Positions 1-42,657 of a DNA stretch of 42,657 bases are shown piece after piece; the first letter of the stretch is position 1; every line of letters starts with the position of its first letter. Origin of the DNA: an uncultured Bacteroidia bacterium. Its GTDB lineage: Bacteria > Bacteroidota > Bacteroidia > Bacteroidales > F082. The notes below the pieces were generated by a model. It worked only from the letters and a program-made list of their open reading frames with translations, was not told where the DNA came from and searched no databases. Location of the stretch: positions 1-42,657 of the forward strand of contig CADBGN010000032.1 of assembly GCA_902794155.1 (NCBI GenBank). The letters run 5' to 3'. The position numbers and the translations under genes were made by a program.

Positions 1-2876
1 TAATCGCTCAATTTATTGATTTCAAATTCGTTTCTTTTTATTGAGCAAGCCTTTGCTTTGTTTTTAGTATTGGTCTTGATTACAGACAAGATATTGACAT
101 CTACAGTTGCGGTGTCAAATACTTTGAAGCCTGAAAAGTCAATTAAATACCAAGGTTGGTATTTCTCAGATAGTAGTGCACGTAAAGACTCACCATATGC
201 TGCTTTCATCCATCCATTTGACGTGATAAACGATAATAGAGCATTAGGCTTAAGTAGCGACATGCCCATTTCATAAAACAGGCAATAAATATCGCCAGTG
301 CGCTCGTAGGTCTGGTAATTCATTTTTTGGAGCGCATCGGCATCCGCCCCCATTTTCTGAAGTTGGATATACGGCGGATTGCCAATGACGCAATCAAAGC
401 CGATAAACTTGCCGTTTTCATCAAGCACTTCGGGGAATTCAATTCGCCACTCGAAAGCATCCACAAAAACCTTATTGTCATGAATCTCATCGATCTCTTT
501 TTGAAGTTTAGCGATCTTGTTCTGCAAGTCTTTCGCTTTTTTGTCGCGTGCCGCCTGTTCCTTCTTGCTAATCTCAAAGAGTTGTGGCGCTAACAAATCG
601 TTTAATTCACTCTCTAGTTTTTGCTTTTCTTTCAGTTTAGGATCATTCTGCCCGATTTGTGTGCGAAGGTTCCCCTTGATCTGCTGTAAATAATCCTCAA
701 GGGTTTTCTTTTCATCCTTGCTGTGCGCGTTTTTATATTTGTTGACCGCCTGACAATAATCGCTTATAGAAATGCCGTTTTTGCGAAGTATTCCAGAGAT
801 GTCCTGAGACAAATCGAAGCGGTGCAACAATGAATTGCCCACCTTAATATTGATGTCGATGTTAGGAAGCGTTTCCAACTCGATGAAGCCGCTTTCCTTC
901 GTGTAATAGGCGTTTTTCAGCAACTCAATCCAAAGGCGAAGACGGCAAATGTTTACTGCGTTGGGATTCAAGTCTACACCAAAAAGACAGTTTTCGATGA
1001 TTTTGCGCTTTTCGTTGAAAAGGGTTTCCTGTATGCGCTGACTTTCAGGATTGCCTGGAATATAGGAAAAAGGATTGCCGTCCTCGTCGGAAACAAGGAG
1101 CTCGTCGTTCTCAATGTCAATGCTGTATTCTTGCTTCTTGACTCGCTTGCCAGTGCTGTCAACCAGTATTCCAAGGTCGTATTTGGTACGGATGATTTCG
1201 TTAAGAACAGAAACAAGGAAGTGGCCAGAACCAACTGCCAGGTCGCAAATATGCATGGAATCAACAATGGCGTTGGCACGAGCAAGATCATCTATATCCT
1301 TGTTTTTGAGGGCGTCGTAGTCCTTGCAAGTCCAATCCATTTCTTCGTTGAAACGGCGTACTACCGTTTGTTGGATAGCTTCGCGGCTCATATACATGGT
1401 GATGGCCCCAGGGGTGAATACGGAACCGTCTTTGTGGCCATTGATTTTTTCGAAAATCAAACCGAGGACAGAAGCGTTGATAAGGGTCTTTGACTGCTCT
1501 TGGACCTCTTCGGAACCTTCGCTTGCAAAGTCGTATGCATCAAGGAATTCAAGCAAATAACGAAGCGTCGGGAGCTGCTTGTAGCGGGGCTTTGAGCCGT
1601 CTTTGAGAACAGTGCTGGCAAAAAGAGGGAGTTCGCTGTTGTCCAATCCACTAATCTTTATGGTTTGACGTTCCAGCTGGTTCACCTCAAACAATGAACT
1701 GTTAAGATATGGCACCTTTCTATACTTTTCATTGATTGAATCGGACCTGTCGGAAACACGTTTGGCAAGAACCTGGAAAAACAGTTTGTTCAATTCGTCA
1801 TAGTCTGGAATGACGGAGGGCTTCATAAATGCATAAGTACTATCGCCTTTATGATATTTGACAAGCTGTGCTTCCAAGAGTTTCAGAAACAAAACCCTAT
1901 TGATCCAATTAATAGTTAGAGCAAGGGCAACATTGAAAAGCTGTTCTTCACGGTTTCCTCCATAGGAAAAACGGTTTTTAACATCATCCAAACAATCTTC
2001 GCTATCCAAAATGTTGATTGCGTTTTCGAGGATGGATGCTTGGTGACGTTCACTTTTGTTTCGACGGGTAATGATGCGTTTGTGGCTGTCCTTCTCCTCA
2101 ATCTCTTCGAGTCCAATGATGTACAATAACTCACTATAGAACTTGGTATTGAGCGAGTTGCTGTCGCTTTGGAAGCGTTTTTTCAGAAGATGTTCTGGGC
2201 TGAAGAACTTAAACAGCTCGATGAGGCGTTTGTCGTTGTCCGATTCAAGGTAAGCTTTATATTTTCTGATGTCAAACCATGTGAAGGTCAGTTGGTCGAC
2301 CACCTGTGCAATAAAATCAGCAGCAATTTCTTTGTAGAAAAAGTCTGTTTTCTCAGACGTTAGCTCTCCTGCATTGAACTCCTCAAAACGCTTGATGAGT
2401 TTCTTGTTGGAGTAGAACAAACGCTCGAACTCCTGAGCATCGAAGACGAAAAATTCGTAGACATTGGTGACCACAAGTTGTTTGAGCTGGAAATTCTTTT
2501 TCGTGTGTCGCTCCCGAAGGTAATATAGAAGCAGCTCTTGTAAGGCTTTCCGATTAAGGTCTTCCCTCGTAATCATCTCTGATACGTTGGTAGGCTTCTT
2601 CACCTCGAAGATAACGCCCACAGGATTGTCGATACTATTGCCCAAATGGATTGCGCAGTCGATATCTCCGTTGGGTGAAACTTTGAAGTCTTGCCCATAA
2701 AACGACAACTTTAGGAAATCCATAAGGTCACCTTTGAGTTTTTCTTCGGTGTTGATGGTCGAAATCTGCTCATAAAGGATATTTAGCTGTTTTTTGAATG
2801 TATCGAAAACTGTGCGGTCAACAGGAATCTGCCGATAAGCTTTATTCAATGATTTGGCAATAGTGAGTTCTAACAT
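1..2876 (-). CDS. Type IIG restriction endonuclease-methyltransferase (partial, C-terminus off left edge)
   Basis: A single open frame runs from an ATG at 2876 to the left edge (958 codons, no stop), so the C-terminus, which normally carries the target recognition domain, is missing. Near the N-terminus D71/D73 followed by E91-V-K93 (GVIFEVKK) fits a PD-(D/E)XK nuclease site. The adenine methyltransferase part has the SAM-binding motif DLAVGSGHF (residues 545-553) and the catalytic NPPY (833-836). A charged coiled-coil-like stretch lies just before NPPY. Nuclease, helical linker and methylase in one chain are the hallmark of Type IIG enzymes, which modify and cut DNA without a separate subunit. 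The start is supported by a TATTTTTG -7 element 22 bases upstream. It is divergent from an ATPase-nuclease pair, suggesting a small defence island. Specificity cannot be read here. Confidence 0.9.
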   Translation of the reverse strand, partial: MLELTIAKSLNKAYRQIPVDRTVFDTFKKQLNILYEQISTINTEEKLKGDLMDFLKLSFYGQDFKVSPNGDIDCAIHLGNSIDNPVGVIFEVKKPTNVSEMITREDLNRKALQELLLYYLRERHTKKNFQLKQLVVTNVYEFFVFDAQEFERLFYSNKKLIKRFEEFNAGELTSEKTDFFYKEIAADFIAQVVDQLTFTWFDIRKYKAYLESDNDKRLIELFKFFSPEHLLKKRFQSDSNSLNTKFYSELLYIIGLEEIEEKDSHKRIITRRNKSERHQASILENAINILDSEDCLDDVKNRFSYGGNREEQLFNVALALTINWINRVLFLKLLEAQLVKYHKGDSTYAFMKPSVIPDYDELNKLFFQVLAKRVSDRSDSINEKYRKVPYLNSSLFEVNQLERQTIKISGLDNSELPLFASTVLKDGSKPRYKQLPTLRYLLEFLDAYDFASEGSEEVQEQSKTLINASVLGLIFEKINGHKDGSVFTPGAITMYMSREAIQQTVVRRFNEEMDWTCKDYDALKNKDIDDLARANAIVDSMHICDLAVGSGHFLVSVLNEIIRTKYDLGILVDSTGKRVKKQEYSIDIENDELLVSDEDGNPFSYIPGNPESQRIQETLFNEKRKIIENCLFGVDLNPNAVNICRLRLWIELLKNAYYTKESGFIELETLPNIDINIKVGNSLLHRFDLSQDISGILRKNGISISDYCQAVNKYKNAHSKDEKKTLEDYLQQIKGNLRTQIGQNDPKLKEKQKLESELNDLLAPQLFEISKKEQAARDKKAKDLQNKIAKLQKEIDEIHDNKVFVDAFEWRIEFPEVLDENGKFIGFDCVIGNPPYIQLQKMGADADALQKMNYQTYERTGDIYCLFYEMGMSLLKPNALLSFITSNGWMKAAYGESLRALLSEKYQPWYLIDFSGFKVFDTATVDVNILSVIKTNTKNKAKACSIKRNEFEINKLSD

Positions 2877-2897
2877 AGGATAATATGATTAAGGTGT

Positions 2898-2905
2898 CAA
2901 AAATA
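2898..2905 (-). promoter_or_regulatory. -7 promoter element of the Type IIG gene
   Basis: Read on the minus strand this is TATTTTTG, matching the Bacteroidota -7 consensus TAnnTTTG. It lies 22 bases before the ATG at 2876. Confidence 0.6.
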
Positions 2906-3006
2906 CGAACATTTTTCCGATTGTTGAATAGAAATCATAATAACTGATTTTGCTTTGGTAGGCGAGGCCATCATGCTGGCCATGCGGACGGCGATGGAGT
3001 GGGAGT

Positions 3007-3132
3007 CTACATCAACTCCGCTGGATTGATTTGCAGGAAATCTTCTGCTTTGAGGCTACCGTCGACAACGACGAAGATTGCATCGAGATGAAACTTTTCT
3101 TGGAACTTGTTCAGCCTTTCAGTACTTTTCAT
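3007..3132 (-). pseudogene. 41-codon coding remnant, paralogue of the fragment at 5403-5492
   Basis: A minus-strand frame opens at ATG 3132 and closes at TAG 3007. Its C-terminal part, SLKAEDFLQINPAELM, almost matches the fragment at 5403-5492, which ends FLQINPMELM. Most DNA differences between the two copies are synonymous on this strand (CTC/TTG, AAA/AAG, GCA/GCC, GAA/GAG, CCA/CCG), so both descend from translated sequence. Beyond the stop, another frame continues to look coding (about 2940-3009), consistent with decay of a longer gene. I do not recognise the family. It could be a genuine small protein, but its position beside the defence genes favours a relic. Confidence 0.5.
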
Positions 3133-3183
3133 CTTTTATAAAAAGGGGGCGACAACTGACATCAATTTCCCCATGAAAAACAA

Positions 3184-3239
3184 TTTGTTTAGATGTAATA
3201 AACAAAAACAAAGGAATTTGTTTAGTGGCATTAAACAAA
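3184..3239. repeat. Two copies of TTTGTTTA-N7-TAAACAAA, 33 bp apart
   Basis: Perfect inverted repeats lie at 3184-3206 (spacer GATGTAA) and 3217-3239 (spacer GTGGCAT). Each has 8-base arms and a 7-base spacer. The 33 bp start-to-start distance is about three helical turns, so two protein dimers would bind the same face of the DNA. This is typical of an operator, but the regulator is unknown and no candidate gene is adjacent. Confidence 0.55.
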
Positions 3240-3420
3240 ACATCTATTTCACTAGCTAATGCCTTCAATTTATAAGCAATCCGTATCTATTAAGAGAGCA
3301 GAAAGATAAAGACTATGAAATTGCCATGAGAGAATTTTGGTTTAATATGTTGAAAGTGTCTATGAGGTTGTAGTTTTGATTGTAAAAGCGACAAACTTTT
3401 TGCATTTGAGTTTTTTCGCG

Positions 3421-3428
3421 TATCTTTG
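3421..3428 (+). promoter_or_regulatory. -7 promoter element of the ATPase-nuclease pair
   Basis: TATCTTTG matches TAnnTTTG and lies 19 bases before the ATG at 3448. A TTTTTGC-rich stretch lies in the expected -33 area. Confidence 0.65.
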
Positions 3429-3447
3429 CCGCTAAATAGAACATCCT

Positions 3448-4602
3448 ATGGAAAAATTCATCATTAAGCACTTTGGCCCAATTAAAGATGTTTCTCTTGA
3501 TTTCGGAGATTTGACTATCCTAGTTGGTCCTCAAGCCAGTGGAAAAAGCATTGCTCTTGAAACCCTAAAGTTAGTCATCGACCGCGACCATGTCATCAAT
3601 ACTTTGGATAGATACAATTACATCATCGGGCACAATACCGAGAACATTCTTAATGTCTATTACGGAGAAGGAATGTCTGATATTTGGAAAGGTGATTCTT
3701 TTATTGAATACGATGGTGAAGCTTTCCTCAAAAGAAGCCTGCCTAAAAAAGCAGATGACAAAGACGAGTCGATGTTTTATATCCCCGCACAACGCATTTT
3801 CAGCATTTCGGATGGCCGACCAAAGAATTTCATGGAATTTGACAGCTCATCGCCTTATATCCTTCGTGCTTTCAGCGAGACCTTGCGACTTTTTATGCAA
3901 AACGGTTTAGGAAATGCCAATGTTTTGTTCCCGATGGGAAACCGTTTGAAAGGTTTTCTTCGCCATTCTTTTGATGAGAGCATTTTCCATAATGCCAAAA
4001 TCATGATGGAGGAACGTGCCGGACAGAAAAAAATGGTACTGAATGTGGACAACATGAGCATACCTTTCATGTCGTGGAGCGCAGGACAGAAGGAATTCAT
4101 GCCGTTGCTATTGGCGTTTTACTGTCTTTCGGGGCCACCTTCAAAAGTGATTAAAAAGGAAAAATACAAATATGTTGTCATCGAAGAGCCGGAAATGGGT
4201 CTTCATCCCAAGGCGATTATCAGCGTTATCTTACAAATTTTGGAACTGATTCAAGCTGGCGGTTACAAAGTCATTGTATCGACACACTCGCCCGTGTTCC
4301 TTGAGTTTGCATGGGGATTCAATGTTTTGAAAGCCAACACACATCAGTATGACGCTTTATATGAAATGTTCAACATCCCTGAAACATCACCAGTCCGTGA
4401 CATGCTTCAAGGTTTGTTTGAAAAGAATATTAAGACATACTATTTCAAACGTGGAAACAGAAACGGGAAAGTTGTGTCACACGACATTTCAACGTTAGAT
4501 GTTGCTGACGCCAACAGTATCATTTCCGAATGGGGCGGCCTGTCGGAGTTTTCAAGCAAAGTTTCAGAAGTCGTCTCGAAATACTCCATCGACAATGAAT
4601 AA
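3448..4602 (+). CDS. AAA/ABC-type ATPase of a two-gene defence-like unit
   Basis: A 384-residue P-loop ATPase of the AAA_15/AAA_21 (SMC/OLD-like) class. It starts with the usual strand-turn of the family (KHFGPIKDVSLDFG). The Walker A is GPQASGKS at 27-34, the ABC-like signature SAGQKEF at 211-217, the Walker B VVIEEPEMGLHP at 243-254 and the switch His in STHSPVF near 280. About 100 residues follow the ATPase core, with no TOPRIM motif visible, so it is not a complete OLD nuclease. The nuclease function is probably supplied by the next gene, whose start codon lies inside this gene's last codons (8-base overlap). Such ATPases commonly act as sensors or motors in phage defence. That role is inferred from the family and from the neighbouring Type IIG gene. 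Confidence 0.85.
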   Translation: MEKFIIKHFGPIKDVSLDFGDLTILVGPQASGKSIALETLKLVIDRDHVINTLDRYNYIIGHNTENILNVYYGEGMSDIWKGDSFIEYDGEAFLKRSLPKKADDKDESMFYIPAQRIFSISDGRPKNFMEFDSSSPYILRAFSETLRLFMQNGLGNANVLFPMGNRLKGFLRHSFDESIFHNAKIMMEERAGQKKMVLNVDNMSIPFMSWSAGQKEFMPLLLAFYCLSGPPSKVIKKEKYKYVVIEEPEMGLHPKAIISVILQILELIQAGGYKVIVSTHSPVFLEFAWGFNVLKANTHQYDALYEMFNIPETSPVRDMLQGLFEKNIKTYYFKRGNRNGKVVSHDISTLDVADANSIISEWGGLSEFSSKVSEVVSKYSIDNE

Positions 4603-5071
4603 CAATCCAGATTCGAGTTTATTAAAGACCGCTGTCGAGCACACGGATGATGTCAAAGGCAATTTCAAAGCTGGTTTGGGTGCCATAAAGAACAATGAGC
4701 GACAAAAATTTGTAGTTCCTGATCCTCGTTTGATTGGAGGCAGTTTGGATATTGATTCATCAACCAAAGACAAGTTTCCCGATAATTTTCGTTGGGATTA
4801 TGCTGTAGAATACAAAAACGAAACGTTTTTCATCGAAATTCATCCTGGTTCGACGAGTGAAATCCAAACAGTTATCGCAAAATTGGATTGGCTAAAACAA
4901 TGGTTAAAAGAAAAAGCACCTGAAATAGATGCACTTAAGCCTAAAGACAAACGGCCTTATCATTGGGTTTTCACGAACAAATTTGCCATCCTTCCAAATT
5001 CAAGATATGCCAAACTGCTCAGTTTACACGGCATAATACCTACTAAGCAATGGGATTATAGCAAATTATAA
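4595..5071 (+). CDS. Small uncharacterised partner protein with nuclease-like D...ExH core
   Basis: A 158-residue protein starting at ATG 4595, overlapping the ATPase stop by 8 bases, which implies translational coupling and a joint function. An upstream in-frame ATG at 4499 would lie deep inside the ATPase gene and is unlikely. The centre reads WDYAVEY (67-73) then FFIEIHPGS (78-86). D68, E81 and H83 have the spacing of a PD-(D/E)XK active site (D-x12-E-x-K), with His where Lys is usual. An acidic LDIDSS lies at 51-56 and an amphipathic helix follows the core (KLDWLKQWLKEK). I do not recognise a named family. Nuclease activity is inference from this pattern and from the ATPase partner. An alternative is a non-catalytic adaptor. 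Confidence 0.7.
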   Translation: MNNNPDSSLLKTAVEHTDDVKGNFKAGLGAIKNNERQKFVVPDPRLIGGSLDIDSSTKDKFPDNFRWDYAVEYKNETFFIEIHPGSTSEIQTVIAKLDWLKQWLKEKAPEIDALKPKDKRPYHWVFTNKFAILPNSRYAKLLSLHGIIPTKQWDYSKL

Positions 5072-5131
5072 ACACATTTATAACCGTAATATTTTTATTT
5101 TGCCCCCTCCACCCGACAGTCTTTTCCCAAT

Positions 5132-5361
5132 TTTTGCAAAGTGCGGTTTATAAATCTTTCAAGCCACTTCCGTAAGCAAAAAAGGCAAGGTTAGCAAGAC
5201 TCATTCGCGGCCTAAAAAGGGAGTTATTAATCAAGCTACTGATTATCAATTATTTACCACTTTTCTAGGCTACTTTTTTGCCAATTCGCACACTTTTCGG
5301 GGCGACTTTTTGGCAAATCAAGTTTTTTCCGTAAAAATTTTGCAAAGTGCAGTTTGCAAAT
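5132..5361. repeat. 24-base imperfect direct repeat containing TTTGCAAA
   Basis: Copies at 5132-5155 and 5338-5361 match at 21 of 24 positions and share the 13-base block TTTTGCAAAGTGC. The self-complementary octamer TTTGCAAA occurs once in the first copy and twice in the second. They could be edges of a mobile segment or protein binding sites; nothing in the sequence decides. Confidence 0.45.
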
Positions 5362-5402
5362 TATTCGATTTTTTGTCGGCTACATTCGACAAATCCTAGA
5401 CG

Positions 5403-5492
5403 TCACATCAACTCCATCGGATTGATTTGCAGGAAATCCTCGGCCTTCAAGCTATCTTCCTCAACGATGGAGGTGATTGCATCCTTGCAGCC
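5403..5492 (-). pseudogene. C-terminal coding remnant in frame behind the histidine kinase stop
   Basis: Directly after the kinase TGA (5493-5495), the same frame continues for 29 sense codons to a TGA at 5403. The last residues, SLKAEDFLQINPMELM, match the remnant at 3007-3132. Conservation is at the protein level with mostly synonymous base changes. It may be the tail of a gene deleted next to the kinase. It cannot be excluded that it is an extension reached by UGA readthrough. Confidence 0.45.
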
Positions 5493-7946
5493 TCACCCAA
5501 TCCCATACTTCTCCGCCAACAAGTCCATCAATTCGTCGGTTTGGGCCATGAATTGGGTGGCGTCTTCTTTCCAGTTCGGGTAGTCGTCTTCCGTCTCGTT
5601 CTTGCCGCGCATGGCATTCATCCTAGCAAGGAAGGTGGTGTCGCGTTCCAATTGGATAAACATGGGAAGCATCTTGTGGCAAAGTCCTTGCATTTCAACG
5701 AAATCAGATTGTTCAATTAAAGTGTTCATCGAAACCAAGTCATTGGCTGTCGACTGCGCAAAGACGGTCAAGATGTCGGTCATGGCTTCCTTGTCGTTGC
5801 CCATCATTTCGCTGAAATTGGGGAAGTCGGGAAAGGCGATTTCCTCTTCGTTTTCACTTAAAGCGACACTTCCGAATAAGCTTTCTAACTGCTTTAAATT
5901 GAATGGTTTTTGTAGGAATCCATCAAAGCCTTCTTTCTTGGCTTTTTCGTTGGTGTATTCGATGCGCCCGGTCATCAAGATGACAGGTTTGTTGGCATCG
6001 GTTTCCTTAAAGATATGGAGGATGTCGTTGCCGGTGAGGGCACCCATCTCTCGGTCGGTGAGAATATAGTCATAATCAGCGATTTGCGCTACGGCACCCT
6101 CTACGTCGCTTTTCGACCTGCAGGGGATGGCTTGGTGCCCGAGGCGGTGCAACATGGTGTCGATGACGGAAAGAAGGGTGTTGTCGTCGTCAATAATCAG
6201 GATGTTCAGGCTCTTTTTGTTGTCCACAAGCTCTTCTTTGGCTTCGGGCGACGACTCCACGACGCCTACAGGAATCCTAACCTCGAAATGCGAGCCTTTG
6301 TCGACTTCCGACTCGATTTGGATCTGGCCTCCGAGGAGGTCGACAAGACCTTTGACCACCGACATGCCATAGCCGCTACCTTCGGCGAACTGGTTGTAGG
6401 TTTCGATACGTACGAAGGGCTTGAATACCTCTTCCAACTTGTCGGAAGGAATGCCTACACCCGTGTCGGTGATGTCGAATACAATCAGGTTGCGCCCCAT
6501 GCGTGCCTTGAAGGTGACGCTGCCTTCCAAGGTGTATTTGACGCCATTGGAAATCAAGTTGCTGAGTATCTGTTTGATTTTCAGTCGGTCGGAAAGGATG
6601 GTGCAGTCTTCTTCGATGGAAGGCTCGTAGATAAACTGCAGGTTCTTGTGGCGGGCTATGGGCTCAAACATCTCGGCGGTCTCGTCGCAGAGTTGGCGCA
6701 GGTTGAAGGCTTCGTTGCTGACTTTCAGCTTGCCTTGTTCGAGGCTCGAGAACTCCAAGAGGTTGGTCAGCAGGTTGAGGATGTGGTCGGCGGATTGCTG
6801 TATGGAGCTGAATTCTTTCTCGTTCTTTGACTTGTCCATGAGTTCCACGTTGCCCATGATGGAACTCAGCGGGGTCTTGATGTCGTGGGTGACAGAGAGC
6901 AGCAGCTTGTGGCGGCTTTCCATGATTTCCTCGGTCTTCCGTTTGGCTTCCTCGGCGGCGCGACGGGCACGATAACCTTTGTTTACATCACTGATTATCA
7001 GTATAATGAATATAATGATAAGTCCAAGCGTGACGGCACCGATAAGGATGGAGTACCGTGTGTTTTCTTGGATGATTTCCTCGCTTTTTTCGATTTCCTT
7101 GATGGTGGAGTCGAGGATCTCTTGGTTAAGGCGAATGAGCAAGGAGGAAATCTGTTCCGAGAGTTGGTTGTCGGCCTTCACCAGTTCCTGCGTTTTTTTC
7201 TCGTATTGCTTGATCTTGTTCCAATACTCGGTTTTGGCTTTGTCGGAGAGCACGCGCAGGTCGGCGAGGATGTTGACGGAGTCTTGGCCTTGGTGCTGGA
7301 TGCGAAGCGTGTCGCTCTGTTCGATGGAGACATGCACCAGGCTGTCTCCCTGTTCCTCCGAAGAGTCGAAGACCTGGCCGACGCGTTGCCAGAAGCTCTT
7401 TTTCTCCGCCTTCTTTGGCACATGGATGATGGTGTCTTTCGACACGGTGGTGACCACAATCTCTTCTTCGGGCTTCGGGGGGCGGTAGTCGTCGATGGTG
7501 CGGTCGAATTCGGCCAAGGGGTTGAAGTCGTGGAACTGTTTCGACAACTCGTTGCTAAGTCTGCCTTTGCTCCTGATGAGGTTGTCTATCTCGTTCACCA
7601 TCAATTTGTTGTCTTCGCTGATTTCGAACAAGAGCAGTGAGTCAGTCTGGTTCTTGATGGCATCGCGGTAAGCGTTAAATTCACGTCTGTATTTGGCCTG
7701 TTCGGTGAAGGCGTAAAGGTTGGCCGCATTTTGTGCGGCATGCACGTTCTTGGTGAAGTTGTTGACCCAGTTGAGGGCGTCGTGTTGCGTGTTGATGTTG
7801 GAGCGTTGGTTATCGATGCTCTTTCTCAGGTTGAAGATATAGTAAAACAAAGCCGCGCAAAGGGCAATGACGAACAGATAGGTGATGACCACCTTCCAAC
7901 TCGTCCTGCTCCCGCTGGGGTATTCGTTTTGGCTTTTCTTCGACAT
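5493..7946 (-). CDS. Hybrid sensor histidine kinase (HisKA-HATPase-REC-Hpt)
   Basis: An 817-residue inner-membrane phosphorelay sensor. TM1 is at about residues 19-38. A periplasmic, largely helical domain of about 255 residues follows, then TM2 (SILIGAVTLGLIIIFIILII). The kinase H-box is THDIKTPL (His354) and the ATP-binding lid region includes DITDTGVGIP. A receiver domain begins LNILIIDDDN with phospho-acceptor D631 (LTDREMG). A C-terminal histidine phosphotransfer-like segment has His757 (LCHKMLPMF). Relay His354 to D631 to His757 to an outside regulator is the expected scheme, but no response regulator gene is adjacent; a remnant follows instead. The signal is unknown. Its -7 element is so close to the ATG that the mRNA may be nearly leaderless. 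It is divergent from the nucleotidase gene. Confidence 0.9.
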   Translation of the reverse strand: MSKKSQNEYPSGSRTSWKVVITYLFVIALCAALFYYIFNLRKSIDNQRSNINTQHDALNWVNNFTKNVHAAQNAANLYAFTEQAKYRREFNAYRDAIKNQTDSLLLFEISEDNKLMVNEIDNLIRSKGRLSNELSKQFHDFNPLAEFDRTIDDYRPPKPEEEIVVTTVSKDTIIHVPKKAEKKSFWQRVGQVFDSSEEQGDSLVHVSIEQSDTLRIQHQGQDSVNILADLRVLSDKAKTEYWNKIKQYEKKTQELVKADNQLSEQISSLLIRLNQEILDSTIKEIEKSEEIIQENTRYSILIGAVTLGLIIIFIILIISDVNKGYRARRAAEEAKRKTEEIMESRHKLLLSVTHDIKTPLSSIMGNVELMDKSKNEKEFSSIQQSADHILNLLTNLLEFSSLEQGKLKVSNEAFNLRQLCDETAEMFEPIARHKNLQFIYEPSIEEDCTILSDRLKIKQILSNLISNGVKYTLEGSVTFKARMGRNLIVFDITDTGVGIPSDKLEEVFKPFVRIETYNQFAEGSGYGMSVVKGLVDLLGGQIQIESEVDKGSHFEVRIPVGVVESSPEAKEELVDNKKSLNILIIDDDNTLLSVIDTMLHRLGHQAIPCRSKSDVEGAVAQIADYDYILTDREMGALTGNDILHIFKETDANKPVILMTGRIEYTNEKAKKEGFDGFLQKPFNLKQLESLFGSVALSENEEEIAFPDFPNFSEMMGNDKEAMTDILTVFAQSTANDLVSMNTLIEQSDFVEMQGLCHKMLPMFIQLERDTTFLARMNAMRGKNETEDDYPNWKEDATQFMAQTDELMDLLAEKYGIG

Positions 7947-7953
7947 GATGCCG

Positions 7954-7961
7954 CAAAAATA
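7954..7961 (-). promoter_or_regulatory. -7 element of the hybrid kinase
   Basis: TATTTTTG on the minus strand ends only 7 bases before the ATG at 7946, predicting a leaderless or nearly leaderless transcript. Confidence 0.55.
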
Positions 7962-7973
7962 GAACTTTTTTCA

Positions 7974-7981
7974 TAAATTTG
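7974..7981 (+). promoter_or_regulatory. -7 element of the 5'-nucleotidase-type gene
   Basis: TAAATTTG, 23 bases before the ATG at 8005, back to back with the kinase promoter. Confidence 0.55.
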
Positions 7982-8004
7982 CCGCACTTTTAATCACTTA
8001 ACCT

Positions 8005-9471
8005 ATGAACAAAAAGAAGTTGTTCCTGCTGCTTGGCCTTTTGGCTGTGGTTTTATGGCTGACGCTTTGTAATCGCTCCAAAAAAGAGCCCCAGCAAGCT
8101 GAAACGAGAAAAACCGAAAAGGCCACAACGGCGGGCGATGCCGAAATCGTCATCCTGTCGGTCAACGATATGCATTCCAGCATCGACATGTTCCCCAAGT
8201 TTGCCACGATGGTCGACAGCCTGCGTGCCGTTTATCCCGACCTGCTGCTCTTTTCGGCAGGCGACAACCGCACGGGCAATCCTGTCAACGACCAATATGA
8301 ACCTGTCAACTATCCCATGATTGAGCTGATGAACCGGATAGGTTTCGACCTCTGTACTTTGGGCAACCATGAGTGGGACGGTGATGTCGACAATTTAAGG
8401 AACGACCTTGAAAGGGCCAAGTTTCCTTTTCTATGCGCCAATGTGTACGACTTCCAGAAGGTCGGTCTCGATTTCAAGCCTTTTGTGACCATCGAGCAAC
8501 AAGGTGTGAAAATGGCCGTGGTGGGCATAATTGAAATACGCCACGACGGCATCCCCGGGACGCACCCGGATAGGGTAAAAGATGTGAGGTTTAAGAATGC
8601 CAAAGTGGTGTTGCCCGAATACAAATATCTTAGGAACGAAAACGATGTGGTGGTTCTGCTTTCGCATTGTGGCTTAGAGGACGATATGGAACTTGCCCAG
8701 GCCAATCCTTGGCTCGATGCCATCATCGGAGGCCATTCCCACACTTTGATTGAAAGGCCGTCTGAGACCAATGGCGTGCTCATCACCCAGTCGGGTTCGC
8801 ACTTGAAATATGCTACCTTGGTGAAGCTGAAAGTGAAAAACCATAAGGTGATAGGGAAGGAGGCTGTGGTCCTTGATGTCAACAAGGTGCGCAAGGAGAA
8901 GCCAGAGATCAAGAAACTGGTGGATGAGTTTAATGACACGCCCGCCTTGAACGAGCCTCTCGCCGTGGCCAAAACGAAGTTCGAGACGCCGCAGGAACTG
9001 GGTTGCATGATGACCGATGCCATGCGTGAGATGAGTGGCGCCGATTTTGCCTTCCAAAACACTGGCGGTGTGCGTATCAACTTCCTGAAGAAAGGCCCCA
9101 TCACCGTGAAGGACGTCTACAGCATCGACCCGTTCAACAACGAAGTGGTGGTGTTTGAGATGACAGGTGCCCAGGTAAAGAGGTTCATCGTGAATAGTTT
9201 CCGCAAAAACGGCGGATTCCCTTCGTTCGTGTCGGGCATGACCTATTCCGTCGACGAAGACGGCCGCAACGTCTGGATTGAAATGGAAAGGGAAAACTTC
9301 TCGACGAAGAAAGTATATAAGGTGGCGATGAACAGCTACATGGCCTCGACGGTTGAGATTGAGAGTGAGGACGATGGCCAAAGCATGTTCATGACCTCGG
9401 AGGAGATGATGATCGAGTTTTTGCGTAAGCATAAGGAAGTTGATTATCAAGGCGTTGTGAGAACTGAATAA
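8005..9471 (+). CDS. 5'-nucleotidase/UshA-type metallophosphatase lipoprotein
   Basis: A 488-residue two-domain enzyme. The N-terminus is a signal with a lipobox-like LTLC (about residue 22), so it is probably a lipoprotein on the outer side of the inner membrane or in the periplasm. The metallophosphatase domain has VNDMHSS, SAGDN, GNHEWDGD, LLSHCG and GGHSHT, the usual metal ligands of the calcineurin-like fold. The 5'-nucleotidase C domain from about residue 300 carries the nucleoside-side motif NTGGVR and the SYMAS segment. The family hydrolyses extracellular nucleotides, UDP-sugars or 2',3'-cyclic nucleotides; which substrate applies here cannot be told. It is monocistronic as far as visible, followed by the aldose epimerase with its own promoter. 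Confidence 0.88.
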   Translation: MNKKKLFLLLGLLAVVLWLTLCNRSKKEPQQAETRKTEKATTAGDAEIVILSVNDMHSSIDMFPKFATMVDSLRAVYPDLLLFSAGDNRTGNPVNDQYEPVNYPMIELMNRIGFDLCTLGNHEWDGDVDNLRNDLERAKFPFLCANVYDFQKVGLDFKPFVTIEQQGVKMAVVGIIEIRHDGIPGTHPDRVKDVRFKNAKVVLPEYKYLRNENDVVVLLSHCGLEDDMELAQANPWLDAIIGGHSHTLIERPSETNGVLITQSGSHLKYATLVKLKVKNHKVIGKEAVVLDVNKVRKEKPEIKKLVDEFNDTPALNEPLAVAKTKFETPQELGCMMTDAMREMSGADFAFQNTGGVRINFLKKGPITVKDVYSIDPFNNEVVVFEMTGAQVKRFIVNSFRKNGGFPSFVSGMTYSVDEDGRNVWIEMERENFSTKKVYKVAMNSYMASTVEIESEDDGQSMFMTSEEMMIEFLRKHKEVDYQGVVRTE

Positions 9472-9502
9472 AAATGTGTTTGCAGGAAAAAAAGAGTTTT
9501 TG

Positions 9503-9510
9503 TAATTTTG
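9503..9510 (+). promoter_or_regulatory. -7 element of the aldose 1-epimerase gene
   Basis: TAATTTTG, 22 bases before the chosen ATG at 9533. Confidence 0.55.
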
Positions 9511-9532
9511 CCGCTCGATTTTTGAAGAATTG

Positions 9533-10687
9533 ATGTCAAAAAAGATGAAAAAAGCATTAGTTGTTTTTGCAATTGCCTTATTATTAGTCGGTTGCAATCG
9601 TAAGAAAGAAGTCAAATTGATTCCTGCCGAAAACTTCAACACGGAAGTGGAGGGCAAGAAGGTGTCGCTTTATACCTTGCACAATGGTTTTTTGACGATG
9701 CAGGTGACCAATTATGGTGGCCGTGTGGTAGCCCTTTGGATGCCCGACAGACGCGACAGCTTTGAGGACATCGTCCTGGGTTACGACCATATCGACAAGT
9801 ATTTGAACAACAATGGTGAACGTTATCTTGGTGCCGTGGTCGGCCGTTGCGCCAACCGCATCTCCAATGGTTCGTTCACATTGGATAGTGTTGCCTATCA
9901 ACTGACCAAGAACGACGGTGAGAACACGCTTCACGGTGGTCTCATTGGTGCCGACAAGCGCGTTTGGGATGTGACTTCGGCCAACGACAGCGTCATTGAG
10001 ATGCATACGGTGTTTGCCGATGGTGAAGACGGTTTTCCGGGCAACCTTGACGTGACGATGAGTTACACGCTGACGCATGACAATCAATTCCAGATCCGTT
10101 ACAGCGCCACTACCGATGCGCCTACGTTGTGCAACTTCTCGCACCATTCCTTCTTCAACCTGAAGGGCGAAGGCAATGGCACCATCCTCGACCATAAGCT
10201 GCAGATCAACTCACGCTATATGACCACCATCGACGAGCACTTGATTCCCAATGGCAAGTTCTCCGGTGTGAAAGAGACTCCGTTCGATTTCCGCGAGAAA
10301 CACCGCATTGGCGACAACATTGCTGCCGATGATGAGCAGCTGAGAAATGCCAAAGGTTACGACCACAATTGGATTATCGACAAAACGGATGTGAAAGCTT
10401 ACACTTGGAATGCCAAGCTGACCGAGCCCAAGAGCGGTCGTGAGATGCAACTGTGGAGCGACCAGGTGGGTATGCAGTTCTATAGCGGTAACTTCTTCAA
10501 AGGAAATAGCACAGGCAAGTGTGGCAAGACTCTGAACTACCGTGAAGGTCTGGCTCTTGAGCCTCAGTTCTTCCCCGATGCCATCAACCATGAAACCTTG
10601 GCTCCTGTGCCGGTTTTAAGACCTGGAGAAGAGTACCATCAACTTTGCATCTACAAGTTTGTGGTGCTGCCCAAGGAGAAGAAATAA
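9533..10687 (+). CDS. galM: Aldose 1-epimerase (mutarotase), lipoprotein
   Basis: A 384-residue GalM-family enzyme that interconverts alpha and beta anomers of galactose, glucose and related sugars. Family motifs are VGRCANRISNG, LHGG (substrate-binding His), SHHSFFNL (catalytic His) and GLALEPQFFPDA near the end (catalytic Glu). Before the domain is a lipoprotein signal ending LLLVGC, so the enzyme acts outside the cytoplasm, as is common in Bacteroidota glycan users. ATG 9533 is preferred over the TTG at 9530. A further in-frame ATG at 9545 would give an even more typical signal peptide. A hairpin terminator follows at 10709. Confidence 0.9.
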   Translation: MSKKMKKALVVFAIALLLVGCNRKKEVKLIPAENFNTEVEGKKVSLYTLHNGFLTMQVTNYGGRVVALWMPDRRDSFEDIVLGYDHIDKYLNNNGERYLGAVVGRCANRISNGSFTLDSVAYQLTKNDGENTLHGGLIGADKRVWDVTSANDSVIEMHTVFADGEDGFPGNLDVTMSYTLTHDNQFQIRYSATTDAPTLCNFSHHSFFNLKGEGNGTILDHKLQINSRYMTTIDEHLIPNGKFSGVKETPFDFREKHRIGDNIAADDEQLRNAKGYDHNWIIDKTDVKAYTWNAKLTEPKSGREMQLWSDQVGMQFYSGNFFKGNSTGKCGKTLNYREGLALEPQFFPDAINHETLAPVPVLRPGEEYHQLCIYKFVVLPKEKK

Positions 10688-10708
10688 CCTTGTGAAGACA
10701 AAAAGTTG

Positions 10709-10738
10709 AAGCCTCGTGTCTGCAGATGCGAGGCTTTT
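10709..10738 (+). terminator. Rho-independent terminator after galM
   Basis: AAGCCTCG pairs with CGAGGCTT across a 12-base loop, followed by TTTTCTT. It ends just before the promoter of the next gene. Confidence 0.7.
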
Positions 10739-10740
10739 CT

Positions 10741-10748
10741 TATTTTTG
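10741..10748 (+). promoter_or_regulatory. -7 element of the VOC-ABC-F operon
   Basis: TATTTTTG, 20 bases before ATG 10769, directly after the galM terminator. This fixes the start downstream of 10748 and excludes the in-frame ATG at 10706. Confidence 0.6.
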
Positions 10749-10768
10749 CGCTATCAAAACTACAAGCT

Positions 10769-11233
10769 ATGCTGAAATTCAAATGCCCGTTATTGGTGGT
10801 TACTGACATGGAGAGATCCATTAACTTCTATGAAGAGGTAATTGGCGACCGCGTTGAGATGAACTTTGGCGAGAACGTCCAGTTCAAAGGCGGCTTTGCG
10901 CTGCAAGAGATGAAGAAGTGGAAGAAGATGATCCATAACGCAAAGGTGCGCAGGAATGGCAACGACGCCGAGCTGTACTTCGAAGAGGAGGACTTTGATG
11001 ATTTCATCGATTATTTGAGAGGCTTTTCCGAAATCCTGTATGTCCATGGCGTGGAAGAAACACCGTGGGGGCAACGTGTTGTCCGCTTCTATGACCCTGA
11101 CTTCCACATCATCGAGGTCGGCGAGCCTATGGATGCCGTCATCAAGCGGTTGTTTGCATCGGGCATGACGGTGGAACAGGTGTCGGAGAAGTCGCAATAT
11201 CCCATTGAATACGTCAAGCGTTTCGCGAAATGA
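10769..11233 (+). CDS. Glyoxalase/bleomycin-resistance (VOC) family protein
   Basis: A 154-residue protein with the paired beta-alpha-beta-beta-beta pattern of the vicinal oxygen chelate fold. It opens with KCPLLVVTDMERSINFYEEV and contains RVVRFYDPDFHIIEVGE, the usual Asp-Pro-Asp...Glu end of the second module. A C-terminal helical tail follows (SEKSQYPIEYVKRFAK). The family binds a metal and acts on small molecules or sequesters antibiotics; no substrate can be assigned. Its TGA overlaps the ATG of the ABC-F gene (ATGA), so the two are translated together. Confidence 0.8.
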   Translation: MLKFKCPLLVVTDMERSINFYEEVIGDRVEMNFGENVQFKGGFALQEMKKWKKMIHNAKVRRNGNDAELYFEEEDFDDFIDYLRGFSEILYVHGVEETPWGQRVVRFYDPDFHIIEVGEPMDAVIKRLFASGMTVEQVSEKSQYPIEYVKRFAK

Positions 11234-12990
11234 ACTATCTGTCGGTCAACGCGATATCCAAGTCGTACGGCATCAAGACGCTGTTCGAAGATGTCACCTT
11301 TGGTATTGAAAAGGGTGACAAGACGGCACTGATTGCCACCAATGGCTCGGGCAAGTCGACGATGCTGAAGATTTTGGTGGGGCAGGAGTCGCCCGATTCG
11401 GGGACGATCACCTATGCCAACGACATCAAAATCGGCTACTTGGAGCAGTTGCCCGTATATCCCGCTGGGACACGGATTTCCGACTTGTTGGCCGACCTCA
11501 ATGAGGAACAGCATCTTAAGGCGCGGCAATATTTGACGCGTTTTGCCATCACCAATCTAGAACAGTCGGTCGACGAATTGTCGGGCGGACAGGTGAAACG
11601 CCTTGCTTTGGCCTTGGTGCTATTGCATGAGCCTGATTTCCTTATCCTTGACGAACCTACCAACCATCTCGATGTGGAGATGGTGGAGTGGTTGGAGAAG
11701 TTCCTCACCCAGTCGAGCATGACCCTGCTCATGGTGACTCACGACCGTTATTTCCTTGACCGCGTATGTAACAAGATCTTTGAACTCTATCAGGGCGTGA
11801 TGTACACCCACAACGGCAACTTCGACTATTATGTGCAGAAGAGTCGCGAGCGTGAGGAGGTGAAGCGGGCCACTGCCGAGCGTAACAGCCAACTGCTGAA
11901 ATACGAGCTGGAATGGATGCGTAGCACGCCACAGGCGCGTACCAGCAAGTCGAAGAGCCGCATTGATGCCTTTTACGACTTGAAGGAACGTTCGAGATAC
12001 CAAGAACAGGACGAGCGCCTTGAGTTTGGCCTGCAGATGCAGCGGCTTGGAGGCAAGATATTGGAACTCAGCAATGTGTCGAAGTCGTTTGGCGACCTGA
12101 CGGTGCTCAAAGACTTCGACTATGTCTTCAAGCGTGGCGAACGCATTGGGTTGATTGGCAAGAATGGAGTGGGGAAGTCCACCTTTTTGAATCTCATCAC
12201 CGGCGCGATGCAGCCTGACCGAGGTCGGGTGAAGACGGGCGAGACCGTGACTTACGGCTATTATCGCCAAGAAGGCATACAATTTGACGAAAGCAAAACT
12301 GTAATCAGCACCGTGCGCGATATTGCCGAGGTGATGACCTATGGCAAAGACAAGGTTTATACTGCCGACCAACTGTTGGCGCATTTCATGTTTCCCTACA
12401 AGATGCATCGCCAACCTGTGGCTTTGCTCAGCGGTGGTGAGAAGCGTAGGCTCTATTTGTTGACCATCTTGGTGCAGAACCCCAACTTCCTCATTCTTGA
12501 CGAGCCCACCAACGACTTGGATTTGCTGACTTTACAGAAGTTGGAGGACTTCCTTCAAGGCTACAAAGGATGTTTGCTAGTGGTATCTCACGACCGTTTC
12601 TTCATGGATCAGGTTGTCGACCAACTCTTTGTGTTCCAAGGTGATGGCGTGGTGAAGGGCTTCATGGGCAATTACAGCCAATACAAGGACTACTTGGATG
12701 CCAAGCAGCGGGAGGAACGCAAAGAGAAGTCGGCGCAGAAGAAAGAAGAGCTTAAGCCCATAAAGCAACGTGAGAAGGTAAAGCGCTCATTCAAGGAACA
12801 GCGTGAATACGAGATGCTTGCGCAAGAAATGGAAGCCCTTGAAAAAGAGAAGATAAACCTTACAGAAGCCTTGAATAGCGAAACCGACTATCAGAAACTG
12901 CAGGATATGGGCAACCGATTGCAAGAAATCAAGGACTTGTTGGACGAGAAAGAACTGCGATGGCTGGAATTGGATGAAATTGGAGGATGA
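11230..12990 (+). CDS. ABC-F family ATPase, Uup-like
   Basis: A 586-residue soluble protein with two ABC domains and no membrane segments. The first P-loop is ATNGSGKST (residues 36-44), signature LSGGQVKR, Walker B FLILDEPTNHLD. The second P-loop is GKNGVGKST, signature LSGGEKRR, Walker B FLILDEPTNDLD. Between them is the charged linker that contacts P-site tRNA in ABC-F proteins. The C-terminus (from about residue 495) is a Lys/Glu-rich coiled coil, as in Uup. ABC-F proteins act on ribosomes, rescuing stalled translation or resolving other ribosome states, not transport. The first P-loop begins with Ala rather than the usual Gly. It overlaps the VOC gene upstream and the lipoprotein downstream. 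Confidence 0.9.
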   Translation: MNYLSVNAISKSYGIKTLFEDVTFGIEKGDKTALIATNGSGKSTMLKILVGQESPDSGTITYANDIKIGYLEQLPVYPAGTRISDLLADLNEEQHLKARQYLTRFAITNLEQSVDELSGGQVKRLALALVLLHEPDFLILDEPTNHLDVEMVEWLEKFLTQSSMTLLMVTHDRYFLDRVCNKIFELYQGVMYTHNGNFDYYVQKSREREEVKRATAERNSQLLKYELEWMRSTPQARTSKSKSRIDAFYDLKERSRYQEQDERLEFGLQMQRLGGKILELSNVSKSFGDLTVLKDFDYVFKRGERIGLIGKNGVGKSTFLNLITGAMQPDRGRVKTGETVTYGYYRQEGIQFDESKTVISTVRDIAEVMTYGKDKVYTADQLLAHFMFPYKMHRQPVALLSGGEKRRLYLLTILVQNPNFLILDEPTNDLDLLTLQKLEDFLQGYKGCLLVVSHDRFFMDQVVDQLFVFQGDGVVKGFMGNYSQYKDYLDAKQREERKEKSAQKKEELKPIKQREKVKRSFKEQREYEMLAQEMEALEKEKINLTEALNSETDYQKLQDMGNRLQEIKDLLDEKELRWLELDEIGG

Positions 12991-13004
12991 TAATACTTAA
13001 TATT

Positions 13005-13436
13005 ATGAGAGTCAAAAATATACTTATAGCTTTGTGCTTGTGTCTGGGCTTGTGTGCCTGCGACAATCGCGATGTGGATTATGATGTGGCCGTGCTCTTT
13101 ATGAATAGGGCAGAGGGTGTCAACTTCTTCTCGCAGGGTGATGTGAACATCATTGCCGATAGCGATTTCAACATGGTGAACACGGGCTCCAGTCAGGTGG
13201 AGTTTGCCTTTGTGAAGGATTTGGTGTACCGTTTGAAGATGGTCAACAAGATTCCCAAGGACGGTTGGTCGGACACGATCGAGCACATCAACCTACAGGA
13301 CGGCTATGTGGGACGCTTGCTTTTGGACGACGGCACCTACGAGTACTGCCGCTTCTGTGTCCATTCCATCGATTACGACATCAATGCGGACAAGTTTATC
13401 TTGTTCAAGTATCAGAGTAATTATGTGAAGAAATAA
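13005..13436 (+). CDS. Small lipoprotein of unknown function
   Basis: A 143-residue protein with an N-terminal signal and lipobox (LCLCLGLCAC, then DNRD), so probably lipid-anchored in the periplasm or outer membrane. The rest is predicted beta-rich (TGSSQVEFAFVKDLVYRL...). I do not recognise the family. An in-frame ATG at 12987 overlaps the ABC-F stop and may be used instead, which would make the two genes translationally coupled; ATG 13005 gives the more usual signal length. It ends 4 bases from the convergent PII-like gene. Confidence 0.65.
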   Translation: MRVKNILIALCLCLGLCACDNRDVDYDVAVLFMNRAEGVNFFSQGDVNIIADSDFNMVNTGSSQVEFAFVKDLVYRLKMVNKIPKDGWSDTIEHINLQDGYVGRLLLDDGTYEYCRFCVHSIDYDINADKFILFKYQSNYVKK

Positions 13437-13440
13437 GGCT

Positions 13441-13734
13441 TCAAATCATCTTCTCAATATTCCAACTGAAAGCCCTCAGCCCCAAATCCGGGGTCTTGAG
13501 GTCTTTTTCGTGTAGTTGGTTGAGGATGCCGTCCACTTTGTCGTCGTCGACGATGCTGATGATGGCGTTGTTCAAGGTCGGCCAGGCATGGGTGCCGTAG
13601 TGCGGTTCACCCGTGTTGCTGCCGTGGCCTTTGATTTCGTTCCATTCCGTGAAGCCTTTTACGCCATTGTCGTTGAGCGTGGCAGCTATCTCGTCGTAAT
13701 ATGCCTGATTATATGTTATGAGTATTGCTTTCAT
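13441..13734 (-). CDS. PII-like (PII-NG type) signalling protein of the efflux operon
   Basis: A 97-residue protein (MKAILITYNQ... SIVDDDKVDGIL...). It has a ferredoxin-like beta-alpha-beta pattern, a long T-loop-like insert (NEIKGHGSNTGEPHYGTHAW) and a C-terminal strand. This resembles the PII-like group linked to RND efflux pumps in Bacteroidota (PII-NG, described beside heavy-metal pumps). Such trimers bind small effectors and may gate or report on the transporter. The start codon lies 2 bases after the pump stop, so it is the last gene of the tripartite efflux operon. The effector cannot be deduced. Confidence 0.75.
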   Translation of the reverse strand: MKAILITYNQAYYDEIAATLNDNGVKGFTEWNEIKGHGSNTGEPHYGTHAWPTLNNAIISIVDDDKVDGILNQLHEKDLKTPDLGLRAFSWNIEKMI

Positions 13735-13736
13735 GA

Positions 13737-16700
13737 TTAACGGATGTTTTCGGTTTTAGTTAAGGCTTCTTCGGCTTTACGTCTCTTGCGGCGTACAGCA
13801 CGAGTTTCAAGGGAACAGTACAATGCCGGAATCAGCAACAGCGTAATCAAGGTCGAAACCGTCAAGCCCCAAGCAACGGTGGTACCCAACGAATTCCACA
13901 TCTCAGCACCTTCGCCACGACCAATGGCCATAGGAATCATACCCAAAACTGTTGTCAAGGTGGTCATCAAGATAGGACGCAGACGTGAGCGGGCGGCTTG
14001 CACGGTGGCTTCCTTCACTTCTACGCCACGCTCTTCGAGCAGGGTGGTGTAGTCGATGAGCACGATACCGTTCTTCACGACGATACCCATCAGAATCAAG
14101 ATACCCACGAAGGCCATGGCGCCCAAAGCAGTACCAGTGGCCCACAAGCCAAGCAGGACACCAGTGAAGGTGAAGGGCACAGAGAACATGATGACGAAAG
14201 GCTTCATGAGGTTCTCGAACTGCGAGGCCATCACGATGTAAACCAAGATGATGATAAGGATGAGCAGGGTGAGCAGGTCACCGAACATCTCTTGTTGGGT
14301 CTCGTAGTCACCAGCGATTTTGGGATAAATCTCAGGCGGGATGGCGGTGTCTTCGATGACTTCTTGGCACATTTTGACCACATCACTCAGCACCTGTCCC
14401 TTGCCGACGACGGCGGTGACGCTGACCATACGTTCACGGTCCTTGCGCTGGATCTGAGGCGGTGTTAACGATTCGACTACTTCGCCGAGGTCGCCCACGC
14501 GGACGGGCTGTCCGTAGCTGTTGTAGATCTTGATGTCCTCAATGTCTTCCACACTCTTGCGGAACTCGGGGGCGTAGCGCACGCGGATGTCGTATTCCTC
14601 ACCGTCCTCACGGTAGTAGGAACCCACCGAGCCATTGATGCGGTTCTTGACGTAGGTGGCAGCCGTGGTGCTGTTCAAGCCATTGAGAGCCAGCTTCTCG
14701 CGGTCGAAGTCGACCTGATACTCAGGTGTGTATTCGTCGCGACCCACGATGACTTGTAGGATGCCACGGTCGCGGAGTTTCTGTGCGATTTCGTTGGCCA
14801 CGCGGTCGGTGGTGTTGAAGTCATAGCCATAGATCTCGACTTGAACGGTGCTCATGCCGCCCATGCCGCCACCGCCTTCGTTGACGTTGGCTTTCTTGAT
14901 CTCGGGCATGGCGTTGAGTTTGGCGCGGATCTCGTCGGCCACCTCGCTGGTCTTGCGCAGACCAGCTTTGCGGCGTTCGGTCTTGGTGCCTAAACGCAGG
15001 TTGAACGACATGATGTGCGTGCCGTTGTTACGCATCGAGGCAAAGGCATTGTCGGAGTCGGCCTGACCGAAGCTGTAGTTACATATCTTCACCTCGGGGA
15101 TGGCCATGAAGTCTTCGGCAAGGCTCTTGGCAAAAGCACCAGTGACGTCTTGTCCCGTACCCGTAGGCAGCTCGATGTTGATGCTCAAACGGCCTTCGTC
15201 CATCTTGGGCATCATTTCGGTCTTCAAGGTCGGGGCGAGGAAGACGACAGACAGGATAAACAATCCCAACATGCCAAAGATGACGATTTTACGGTGGTTG
15301 ACGCTCCAGTTGATGAGGCGGGCATAGCCGTTGCTGATGGCATCCAAAGCCTTGTTGATGGGACGGAAGATGGCCTTGTGGAAGTTGCTCTGGTGGGGAT
15401 TCATCACCAACATGCGGGAACACATCATCGGCACCAATGTCAAAGCACCGATGGTGGAGACGATCATGATGATGGAAACGATCCAACCCAACTGCTTGAA
15501 CATCACGCCCGTGGTGCCTTTGATCATCGTCAAGGGCAGGAACACGGCCAACATGGTCAGGGTGGAAGCGATGACGGACAGCTGTACCTCTTGGGTGGCA
15601 TGCACGGCCGCCTCTTTGGGCTTAGAGCCACGCTCGATGTGGGTGGTGACGTTTTCAAGCACCACGATGGCGTCGTCCACGACCATACCGATGGCGATGG
15701 TCAGTGATGACATGGAGATGATATTCAGGGTGTTGCCAGTGGCAAACAGATAAATCAATGATGCCAGCAGTGAGATCGGGATGGCCAAAACGATGATGAA
15801 GGTGGCGCGCCAACGGCCGAGGAAGATGAACACCACAAGCATGACCAGAATGAAGGTGATGAAGATGGTGTCGCGCAAGCTGTTGATGGTGTTCTGAATC
15901 GAGGTGGAACCATCAACGATGATGTTCAGCTTAACATCGGAAGGCAGGGTGGGCTCAATCTCTTTCAGCTGTTTCTTGATGCCTTTGATGACGTTGACAG
16001 CGTTGGCATCAGTCTGTTTCTGGATGACGATGGTGGCACCTTGGCGGCCGTTGCTGTACGACTCCTGGATGCGTTCCTCCGAGCCGTCTCTGACGGTGGC
16101 CACATCGCGCAGATAGATAGGTGCGGTGCCACGTGAGCCTACAATGACGTTCTCCATTTCCTTGGCTGAGGTGAACTCCTTCTGGATACGCAAGCTGTAG
16201 CTGTTGGAACCGATGTCGATATAACCTGCAGGCACGTTGCGGTTTTCCGTGGCCAAGGTGTTGGAGATACTTTCCAAGGTGAGGTTGTATGCCTCCAGCT
16301 TGTTCGGGTCGACATAGACCTGGATCTCACGCTTCGGAGCACCGTTGGCCGACACCGTACCCACACCGCTCACACGCGCCAAAGGCGTTGTGACGCGGTC
16401 TTCGATGATCTTGTCCAAGGCAGGCAGGCTCTCTTCGGCCGTCACGCTGAGCAGCATGATAGGCATGTCCTCGGCGTTGAACTTGAACAGGACGGGGTTG
16501 GTGGCTCCGTCAGGCAGGTAGTTGCGCACCATGTCGATCTTGTCGCGCACGTTGTTGGTGGCAGTCTCGATGTCGATGCCGCTCTCAAACTCTAGTGACA
16601 GCACCGAGGTGTTCTCACGCGAGGTGGAGGAGAGGTGCTTCAGGTCGGGGACGGCATTCAGCGTGTTCTCCAAGGTCTTAGAAATGTTGGTCTCAATATC

Positions 16701-16871
16701 GGCGGCACTGGCTCCAGGATAGGAAGTCATCACCATGATGAAGTTGGTCTCCATGTTAGGTAGTTGGTTGATGGAGAGGTTCATCAGGGAGAAGATGCCG
16801 AAGATGGCGATGGCGACAAACACCAAGGCCGTCGTCACCGGATTATTTACTGCTGTTCTTTGTAGACTCAT
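13737..16871 (-). CDS. RND efflux pump, HAE1 (AcrB-like) family
   Basis: A 1044-residue inner-membrane pump with the standard duplicated layout. TM1 (ALVFVAIAIFGIFSLM) and the first porter domain (NQLPNMETNFIMVMTSYPGASAADIE) are followed by a TM2-6 block. TM4 carries GMVVDDAIVVLENV, with the proton-relay Asp-Asp pair that marks the hydrophobe/amphiphile (HAE1) class rather than heavy-metal pumps. The second half has GILILMGIVVKNGIVLIDY. Length is normal. It exchanges protons for export of drugs, bile salts or similar compounds through the adaptor and channel encoded upstream. Operon order is channel, adaptor, pump, PII-like protein. The C-terminal tail is basic (RRKRRKAEE). Confidence 0.93.
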   Translation of the reverse strand: MSLQRTAVNNPVTTALVFVAIAIFGIFSLMNLSINQLPNMETNFIMVMTSYPGASAADIETNISKTLENTLNAVPDLKHLSSTSRENTSVLSLEFESGIDIETATNNVRDKIDMVRNYLPDGATNPVLFKFNAEDMPIMLLSVTAEESLPALDKIIEDRVTTPLARVSGVGTVSANGAPKREIQVYVDPNKLEAYNLTLESISNTLATENRNVPAGYIDIGSNSYSLRIQKEFTSAKEMENVIVGSRGTAPIYLRDVATVRDGSEERIQESYSNGRQGATIVIQKQTDANAVNVIKGIKKQLKEIEPTLPSDVKLNIIVDGSTSIQNTINSLRDTIFITFILVMLVVFIFLGRWRATFIIVLAIPISLLASLIYLFATGNTLNIISMSSLTIAIGMVVDDAIVVLENVTTHIERGSKPKEAAVHATQEVQLSVIASTLTMLAVFLPLTMIKGTTGVMFKQLGWIVSIIMIVSTIGALTLVPMMCSRMLVMNPHQSNFHKAIFRPINKALDAISNGYARLINWSVNHRKIVIFGMLGLFILSVVFLAPTLKTEMMPKMDEGRLSINIELPTGTGQDVTGAFAKSLAEDFMAIPEVKICNYSFGQADSDNAFASMRNNGTHIMSFNLRLGTKTERRKAGLRKTSEVADEIRAKLNAMPEIKKANVNEGGGGMGGMSTVQVEIYGYDFNTTDRVANEIAQKLRDRGILQVIVGRDEYTPEYQVDFDREKLALNGLNSTTAATYVKNRINGSVGSYYREDGEEYDIRVRYAPEFRKSVEDIEDIKIYNSYGQPVRVGDLGEVVESLTPPQIQRKDRERMVSVTAVVGKGQVLSDVVKMCQEVIEDTAIPPEIYPKIAGDYETQQEMFGDLLTLLILIIILVYIVMASQFENLMKPFVIMFSVPFTFTGVLLGLWATGTALGAMAFVGILILMGIVVKNGIVLIDYTTLLEERGVEVKEATVQAARSRLRPILMTTLTTVLGMIPMAIGRGEGAEMWNSLGTTVAWGLTVSTLITLLLIPALYCSLETRAVRRKRRKAEEALTKTENIR

Positions 16872-16878
16872 ATTCGTT

Positions 16879-16970
16879 GAATTATGAATTATGAATTATG
16901 AATGCGGAATGTCGTAATACGATGCAGGGCTTCGCCTTAATTCAGCATTCAGCATTCATCATTCCGCATT
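16879..16970. repeat. Heptad-repeat hairpin between adaptor and pump genes
   Basis: Left side: GAATTAT three times (16879-16899), then GAATGCG and GAATGTC. Right side: TTCAGCA twice, TTCATCA and TTCCGCA (16941-16968). The arms AATGCGGAATG (16901-16911) and CATTCCGCATT (16960-16970) are perfectly complementary. A small GGC-TTC-GCC hairpin sits in the loop. The element fills nearly the whole spacer and ends on the adaptor stop codon. Confidence 0.7.
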
Positions 16971-18001
16971 TATTTAACAGTAACAGAAACACCGTCTTTA
17001 AGTCTCACTTGTCCTTCAGTGACGATGCGGTCGCCTTCGTTGATGCCGCTGACGATTTCGTAACGGTTGCCCATACGGACGCCGAGTTCAACGAGGGTGT
17101 ATTTCACCGTGTTGTCGGGCTGGAGCACGTAGACGAAGTGCTCGCCTGAGCCTTGCTGCTTGACGACGGCTACATCAGGGATCACGATATGGTGGTTGGT
17201 GCCGAAGTTGGCCGTCACGCGGGCGAACATGCCGGGACGCAGACGCTCATCGGCATTCTGGCAGACGACTTCAACGGGGAAGGTGTGGGTGGTGGCGCTG
17301 ACGGTAGGATAGAGCAGGTTCACTTTGCCCTTGAAGACCTCATTGGGGTAGGCATCCACGGTGATGTCGAATTCCATGCCCGGGTTGACTTGGGTGAACA
17401 GGCTCTCCGACACATTGACCAGCATCTTGACGGGCTGGATCTGCTCGACGACGAAGATGGGTTGGGTCATGCTGTACATGTCGCCTCTGTCGTAGTTACG
17501 GGCAGTCACCACACCGTTGATGGGGCTGCGGAGATAAGTGTTTTCGGCAAGGTTGTAATAGGTTTTCTTCGTGATATTCAAAGCTAGTTTGGCCATGTCG
17601 TAGTCGGCTTGTGCGACGGCGCCGATGTTATAGAGCTCGGTGAGGCGCGCCAACTCGGTTGAGTCGTTGACGTATTGCATACGGGTCTTGGCAAGGTTCA
17701 CGTCGTCCATGGTGGCCAAGAGCTGACCTTTACGCACTTTTTGTCCCACTTCGGTCCTGATGCTCACGATGCGGCCAGCCGTCTGCGAAACGATGTTGTT
17801 CGTCGCAAAAGGCTCGATGTTGGCGGTGAAGGTGTTCGTGATGTCGACGTCTTCGGCCTGCGCCGTGATGACGCTCACTACGGGTGCAGCTTTTGGTGCC
17901 CCTTGTCCTGTAGTCGTGTTAGTCTTGGTTTCTTTTTCTCCGCATGCGGTCATCATGACGGCAGCGGCAAGAGCGATGATACTGAGTTTGAGATATTTCA
18001 T
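16970..18001 (-). CDS. RND efflux membrane fusion (adaptor) lipoprotein
   Basis: A 343-residue periplasmic adaptor. The signal and lipobox read MKYLKLS...VMMTAC, so it is lipid-anchored to the inner membrane. A first lipoyl half follows (AGRIVSIRTEVGQKVRKGQL), then a short helical hairpin (about residues 95-135), a second lipoyl half (YLRSPINGVVTARNYDRGD), a beta-barrel and the membrane-proximal domain ending EGQVRLKDGVSVTVK. It bridges the HAE1 pump and the outer-membrane channel. The upstream spacer (18002-18139) and downstream spacer (16872-16969) both contain heptad-repeat hairpins, which may modulate processing or relative expression in the operon. Confidence 0.92.
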   Translation of the reverse strand: MKYLKLSIIALAAAVMMTACGEKETKTNTTTGQGAPKAAPVVSVITAQAEDVDITNTFTANIEPFATNNIVSQTAGRIVSIRTEVGQKVRKGQLLATMDDVNLAKTRMQYVNDSTELARLTELYNIGAVAQADYDMAKLALNITKKTYYNLAENTYLRSPINGVVTARNYDRGDMYSMTQPIFVVEQIQPVKMLVNVSESLFTQVNPGMEFDITVDAYPNEVFKGKVNLLYPTVSATTHTFPVEVVCQNADERLRPGMFARVTANFGTNHHIVIPDVAVVKQQGSGEHFVYVLQPDNTVKYTLVELGVRMGNRYEIVSGINEGDRIVTEGQVRLKDGVSVTVK

Positions 18002-18051
18002 TGATTTGTTTTTAATTATTCAAAGATTCAAAATTCAATATTGGCTTCTGT

Positions 18052-18134
18052 GGGCTTTTAGCTTTTAGCCGTTAGCCATTAGCTTGGCAGCAACTGAGCT
18101 AATGGCTAATAGCTAACAGCTAACGGCCATAAGC
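18052..18134. repeat. Heptad-repeat hairpin between channel and adaptor genes
   Basis: Left arm (18052-18084) is built of 7-mers of the form nnTTAGC: TTTTAGC twice, CGTTAGC, CATTAGC. The right arm (18096-18134) has GAGCTAA, TGGCTAA, TAGCTAA, CAGCTAA, then CGGCCAT and AAGCCAA. The arms pair over about 31 bases with roughly five mismatches around a 12-base loop, keeping the 7-base register throughout. The sequence differs from the element at 16879-16970, but the design is the same. Confidence 0.7.
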
Positions 18135-18139
18135 CAAAT

Positions 18140-19444
18140 TTATTCTTTTCCAATCAATTCATCCAATGAGGCTTTAGTCACCATGAAGTTGTATACGGCC
18201 TGAGCCTGGGTGAGTTGTGCTTGTTGCAGAGCCAATTGTGCGTCATTGAGCTCCACCAAGGTGGCTTTACCCACTTCGTACATCTTGGCTGATATGTCGT
18301 AGCTCTTTTGGGCGATTTCAACGGTGGCGTTGGCGGCTTCGTAGTTTTTCACGCAGAGTGCCATCTGGTCATTGTAGTTGCGCATGGCGATACGAAGGTT
18401 GCGCTCGGCGTCTTCGCGTTGCAGGGCGAGCATGTTACGTGTCACCTGGCTTTGTTTGATGGCGTTGTGTTTTTGGAAACCGTCAAACACCGGGATGCTG
18501 AGGCTCAAGGCGGCAGTGGAGGAGGGGAACCAACTCAATTTGTCGTCGCCCATGGCGCTATAATTATAGTTGATGTTGGCGGCAAGGGTGGGCAGGTATT
18601 GCTTCTTCTGCATCCTGATGGTCGATTCAAGCATGCGGTCTTGAATGTCAAGTTGAAGCAAAGAACTGTTATTGCTGAGGTCGTTTTCCAAGGTGTAGGG
18701 CGACAGCATCTGTGAAGTGTAGTCGTTCAAGTTGCCCGCCACTTCGATGTCGGTGCCGAGGTCGACGCCCATGACGGCTTTCAGCTGCCATGTGGCGAGG
18801 AGTACTGCGTTTTCGGCGCTCGACACGTTAGGCTCGGCGTTGAGCATGGTTACTTCGGCACGAAGGCGTTCCACCTCCGAGGCCTTGCCTACATTGAAGC
18901 GTTGCATGGTCTTCTCGTAGTTCTTCTGTGCGTTTTCGTAGACTTGGCTCATCACATTATGCGACTCTTGTGCCAGCAGCACGGCATAGAAGGCCTGTTT
19001 CACCTGCTTGACTAGAGCGATCTTCGACGAGCGGGCTTGTTCCACCGCCATCTCCACATCCATTCCCGACAATTTGAGGCTCTCCCACAGCGAGGCGTTC
19101 ACCAAAGGCATGCTGGCGGAAGCCGAGGCGTTGATGTTGTTGTCGCGACCCACCTTGATCTCCATGGCCTGACCGCCCATGTCCATCACCATGACCTGCT
19201 TTTTCAGCGTACGCTGATAGGAACTGCTCACGCTGACGTTCGGGTAAAGCGAGGCATAGCTGCCTTTTTTCGCGTATCCCGACTTTTCTACGGTCATGTC
19301 GGCAATCTTTACGGTGTTGCTTTCCGACAAGGCAATTTCCAAAGCTTGTTCTAGGGTGAGCCTCAAAGGCTCTTGTGCATGTGAAAAAATAGGTATAGTG
19401 CAAAGCGCTATAATTGCTAATGTATTAAAAATCAGTCTTTTCAT
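18140..19444 (-). CDS. TolC-family outer-membrane efflux channel
   Basis: A 434-residue protein with signal peptide (MKRLIFNTLAIIALCTIPIFS, then HAQ) and two related halves of long helices (EQALEIALSESNTVKIADM and VEIAQKSYDISAKMYEVG). These are the OEP repeats of TolC trimers. The end reads FMVTKASLDELIGKE. It forms the outer-membrane duct for the adaptor and pump encoded directly downstream, and as first gene of the operon carries the promoter (TACTTTTG on the minus strand at 19488-19495, leader about 40 bases). Confidence 0.92.
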   Translation of the reverse strand: MKRLIFNTLAIIALCTIPIFSHAQEPLRLTLEQALEIALSESNTVKIADMTVEKSGYAKKGSYASLYPNVSVSSSYQRTLKKQVMVMDMGGQAMEIKVGRDNNINASASASMPLVNASLWESLKLSGMDVEMAVEQARSSKIALVKQVKQAFYAVLLAQESHNVMSQVYENAQKNYEKTMQRFNVGKASEVERLRAEVTMLNAEPNVSSAENAVLLATWQLKAVMGVDLGTDIEVAGNLNDYTSQMLSPYTLENDLSNNSSLLQLDIQDRMLESTIRMQKKQYLPTLAANINYNYSAMGDDKLSWFPSSTAALSLSIPVFDGFQKHNAIKQSQVTRNMLALQREDAERNLRIAMRNYNDQMALCVKNYEAANATVEIAQKSYDISAKMYEVGKATLVELNDAQLALQQAQLTQAQAVYNFMVTKASLDELIGKE

Positions 19445-19487
19445 TGGAATAATGCTCGATACTTGGAACGTTTAAATTAATAAGGTG

Positions 19488-19495
19488 CAAAAGTA
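19488..19495 (-). promoter_or_regulatory. -7 element of the efflux operon
   Basis: TACTTTTG read on the minus strand, 43 bases before the channel ATG at 19444. It is the only such motif found upstream of the operon. Confidence 0.55.
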
Positions 19496-19570
19496 GGAAT
19501 AATTGTGCTTTGTAGACGTAGTTTTCAACGAAATATTATGTCGATTCAATGAAAATTAATCCAAAAGGTT

Positions 19571-19578
19571 TATTTTTG
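19571..19578 (+). promoter_or_regulatory. -7 element of the LytS-like kinase operon
   Basis: TATTTTTG, 18 bases before ATG 19597. It lies downstream of an in-frame ATG at 19549, which therefore cannot be the start of this transcript. Confidence 0.6.
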
Positions 19579-19596
19579 CATTCAAATTCTGAGGAG

Positions 19597-20670
19597 ATGA
19601 AGAAACGCACGTTGCCGACCCTGCCAACCGCCAACCTCGACTTGTTGGAACGCCTTTACAAATGGGGCGTGATTTGGATTGTGCTGTTTGTCGTTTTCTT
19701 CGCCGTACATTCTAATGTCAACTACCTTTTCCGTGCAGCCAGCTCGCTCTGTTTTGTGGGCATGGTGGTGCTGTTGGTTACCATTATCAATAAGGTGTTG
19801 GTAGAGTATTTGCTGCGAAAGGGCAGGGTTGTGCTTTTCATCCTCTTGTCCATCTTTGTTATTCCTGTATGGGCAGCGATCTCAACCATCATCGATGTCT
19901 GCCTGTTGCATTTCATCTCAGGGACACCATTCGAAGAGCTTTTTGCTTTCCAGCGATTTTTTGTCGCTTTCTTGGTGCGTTTGATTTGGTTCATCGCAGT
20001 CTATGCCATTGTGGTGATTTTCTATTACCAGCGCAAGGAGAACGAGGAAAAAATCATTTCTGACCAGCTGAAGAGCGAGAAACTCGACATGGAGCTGCGT
20101 TACTTGAAGTCGCAGATCAATCCGCATTTCCTTTTCAATGCCTTGAACAACATCTACTCAATGGTATACACCCACGACGACAATGCCGCCGACGGCGTGT
20201 TGAAGCTCTCTGAGATGTTGCGCTATGTGCTTGTCGACTGTCAGGCCGAAATCATCCCATTGAGCAAGGAAATCAACTATATTGAGAACTTCATCGACTT
20301 CCAGATGATGCGTATGGGCGGTGAACGCGACGTGGTGTTGGAACAGGACATCGAAAAAGAGGACTTTATGATTGCCCCTATGCTGCTTCAACCCATCATT
20401 GAGAACTGCTTCAAATACAGCCGTTTGGAGACCCATCCCGAAGGCTTCGTGCACGTCAGTATTAGGCAGTCGGGCAACAGCTTTAGCTTTGTTGCCGAAA
20501 ACACGGTTGCCCCCAACGTCAAACCATTTAATGGCAATATGGGAGTGGCGAAGAAATCGGGCATCGGGCAGAAAAACGTGCAGCAACGCCTGATGTTGCA
20601 TTATGGCGAAAGCTATGATTTTGATATTAAACAAGAAAACGGTACATATACGGTTAAGATTGAACTATGA
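19597..20670 (+). CDS. LytS-type membrane histidine kinase
   Basis: A 357-residue kinase of the His_kinase family. An N-terminal membrane domain has four hydrophobic segments (WGVIWIVLFVVFFAV, SLCFVGMVVLLVTII, GRVVLFILLSIFVIPVWA, FFVAFLVRLIWFIAVYAIVV). A linker helix follows, then the phospho-acceptor LKSQINPHFLFNALNN (His177) and a HATPase_c domain (PMLLQPIIENCFKYS, GIGQKNVQQRL). The start at 19597 follows GAGGAG, a fair ribosome-binding site, and lies behind the promoter. It overlaps the regulator gene by 4 bases (ATGA). No sensor domain beyond the membrane part is seen, so it may sense the membrane or a small peptide. Confidence 0.9.
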   Translation: MKKRTLPTLPTANLDLLERLYKWGVIWIVLFVVFFAVHSNVNYLFRAASSLCFVGMVVLLVTIINKVLVEYLLRKGRVVLFILLSIFVIPVWAAISTIIDVCLLHFISGTPFEELFAFQRFFVAFLVRLIWFIAVYAIVVIFYYQRKENEEKIISDQLKSEKLDMELRYLKSQINPHFLFNALNNIYSMVYTHDDNAADGVLKLSEMLRYVLVDCQAEIIPLSKEINYIENFIDFQMMRMGGERDVVLEQDIEKEDFMIAPMLLQPIIENCFKYSRLETHPEGFVHVSIRQSGNSFSFVAENTVAPNVKPFNGNMGVAKKSGIGQKNVQQRLMLHYGESYDFDIKQENGTYTVKIEL

Positions 20671-21383
20671 AAGAGAAATACAATGTGGTCATCGTGGATG
20701 ACGAATATTTGGCCCAGAAACTGTTGCAGGACTACGTCTCGAAGGTGGATTCCTTACAGATTGTGGCCGTCTGCTCCAATGCTTTCGAGGCCATGAATGC
20801 CTTGAAGAATTATCAGGTTGACATCATGTTTCTTGACATTCAGATGCCCGACCTGACGGGATTGGAGCTGGTGAAGAGTTTGGAGCACAAACCGGCTGTC
20901 ATCTTCACCACGGCCTATTCGGAATATGCCGTTGATGCCTTCAACCTTTCGGTAGTCGACTACTTGTTGAAGCCTTTCGACTTTCCACGTTTCTTCCAAG
21001 CGGTCAGTAAGGCCATTGGAGGCGAGCAACCCGTAGTGAGCACCGAAGACAAGCCGCGCGACACCGTCAGCCGTTCCAACGACTTCATCACTGTCAAGGC
21101 CGACTACAAGCTCTACAAGATCAACTATGACGACCTGCTTTATATTGAAGGACAGCACGAATATGTCACATTCCATACCACCCAGCGTCGCATTACGGCT
21201 TTGTTTGCCTTGAAGGACTTGGAGGAGATCCTGCCCAAGGACATGTTTGTCCGTGTTCACAAGTCCTACATTGTCTCGTTCAAGCACATTCAAGACCTTG
21301 ACAAGTCGGACGTTACCGTGGCGGGCAACAAGGTGCCGGTGGGGGCTAGCTATAGAGATGTTCTTTTGGCCAGGTTGCAATGA
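20667..21383 (+). CDS. LytTR-family response regulator
   Basis: A 238-residue partner of the preceding kinase. The receiver domain has the acidic pair DDEYLAQ, phospho-acceptor D57 (MFLDIQMPDLTGLEL), Thr/Ser in IFTTAYSEYAVDAF and Lys in DYLLKPFDF. A short linker follows, then a LytTR DNA-binding domain (from about residue 135; DDLLYIEGQHEYVTFHT, FVRVHKSYIVSF). It should bind direct repeats upstream of its target promoters. No such target is evident beside the operon. Confidence 0.92.
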   Translation: MKEKYNVVIVDDEYLAQKLLQDYVSKVDSLQIVAVCSNAFEAMNALKNYQVDIMFLDIQMPDLTGLELVKSLEHKPAVIFTTAYSEYAVDAFNLSVVDYLLKPFDFPRFFQAVSKAIGGEQPVVSTEDKPRDTVSRSNDFITVKADYKLYKINYDDLLYIEGQHEYVTFHTTQRRITALFALKDLEEILPKDMFVRVHKSYIVSFKHIQDLDKSDVTVAGNKVPVGASYRDVLLARLQ

Positions 21384-21422
21384 AAAAAAATCTATTTTTT
21401 TTGGCAATGCGATGAAAAAGTG

Positions 21423-21430
21423 TATATTTG
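21423..21430 (+). promoter_or_regulatory. -7 element of the DUF1508 gene
   Basis: TATATTTG, 30 bases before ATG 21461, with TTTTTTTTGG upstream in the -33 area. Confidence 0.6.
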
Positions 21431-21460
21431 CAGCCTAAACCAACCTTAAAACAGATAATT

Positions 21461-21799
21461 ATGGGTAAATTTGAAATCACCAGCAGAAAGAACGGCGAGT
21501 TCCAGTTCAATCTGAAGGCCACAAACGGCCAAGTCATCCTTACTAGCCAAGGCTATAAGACCAAAGCCACCTGTATGAATGGCATTGAGTCTGTCAAGAA
21601 GAATTGCATGGACGAGAAGCGTTTTGAAATCAAGGAAGCTTCCAACGGCAAGCCCTATTTCAATTTGATGGCCACTAATGGTCAAGTTATCGGTACCAGC
21701 CAAATGTATGCTAATGGGGTAAACATGAAGAATGGTATTGCTTCGGTGCAGAAGAATGCTCCTGAAGCCGAAATTGTCGACCTGACTGAAGCAAAATAA
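21461..21799 (+). CDS. DUF1508 (YegP-like) protein
   Basis: A 112-residue protein made of two tandem copies of the about 48-residue DUF1508 module: FEITSRKNGEFQFNLKATNG... and FEIKEASNGKPYFNLMATNG.... Each has the typical NGQVI(L/G)TSQ strand and a GI.SVKKN end. The fold is a small alpha/beta domain; the function of the family is not established. It has its own promoter and a strong terminator, and A/T-rich flanks suggest high expression. Upstream in-frame TTG codons lie within the promoter and are not starts. Confidence 0.88.
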   Translation: MGKFEITSRKNGEFQFNLKATNGQVILTSQGYKTKATCMNGIESVKKNCMDEKRFEIKEASNGKPYFNLMATNGQVIGTSQMYANGVNMKNGIASVQKNAPEAEIVDLTEAK

Positions 21800-21823
21800 C
21801 CGCCTTTGGCTATGTAAAAAGTA

Positions 21824-21854
21824 AGAAAAAGGAATGGAATCCCATTCCTTTTTC
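21824..21854. terminator. Terminator after the DUF1508 gene
   Basis: AGAAAAAGGAATGG pairs with CCATTCCTTTTTCT around a short loop and ends in a T-rich tract. Confidence 0.8.
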
Positions 21855-21949
21855 TATTTTAATTAGATTTATATTGCTGATAACCAATGTATAAATAACA
21901 AATTTCAAAAAAATATGCAAAAAACGCTTGCAGGTAACAGAAAAAAGCC

Positions 21950-21957
21950 TAATTTTG
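21950..21957 (+). promoter_or_regulatory. -7 element upstream of the tRNA pair
   Basis: TAATTTTG, 20 bases before the tRNA-Ser 5' end, with CTTGC about 20 bases further upstream. It is the only visible promoter for both tRNAs. Confidence 0.55.
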
Positions 21958-21976
21958 CACCGCAATTCACAGCCGA

Positions 21977-22051
21977 GGAGAGGTGGGTGAGTGGCTGAAA
22001 CCAACAGTTTGCTAAACTGTCGTATCCAGCAATGGGTACCGGGGGTTCGAA
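21977..22051 (+). pseudogene. tRNA-Ser(GCT), 3'-truncated in the T loop
   Basis: The acceptor 5' strand GGAGAGG, D arm, anticodon stem ACAGT/ACTGT with loop TTGCTAA (anticodon GCT), long variable arm and T-stem 5' strand GGGGG with TTCGA are all present. After TTCGAA the sequence turns to AGCGAAAGAAGG. The CCCCC strand of the T stem and the CCTCTCC acceptor strand are absent, so the molecule cannot fold or be aminoacylated as a normal tRNA. It is either a deletion of about 16 bases or an assembly error. Confidence 0.75.
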
Positions 22052-22062
22052 GCGAAAGAAGG

Positions 22063-22089
22063 AAGACGATGATGAATCGTCTTTTTTTT
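22063..22089 (+). terminator. Terminator-like hairpin between the tRNAs
   Basis: AAGACGAT, loop GATGA, ATCGTCTT followed by a T run. It ends on the base before the tRNA-Pro 5' end. Confidence 0.65.
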
Positions 22090-22164
22090 CGGGGTATGGC
22101 GCAGTCCGGCTAGCGCACCTGCTTTGGGAGCAGGGGGTCGAAGGTTCGAATCCTTTTGCCCCGA
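22090..22164 (+). tRNA. tRNA-Pro(TGG)
   Basis: 75 bases forming a complete cloverleaf. Acceptor CGGGGTA pairs with TGCCCCG, D stem GCGC/GCGC, anticodon stem CCTGC/GCAGG with loop TTTGGGA (anticodon TGG), T stem GAAGG/CCTTT with TTCGAAT, discriminator A. CCA is not fully encoded. It reads proline codons. It has no promoter of its own that I can see, and a terminator-like hairpin abuts its 5' end. Confidence 0.93.
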
Positions 22165-22174
22165 CATGAAAATC

Positions 22175-22205
22175 AAGGAGTTACAAGGGTTTGTGACTCC
22201 TTTTT
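22175..22205 (+). terminator. Terminator after tRNA-Pro
   Basis: AAGGAGTTACAA pairs with TTGTGACTCCTT (one mismatch) and is followed by a T run. Confidence 0.75.
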
Positions 22206-22260
22206 CGTTTCATGATGGAAAATTTGCCCATAATTTGCCCATACGTTTCCAAAATTTTTA

Positions 22261-22268
22261 TATATTTG
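22261..22268 (+). promoter_or_regulatory. -7 element of the DUF349 gene
   Basis: TATATTTG, 55 bases before ATG 22324. Confidence 0.55.
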
Positions 22269-22323
22269 CACGCTTTATTGTTAATAGGGATCAAGGCGTT
22301 CCTTGGTCGTAAAACGAATTGAA

Positions 22324-24309
22324 ATGGAAAACAACGAACAACTGACTCAAAACCCTTCTATGGAGGAAGGCATTGAGAATGCAATGACGACGAAGGCTTC
22401 CAAGAAAGCCATCGACGGTAACGAAAAAAAGAAGATTGTCAAACTGATTCAACCCAGCATTCTGCCCGCTAAGGTGAGGATCGAGGTCGCCACCCTCGTG
22501 GCCGAAACAATTGCCGAGACGGCTCCTGAAGCCGACGAGGTAATGCCTGAGATGGTGGACGTCGCCGAGCCTGACGAGGAAGAACTGGTGGAAGACAATG
22601 CCGATCTTGACGGTCTCAACAAACTGCAACTTGTGGAGATGCTCGAGGAACTCGTGCAAGACTCCGATGTCCAAAACATCAAGGATAAGGTTGCGGCTAT
22701 CCGTCTCCATTTCAATAAGTTGAACAAGGAAGACCTGGACAACGAACTCGACAAGTTCCTCCAAGGTGGTGGTGAGGCCGAGAGTTTCCAACATACGGAA
22801 GACCCCGTCGAACAGCGCTTTAATGCCGCGTTCGGCATCTTCAAGGCCAACCGTGCGAAGCAAAACGAGGATATGGAGAAGCAGAAGGCTGAAAACTTGG
22901 CCAAGAAGCAAGCCATCCTCGATGAGCTGAAGGAAATCATTGCTTCCGACGACTCGCTGAAGAAGACCTACGATGACTTCCGTGGCCTGCAAGACCGTTG
23001 GAAGGAGATCGGCCCTGTGCCGGCTGCCGAGAACTCCAACCTTTGGAACAACTACCATTTCCTTGTGGAAAAGTTCTTTGACAAGGTCCGCATTGGCCGC
23101 GAACTTCGTGACCTCGACATGAAGAAGAACCTTGACGCAAAAATCGAACTTTGCGAGAAGGCTGAGGAACTCCTCGATGAGAAGTCAATCACCAAGGCTT
23201 TCAAGGCCTTGCAGAAGCTGCATGAGGATTGGAAGGAGGTCGGTCCTGTGCCTCAGGACAAGAAGGACGAGATTTGGGAACGTTTCAAGGCGGCTACCGA
23301 CAAGATCAATCAGATCCGCCGCGAGCATTACGCTCAGATTGAGGGTGAACAATCCGCCAACCTTGAAGCCAAGAAGGCACTGTGCGAAAAGGCTGAAGCA
23401 CTTATCGCTGAAGACTACACCAGCGTCAATGCTTGGCAGAAGAAGTCGACCGAACTTTCTGAGATCTTTGGTGTGTGGAAGACCGTTGGTCCCGCCAACA
23501 AAAAAGACAACGAGGAAATCTGGCAGCGTTTCCGTGGCGCCATGGACGCTTTCTTTGCCAAGAAGAAGGAATTCTTCGCTGGCTTGAAAGACAGACAAAC
23601 GGAAAACCTCGAACGTAAGACCCAACTCTGCATCGAAGCCGAGGCTCTGATGGAATCGACAGAATGGAAGAACGCCACTGAGCAGATGAAGAAGCTCCAG
23701 GAAGAATGGAAGACCATCGGTCCCGTGCCGAAGCGTCATGCCGACAAGATCTGGAAGCGTTTCCGTGCCGCCTGCGACACTTTCTTCACCCGCAAGAACG
23801 AGCACTTCAGCGGTCGTCGCACCGAGGAAGAAGCCAACCTGGCTGCCAAGAAAGCCTTGCTTGAGGAAATCAAGGCCTTCCAAGTCGGCCCGAACCGCAA
23901 CGAGAACATGGATGCCATCAAGGCGTTCCAGAAGCGTTGGATCGAAATCGGCTATGTGCCGATGAAGTACAAGGATGCCATCAATAAAGAGTACCGCGAG
24001 CTCATCGATGGTTTCTTCGACACGATGCGCAAGAACCAGAACGAGGCTTCGACCAACGAGTTTCGCGAGATGATGGAAACTTGGAAAGACGATCCGAACG
24101 CTGGCGACCGTGTGCGTAGGGAAGGCAACAAGTTGCAGACCCGCATCCAGAAGCTGCGCGACGAAATCGCTGCCATGGAGAACAACATCGGTTTCTTCTC
24201 CAGCAGCAAGAACTCAGAGCTGATGCGAGCCGAGTACGAGAAGAAGATCAACAAGGCCAAGGAAGACCTCAAGGTCCTCGAGGACAAGCTGAAGATCGCA
24301 GAGGAATGA
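22324..24309 (+). CDS. DUF349 repeat protein
   Basis: A 661-residue, highly charged, all-helical protein. An acidic N-terminal part (about 120 residues, LVEMLEELVQDSDVQNIKDKV) is followed by five DUF349 modules, each centred on a Trp and Gly-Pro motif: WKEIGPVP, WKEVGPVP, WKTVGPAN, WKTIGPVP and WIEIGYVP, with IW.RFR after most. The C-terminus is a coiled coil (KKINKAKEDLKVLEDKLK). DUF349 proteins are widespread; the function in Bacteroidota is not established. ATG 22324 is preferred over the in-frame TTG at 22303. The gene is rich in C-ending codons such as AAG, GAC and CGC, consistent with strong expression. Confidence 0.88.
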   Translation: MENNEQLTQNPSMEEGIENAMTTKASKKAIDGNEKKKIVKLIQPSILPAKVRIEVATLVAETIAETAPEADEVMPEMVDVAEPDEEELVEDNADLDGLNKLQLVEMLEELVQDSDVQNIKDKVAAIRLHFNKLNKEDLDNELDKFLQGGGEAESFQHTEDPVEQRFNAAFGIFKANRAKQNEDMEKQKAENLAKKQAILDELKEIIASDDSLKKTYDDFRGLQDRWKEIGPVPAAENSNLWNNYHFLVEKFFDKVRIGRELRDLDMKKNLDAKIELCEKAEELLDEKSITKAFKALQKLHEDWKEVGPVPQDKKDEIWERFKAATDKINQIRREHYAQIEGEQSANLEAKKALCEKAEALIAEDYTSVNAWQKKSTELSEIFGVWKTVGPANKKDNEEIWQRFRGAMDAFFAKKKEFFAGLKDRQTENLERKTQLCIEAEALMESTEWKNATEQMKKLQEEWKTIGPVPKRHADKIWKRFRAACDTFFTRKNEHFSGRRTEEEANLAAKKALLEEIKAFQVGPNRNENMDAIKAFQKRWIEIGYVPMKYKDAINKEYRELIDGFFDTMRKNQNEASTNEFREMMETWKDDPNAGDRVRREGNKLQTRIQKLRDEIAAMENNIGFFSSSKNSELMRAEYEKKINKAKEDLKVLEDKLKIAEE

Positions 24310-24330
24310 TCCTACGGCAATGAAGCCAAC

Positions 24331-24368
24331 AAAAAAGCACCTCGGATTCGGGGTGCTTTTCTTTTTTT
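24331..24368. terminator. First of two tandem terminators between convergent genes
   Basis: AAAAAAGCACC and GGTGCTTTT enclose an inner CTCGG/CGGGG pairing, with T run beyond 24361. It can serve the DUF349 gene and, being A/T-flanked, the convergent receptor gene. Confidence 0.75.
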
Positions 24369-24386
24369 TGTTTTCATCAACGTGTA

Positions 24387-24419
24387 CAAAAAAGCACCCC
24401 GAGTTGGAGTGCTTTTTTT
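24387..24419. terminator. Second tandem terminator, related in sequence to the first
   Basis: AAAAAAGCAC...GTGCTTTTTTT with inner CCCGA/TTGG. The stem repeats the GCACC core of the hairpin at 24331, suggesting duplication. Confidence 0.7.
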
Positions 24420-24431
24420 GATGTGCTATGC

Positions 24432-24460
24432 TGTAGAGACGGTGTGACACCGTCTCTACA
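24432..24460. repeat. REP-like palindrome (TGTAGAGACGGTG arms)
   Basis: Two perfect 13-base arms around TGA. The same TAGAGACG/CGTCTCTA arms recur at 33457-33479 and 41807-41834, so this is a dispersed family. Confidence 0.7.
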
Positions 24461-24471
24461 ACGGCATAGGT

Positions 24472-27400
24472 TTAGAAGTTGAATCTGAGGTTCAAAGCAG
24501 CTGACCAAGTGGAGAGCGTGCTGGCGTATTCGTTCCAAGTTGGATTCATGAATTGGTAAGTGTAAGGAGATTCCAGGGTACCTTTACCATTCACTCTCAG
24601 GATGCTTGAGGTGGAGAGTCTTTGGACATTACCCCAACTTCTATTAATCAGGTTGGCAATGTTCTTCACGTCAACACCAAAGCTGATGCTTTCGCCGCCC
24701 TTGAACTTGTAGGTTCTCTCATACTTGCAGTTGATGGTATGTCTCCAAGGGGCGATAGCACCACCACGTTCTGCATACTTACCGCGGTGCGTGCTCAAAT
24801 ATTTGTCGTTTTGAATGAACTCTTCAAAAGCGGCGCGGTTCTTATCAGCAGTTTGGATGACTTCTCCATCAGTATTCGTAACATCATTAAAGGGCATTGC
24901 CTTAAGTTCGGCTTCCGTAGGAATGTACATCAAGCTGTGAGCGCCTTGGTCGCCGTTGACGCTGTTTTGGTAAGTGCCACTCTGAATAAACTCAGTGTAG
25001 CTGTATCTTGCATAGCTGTAGTCTCCCACATAGCAAAGGTTGTAACCTTCATAGTAGAGGCCGATTTGCTCGGTGGTGTGCTGACCCGTAGCCCAAGTCC
25101 AGCCGGCGTTGAAGAGTACGCGGTTAGGTGTAACGTATGAGCTGTAACCCAATTCGTGGGCATTCGAGCCATTTATGCCGAAGGTGTTCGTGGTGAATGC
25201 AGATGTCACTTGGTCACCAATACCATCGATGACATTCTTGCCTTCCGAGTAAGTATAGGCAGCCATCAGGTTGAGACCGCACTTGAAGTCCTTGCTCAAC
25301 TGACCCGTGACAGAGTAGTAATAGCCGTTGTTTTCGGAGTTCGTGATCAGATAAGGAGTCACGCTCTTGTTCAAAGAGTTGACGACGCCTTCGCTGGTCC
25401 AATTCCATCTGGCATCAGGTTCGCCGGGAAGTTGAATGTCGTTCTCGGTGCGGACGATGCCGAGCTTGGTAACAGCAACAGACTTGATGTCTTTGTTGTA
25501 GATGCCTTCAACAGTGGCCTTGATTCCGCCAGGAATCTCAGCGTCGAATGCCAAGCTGCTCTTCCAGGTTTGAGGCATACAGAGATTCTTGTCCATGATA
25601 GTTGTGCTTTGAGGGGCAGGAAGGTCACCGGTGCTTAACAAAGCAGAATTGTTAGCGATGATTTCATTGACATTCTGATAGAAATTAATGTCTTCATTTT
25701 GGGTGATGTACTGGTTCTGCATGCAGTTGGAGTTACCCACGGTAGAAACGATCCACACGAAAGGCAAACGGCCGGTGTAGAGACCTGAACCGCCGCGGAC
25801 GATGTACTTGCGTTCGCCAGTGAGATCCCAATTGAAGCCCAAACGGGGTGAGAAGTTAACGCGAGCCTTAGGCATGTCGGCGGTTGACATACCATACATG
25901 GTGTTGCCTTCACCGTCAGCGATGCTATGGTGGTTGCCTTCTTCATCATTCCAACCTTCAGCAAATTCCTTGTTGTAGTTGTAGCCAGCGATGGAAGGAT
26001 AGTAAGGCATTTCAACGCGGAGACCGAGGGCGAGTTTGAAGCGCTCGCTGAGGGTCATTTCGTCTTGCAGATAGAGTGATCCTTGCATGTAGTTGAACGA
26101 AGGATAAACTTGATCGTGATTCTCGTTGTTGCCGTAAGTAATGGCAAAAGCGCGAGGCGTGGCTTTGTTTACAAAGTCTTCCCATGAATTGTACACATAG
26201 TATCCAGCACCACCTTGCATATAGCCGTTCTTGACATTGTCGAACTCGAACTGACCGCCGAGGGTGAAGTTGTGGATGCCAGTGAGGTAGCTCACTTCAT
26301 CGGTGACAACTGCAGTTTGCACATCGCGGAGGTTGCCGTAGGTGAACGGGTCGGGACCGAAGGAAGTGTAAACAGCGGGTGTACCGTCATCAAGAGGCTT
26401 AAGAATATCAACGGTGGGGAAGAGGTCGCCCACAAAGCTACGAGGCTCGTACTGGTGCGAATAGGTGGCACGCAGCATGTTGTTGCCACGGCCGCTCAGG
26501 AAGCTGTGGTTCCATTCGGCAGCCACCGAGCTAAAGTTCTGCTCTTGGAAGTAACGCGAACTCTCGAAATACATGGCATACGGAGAGGTACGGCCGTAGT
26601 CGTTACGGTTGTAAACGGCACCAGGCAAGGGATTGATTGAGCTTGACGGACTGGATGAGTATTTGTTTCTCACCAAGCTGTAACGGAGGTTGATCTTGTC
26701 TTTGTCGCTAGCGTTCCAGTCTAAACGAGCCAACAGTTTGTAGTCGGGTGTGCTGGCACTGTAATTCTGGTAACGGCCAGGATTGTAACCATAAGTGGTC
26801 TGCAAATAGTTGCTGATCATTTCCATGTCGGCAACGGTAGGACGGTTGTATTGGGTGCCATTGCCCCATACGTCGTTTTCGTTTTCACGTGCGAAATGGG
26901 TTTGACCGGGGTCAATGTCGCTCTGGTATTCAAAATTCACGAAGTAGAACAACTTGTCCTTCACGATGGGACCGCCAACGCTGACGCCAATGGTGTTGTC
27001 GAGTGACTCGCTGAGCTTCAGACGCTCTGGATAGTTGCCGAGTTCATCCTTCACACCGTATTTCGTGCCCATAAGGCCGTCGCTGGTGAAGTAGTCGTAA
27101 ATGCTCACGTGAGTGGTGTTGGTACCGCTCTTGGTGACGGCATTGATGGCACCACCGGTGAAGCCGCTGTGACGGACATCGAAAGGAGTGATGTTGATGG
27201 TCATGGCTTCAAGAGCGTCCAAGGAGATGGGACTACCGCCAGCAGGCAGGTTGCCGCCGATACCGAAGGCATTGTTGAAGGCTGCACCGTCGACGGTGAC
27301 GTATGACGAACGGTAGTTACCACCGCCGATGGCCAAGCCGTTAGAGGTGGCAGCAGCCTGAGGCGTCAGGGCCAACACATCGTTCAAGCTACGGCTGATG

Positions 27401-27843
27401 GTGGGCAGGGTAGTGATCTGCTCGTTGCTGATAGCCGTAGTGGCGCCAGCGCGGTCGCTGTCCATGCCGTTGCTGACGGCATCGGCCACGACGGAGACTT
27501 CACCCAGACCGACCGCCTCTTCTTGCAGGCGGACGTTGATGATCTTGGTCTCACCCAGGGTGGCGGTGACACCTTCTTGCTTCACCGTCTGGAAGCCCAC
27601 CATACGCACCTCGATGGTGTAGGGGCCGCCGGGACGGATGTTGAGCAAACGGTAGGTACCGTTGGCATCGGCCACAGCATAATACTGTGAACCCGAAGGC
27701 GTGTGTGTGGCAACGATAGTGGCGCCCGGAAGCGTACTCCTATTGTTGTCTGTGATTTTTCCACTGATGCTCGAAGTGGTCACCTGGGCCATCAAGCTAA
27801 TGGAGGCAATCATAGCCACGAAAAAAGTAAGTAACTTTTTCAT
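24472..27843 (-). CDS. TonB-dependent receptor, Oar-like, with carboxypeptidase-regulatory N-terminus
   Basis: A 1123-residue outer-membrane protein. The signal peptide (MKKLLTFFVAMIASISLMAQ) is followed by a CarboxypepD_reg-like domain (SISGKITDNNRSTLPGATI ... VGFQTVKQEG), a plug (SNEQITTLPTISRSLNDVLA, GGAINAVTKSGTN) and a 22-strand-type barrel rich in aromatic residues, ending LNLRFNF, the usual outer-membrane insertion signal. The plug resembles Oar-type receptors rather than SusC, and no SusD-like gene lies next to it. It probably imports or exports a large ligand with TonB energy; the ligand is unknown. ATG 27843 gives a clean signal peptide, unlike the in-frame ATG at 27885. The transcript is single-gene, ending in the shared terminators. 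Confidence 0.9.
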   Translation of the reverse strand: MKKLLTFFVAMIASISLMAQVTTSSISGKITDNNRSTLPGATIVATHTPSGSQYYAVADANGTYRLLNIRPGGPYTIEVRMVGFQTVKQEGVTATLGETKIINVRLQEEAVGLGEVSVVADAVSNGMDSDRAGATTAISNEQITTLPTISRSLNDVLALTPQAAATSNGLAIGGGNYRSSYVTVDGAAFNNAFGIGGNLPAGGSPISLDALEAMTINITPFDVRHSGFTGGAINAVTKSGTNTTHVSIYDYFTSDGLMGTKYGVKDELGNYPERLKLSESLDNTIGVSVGGPIVKDKLFYFVNFEYQSDIDPGQTHFARENENDVWGNGTQYNRPTVADMEMISNYLQTTYGYNPGRYQNYSASTPDYKLLARLDWNASDKDKINLRYSLVRNKYSSSPSSSINPLPGAVYNRNDYGRTSPYAMYFESSRYFQEQNFSSVAAEWNHSFLSGRGNNMLRATYSHQYEPRSFVGDLFPTVDILKPLDDGTPAVYTSFGPDPFTYGNLRDVQTAVVTDEVSYLTGIHNFTLGGQFEFDNVKNGYMQGGAGYYVYNSWEDFVNKATPRAFAITYGNNENHDQVYPSFNYMQGSLYLQDEMTLSERFKLALGLRVEMPYYPSIAGYNYNKEFAEGWNDEEGNHHSIADGEGNTMYGMSTADMPKARVNFSPRLGFNWDLTGERKYIVRGGSGLYTGRLPFVWIVSTVGNSNCMQNQYITQNEDINFYQNVNEIIANNSALLSTGDLPAPQSTTIMDKNLCMPQTWKSSLAFDAEIPGGIKATVEGIYNKDIKSVAVTKLGIVRTENDIQLPGEPDARWNWTSEGVVNSLNKSVTPYLITNSENNGYYYSVTGQLSKDFKCGLNLMAAYTYSEGKNVIDGIGDQVTSAFTTNTFGINGSNAHELGYSSYVTPNRVLFNAGWTWATGQHTTEQIGLYYEGYNLCYVGDYSYARYSYTEFIQSGTYQNSVNGDQGAHSLMYIPTEAELKAMPFNDVTNTDGEVIQTADKNRAAFEEFIQNDKYLSTHRGKYAERGGAIAPWRHTINCKYERTYKFKGGESISFGVDVKNIANLINRSWGNVQRLSTSSILRVNGKGTLESPYTYQFMNPTWNEYASTLSTWSAALNLRFNF

Positions 27844-27931
27844 AGATAATAATTTAATGTTAATAATTAAGTTAATTGCATTCAATTCAATTTGCTCGTT
27901 TTCTGTTTTTTGTCCATGCTATAAGACCGTG

Positions 27932-27939
27932 CAAATATA
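27932..27939 (-). promoter_or_regulatory. -7 element of the Oar-like receptor
   Basis: TATATTTG on the minus strand, about 89 bases before ATG 27843, so the leader is long and A/T-rich. Confidence 0.6.
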
Positions 27940-28153
27940 AAGTATTCATTTGAATTGCCAAGTCGATAATCAGTAAACAATTTTCGATTTTTTTTCAAAA
28001 AAAATCAACATGATTTGTTCATAACTTATAAGGATTTGATTTTGATAGGATTGAAAAGGGATTGCAGACATAAAAGCAGAATACCAACACACCTTATTTA
28101 TAATAATTCATAAAACTCATGCGTTTTTTACGCAAGGTCTCGTTTTTTTTCCT

Positions 28154-28161
28154 TACTTTTG
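28154..28161 (+). promoter_or_regulatory. -7 element of the small lipoprotein gene
   Basis: TACTTTTG, 21 bases before ATG 28183. Confidence 0.55.
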
Positions 28162-28182
28162 AAGCCCTAAATACATATTAAA

Positions 28183-28566
28183 ATGATGAAAAGAATTTCA
28201 ATATTCGCGATGTTGGCCACCATGATGCTGTGCTTTGTCTCATGTCGTGATGCAGTTTCTAAACAGTATAAGGCCATGGAAGAGGAAATCTCGGCTATCG
28301 AAACCAAGATCAATGAAATCATGGATTGCGATGAGCTCCAAATGATGAATTTCGCCATTTTGGGACTACGTTCCGATATGGATAACTATCGTCAAGAATC
28401 GGAAATGACTGATGTCGAAATAGGAAAGTTGGACGACATGATCGACAAACTCGAAGCTACTTGGAACGGCAAATGGGTTAGCCTTGGCTGCGAAGGAAAC
28501 CTCATAGAGGGAGAGTTTGACACTTCGGGCGAAGAGGCTGGTGACTTCGATTATAATGTCTTGTGA
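28183..28566 (+). CDS. Small coiled-coil lipoprotein of unknown function
   Basis: A 127-residue protein with signal and lipobox (MLATMMLCFVSC), followed by an acidic helical segment likely to form a coiled coil (YKAMEEEISAIETKINEIM, EIGKLDDMIDKLEATW). I do not recognise the family. The start may equally be the second ATG at 28186. Own promoter; not obviously joined to the next gene, which has its own -7 element. Confidence 0.7.
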   Translation: MMKRISIFAMLATMMLCFVSCRDAVSKQYKAMEEEISAIETKINEIMDCDELQMMNFAILGLRSDMDNYRQESEMTDVEIGKLDDMIDKLEATWNGKWVSLGCEGNLIEGEFDTSGEEAGDFDYNVL

Positions 28567-28581
28567 GTTGAACTTTTTTGC

Positions 28582-28589
28582 TATCTTTG
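28582..28589 (+). promoter_or_regulatory. -7 element of the mutL operon
   Basis: TATCTTTG, 22 bases before ATG 28612. Confidence 0.6.
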
Positions 28590-28611
28590 CAAAGATTAAA
28601 ATCTAATTATT

Positions 28612-28920
28612 ATGGCTTTCTTTTATCGACATAATCCAAAGAAATTCAACTATATACCTCGTTATTACAATCCGGAAGAGCAGGCATGGGAGGAGAAAAA
28701 GGCTGCTGCCGGCCTCGATTCCAAGCTGACTCACGAGGAACAGCTCCGTGCCCAAATGCGGAGTAAATGGGGTGCCAAGAAGAATGAGGAGACCAAGGCT
28801 GAACAACGTGCCAAATTGATTCGCCGAATCGTGTTGGGCGTCTTTGTAGCTTTTCTATTCTATTTCATTTTCTGCACGCCGCTGATGACCAATATCGTGC
28901 GCGGATTGACGGGAAGATAG
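28612..28920 (+). CDS. Small single-pass membrane protein upstream of mutL
   Basis: A 102-residue protein with a soluble, basic and aromatic N-terminus (YRHNPKKFNYIPRYYNPEEQ), a charged helix and one C-terminal membrane segment (IVLGVFVAFLFYFIFCTPLM). No recognised domain. It ends 3 bases before mutL, so it is probably the first gene of that operon. Function unknown; not a known mismatch-repair factor. Confidence 0.75.
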   Translation: MAFFYRHNPKKFNYIPRYYNPEEQAWEEKKAAAGLDSKLTHEEQLRAQMRSKWGAKKNEETKAEQRAKLIRRIVLGVFVAFLFYFIFCTPLMTNIVRGLTGR

Positions 28921-28923
28921 ACT

Positions 28924-30735
28924 ATGCTGGATGTCATCAAGTTGCTGCCCGACAGCGTCGCCAACCAGATTGCGGCAGGCGAGGTGATTCAACGTCCTGC
29001 GTCAGCTGTCAAAGAGCTGATGGAGAACGCCTTGGATGCTGGCGCCACCCAGATTGACTTGGTTGTGAAAGACGCTGGCAAGTCGATGATTATGGTCGTC
29101 GACAATGGCTGTGGCATGTCGGAAACCGACGCCCGCCTGTGCTTTGAGCGGCACGCCACCTCCAAGATCAGCAAGGCGGAGGACTTGTTTGCCATCCGCA
29201 CCATGGGTTTCCGTGGTGAGGCTTTGGCTAGCATCGCAGCCATCGCTCAGGTGGAACTGAAGACACGACGCAAGGAAGACGAGGTGGGGGTGAAGATTGT
29301 CAACGAAGGTTCGGTAGTCAAGGAACAAACGCTTGTGCCGATGCAACCTGGCACAACGTTCACGGTGAAAAACCTGTTTTACAATGTGCCTGCTCGTCGC
29401 AACTTCCTCAAGTCGCCTCAAGCCGAGATGCGTCACATCGTAGAAGAGTTCACCCGCGTCACGCTGATGAACCCCGAGATAGGCTTTACACTGACCAGCG
29501 ACGGCAAGGAGGTCTACCATCTCTATCCCGGCAACCTCAAGCAACGCATCATGGGGTTGTTTGGGAATAATTATGAGGAGAAACTGCTGCCTGTTCGACA
29601 AGAGGCTGAGCGTGTTCGTATCGAAGGCTATATCGTCAAGGCAGAGTATGCCAAGAAGACACGCGGAGAGCAGTATTTCTTTGTAAATAAGCGTTTTATC
29701 AAACATGCTTACCTGCATCACGCCATCGAGAATGCCTTCATGGAGATGATTCCTAAGGACAGTTTCCCTGGGTATTTCTTGAATATTGAGGTGGACCCAT
29801 CCGACATCGACATCAATATACATCCTACAAAGACTGAAGTCAATTTCTTGGATGTCAAGCTGGTGTATGCCATCCTTCATGCGGCGGTGCGCAAGGCCAT
29901 CGGCCAGCACAACCTCTCGCCAATGATCGACTTCGACGAGTCGGCCGACCTGAACAACGATTTCGGCAAGGCCATGAGCATGTCGACGCCCTTGGCCATT
30001 CCAAACATCCCGATTGACCCTAACTTTAACCCGTTCAGAAAGGAGTCGGCGCCGCGTGAGTCGCATTGGGAAGGTTCTTATCAGCCGCAGCGGAAAGAAC
30101 CTGTGGGCGACTGGCGTCTGCTTTATGGTGAACGTACGGATTTGCCCACCGAGACTTTTGTACAGAAAGAGGAGTCTCAACCGAAATGCCAGTATCTGCA
30201 AGCGAACCAGTCGTATATCGTCACGGCGGTGAAGTCGGGACTGATTGTCATTGACCAAAATCTTGCCCATACGAGGATCCTCTTTGAGAAATATCTTAAG
30301 GAGCTTGAGAATCATGACGGCGCTTCGCAGCAGGAGCTGTTTCCTCAAGCATTGTCGCTCAACGTGAACGACGCCTCGTTGTTGAAGGAGATGCTGCCCG
30401 AGTTGGAGAACCTTGGTTTTGTTTTGGAACAAGCCAATCCAACCACCTTTATGATCAATGGTACGCCTTCCGATGCGGCGGGTTGCGATGCGGTGGCATT
30501 GCTCGAACAGGTTTTGGATAACTATAAAATCAACCGCACCGACTTGCAGTTGGATCGCAAGTTGAACCTCGCCAAGACTATGGCGGCGCAACTCTCCATC
30601 AAGGCACAGACAAGACTGTCAGAGATAGAGATGCAAAACATTGTTGATCAGTTGTTTGCATGCAATGTGGCTGAGATTGCGCCTAACGGAAAAAAAATAT
30701 ATGTGATTTTAAATATGGAGGATTTATTTAAATGA
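28924..30735 (+). CDS. mutL: DNA mismatch repair protein MutL
   Basis: A 603-residue GHKL ATPase coupling mismatch recognition by MutS to strand removal. ATP-site motifs are ENALDAGA (catalytic Glu), DNGCGM and GFRGEALASI; the transducer domain follows (NKRFIKHAYLHHAI, DIDINIHPTKTEV). The C-terminal dimerisation domain starts near residue 400 after a proline- and charge-rich linker. The segment matching the metal-binding endonuclease motif DQHA(x)2E(x)4E reads DQNLAHTRILFE, with Asn replacing His and no first Glu. No CPHGRP-like motif is seen, so this MutL probably lacks nicking activity. It overlaps the rhomboid gene by 4 bases. Confidence 0.95.
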   Translation: MLDVIKLLPDSVANQIAAGEVIQRPASAVKELMENALDAGATQIDLVVKDAGKSMIMVVDNGCGMSETDARLCFERHATSKISKAEDLFAIRTMGFRGEALASIAAIAQVELKTRRKEDEVGVKIVNEGSVVKEQTLVPMQPGTTFTVKNLFYNVPARRNFLKSPQAEMRHIVEEFTRVTLMNPEIGFTLTSDGKEVYHLYPGNLKQRIMGLFGNNYEEKLLPVRQEAERVRIEGYIVKAEYAKKTRGEQYFFVNKRFIKHAYLHHAIENAFMEMIPKDSFPGYFLNIEVDPSDIDINIHPTKTEVNFLDVKLVYAILHAAVRKAIGQHNLSPMIDFDESADLNNDFGKAMSMSTPLAIPNIPIDPNFNPFRKESAPRESHWEGSYQPQRKEPVGDWRLLYGERTDLPTETFVQKEESQPKCQYLQANQSYIVTAVKSGLIVIDQNLAHTRILFEKYLKELENHDGASQQELFPQALSLNVNDASLLKEMLPELENLGFVLEQANPTTFMINGTPSDAAGCDAVALLEQVLDNYKINRTDLQLDRKLNLAKTMAAQLSIKAQTRLSEIEMQNIVDQLFACNVAEIAPNGKKIYVILNMEDLFK

Positions 30736-31436
30736 GTGAACAATACAGTCCTACTGGTTTTAGGGTGCTACCACCTGTGGTGAAACACCTGCTGATTATT
30801 AACGCGATTTTGTTTTTGGCAACTTTTACCCTGAATCGCTTTAATATCGATTTGTCCGATTATTTGGGCTTACATTTCTTTTTGGCAAGCGACTTCAGGC
30901 CATACCAACTGATAACGTATATGTTCATGCATGCCAACTTCGAGCATATTTTCTTCAATATGTTCGCCTTGTGGATGTTTGGCAACACGTTGGAGAACAT
31001 TTGGGGATCGAAGCGTTTCCTCTTGTTCTTTATGGTATGCGGCCTTGGCGCTGGCTTGTGCCAAGAAGCGGTGCAGTATATCCAGTATGCCACGACGGAT
31101 TTGGCGCAGTATGAAAATGTCAATTTGGGTGGTAAAGTCATCCCGATGTCGGATTATTTGAATGTTTGGAATACAGTAGGTGCTTCAGGTGCGGTATATG
31201 GCCTATTGCTGGCTTTCGGCATGCTGTTTCCCAACTCGCGCATTTATCTGTATTTTTTGTTCCCCATCAAGGCCAAATGGTTCGTCATCGGATATGCGGT
31301 CATCGAATTGCTCAGTGGTTTCTTTACTAGCGGCAATGTAGCACACTTTGCCCACTTAGGCGGCATGCTGTTTGGCCTGATTCTGATTTTGATTTGGAAA
31401 AAGAAAGGAAAACTGTACGGTGACCAGGTTTTCTAA
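30732..31436 (+). CDS. Rhomboid family intramembrane serine protease (first copy)
   Basis: A 234-residue membrane protein with six membrane segments. The oxyanion/loop region HANFEHIFFNM is followed by the catalytic Ser152 in GASGAVYG and the catalytic His208 in AHLGGMLFG. Such proteases cut within the membrane; the substrate is unknown. ATG 30732 overlaps the mutL stop (ATGA), and the 3' end overlaps the next rhomboid gene by 17 bases, so all three are translated from one message. Two rhomboids in tandem probably arose by duplication but are now clearly divergent. Confidence 0.88.
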   Translation: MSEQYSPTGFRVLPPVVKHLLIINAILFLATFTLNRFNIDLSDYLGLHFFLASDFRPYQLITYMFMHANFEHIFFNMFALWMFGNTLENIWGSKRFLLFFMVCGLGAGLCQEAVQYIQYATTDLAQYENVNLGGKVIPMSDYLNVWNTVGASGAVYGLLLAFGMLFPNSRIYLYFLFPIKAKWFVIGYAVIELLSGFFTSGNVAHFAHLGGMLFGLILILIWKKKGKLYGDQVF

Positions 31437-32331
31437 CGGATATGGATATCAGCGACCGAGTTTTGGCGGGTCGATGAAAGGGCTTTTCAAGGAGAATCCT
31501 GTATTGAAGTGGCTCCTCATCGTCAACGTGGGCATTTGGATTATGGTGGCCTTTGCCAACCTTTTCCTTTGGCTCTATAAATCCCCGGGCACCAACCTTT
31601 TGGTGAAGTGGCTCTCAGTCCCTGCCGATCTGACGGAGCTTATCCGAAAGCCTTGGACAGTAGTGACATACATGTTTCTGCACGAACGTTTCTGGCATCT
31701 GTTTTTCAACGTGTGGATGCTTTGGTTCGGCGGGATGATCTTCACGCGTTTCCTGTCGCAAAAGCAATTGGTTTTGACATACGGTTTAGGTGGTCTTGTG
31801 GGGGCTTTGTTTTTTGTGTTGGCCTATAACATGTTCCCAGTTTTCCAGACGGCGAAATATACTGCCGTTGCTATGGGAGCCTCGGCTTCAGTATTGGCTA
31901 TCTTGGTGGCGGCTGCGACTTATAAACCTGATTATGGGCTCAATCTCTTGTTCTTCGGCCAATTGAAGTTCAAATGGCTGGCCATTGCATTTGTGGTCAT
32001 CGATTTGTTGAGCATCTCGGCAGAGAATCCAGGAGGGCATATTGCACATTTGGGTGGTGCAGTGTTCGGCTTTGTTTATGGCTTCATCCTTAGGAAAAGC
32101 CTTGGACAACCCACGGAATCCAAACGAAAACAACGCAAGCCCAAGATGGAATACACGCCATACGAGGAAATCCACAATGAGCCTCAAACGCCTCGTTCGG
32201 ACGAGGAATACAACCGTCAAAAGGCTGAGAAAGAGCGTGATGTGGATGCCATCTTGGACAAGATCGCCAAGGATGGTTATGCCAGTCTGACGGCTGAGGA
32301 AAAGGAGTTTTTGTTTAAAAACAGTAGATGA
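31420..32331 (+). CDS. Rhomboid family intramembrane serine protease (second copy)
   Basis: A 303-residue protein with GTG start at 31420, 17 bases inside the preceding gene; an in-frame ATG near 31474 is an alternative. Six membrane segments, loop HERFWHLFFNVWMLWFG, catalytic Ser155 in GASASVLA and catalytic His in HIAHLGGAVFG. After the last membrane segment is a cytoplasmic tail of about 85 residues, charged (KRKQRKPKMEYTPYEE) and ending with a helix (DAILDKIAKDGYASLTAEEKEFL). This tail is shared by many Bacteroidota rhomboids and may bind partners. It is followed after 1 base by the phosphatase-family gene. Confidence 0.88.
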   Translation: MTRFSNGYGYQRPSFGGSMKGLFKENPVLKWLLIVNVGIWIMVAFANLFLWLYKSPGTNLLVKWLSVPADLTELIRKPWTVVTYMFLHERFWHLFFNVWMLWFGGMIFTRFLSQKQLVLTYGLGGLVGALFFVLAYNMFPVFQTAKYTAVAMGASASVLAILVAAATYKPDYGLNLLFFGQLKFKWLAIAFVVIDLLSISAENPGGHIAHLGGAVFGFVYGFILRKSLGQPTESKRKQRKPKMEYTPYEEIHNEPQTPRSDEEYNRQKAEKERDVDAILDKIAKDGYASLTAEEKEFLFKNSR

Positions 32332-32332
32332 T

Positions 32333-33445
32333 ATGTCAAGCAAGGAGAGAAAACCAAGGAGCTTTTTCGGCAAGATGATTGTCTTCATCTTGGCGGTTTT
32401 GGCTGTTATAGGTGTGATTGCCATGGCTTTGAGTATTGCCAATGCCTATGTAAATCCTCGTGATTTCGTTTGGACTACTGTCTTTGGCTTGGCTTTTTGG
32501 GTGATTCTCATCTATAATGTGGTCGTTTTCTTACTCTTGTTGTTGATGTGGTCGAATAAGATTTGGATTTCGGTAGTGGCTCTGCTGATTGCCATACCTG
32601 GTATCAGCAAATCGTTTTCCTTTGGCTCGAAGGAGAAGGCCGACAACAGTATCCGTATCATGAGTTACAACATTCACGATTTCAAGCATGTTGATGAAAA
32701 AATGGGTAGGGAGAAGTTCGCCAATCAACTAATGGATATGGTTAGAGAACAGGCTCCCGATATTCTTTGTTGTCAGGAGTTTTCAGGGTTTAAAAAGAAC
32801 GTTACACGTCAGCAGTGCATCGCTGACTTTGCGGAAAATACAGGTTTCCAATATGTTTATTTTAATCGCAAGAACAATTACGGAGGTAATGTTATCTTTT
32901 CGAAATATCCGCTGGCCAAGGTGTCGGAAGATTCTGGTTTCGGTAAGGAAAACACCTATGGTGTGATGGTCTCGGTGGACGCGGGCGAGAAGGGAAAGTT
33001 TCATGTAGCGAATATACATCTGCTTTCGTATAGGATTTTAGATAGCGAAATTGACATACTGACAAATGCTTCTGAGCGGCAAAACCTCGATACGATAGGG
33101 AAAACAGTGCTTCACAAATTGAGCCGTGCCTTCCAAAGGCGTAGCGACGAGCTACAAAGTGTGTTGAAAGGCATGCCTCCAGTCGGAGGCCCCATCATTG
33201 TTTGTGGCGACTTCAACGAGCCACCTTTGTCATACAACTACCGCCAGATGCAAAAAGCGGGCTTTGTGGATACCTTCACCAAGGTGGGCTTTGGTATTAA
33301 GCCGACATACGCCGGAAAACTGCCGCTTCTTCGTATCGACTATATTTGGGCAAACGATGGCGTTAAACCGCTAGATTTCGAACGGTATAATTATAAGGCT
33401 TCGGACCATTATCCGATTATTTTGGATTTTGCAATTAACAAATAA
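32333..33445 (+). CDS. Membrane-anchored endonuclease/exonuclease/phosphatase family protein
   Basis: A 370-residue protein. Two hydrophobic segments at the N-terminus (VFILAVLAVIGVIAMAL and an adjacent pair up to about residue 95) anchor it. An EEP domain then follows with MSYNIHDFK, CQEFSGF (metal Glu), GDFNEPPLSYNY and ASDHYPI (catalytic His). Family members cleave phosphodiester or phosphate bonds in DNA, lipids or sphingomyelin; which one is not determined. It lies one base after the rhomboid stop codon region, so it belongs to the same operon. Confidence 0.87.
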   Translation: MSSKERKPRSFFGKMIVFILAVLAVIGVIAMALSIANAYVNPRDFVWTTVFGLAFWVILIYNVVVFLLLLLMWSNKIWISVVALLIAIPGISKSFSFGSKEKADNSIRIMSYNIHDFKHVDEKMGREKFANQLMDMVREQAPDILCCQEFSGFKKNVTRQQCIADFAENTGFQYVYFNRKNNYGGNVIFSKYPLAKVSEDSGFGKENTYGVMVSVDAGEKGKFHVANIHLLSYRILDSEIDILTNASERQNLDTIGKTVLHKLSRAFQRRSDELQSVLKGMPPVGGPIIVCGDFNEPPLSYNYRQMQKAGFVDTFTKVGFGIKPTYAGKLPLLRIDYIWANDGVKPLDFERYNYKASDHYPIILDFAINK

Positions 33446-33456
33446 ACAAATAATTG

Positions 33457-33479
33457 TGAGACGCGATAAATCGGCGTCT
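33457..33479. repeat. REP-like palindrome (GAGACGC arms)
   Basis: GAGACGC and GCGTCTC arms with inner GAT/ATC pairing, related to 24432-24460 and 41807-41834. Downstream, CAATTGACTACGTCGAAT (33506-33523) matches CAATTGATTACGTCAAAT after the copy at 41807-41834, so the repeated unit is larger than the palindrome. Confidence 0.65.
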
Positions 33480-33562
33480 CTACTAACATCGATTCTTCAA
33501 TTCAACAATTGACTACGTCGAATTATCATTTCAACGAATAAACAATTAAACAATCATCATAA

Positions 33563-34948
33563 ATGACACTTATCAAATCAATATCCGGCATTCGTGGTAC
33601 CATAGGCGGCCAACCGGGCGACAACCTTACGCCAATCGACATGGTGAAATTCACCGCTGCTTTTGTCAAATTCGTTCAACATCATAAAGGGGTGAAACGT
33701 CCCAAGGTCGTCGTCGGCCGCGATGCCCGTCTCTCGGGTTTCCTGGTCAACCAGGTTGTCTGCGGCACACTGCAGGCCATGGGAGCCGATGTGCTTGACA
33801 TCGGGTTGAGCACCACACCTACAACCGAAATTGCCGTCACTGGCCTGAAAGCCGATGCTGGCATCATCCTTACAGCCAGCCACAATCCAGCCCAGTGGAA
33901 CGCCTTGAAGCTCCTCAACGAGAAAGGCGAGTTCATCTCAGCCGCTGAAGGCGCTTGGTTGCTTGATGTGGCTGCCAAGGATGACTTCGACTTTGTCCCA
34001 ATTGAGGAAATTGGCAGTTATCAGTTGGTTGACGGATGGATGGACAAGCATGTCGAAATGGTGTGCCAACTGCCTTTGGTCAACAAGGAGGTGATCGAGA
34101 AGGCCAACTTCAAGGTGGCCGTGGATGCGGTCAACTCGACGGGTGGCATCGCCATCCCAAAGATGTTGCGCGCACTCGGTGTGAAGGAGGTGCTGGAACT
34201 CAATTGTGAGCCTACGGGTAAGTTTGCCCACACTCCCGAACCGTTGGCACAGAACCTCACCGACATCTGTCGCTATGTCAAAGAGCAGGGCTGCGACTTT
34301 GGTGTGGTTGTCGACCCTGATGTGGATCGTCTGGTCTTCGTCAAGGAGGATGGTGAATTGTTTGGCGAGGAATACACCTTGGTCTCAGTGGCAGATTTCA
34401 TTTTGAAGCACACCCCTGGCTCAACGGTGAGCAACCTCTCTTCAACGCGTGCTTTACGTGATGTGACGCAAAAGCATGGACAGCAGTATTTTGCCGCTGC
34501 CGTGGGTGAGGTCAACGTGGTGGAAAAGATGAAGGAAGTGGGTGCCGTCATCGGTGGTGAAGGCAACGGAGGCGTGATCTATCCCGAGTTACACTATGGC
34601 CGCGATGCTCTCGTCGGTACAGCTTTGTTCTTGACGCAACTTGCTGAGAAGAAGGTGAAGTGCTCTGAGCTGAAAAAGGAATATCCAGCCTATTTCATGT
34701 CGAAGAACAAGATCCAGCTGACGCCTACCACCGATGTGGACGGCATTTTGGCCAAGTTCGCCGAGAAGTTCAAGAACGAGCAGGTGACCACTATAGATGG
34801 CGTGAAGATTGACTTTGAAGAGGGTTGGGTGCATCTGCGCAAGTCGAACACAGAGCCTATCATCCGCATCTATAGCGAAGGTAAGACCGAGGCTGAAGCC
34901 GAGCGTTTTGCCAATATGATTTTGGAGGAAGCTAAAAAGATGGTTTAA
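33563..34948 (+). CDS. glmM: Phosphoglucosamine mutase / phosphohexomutase
   Basis: A 461-residue alpha-D-phosphohexomutase. The phosphoserine loop TASHNP has Ser106, the metal loop is DPDVDRL, the sugar-binding loop GGEGNGGVIYP, and the phosphate-binding loop near the end RKSNTEPIIRIY. In Bacteroidota this type is usually annotated GlmM, converting glucosamine 6-phosphate to glucosamine 1-phosphate for UDP-GlcNAc; a phosphomannomutase role cannot be excluded from sequence alone. No clear -7 element was found; the upstream region is taken up by the repeat at 33457. Confidence 0.85.
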   Translation: MTLIKSISGIRGTIGGQPGDNLTPIDMVKFTAAFVKFVQHHKGVKRPKVVVGRDARLSGFLVNQVVCGTLQAMGADVLDIGLSTTPTTEIAVTGLKADAGIILTASHNPAQWNALKLLNEKGEFISAAEGAWLLDVAAKDDFDFVPIEEIGSYQLVDGWMDKHVEMVCQLPLVNKEVIEKANFKVAVDAVNSTGGIAIPKMLRALGVKEVLELNCEPTGKFAHTPEPLAQNLTDICRYVKEQGCDFGVVVDPDVDRLVFVKEDGELFGEEYTLVSVADFILKHTPGSTVSNLSSTRALRDVTQKHGQQYFAAAVGEVNVVEKMKEVGAVIGGEGNGGVIYPELHYGRDALVGTALFLTQLAEKKVKCSELKKEYPAYFMSKNKIQLTPTTDVDGILAKFAEKFKNEQVTTIDGVKIDFEEGWVHLRKSNTEPIIRIYSEGKTEAEAERFANMILEEAKKMV

Positions 34949-34994
34949 TCAGACGCGATACCCTGTTGTATTAGAAAACGATACTTTCTATGAC

Positions 34995-35081
34995 CGTCAT
35001 GGCGGAGGGACATCCGCCATCTCCTAAACGAGATGGAAACCACTTTTATTCAGGAGATTGCGGATCAAGTCCGCAATGACG
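34995..35081. repeat. Composite pair of REP-like palindromes
   Basis: First palindrome TGGCGGA...TCCGCCA (near 34999-35020), second TTGCGGAT...AGTCCGCAA (near 35058-35077). The whole is bounded by CGTCAT and ATGACG, inverted. Spurious translations of such sequences (HCGLDPQSP) are commonly seen in Bacteroidota annotations. Confidence 0.7.
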
Positions 35082-35120
35082 TTTTGGACTAGGGTTCGTG
35101 TTTTGTAATAACAAAGTAAT

Positions 35121-36149
35121 ATGAAACGAGGATTTGGAAGCGACAACCATTCGGGCATCTGTCCCGAGGTGATGGAAGCCATTGCCCGTGTGAATAAAGA
35201 TCACGCTGTGGCATACGGCGATGATGAATATTGTGCTGCCACGGAGGCAAAGTTCCGTGAGCAGTTTGGCGAGCAGGCGAGGGTGTTCTTCGCCTTCAAC
35301 GGCACGGGATGTAACACCTTGTGCATCGATGCCATGACCAACTCCCATGAGGCTGTGGTCTGTGCCGAGACTGCCCATATTAATGTGGACGAATGCGGCG
35401 CGCCGCAGCGTATCGTGGGTTGCCGCCTGCTGACCGTTGACACCCCCGACGGCAAGTTGACCCCTGCTTTGATCAAGACCCGCCTGCACGGCTTCGGTTT
35501 TGAACACCACTCACAGCCCAAAGTCATCAGCATCACGCAGCCGACGGAGCTCGGCACTTTATATACTTTGGATGAGATTAAGGCCATCGTGGGTCTGGCG
35601 CGAGAATACAACATGTATGTCCACGTGGACGGTGCCCGTTTGGGCAATGCTGCCGTGGCGTTGGGCTGCACCTTCAAGGAGATGACCACCGACCTTGGCG
35701 TGGATGCCGTCTCGTTTGGCGGCACCAAGAACGGCCTGATGATGGGAGAGGCTGTGGTGCTGCTCAACCCCGACGTCTGCCCCGACTTCAAGTACCGTCG
35801 CAAGCAGGCCATGCAGCTCTGCTCGAAGATGCGTTTCATCGCGGCGCAGTTCGATGCCTATTTCGAGAACGACCTTTGGAAGCGTAACGCCGAACACAGC
35901 AACAAGATGGCGCAGTTGCTCTACCAAGCCGTGAAGGACATTCCGGGCGTGAAGGTCGTCTATCCCGTTCAGGCGAACGGTGTGTTTGCCCAGCTGCCCC
36001 GTAAGGTTTGGAAAGAACTGCAAAACCACTATTTCTTCTACGACTGGGACGAAGACTCCGACGTGGTTCGCTGGATGTGCGCGTTTGATACGACGGAAGA
36101 GGATATTGATCAGTTTGTAGGGTTGTTGAAGGAATTGTTGCTACATTAA
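35121..36149 (+). CDS. ltaE: Low-specificity L-threonine aldolase
   Basis: A 342-residue PLP enzyme of fold type I that cleaves threonine or allo-threonine to glycine and acetaldehyde. Motifs: N-terminal FGSDNHSG, PLP-stacking region FNGTGCN, VHVDGARLGNA, and the PLP lysine K203 in GGTKNGLMMG. Length and order are normal. Its TAA (36147-36149) overlaps the stop of the convergent transposase gene in TTAA. A glycine cleavage gene further on may use the glycine product, though not in the same operon. Confidence 0.9.
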   Translation: MKRGFGSDNHSGICPEVMEAIARVNKDHAVAYGDDEYCAATEAKFREQFGEQARVFFAFNGTGCNTLCIDAMTNSHEAVVCAETAHINVDECGAPQRIVGCRLLTVDTPDGKLTPALIKTRLHGFGFEHHSQPKVISITQPTELGTLYTLDEIKAIVGLAREYNMYVHVDGARLGNAAVALGCTFKEMTTDLGVDAVSFGGTKNGLMMGEAVVLLNPDVCPDFKYRRKQAMQLCSKMRFIAAQFDAYFENDLWKRNAEHSNKMAQLLYQAVKDIPGVKVVYPVQANGVFAQLPRKVWKELQNHYFFYDWDEDSDVVRWMCAFDTTEEDIDQFVGLLKELLLH

Positions 36150-36796
36150 TTGTGGGGAAAAAATTTGTCCGTTTGCCATCGAGTGGGATTGTTGATGATA
36201 TAATCTGATATGTGCCATAATGATTGGTCATTACGGATAATGTGTTCGTAATAATTACGTTGCCATAATTTGCGGTCGAATGGTGCCCATCCCATTTGTT
36301 TTACACCACGAATATATTCGTTGGTAGACATGGTTTTGAACCATCCCACCACGGTCGATAATGGTGATTTCGAAACGTTTTCAACCAAATCCGAATCGTT
36401 TACGATGTTGTTTCCATCGGGTTGGATTTGTAGGGGCGCACCCGTGTGTGCGCCCGTTTGGGATGTGTCATGGTTTTGTTTAGGAGGGCGAACACATGGG
36501 TTCGCCCCTACATCTGGACACAATCCTACGTTTTCCCAAATACAATGGAAATGGTTGGGCATGACAATCATTTCGTGACAGACGATCTCGGGATATTTAT
36601 CTTGGGTTTTGTGATACCATTGTTCTACCATACGCCCTGCGTCATTCAAAACCATTTCGCCGTTTTTAATTTCTCCAAATAGACATTCTCGGTTTTGGGT
36701 GCAAATGGTAACGAAATACAATCCCGCCGAAGCATAATTATAACCTTGTAGGCGAATGGAATGGCGGTGATGGATGTTGGGGTCGTAAGGAGACAT
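36146..36796 (-). CDS. REP-associated tyrosine transposase (RAYT, Y1/HUH)
   Basis: A 216-residue protein of the Y1 (IS200-like) transposase superfamily. The start region has HHRHSIRLQGYNYASAGLYF, the HUH metal motif is MPNHFHCIW, and the catalytic Tyr is in QRNYYEHIIRN (C-terminal third). Such single-copy RAYTs act on REP palindromes rather than forming a full insertion sequence. ATG 36796 is chosen; the in-frame ATG at 36835 overlaps the upstream gene. A pair of inverted REP-like palindromes (36430-36511) sits inside the reading frame and is translated to a Pro/Gly/Asn-rich insert. The gene exactly fills the gap between the stops of the enzyme gene on each side. Complete and probably functional. 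Confidence 0.85.
   Translation of the reverse strand: MSPYDPNIHHRHSIRLQGYNYASAGLYFVTICTQNRECLFGEIKNGEMVLNDAGRMVEQWYHKTQDKYPEIVCHEMIVMPNHFHCIWENVGLCPDVGANPCVRPPKQNHDTSQTGAHTGAPLQIQPDGNNIVNDSDLVENVSKSPLSTVVGWFKTMSTNEYIRGVKQMGWAPFDRKLWQRNYYEHIIRNDQSLWHISDYIINNPTRWQTDKFFPHN
36430..36511. repeat. Inverted REP pair inside the RAYT reading frame
   Basis: First element 36430-36455 has 8-base arms GGGCGCAC/GTGCGCCC with GTAG outside. The second, 36486-36511, has GGGCGAAC/GTTCGCCC with CTAC outside. They face each other head to head. The frame stays open through both. Confidence 0.75.
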
Positions 36797-36803
36797 GGGA
36801 GCT

Positions 36804-38075
36804 TTATTCCACCATAATCTTAAGGATCTCCACATCGGTCTCCTTCATGCCGAGACGGCCTAAACAGCCGATGTGGTCGATGGTCTCTTCCACATCCTTG
36901 CCGATGATGCCGTCGCCGCCGAGGAGGTTGCAGCCTTGTTTACTCATCTCATAGCCGAGAATGCCCGCCTCTACGGAGAGAGCGATCTTGCCGGCACACG
37001 AGGGCTTGGCGCCGTCGCAGACGATGCCTGCTGCCATGCCCAAAGCATTCTCCAAGGTGTGTTCGATGATGCTGAGCGGTTCACCCATGAGGTAAGCGAT
37101 TCCACAACCTGAAGCGCAGCCTGCGCTGACGGCACCGCAATAAGCTGAGAGTCTGCCGATGCCGGTCTTCTGGTGGATGGCCACGAGGTTCGACAAGGCT
37201 ACGGCGCGAATCGTACGTTCCTCGTCAATGTTGTATTCCTCGGCGTATGCGAGGATGGGTAGACTGACCGTCATGCCTTGATTGCCGCTGCCCGAGTTGA
37301 TGATGACGGGCATTTCGCAGCCACTCATACGGGCGTCGCTGCCTGCCGCAGCCCAAGCCCGGGCTTTGATCCTCACGTCTGTTCCGAAACTCAATATGGT
37401 GCTGCCGATGTTGGCGCCCCAGCTGTTCTTCAGTCCTTCCTGCGAGATGGCCTTGTTACATTCAATCTGCGGCTTGATGATGGGCTTGAGGTATTCAATG
37501 TTGACGGTGTTGGCGAAGTCGTAAATGTCTTTCATGCTGAGGCAACTGCGGTCGGTGAGCTTGGTGGCACCGTTCTCGGCATAGCCTGAGTCGAATAGCA
37601 CCTGGTCGTCTTTCTCCATCCTTACGATGTTGGTGTGGAACCCGGCGATGCGCACACTGGCGGAGTGCTCTTCATTATATAAGGTGACCGTTACATCGAG
37701 TTGTGCGATGACATTCAGTGGAACGATGGTCATCAAGGTGTTGTCCAAAAACTCAGCAATTTCCTTTTTCTGCTCGGGTGTCACCTCTGCGATGACCTCA
37801 AGGGCTTTTTTAGGGTTGCCAGCCACGATGCCAGCCGCCACGGATGCTTTCAAGCCTTTCATGCCCTTGGTGTTGGGCACGATGACACTCTTCACGTTCT
37901 TGATGATATTGCCGCTGGCTTTGATCTCCACGCGTTTCGGCATGGTGCCAAGGATTTCGTGGGCTTTTGCGGCGGCGTAGGCCAAGCAAATCGGCTCGGT
38001 GCAGCCCATGGCGGGCACGAGCTCCTCTTTGAGGATATTCAAATATGATGTGTACAAACAGTCGCTTTTATCCAT
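36804..38075 (-). CDS. cyuA: L-cysteine desulfidase / serine dehydratase alpha-type [4Fe-4S] enzyme
   Basis: A 423-residue enzyme of the UPF0597/CyuA family, which degrades cysteine to pyruvate, ammonia and sulfide using an iron-sulfur cluster. Candidate cluster cysteines: C25 in AMGCTEPICLAY and the group in YCGAVSAGCASGCGIAY. Other conserved parts are SGNIIKNVKSV and the GSGNQGMT nucleotide/active-site turn. ATG 38075 is chosen over the in-frame ATG at 38120 because of the promoter position and the family start. The RAYT begins 8 bases after its stop, so the transposase may be co-transcribed. Confidence 0.85.
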   Translation of the reverse strand: MDKSDCLYTSYLNILKEELVPAMGCTEPICLAYAAAKAHEILGTMPKRVEIKASGNIIKNVKSVIVPNTKGMKGLKASVAAGIVAGNPKKALEVIAEVTPEQKKEIAEFLDNTLMTIVPLNVIAQLDVTVTLYNEEHSASVRIAGFHTNIVRMEKDDQVLFDSGYAENGATKLTDRSCLSMKDIYDFANTVNIEYLKPIIKPQIECNKAISQEGLKNSWGANIGSTILSFGTDVRIKARAWAAAGSDARMSGCEMPVIINSGSGNQGMTVSLPILAYAEEYNIDEERTIRAVALSNLVAIHQKTGIGRLSAYCGAVSAGCASGCGIAYLMGEPLSIIEHTLENALGMAAGIVCDGAKPSCAGKIALSVEAGILGYEMSKQGCNLLGGDGIIGKDVEETIDHIGCLGRLGMKETDVEILKIMVE

Positions 38076-38092
38076 CAGTTTAGATTTTTCTG

Positions 38093-38100
38093 CAAAAATA
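38093..38100 (-). promoter_or_regulatory. -7 element of the cysteine desulfidase gene
   Basis: TATTTTTG on the minus strand, 18 bases before ATG 38075. Confidence 0.55.
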
Positions 38101-38142
38101 GAAAAAAAAGTCCATTTCATTTGTTTGGATTAAAATAATCCC

Positions 38143-38150
38143 TAACTTTG
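38143..38150 (+). promoter_or_regulatory. -7 element of the GAPDH gene
   Basis: TAACTTTG, 48 bases before ATG 38199, back to back with the promoter at 38093. Confidence 0.55.
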
Positions 38151-38198
38151 CCAAAAATCTCAACAACTAACCCAATGTAGAATAAAATTGTTTCAATC

Positions 38199-39650
38199 AT
38201 GAACGACAGTTTTGAATCCTCTTTGAAGGCTTGGAATGAAAACGAAAAAGCCGCAAATGAACTCATTAACATCGTCGGTAGACTGTGGTACGACAAGTCA
38301 GTCGAGCTCATCATGTTGCGCTCTCTGTTGGTCAACCGTGGTTCGGGTAAGATCTTGAACAAGCACCTTCGTGCCGAGAACGTGTTGCACAAGCCCGTTC
38401 GCGTGCAGGACTCGCTGCTCATTGCCAAGGCCCTCCTTGCCGAGAATCTGGCTCCTGCCCGTATCGATCTCGGTCGTCTCAACTCCGAGTGGACGGATGA
38501 GAAAGAGAAGTATAATAACAATGTGACTGCCTTTGTCCGCGACAAGCTCAATTACATCATCGATGCCAACCCGCGTAGCAACAAGGTGCAAGACGTCATC
38601 CTTTACGGTTTCGGTCGTATCGGCCGTATCCTTTGCCGCGAGATGACGGAGATGGCCGGCAGAGGCGATGCCCTCCGCGTCCGCGCCATCGTTACCCGCA
38701 AGAACTCGCCTGAGGACATCCTGAAGCGTATCAACCTGTTCCGTACCGACTCGGTGCACCGTTACTTCCACGGCGTCTGCACACCCATCCCGGGTGAAAA
38801 CGCCATGATGGTTAACGGCCAGAAGATCCTCTTCCTTGAAAGCAAGAACCCCGAAGACCTCGACTACACAGAATATGGCATCAACGATGCATTGCTGATC
38901 GACAACACGGGTGCTTTCCGTGATCGTGAGTCTTTGGCCCGTCACTTGCAGGCCAAGGGTGTGTCCAAGGTATTGCTCACCGCTCCTGGCAAGGGCGACA
39001 TCCCGAACGTGGTGTATGGTGTCAACCAAGACACGCTCGACCTTGAGAATGAGACCATCTTCTCAGCTGCAAGCTGCACCACCAACGCCATTGTACCCGG
39101 CCTTGAGGTCATGTTGAAGAACTTTGGCATTGTGAAGGGTCACATCGAGACCATCCACAGCTACACCAACGACCAGAACCTGCTGGACAACTACCACAAG
39201 AAAGAGCGTCGTGGCCGTTCGGCACCGTTGAACATGGTGATCACCGAGACGGGTGCTGGCAAGGCTGCTGCCAAGGCTATTCCTGAACTGAAGGGCAAAC
39301 TGACGAGCAACGCTGTGCGTGTACCTACGCCTGATGTCTCCTTGGCTGTGCTTGCTCTCGACCTCGAGCGTGAGACCACCGTTGAGGAAGTCAACGAAGC
39401 CTTCCGCAAGGCCTGTTTGGAGGGTAACCTCATCGAGCAGATTCGTTTCAGCAACAATACCGAGTTCGTCTCGAGCGACGGTATCGGCGATAGCTGCGCA
39501 TGCATTTTTGATGCTCCGGCCACTAAGGTCAGCGAAGACGGCAAGACCGTGGTATTGTATTTGTGGTACGACAACGAGTTCGGCTACAGCAACCAGGTGG
39601 TCCGCCTCGCCCGCCACATCGGCCAGGTGAAGAGTTACAGATACTACTGA
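38199..39650 (+). CDS. gap: Glyceraldehyde-3-phosphate dehydrogenase with N-terminal extension
   Basis: A 483-residue protein, longer than usual GAPDH (about 335). A Rossmann domain begins YGFGRIGR at residue 136, leaving about 130 extra residues in front (helical, ending LNYIIDANPRSNKV). The catalytic Cys293 is in SAASCTTNAI, with the usual DNTGAFRDR and NTEFVSSDG later. It oxidises glyceraldehyde 3-phosphate to 1,3-bisphosphoglycerate with NAD(P). The extension is seen in a class of bacterial GAPDH; its role is not clear. The codon use is strongly biased to C-ending codons, consistent with high expression. It is followed by a strong terminator. Confidence 0.93.
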   Translation: MNDSFESSLKAWNENEKAANELINIVGRLWYDKSVELIMLRSLLVNRGSGKILNKHLRAENVLHKPVRVQDSLLIAKALLAENLAPARIDLGRLNSEWTDEKEKYNNNVTAFVRDKLNYIIDANPRSNKVQDVILYGFGRIGRILCREMTEMAGRGDALRVRAIVTRKNSPEDILKRINLFRTDSVHRYFHGVCTPIPGENAMMVNGQKILFLESKNPEDLDYTEYGINDALLIDNTGAFRDRESLARHLQAKGVSKVLLTAPGKGDIPNVVYGVNQDTLDLENETIFSAASCTTNAIVPGLEVMLKNFGIVKGHIETIHSYTNDQNLLDNYHKKERRGRSAPLNMVITETGAGKAAAKAIPELKGKLTSNAVRVPTPDVSLAVLALDLERETTVEEVNEAFRKACLEGNLIEQIRFSNNTEFVSSDGIGDSCACIFDAPATKVSEDGKTVVLYLWYDNEFGYSNQVVRLARHIGQVKSYRYY

Positions 39651-39687
39651 TTCTGTATTTTCGCTGAAAAAGTGGAACTGTCAAATG

Positions 39688-39716
39688 AAAAAGTGTCCTT
39701 CGGGACACTTTTTTTT
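39688..39716 (+). terminator. Terminator of the GAPDH gene
   Basis: AAAAAGTGTCC, loop TTCG, GGACACTTTTTTTT. The T run goes straight into the yidC -7 element. Confidence 0.85.
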
Positions 39717-39717
39717 G

Positions 39718-39725
39718 TATCTTTG
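39718..39725 (+). promoter_or_regulatory. -7 element of yidC
   Basis: TATCTTTG, 28 bases before ATG 39754 and only one base after the preceding terminator. It rules out the in-frame ATG at 39685, which lies in the terminator. Confidence 0.65.
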
Positions 39726-39753
39726 CCGCTCGTTTTGCAAAAACTATCTGATA

Positions 39754-41688
39754 ATGAAGAATAAATCCACCCTTTTTGGTTTTCTCCTCATCGCTGCCAT
39801 CCTCTTTGGCTGGATGTATTTCATGTCACCATCGAAGGAGGAACTAGCTAAGCAACAGCGTGTTCAGGACTCCATCCGCCGTGCCCGCATGGAGCAGATG
39901 GCCTTGGATTCGCTCCGTCAAGCGGAACAACGCGAAACTGATGCTTTGGCCCAAATCGCCGATTCAGCTGCCATGGCGGAAATGGACTCGGCTGCTCTCG
40001 CTCAGCAACAAGCCAATGCCTTAACAGAGAAATTCGGTGTCTTCGCTGCTTCGGCAGAAGGTTCGGAACAGACCTGGACCGTCGAAAACAAGCTGCAAAA
40101 GTTGACCTTCAGCAGCAAGGGCGGTTTCCTCAAACAGGTGGAATTGAAGGAGTACAAAACTTACGACTCTTTGCCTCTGATATCGTTCGATACGGCCACG
40201 TCGAAGTTCGACCTTTCATTCTTTGCCCAAAACCGCGTCATCAACACCTCGCAGTTCTATTTTAAACCTTACTTGAACAACAAGCCTTACACGGGTGGCG
40301 ACATCACTGTGGCAGAAGGTGACAGCGTCACCTTTGCCATGCGCCTGCTTACACAAGACCCTGCGAAGTATGTCGAATATGTCTACACCATCCGTGACGA
40401 CAACTACATGCTCGACTTCGACATCCGCACTGTAGGCCTGAAAGATGTTATCGCCAACAATGCCGATTACCTGAGTTTGGATTGGAATGTCGACCTGATG
40501 AAACAGGAAAAGAGCAACGACCGTTTTGCTGACGAGTCGGTGTACTATCGCTCTCTCTCCGACAAGAAGGTAGAGCACCTCGATGTGATGAAGGATGACG
40601 ATGAGACCATCAATAACAAGTTGAAGTGGATCTCTTTCAAGCAGCGTTTCTTCTGTAATGCCATCGTGACCAAGGATGAGTTCCTCAACGCCAAGATGAC
40701 TGTGAGAACGCGCAAGTCTGAGAATCCTCGCTACCTCAAGTCGATGGCGACCAATATCTCGGTGCCTTACAATGTCACTGCTGAGACCAACACCATCCCG
40801 ATGCAGCTCTATTTTGGTCCCAACCATTTCAAGACCTTGCGTAGCTATGGCATCGGTTTGCAAGACCAAATCAACTTGGGTAGCTTCTTCCTCATCCGTT
40901 GGATCAACTATGGCGTCATCGCGGTGTTCAACTGGCTGAGCAGCTACGGCTGGAACTACGGTATCGTCATTTTGATTTTGACCATCCTCATCAAGACTTT
41001 GCTGTTCCCATTGGCGTTCAAGTCTTACAAGTCGTCGGCTATCACCCGCGTGTTGAAGCCCGAGATGGAGGCCATCAACGAGAAATACCCCAAGCAGGAG
41101 GATGCCATGAAGAAGCAACAGGCCGTGCTGAACCTTCAACGTCAGGCTGGCGTGAGCCCCGCCTCGGGATGCTTGCCCGCCTTGCTGCAGTTCCCCATCC
41201 TTATCGCTATCTTCCGTTTCTTCCCGGCCAGTATCGAGTTGCGCCAACAGCCCTTCCTGTGGGCCGACGACCTCTCGACCTACGACAGCATCGTGGAATT
41301 CCCCAAGTTCCTTGGCATGGACCATCTCAGCCTGTTCACCATCCTGATGACCATCACCACGCTCATCTACACCTACGTGAACAACAAGCAGATGGACTAT
41401 TCGAGCAACCCGCAAATGAAACCCATGAAATGGATGATGTACCTGATGCCCATCATGTTCTTCGCCATCTTCAACAACTATTCGGCTGGTTTGAGCTACT
41501 ACTACATGCTGGTCAATATCATCACCTTCATCCAGATGTTCGTCTTCCGTAAGATGATCAACGAGGACAAGGTACGCGCCACCATCGAGAAGAACAAGAA
41601 GAAGCCTCAGAAGAAATCCAATTTCATGAAGCGTCTCGAAGAGGCCCAGAAACAACAGGCCAAACTGCAACAGCAGCAGAGACGTTGA
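39754..41688 (+). CDS. yidC: Membrane protein insertase YidC
   Basis: A 644-residue insertase. TM1 (LFGFLLIAAILFGWMYF) is followed by an acidic helical stretch and a large periplasmic beta-domain (about residues 75-370). The conserved core is five membrane segments with GVIAVFNWLSSYGWNYGIVILILT, the conserved basic stretch after it (LKPEMEAINEKYPKQEDAMKKQ), and QFPILIAIFRFFPASIEL. The C-terminal tail is strongly basic and glutamine-rich (KKPQKKSNFMKRLEEAQKQQ), as in other ribosome-binding YidC. It integrates membrane proteins alone or with SecYEG. Placing of GAPDH upstream is separate, as each has its own promoter and terminator. Confidence 0.95.
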   Translation: MKNKSTLFGFLLIAAILFGWMYFMSPSKEELAKQQRVQDSIRRARMEQMALDSLRQAEQRETDALAQIADSAAMAEMDSAALAQQQANALTEKFGVFAASAEGSEQTWTVENKLQKLTFSSKGGFLKQVELKEYKTYDSLPLISFDTATSKFDLSFFAQNRVINTSQFYFKPYLNNKPYTGGDITVAEGDSVTFAMRLLTQDPAKYVEYVYTIRDDNYMLDFDIRTVGLKDVIANNADYLSLDWNVDLMKQEKSNDRFADESVYYRSLSDKKVEHLDVMKDDDETINNKLKWISFKQRFFCNAIVTKDEFLNAKMTVRTRKSENPRYLKSMATNISVPYNVTAETNTIPMQLYFGPNHFKTLRSYGIGLQDQINLGSFFLIRWINYGVIAVFNWLSSYGWNYGIVILILTILIKTLLFPLAFKSYKSSAITRVLKPEMEAINEKYPKQEDAMKKQQAVLNLQRQAGVSPASGCLPALLQFPILIAIFRFFPASIELRQQPFLWADDLSTYDSIVEFPKFLGMDHLSLFTILMTITTLIYTYVNNKQMDYSSNPQMKPMKWMMYLMPIMFFAIFNNYSAGLSYYYMLVNIITFIQMFVFRKMINEDKVRATIEKNKKKPQKKSNFMKRLEEAQKQQAKLQQQQRR

Positions 41689-41760
41689 TCTGTAGTGAAT
41701 CTATCTCACGCTGAACTCGCAGAAATCGCAGATTCAACGAAGTTAATGCGCTGACATATA

Positions 41761-41798
41761 AACGAAAAAACGCAACCGATTGGGTTGCGTTTTTTCGT
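41761..41798. terminator. Bidirectional terminator between yidC and gcvP
   Basis: AACGAAAAAACGCAACC pairs with GGTTGCGTTTTTTCGTT, A-rich on one side and T-rich on the other, so it can stop both convergent transcripts. Confidence 0.85.
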
Positions 41799-41806
41799 TT
41801 AGGTTG

Positions 41807-41834
41807 GTAGAGACGGTGCATGCACCGTCTCTAC
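41807..41834. repeat. Perfect 28-base REP-like palindrome
   Basis: 14-base arms GTAGAGACGGTGCA / TGCACCGTCTCTAC with no loop. Member of the family at 24432 and 33457. Confidence 0.75.
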
Positions 41835-41874
41835 AATTGATTACGTCAAATCTGCGAGTTCTGTGTGAAACAAA

Positions 41875-42657
41875 TTATTCCGCCGAGAACTTGCAAACCA
41901 AATTTCTGTCACCGTAGGCGTCATCAATGCGAGTGACATGCGGGAAGTACTTATCCTGGACGTCGCTCTTTATCGGGAAGCCGGCCTCTTGACGGCTGAA
42001 GGGGAATTCCCAGTTGTCAGCCATCAGCATCTCGGCGGTGTAAGGCGCGTGGCTGATGATGTTGTTGCCCTTCTCGGCCTTGCCGTCTTCGATGTCCTTG
42101 ATTTCCTTGCGGATCTGGATCATGGCTTCAACGAAGCGGTCGAGCTCGGCGATAGGCTCGCTCTCGGTGGGTTCCACCATCAGGGTCTCGTGAACAGGGA
42201 AGGCCACGGTAGGAGCGTGGAAGCCGAAGTCCATCAAACGCTTGGCGATGTCGATGGCGGCCACCCCAACAGTCTTATTGATGCCGTTGATGTCGAGGAT
42301 CATCTCGTGGGCCACATGGCCGTGGTTGCCGGTATACAGGATCGGGTAGTAATCCTTCAGTCTTTCCTTCAGGTAGTTGGCATTCATGATGGCACCCATA
42401 GTGGCTTTCTTCAGGCCTTCACCACCCAGCATCTTGATGTAGCAGTAGGTGATGGTGAGGATCTGAGCACTACCGAACGGAGCGGCAGAAACAGCGCCTT
42501 CCTGCTTTTCGCCACCACAGTGGAACAGGATGTGTGAAGGCAGGTAGGGCTTCAGGTGTTCGGCCACGCCGATGGGGCCTACGCCAGGACCGCCACCACC
42601 GTGCGGGATGGCGAAGGTCTTGTGCAGGTTGAGGTGGCAGACGTCAGCACCGATGTA
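41875..42657 (-). CDS. gcvP: Glycine dehydrogenase (P-protein), C-terminal part; N-terminus off right edge
   Basis: About 261 codons of the C-terminal half of the glycine cleavage P-protein, with stop TAA at 41875. Read from the right edge it begins [20 protein letters not shown], which holds the PLP-binding lysine (NLHKTF) and the following glycine-rich loop GGGGPG. Later motifs: [49 protein letters not shown] and [13 protein letters not shown], all typical. It decarboxylates glycine and passes the aminomethyl group to H-protein. The window does not show the other glycine cleavage genes. Confidence 0.93.

Follow-up and report, generated by a model that had tools for sequence, protein, structure and literature searches.

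The proven system closest in kind to the gene pair described here is WonAB, which is encoded in the WASA-1 prophage of V. cholerae and combines an OLD-type ABC ATPase with WonB, a 16.1 kDa variant of the PD-(D/E)xK nucleases (PMC12137116). As reported there, protection needs both genes and is lost with point mutations in either the ATPase or the nuclease. WonAB aborts infection, with translation stopping and the host DNA remaining intact, and the authors propose rRNA or tRNA as its target and rule out simple antitoxin sequestration (PMC12137116). The system is also named in PMC12409358.

Our window, the whole of the 42,657-nucleotide contig G000:C32 from an assembly of 3.28 Mb in 205 contigs, contains two adjoining genes on the forward strand: gene A (3448-4602), for an OLD/Rad50-type ABC ATPase of 384 aa, and gene B (4595-5071), for a small probable nuclease of 158 aa. 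The likeness to WonAB, which we compared through its published description, appears to be one of architecture. Both WonAB and the 'OLD-ABC ATPase + Novel REase' operons that a 2020 survey reportedly described share with A and B a two-gene operon for an OLD-type ABC ATPase and a small protein, which is PD-(D/E)xK-like in those operons and putatively so in B. The layout of A and B is that of the WonAB type, an ATPase and a small nuclease in one operon, with B assigned as a nuclease by its motif. The residues mutated in WonA include K34, E300 and H333, for which the presumed equivalents in A are K33, E247 and H280, so WonA would have about 50 more residues in between. The essential lysine of WonB is published as K71, whereas B has an ExH motif and a lysine on a helix, K96, instead. 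No model named WonAB was among the PADLOC or NCBIfam matches listed.

While the sequence-only reading of this DNA did not recognise the pairing, it is in fact catalogued. The PADLOC-DB 2.0.0 profile PDC-M56A matches A with 540 bits (residues 1-380 of 384 on positions 1-378 of 382 of the profile), and PDC-M56B matches B with 166.3 bits (positions 5-149 of 151), the only match for B there at E <= 1. As both proteins match from end to end and their genes adjoin, the pair is this listed candidate system, and we found no difference from it. The PDC entries of PADLOC are described as putative candidates found through guilt-by-embedding, mostly without experimental validation (PMC12988326). The name PDC-M56 was found in no main text of the literature searched, though supplementary files, outside that search, may name it, and the literature search found no experiment on any PDC-M56 member.

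Other systems with an ATPase of this type were compared as well. A resembles PtuA of the Septu and retron PtuAB systems by its fold and weakly by profile (6.6e-9), and both pairs combine an ATPase with a small nuclease. PtuB is an HNH nuclease, and HNH is named in PDB titles among the fold matches of A; B on the other hand has no Pfam family and no match to PtuB. Gabija has an OLD-type ATPase in common with the pair and a GajB-like UvrD helicase follows B at two related loci (L015 and L016), but A, with 384 aa, has no Toprim domain among its Pfam matches above the cut-off, which are to ATPase domains and DUF2813, and the pair in the window has no adjoining helicase; tblastn with the L015 helicase gave no match there. 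The match of A to AriA of PARIS (AriAB; 1.1e-25, 89 bits) is far below that to PDC-M56A, and in place of AriB there is a protein that matches PDC-M56B only. For PD-T4-4, A reaches only 37.4 bits and B has no match to the profiles; this family was found in none of 148 Bacteroidota genomes, in a search whose positive control gave no signal either.

The ATPase and its small partner

Both open reading frames are at the positions first read and their overlap, given as eight nucleotides, measures 8 nt. The start of B is the ATG at 4595, an alternative in-frame ATG at 4499 giving a 190-aa ORF. Overlaps of 4-17 nt were found in 11 of the 12 pairs measured, the exception being a 3-nt gap in L014, which suggests that translation of the two genes is coupled. 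Upstream of A, on the same strand, there is a site (3397-3428) with TTTTTG (3397-3402), an 18-nt spacer and TATCTTTG (3421-3428), which is promoter-like by the consensus for this phylum. The TATCTTTG box is also present 5' of A in L002, L003 and L004, with variants in L005; TAnnTTTG is absent within 80 nt of A in the seven remaining loci examined and arises by chance in 9% of shuffles of the upstream 80 nt of the window. A single promoter for A and B is plausible. The segment is richer in AT, as had been claimed, with a GC content of 0.41 for A and 0.375 for B as compared with 0.50 for 8005-42657. The Type IIG restriction-modification gene (1-2876, reverse strand; PDLC03612, 719.7 bits, residues 7-949) is likewise divergent from A, reading from about 2876 and still open where the left end of the contig cuts it.

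The four ATPase motifs picked out in the sequence-only reading, GPQASGKS, SAGQKEF, VVIEEPEM and STHSPVF, are all present in the translation of A, and the view that A has no nuclease of its own is supported by Pfam, which lists neither Toprim nor any other nuclease family. The families that Pfam does assign are AAA_15 (6.8e-22) and AAA_21 (7.6e-19), with DUF2813 also above the cut-off. A profile search gave an OLD-family protein as the nearest solved chain (1.1e-12). The fold predicted from nine sequences has a pLDDT of 80.9 and a pTM of 0.86, and in Foldseek it matched Rad50 and PtuA (from Septu and retrons) with E of about 1e-7 and modest TM-scores near 0.4. By its predicted structure A is a Rad50/PtuA-like ATPase. 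The tail that follows the ATPase head is specific to the family and has an invariant WGG at 362-364.

The B of the window was aligned with 14 relatives (L002-L007, L014-L020 and L030). The D...ExH core noticed earlier corresponds to D68, E81 and H83, which are found in all 15 sequences, and K96, missing from that account, is equally invariant. The other invariant residues are S50, W67, Y69, L104, W124 and G146. All four of D, E, H and K are kept even in the B of L020, which is only 28% identical, as would be expected of an active site. K96 is 15 residues after E81 and inside a predicted helix (87-114). Motifs II and III of the PD-(D/E)xK nucleases look similar to this 'WDY ... E-x-H ... K' pattern, in which histidine replaces the classical lysine. 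PMC551604 describes nucleases whose lysine has shifted to the adjacent helix, at a distance of 14 or 16 residues, the examples being E111 and K127 (spacing 16) and R118 of an EXR motif with K130 (spacing 14, by our subtraction); the same source notes that proteins with the PD-(D/E)xK fold but without catalysis exist.

No Pfam family matched B at E <= 1 and the three solved structures that a profile search returned all had E > 1, so that the small protein belongs to no characterised family in these searches, a result that the sequence-only reading had left to be checked. The best of the AlphaFold2 models, made with eight sequences, has a pLDDT of 74 and the other four 39-61; Foldseek found nothing at E <= 0.001 in the PDB or among viral models. 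The order of helices and strands and the conserved residues fit the PD-(D/E)xK fold, and since the model has no fold match the assignment comes from motif and secondary structure. On these grounds we consider it probable that B is a nuclease. Membership of B in the Uma2/COG4636 family (PF05685) was considered and rejected: hhalign gave a probability of 0.1% against 22 Uma2 sequences, in a comparison run with no control pair, and Pfam gave no match. The 22 sequences came from 30 loci, eight being dropped because neither of the two offsets expected gave a frame that was free of stops and had the motif. Uma2 shares the D...ExX...K pattern with near-equal spacing and the lysine on the next helix, and is kept as an analogy.

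Co-occurrence, neighbours and mobility

That A and B belong together, as first proposed, is borne out by the 15 loci with B, in 14 of which A is directly 5'. The exception is L018, where B is shortened and there is no A within its 20 kb. This protein (L018:9713-10066, reverse strand) is of the B type without the first ~37 residues and may be an orphan or a remnant. Among 16 loci with A, a full B was found in 13; L019 has only a piece of B without a start codon beside A, in L022 there is at most a weak trace of its N-terminus (hmmsearch 0.09), and no B was recognised in L021, whose A is truncated at the edge of the contig. In 395 Bacteroidota genomes A was found in five (E <= 1e-25) and B in six, the five being within the six, and every A-bearing genome has B sequence adjoining, though in G058 this is a piece without a start codon. 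An ATPase usually occurring without its partner, which had been named as a result that would count against the pairing, did not appear. In its own genus B was present in one of 36 genomes. The pair is rare and patchy.

PADLOC gave clear matches near the pair to the Type IIG enzyme in the window, to RT-DUF1848, PDC-S02 and PDC-S01 in L004, to a PDC-M29A-like gene in L006, and to a type III methylase and HEC-07 in L015, while a subtilase model is matched in L016 (108.7 bits). The gene in L006 (10785-11960, forward strand), just 3' of the pair and near the contig end, encodes a second, distant ABC ATPase (PDC-M29A, 147.7 bits). At E 1e-8 there was no match for the tested neighbours in L002, L003, L005, L007, L014, L017, L019 and L030. 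The neighbours were picked by hand, 30 proteins (one being the Type IIG enzyme of the window), four more from L003, L014, L017 and L030 and a repeat for L016; the tally has no control regions and leaves the neighbours in L020 outside the PADLOC scan, and is not a measure of enrichment.

In L015 and L016, both from one genus, a gene for a UvrD-type helicase of 686 aa follows B, by 8 nt in L015 (7582-9642, reverse strand) and 10 nt in L016 (2764-4824, forward strand). The two helicases are 73% identical and absent from the other 12 of the 14 pair loci. The N-terminus has a weak RelE/HigB-like match, with an E of 0.009 that is below the cut-off. A three-gene version of the system that includes the helicase is possible.

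The pair also occurs on mobile elements. In L014 it adjoins the relaxase gene of a mobilisable (MOBF) plasmid from Verrucomicrobiota, and the single match in plasmid records is from Opitutaceae TAV5. In the viral contig L020 it lies between the gene for the major head protein and, past one phage gene of unknown function, that for a head-tail adaptor, with these phage genes all opposite in direction to the pair. A tblastn search of viral contigs with B gave no match, the B of L020 being found only by profile, via A. Phage records held no B and a single weak match to A (E 1e-4).

Exchange of the pair at a variable chromosomal site

The sequence-only reading placed the pair between relics, and these are real, consisting of the 3' tail of one 375-405-aa gene and two 3' tails of AAA_14/DUF4143 genes. 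The first (2946-3027, forward strand) is 84% identical to L002 and 87% to L003, where the gene is intact 5' of A. It runs into the 3' tail of an AAA_14/DUF4143 gene (3007-3132, reverse strand; tblastn 6.4e-6 with the L068 gene), and the junction of these two relics is as in L068 (91% over 113 nt). To the right of the pair the second AAA_14/DUF4143 3' tail (5406-5486, reverse strand; tblastn 5.1e-5) repeats the left one (78%). Beyond this is a hybrid histidine kinase gene (5493-7946, reverse strand, 817 aa, its identity read from the sequence), a flanking chromosomal gene that anchors the site and has a match in 36 of the 40 genomes from the genus (E <= 1e-100).

We fetched the flanks of the kinase gene from 12 genomes of the same genus, L069 and L073 being on short stretches. 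The neighbour on the 3' side varies among the species groups. Recurring occupants are a 451-465-aa gene (three of the 12), an 836-865-aa gene (two) and a 136-aa gene (two). G418 (L070, G418:C7) has a complete type I R-M system (HsdM, HsdS and HsdR) at the site, and in G415 an AAA_14/DUF4143 gene (PDC-S01, 573.6 bits) is situated between the kinase and a 413-aa gene; the PADLOC scan of these flanks covered the genes of L068 and L070. The same chromosomal site in related species thus holds varied genes, some of defence type, in agreement with the setting of defence cargo suggested earlier.

The 375-413-aa protein is met repeatedly, either next to the pair or at this site (L002:62-1189, L003:7394-8611 and, with 413 aa, L068), and the genome of the window has a near-full copy elsewhere (G000:C54:939-2102). 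It was found in seven of the 40 genomes of the genus, and Pfam gave no match for the L002 and L003 copies.

The exchange of the pair can be followed by comparing loci. A block of A, B and the upstream region (3204-5078) is 97.4% identical to L003 by blastn, and up to 5071 it is 99.1% identical to L002, with flanks that differ or are ~82-87% identical. As the kinase gene and the upstream tail are only 86.7% and 87% identical to L003, exchange of the pair is more recent than the divergence of its flanks. From these identities the pair is exchanged as a cassette, the unit being a compact, mobile ATPase and small probable nuclease of ~1.6 kb. The window and L003 differ in A by 1 nonsynonymous and 10 synonymous changes and in B by 12 of each. 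Since synonymous differences per site are also more numerous in B, its faster change may be due in part to recombination and not to selection.

The pair in L003 has the homologue of the 413-aa gene on one side and a short AAA_14 tail on the other; in the window that homologue is reduced to its tail, the two AAA_14 tails form direct repeats around the pair, and the Type IIG gene is outside. In the 14 pair loci the AAA_14 tail motif occurs four times, always less than 400 nt from the pair and in three of the loci (twice in the window, L003:10616-10663 and L004:10568-10600). This arrangement of sequences suggests, short of proof, that the exchange takes place by recombination at these genes, and AAA_14/DUF4143 (PDC-S01-type) genes may be recombination sites for defence cassettes.

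A proposed mechanism and its alternatives

Taken with the PDC-M56 matches, the co-occurrence of the genes, the conserved residues of B, the fold of A, the defence neighbours, the plasmid and phage settings, the exchange and the precedent of WonAB, the pair very probably has a role in defence. We also favour, with rather less assurance, a complete mechanism in which A and B form a two-gene unit for phage defence of the abortive-infection type. Like Rad50 and PtuA, A would form dimers by way of its ABC ATPase head, and it would hold or position B. It is probably A that senses infection, and the trigger would be a product of the phage infection. Once triggered, B would act as a metal-dependent PD-(D/E)xK nuclease in which the lysine of ExK has become histidine and K96 of the next helix substitutes for it. 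By analogy with WonAB its target would probably be host RNA needed for translation, and growth would stop before virions form. Complex formation, trigger, nuclease activity and target are all proposed parts of this model. Against it are the absence of a fold match for B, the negligible Uma2 score, the loci without defence matches and the B of L018 without A.

The main competing explanation is that B cuts the DNA of an invading phage or plasmid, with A as a Rad50-like motor that finds this DNA or loads on to it, and with no shutdown of the host. The resemblance of A to Rad50, the restriction genes near the pair and the helicase of L015 and L016, as expected of a DNA-processing machine, would all fit. 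That helicase is present in only two of the pair loci, though, both from one genus, and WonAB, the nearest in architecture, spares host DNA and stops translation; we regard DNA cutting as a minority possibility. Less likely again is that B is a catalytically dead binding or adaptor subunit and A alone is active. ExH stands in place of ExK in every one of the 15 sequences, PMC551604 provides precedents for a PD-(D/E)xK fold that does not catalyse, and B is changing faster than A, but retention of D, E, H and K throughout, even in the divergent L020, speaks for a working active site.

Toxin-antitoxin pairs usually have a small antitoxin rather than an ABC ATPase of 384 aa. A maintenance module of this or another kind, serving the element and not phage defence, is suggested by the small overlapping operon and by the plasmid and the phage contig that carry it; it seems improbable, as A is no small antitoxin, defence genes adjoin the pair at several loci and the WonAB authors exclude simple antitoxin sequestration. 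The Rad50/RecN-like head of A might also point to a pair for housekeeping DNA repair, an explanation that is scarcely credible for genes so patchily distributed (5-6 of 395 Bacteroidota genomes) and exchanged as a cassette.

Returning to the abortive-infection unit, the observations can be joined in a broader and more doubtful reading. B might represent a new D-ExH-K family of nucleases, in which the lysine has moved to the helix and the vacant position been taken by an invariant histidine. An ABC sensor would run it, its substrate would be a cellular RNA, its origin would be independent of that of WonB, and recruitment of the helicase with the RelE-like N-terminus in one lineage would have given a three-part machine.

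The pair, then, is no new kind of biology: it is already catalogued as a candidate, and WonAB has shown in outline how systems of its kind work. The analysis turns an undescribed catalogue entry into a testable pair of 1.6 kb with four named residues and a phenotype predicted from WonAB. The flank of the kinase gene is a place to seek further defence genes in this genus. If confirmed, the pair would bring a Bacteroidota branch, and a variant of the active site, into the class of systems that combine an ATPase sensor with a small nuclease.
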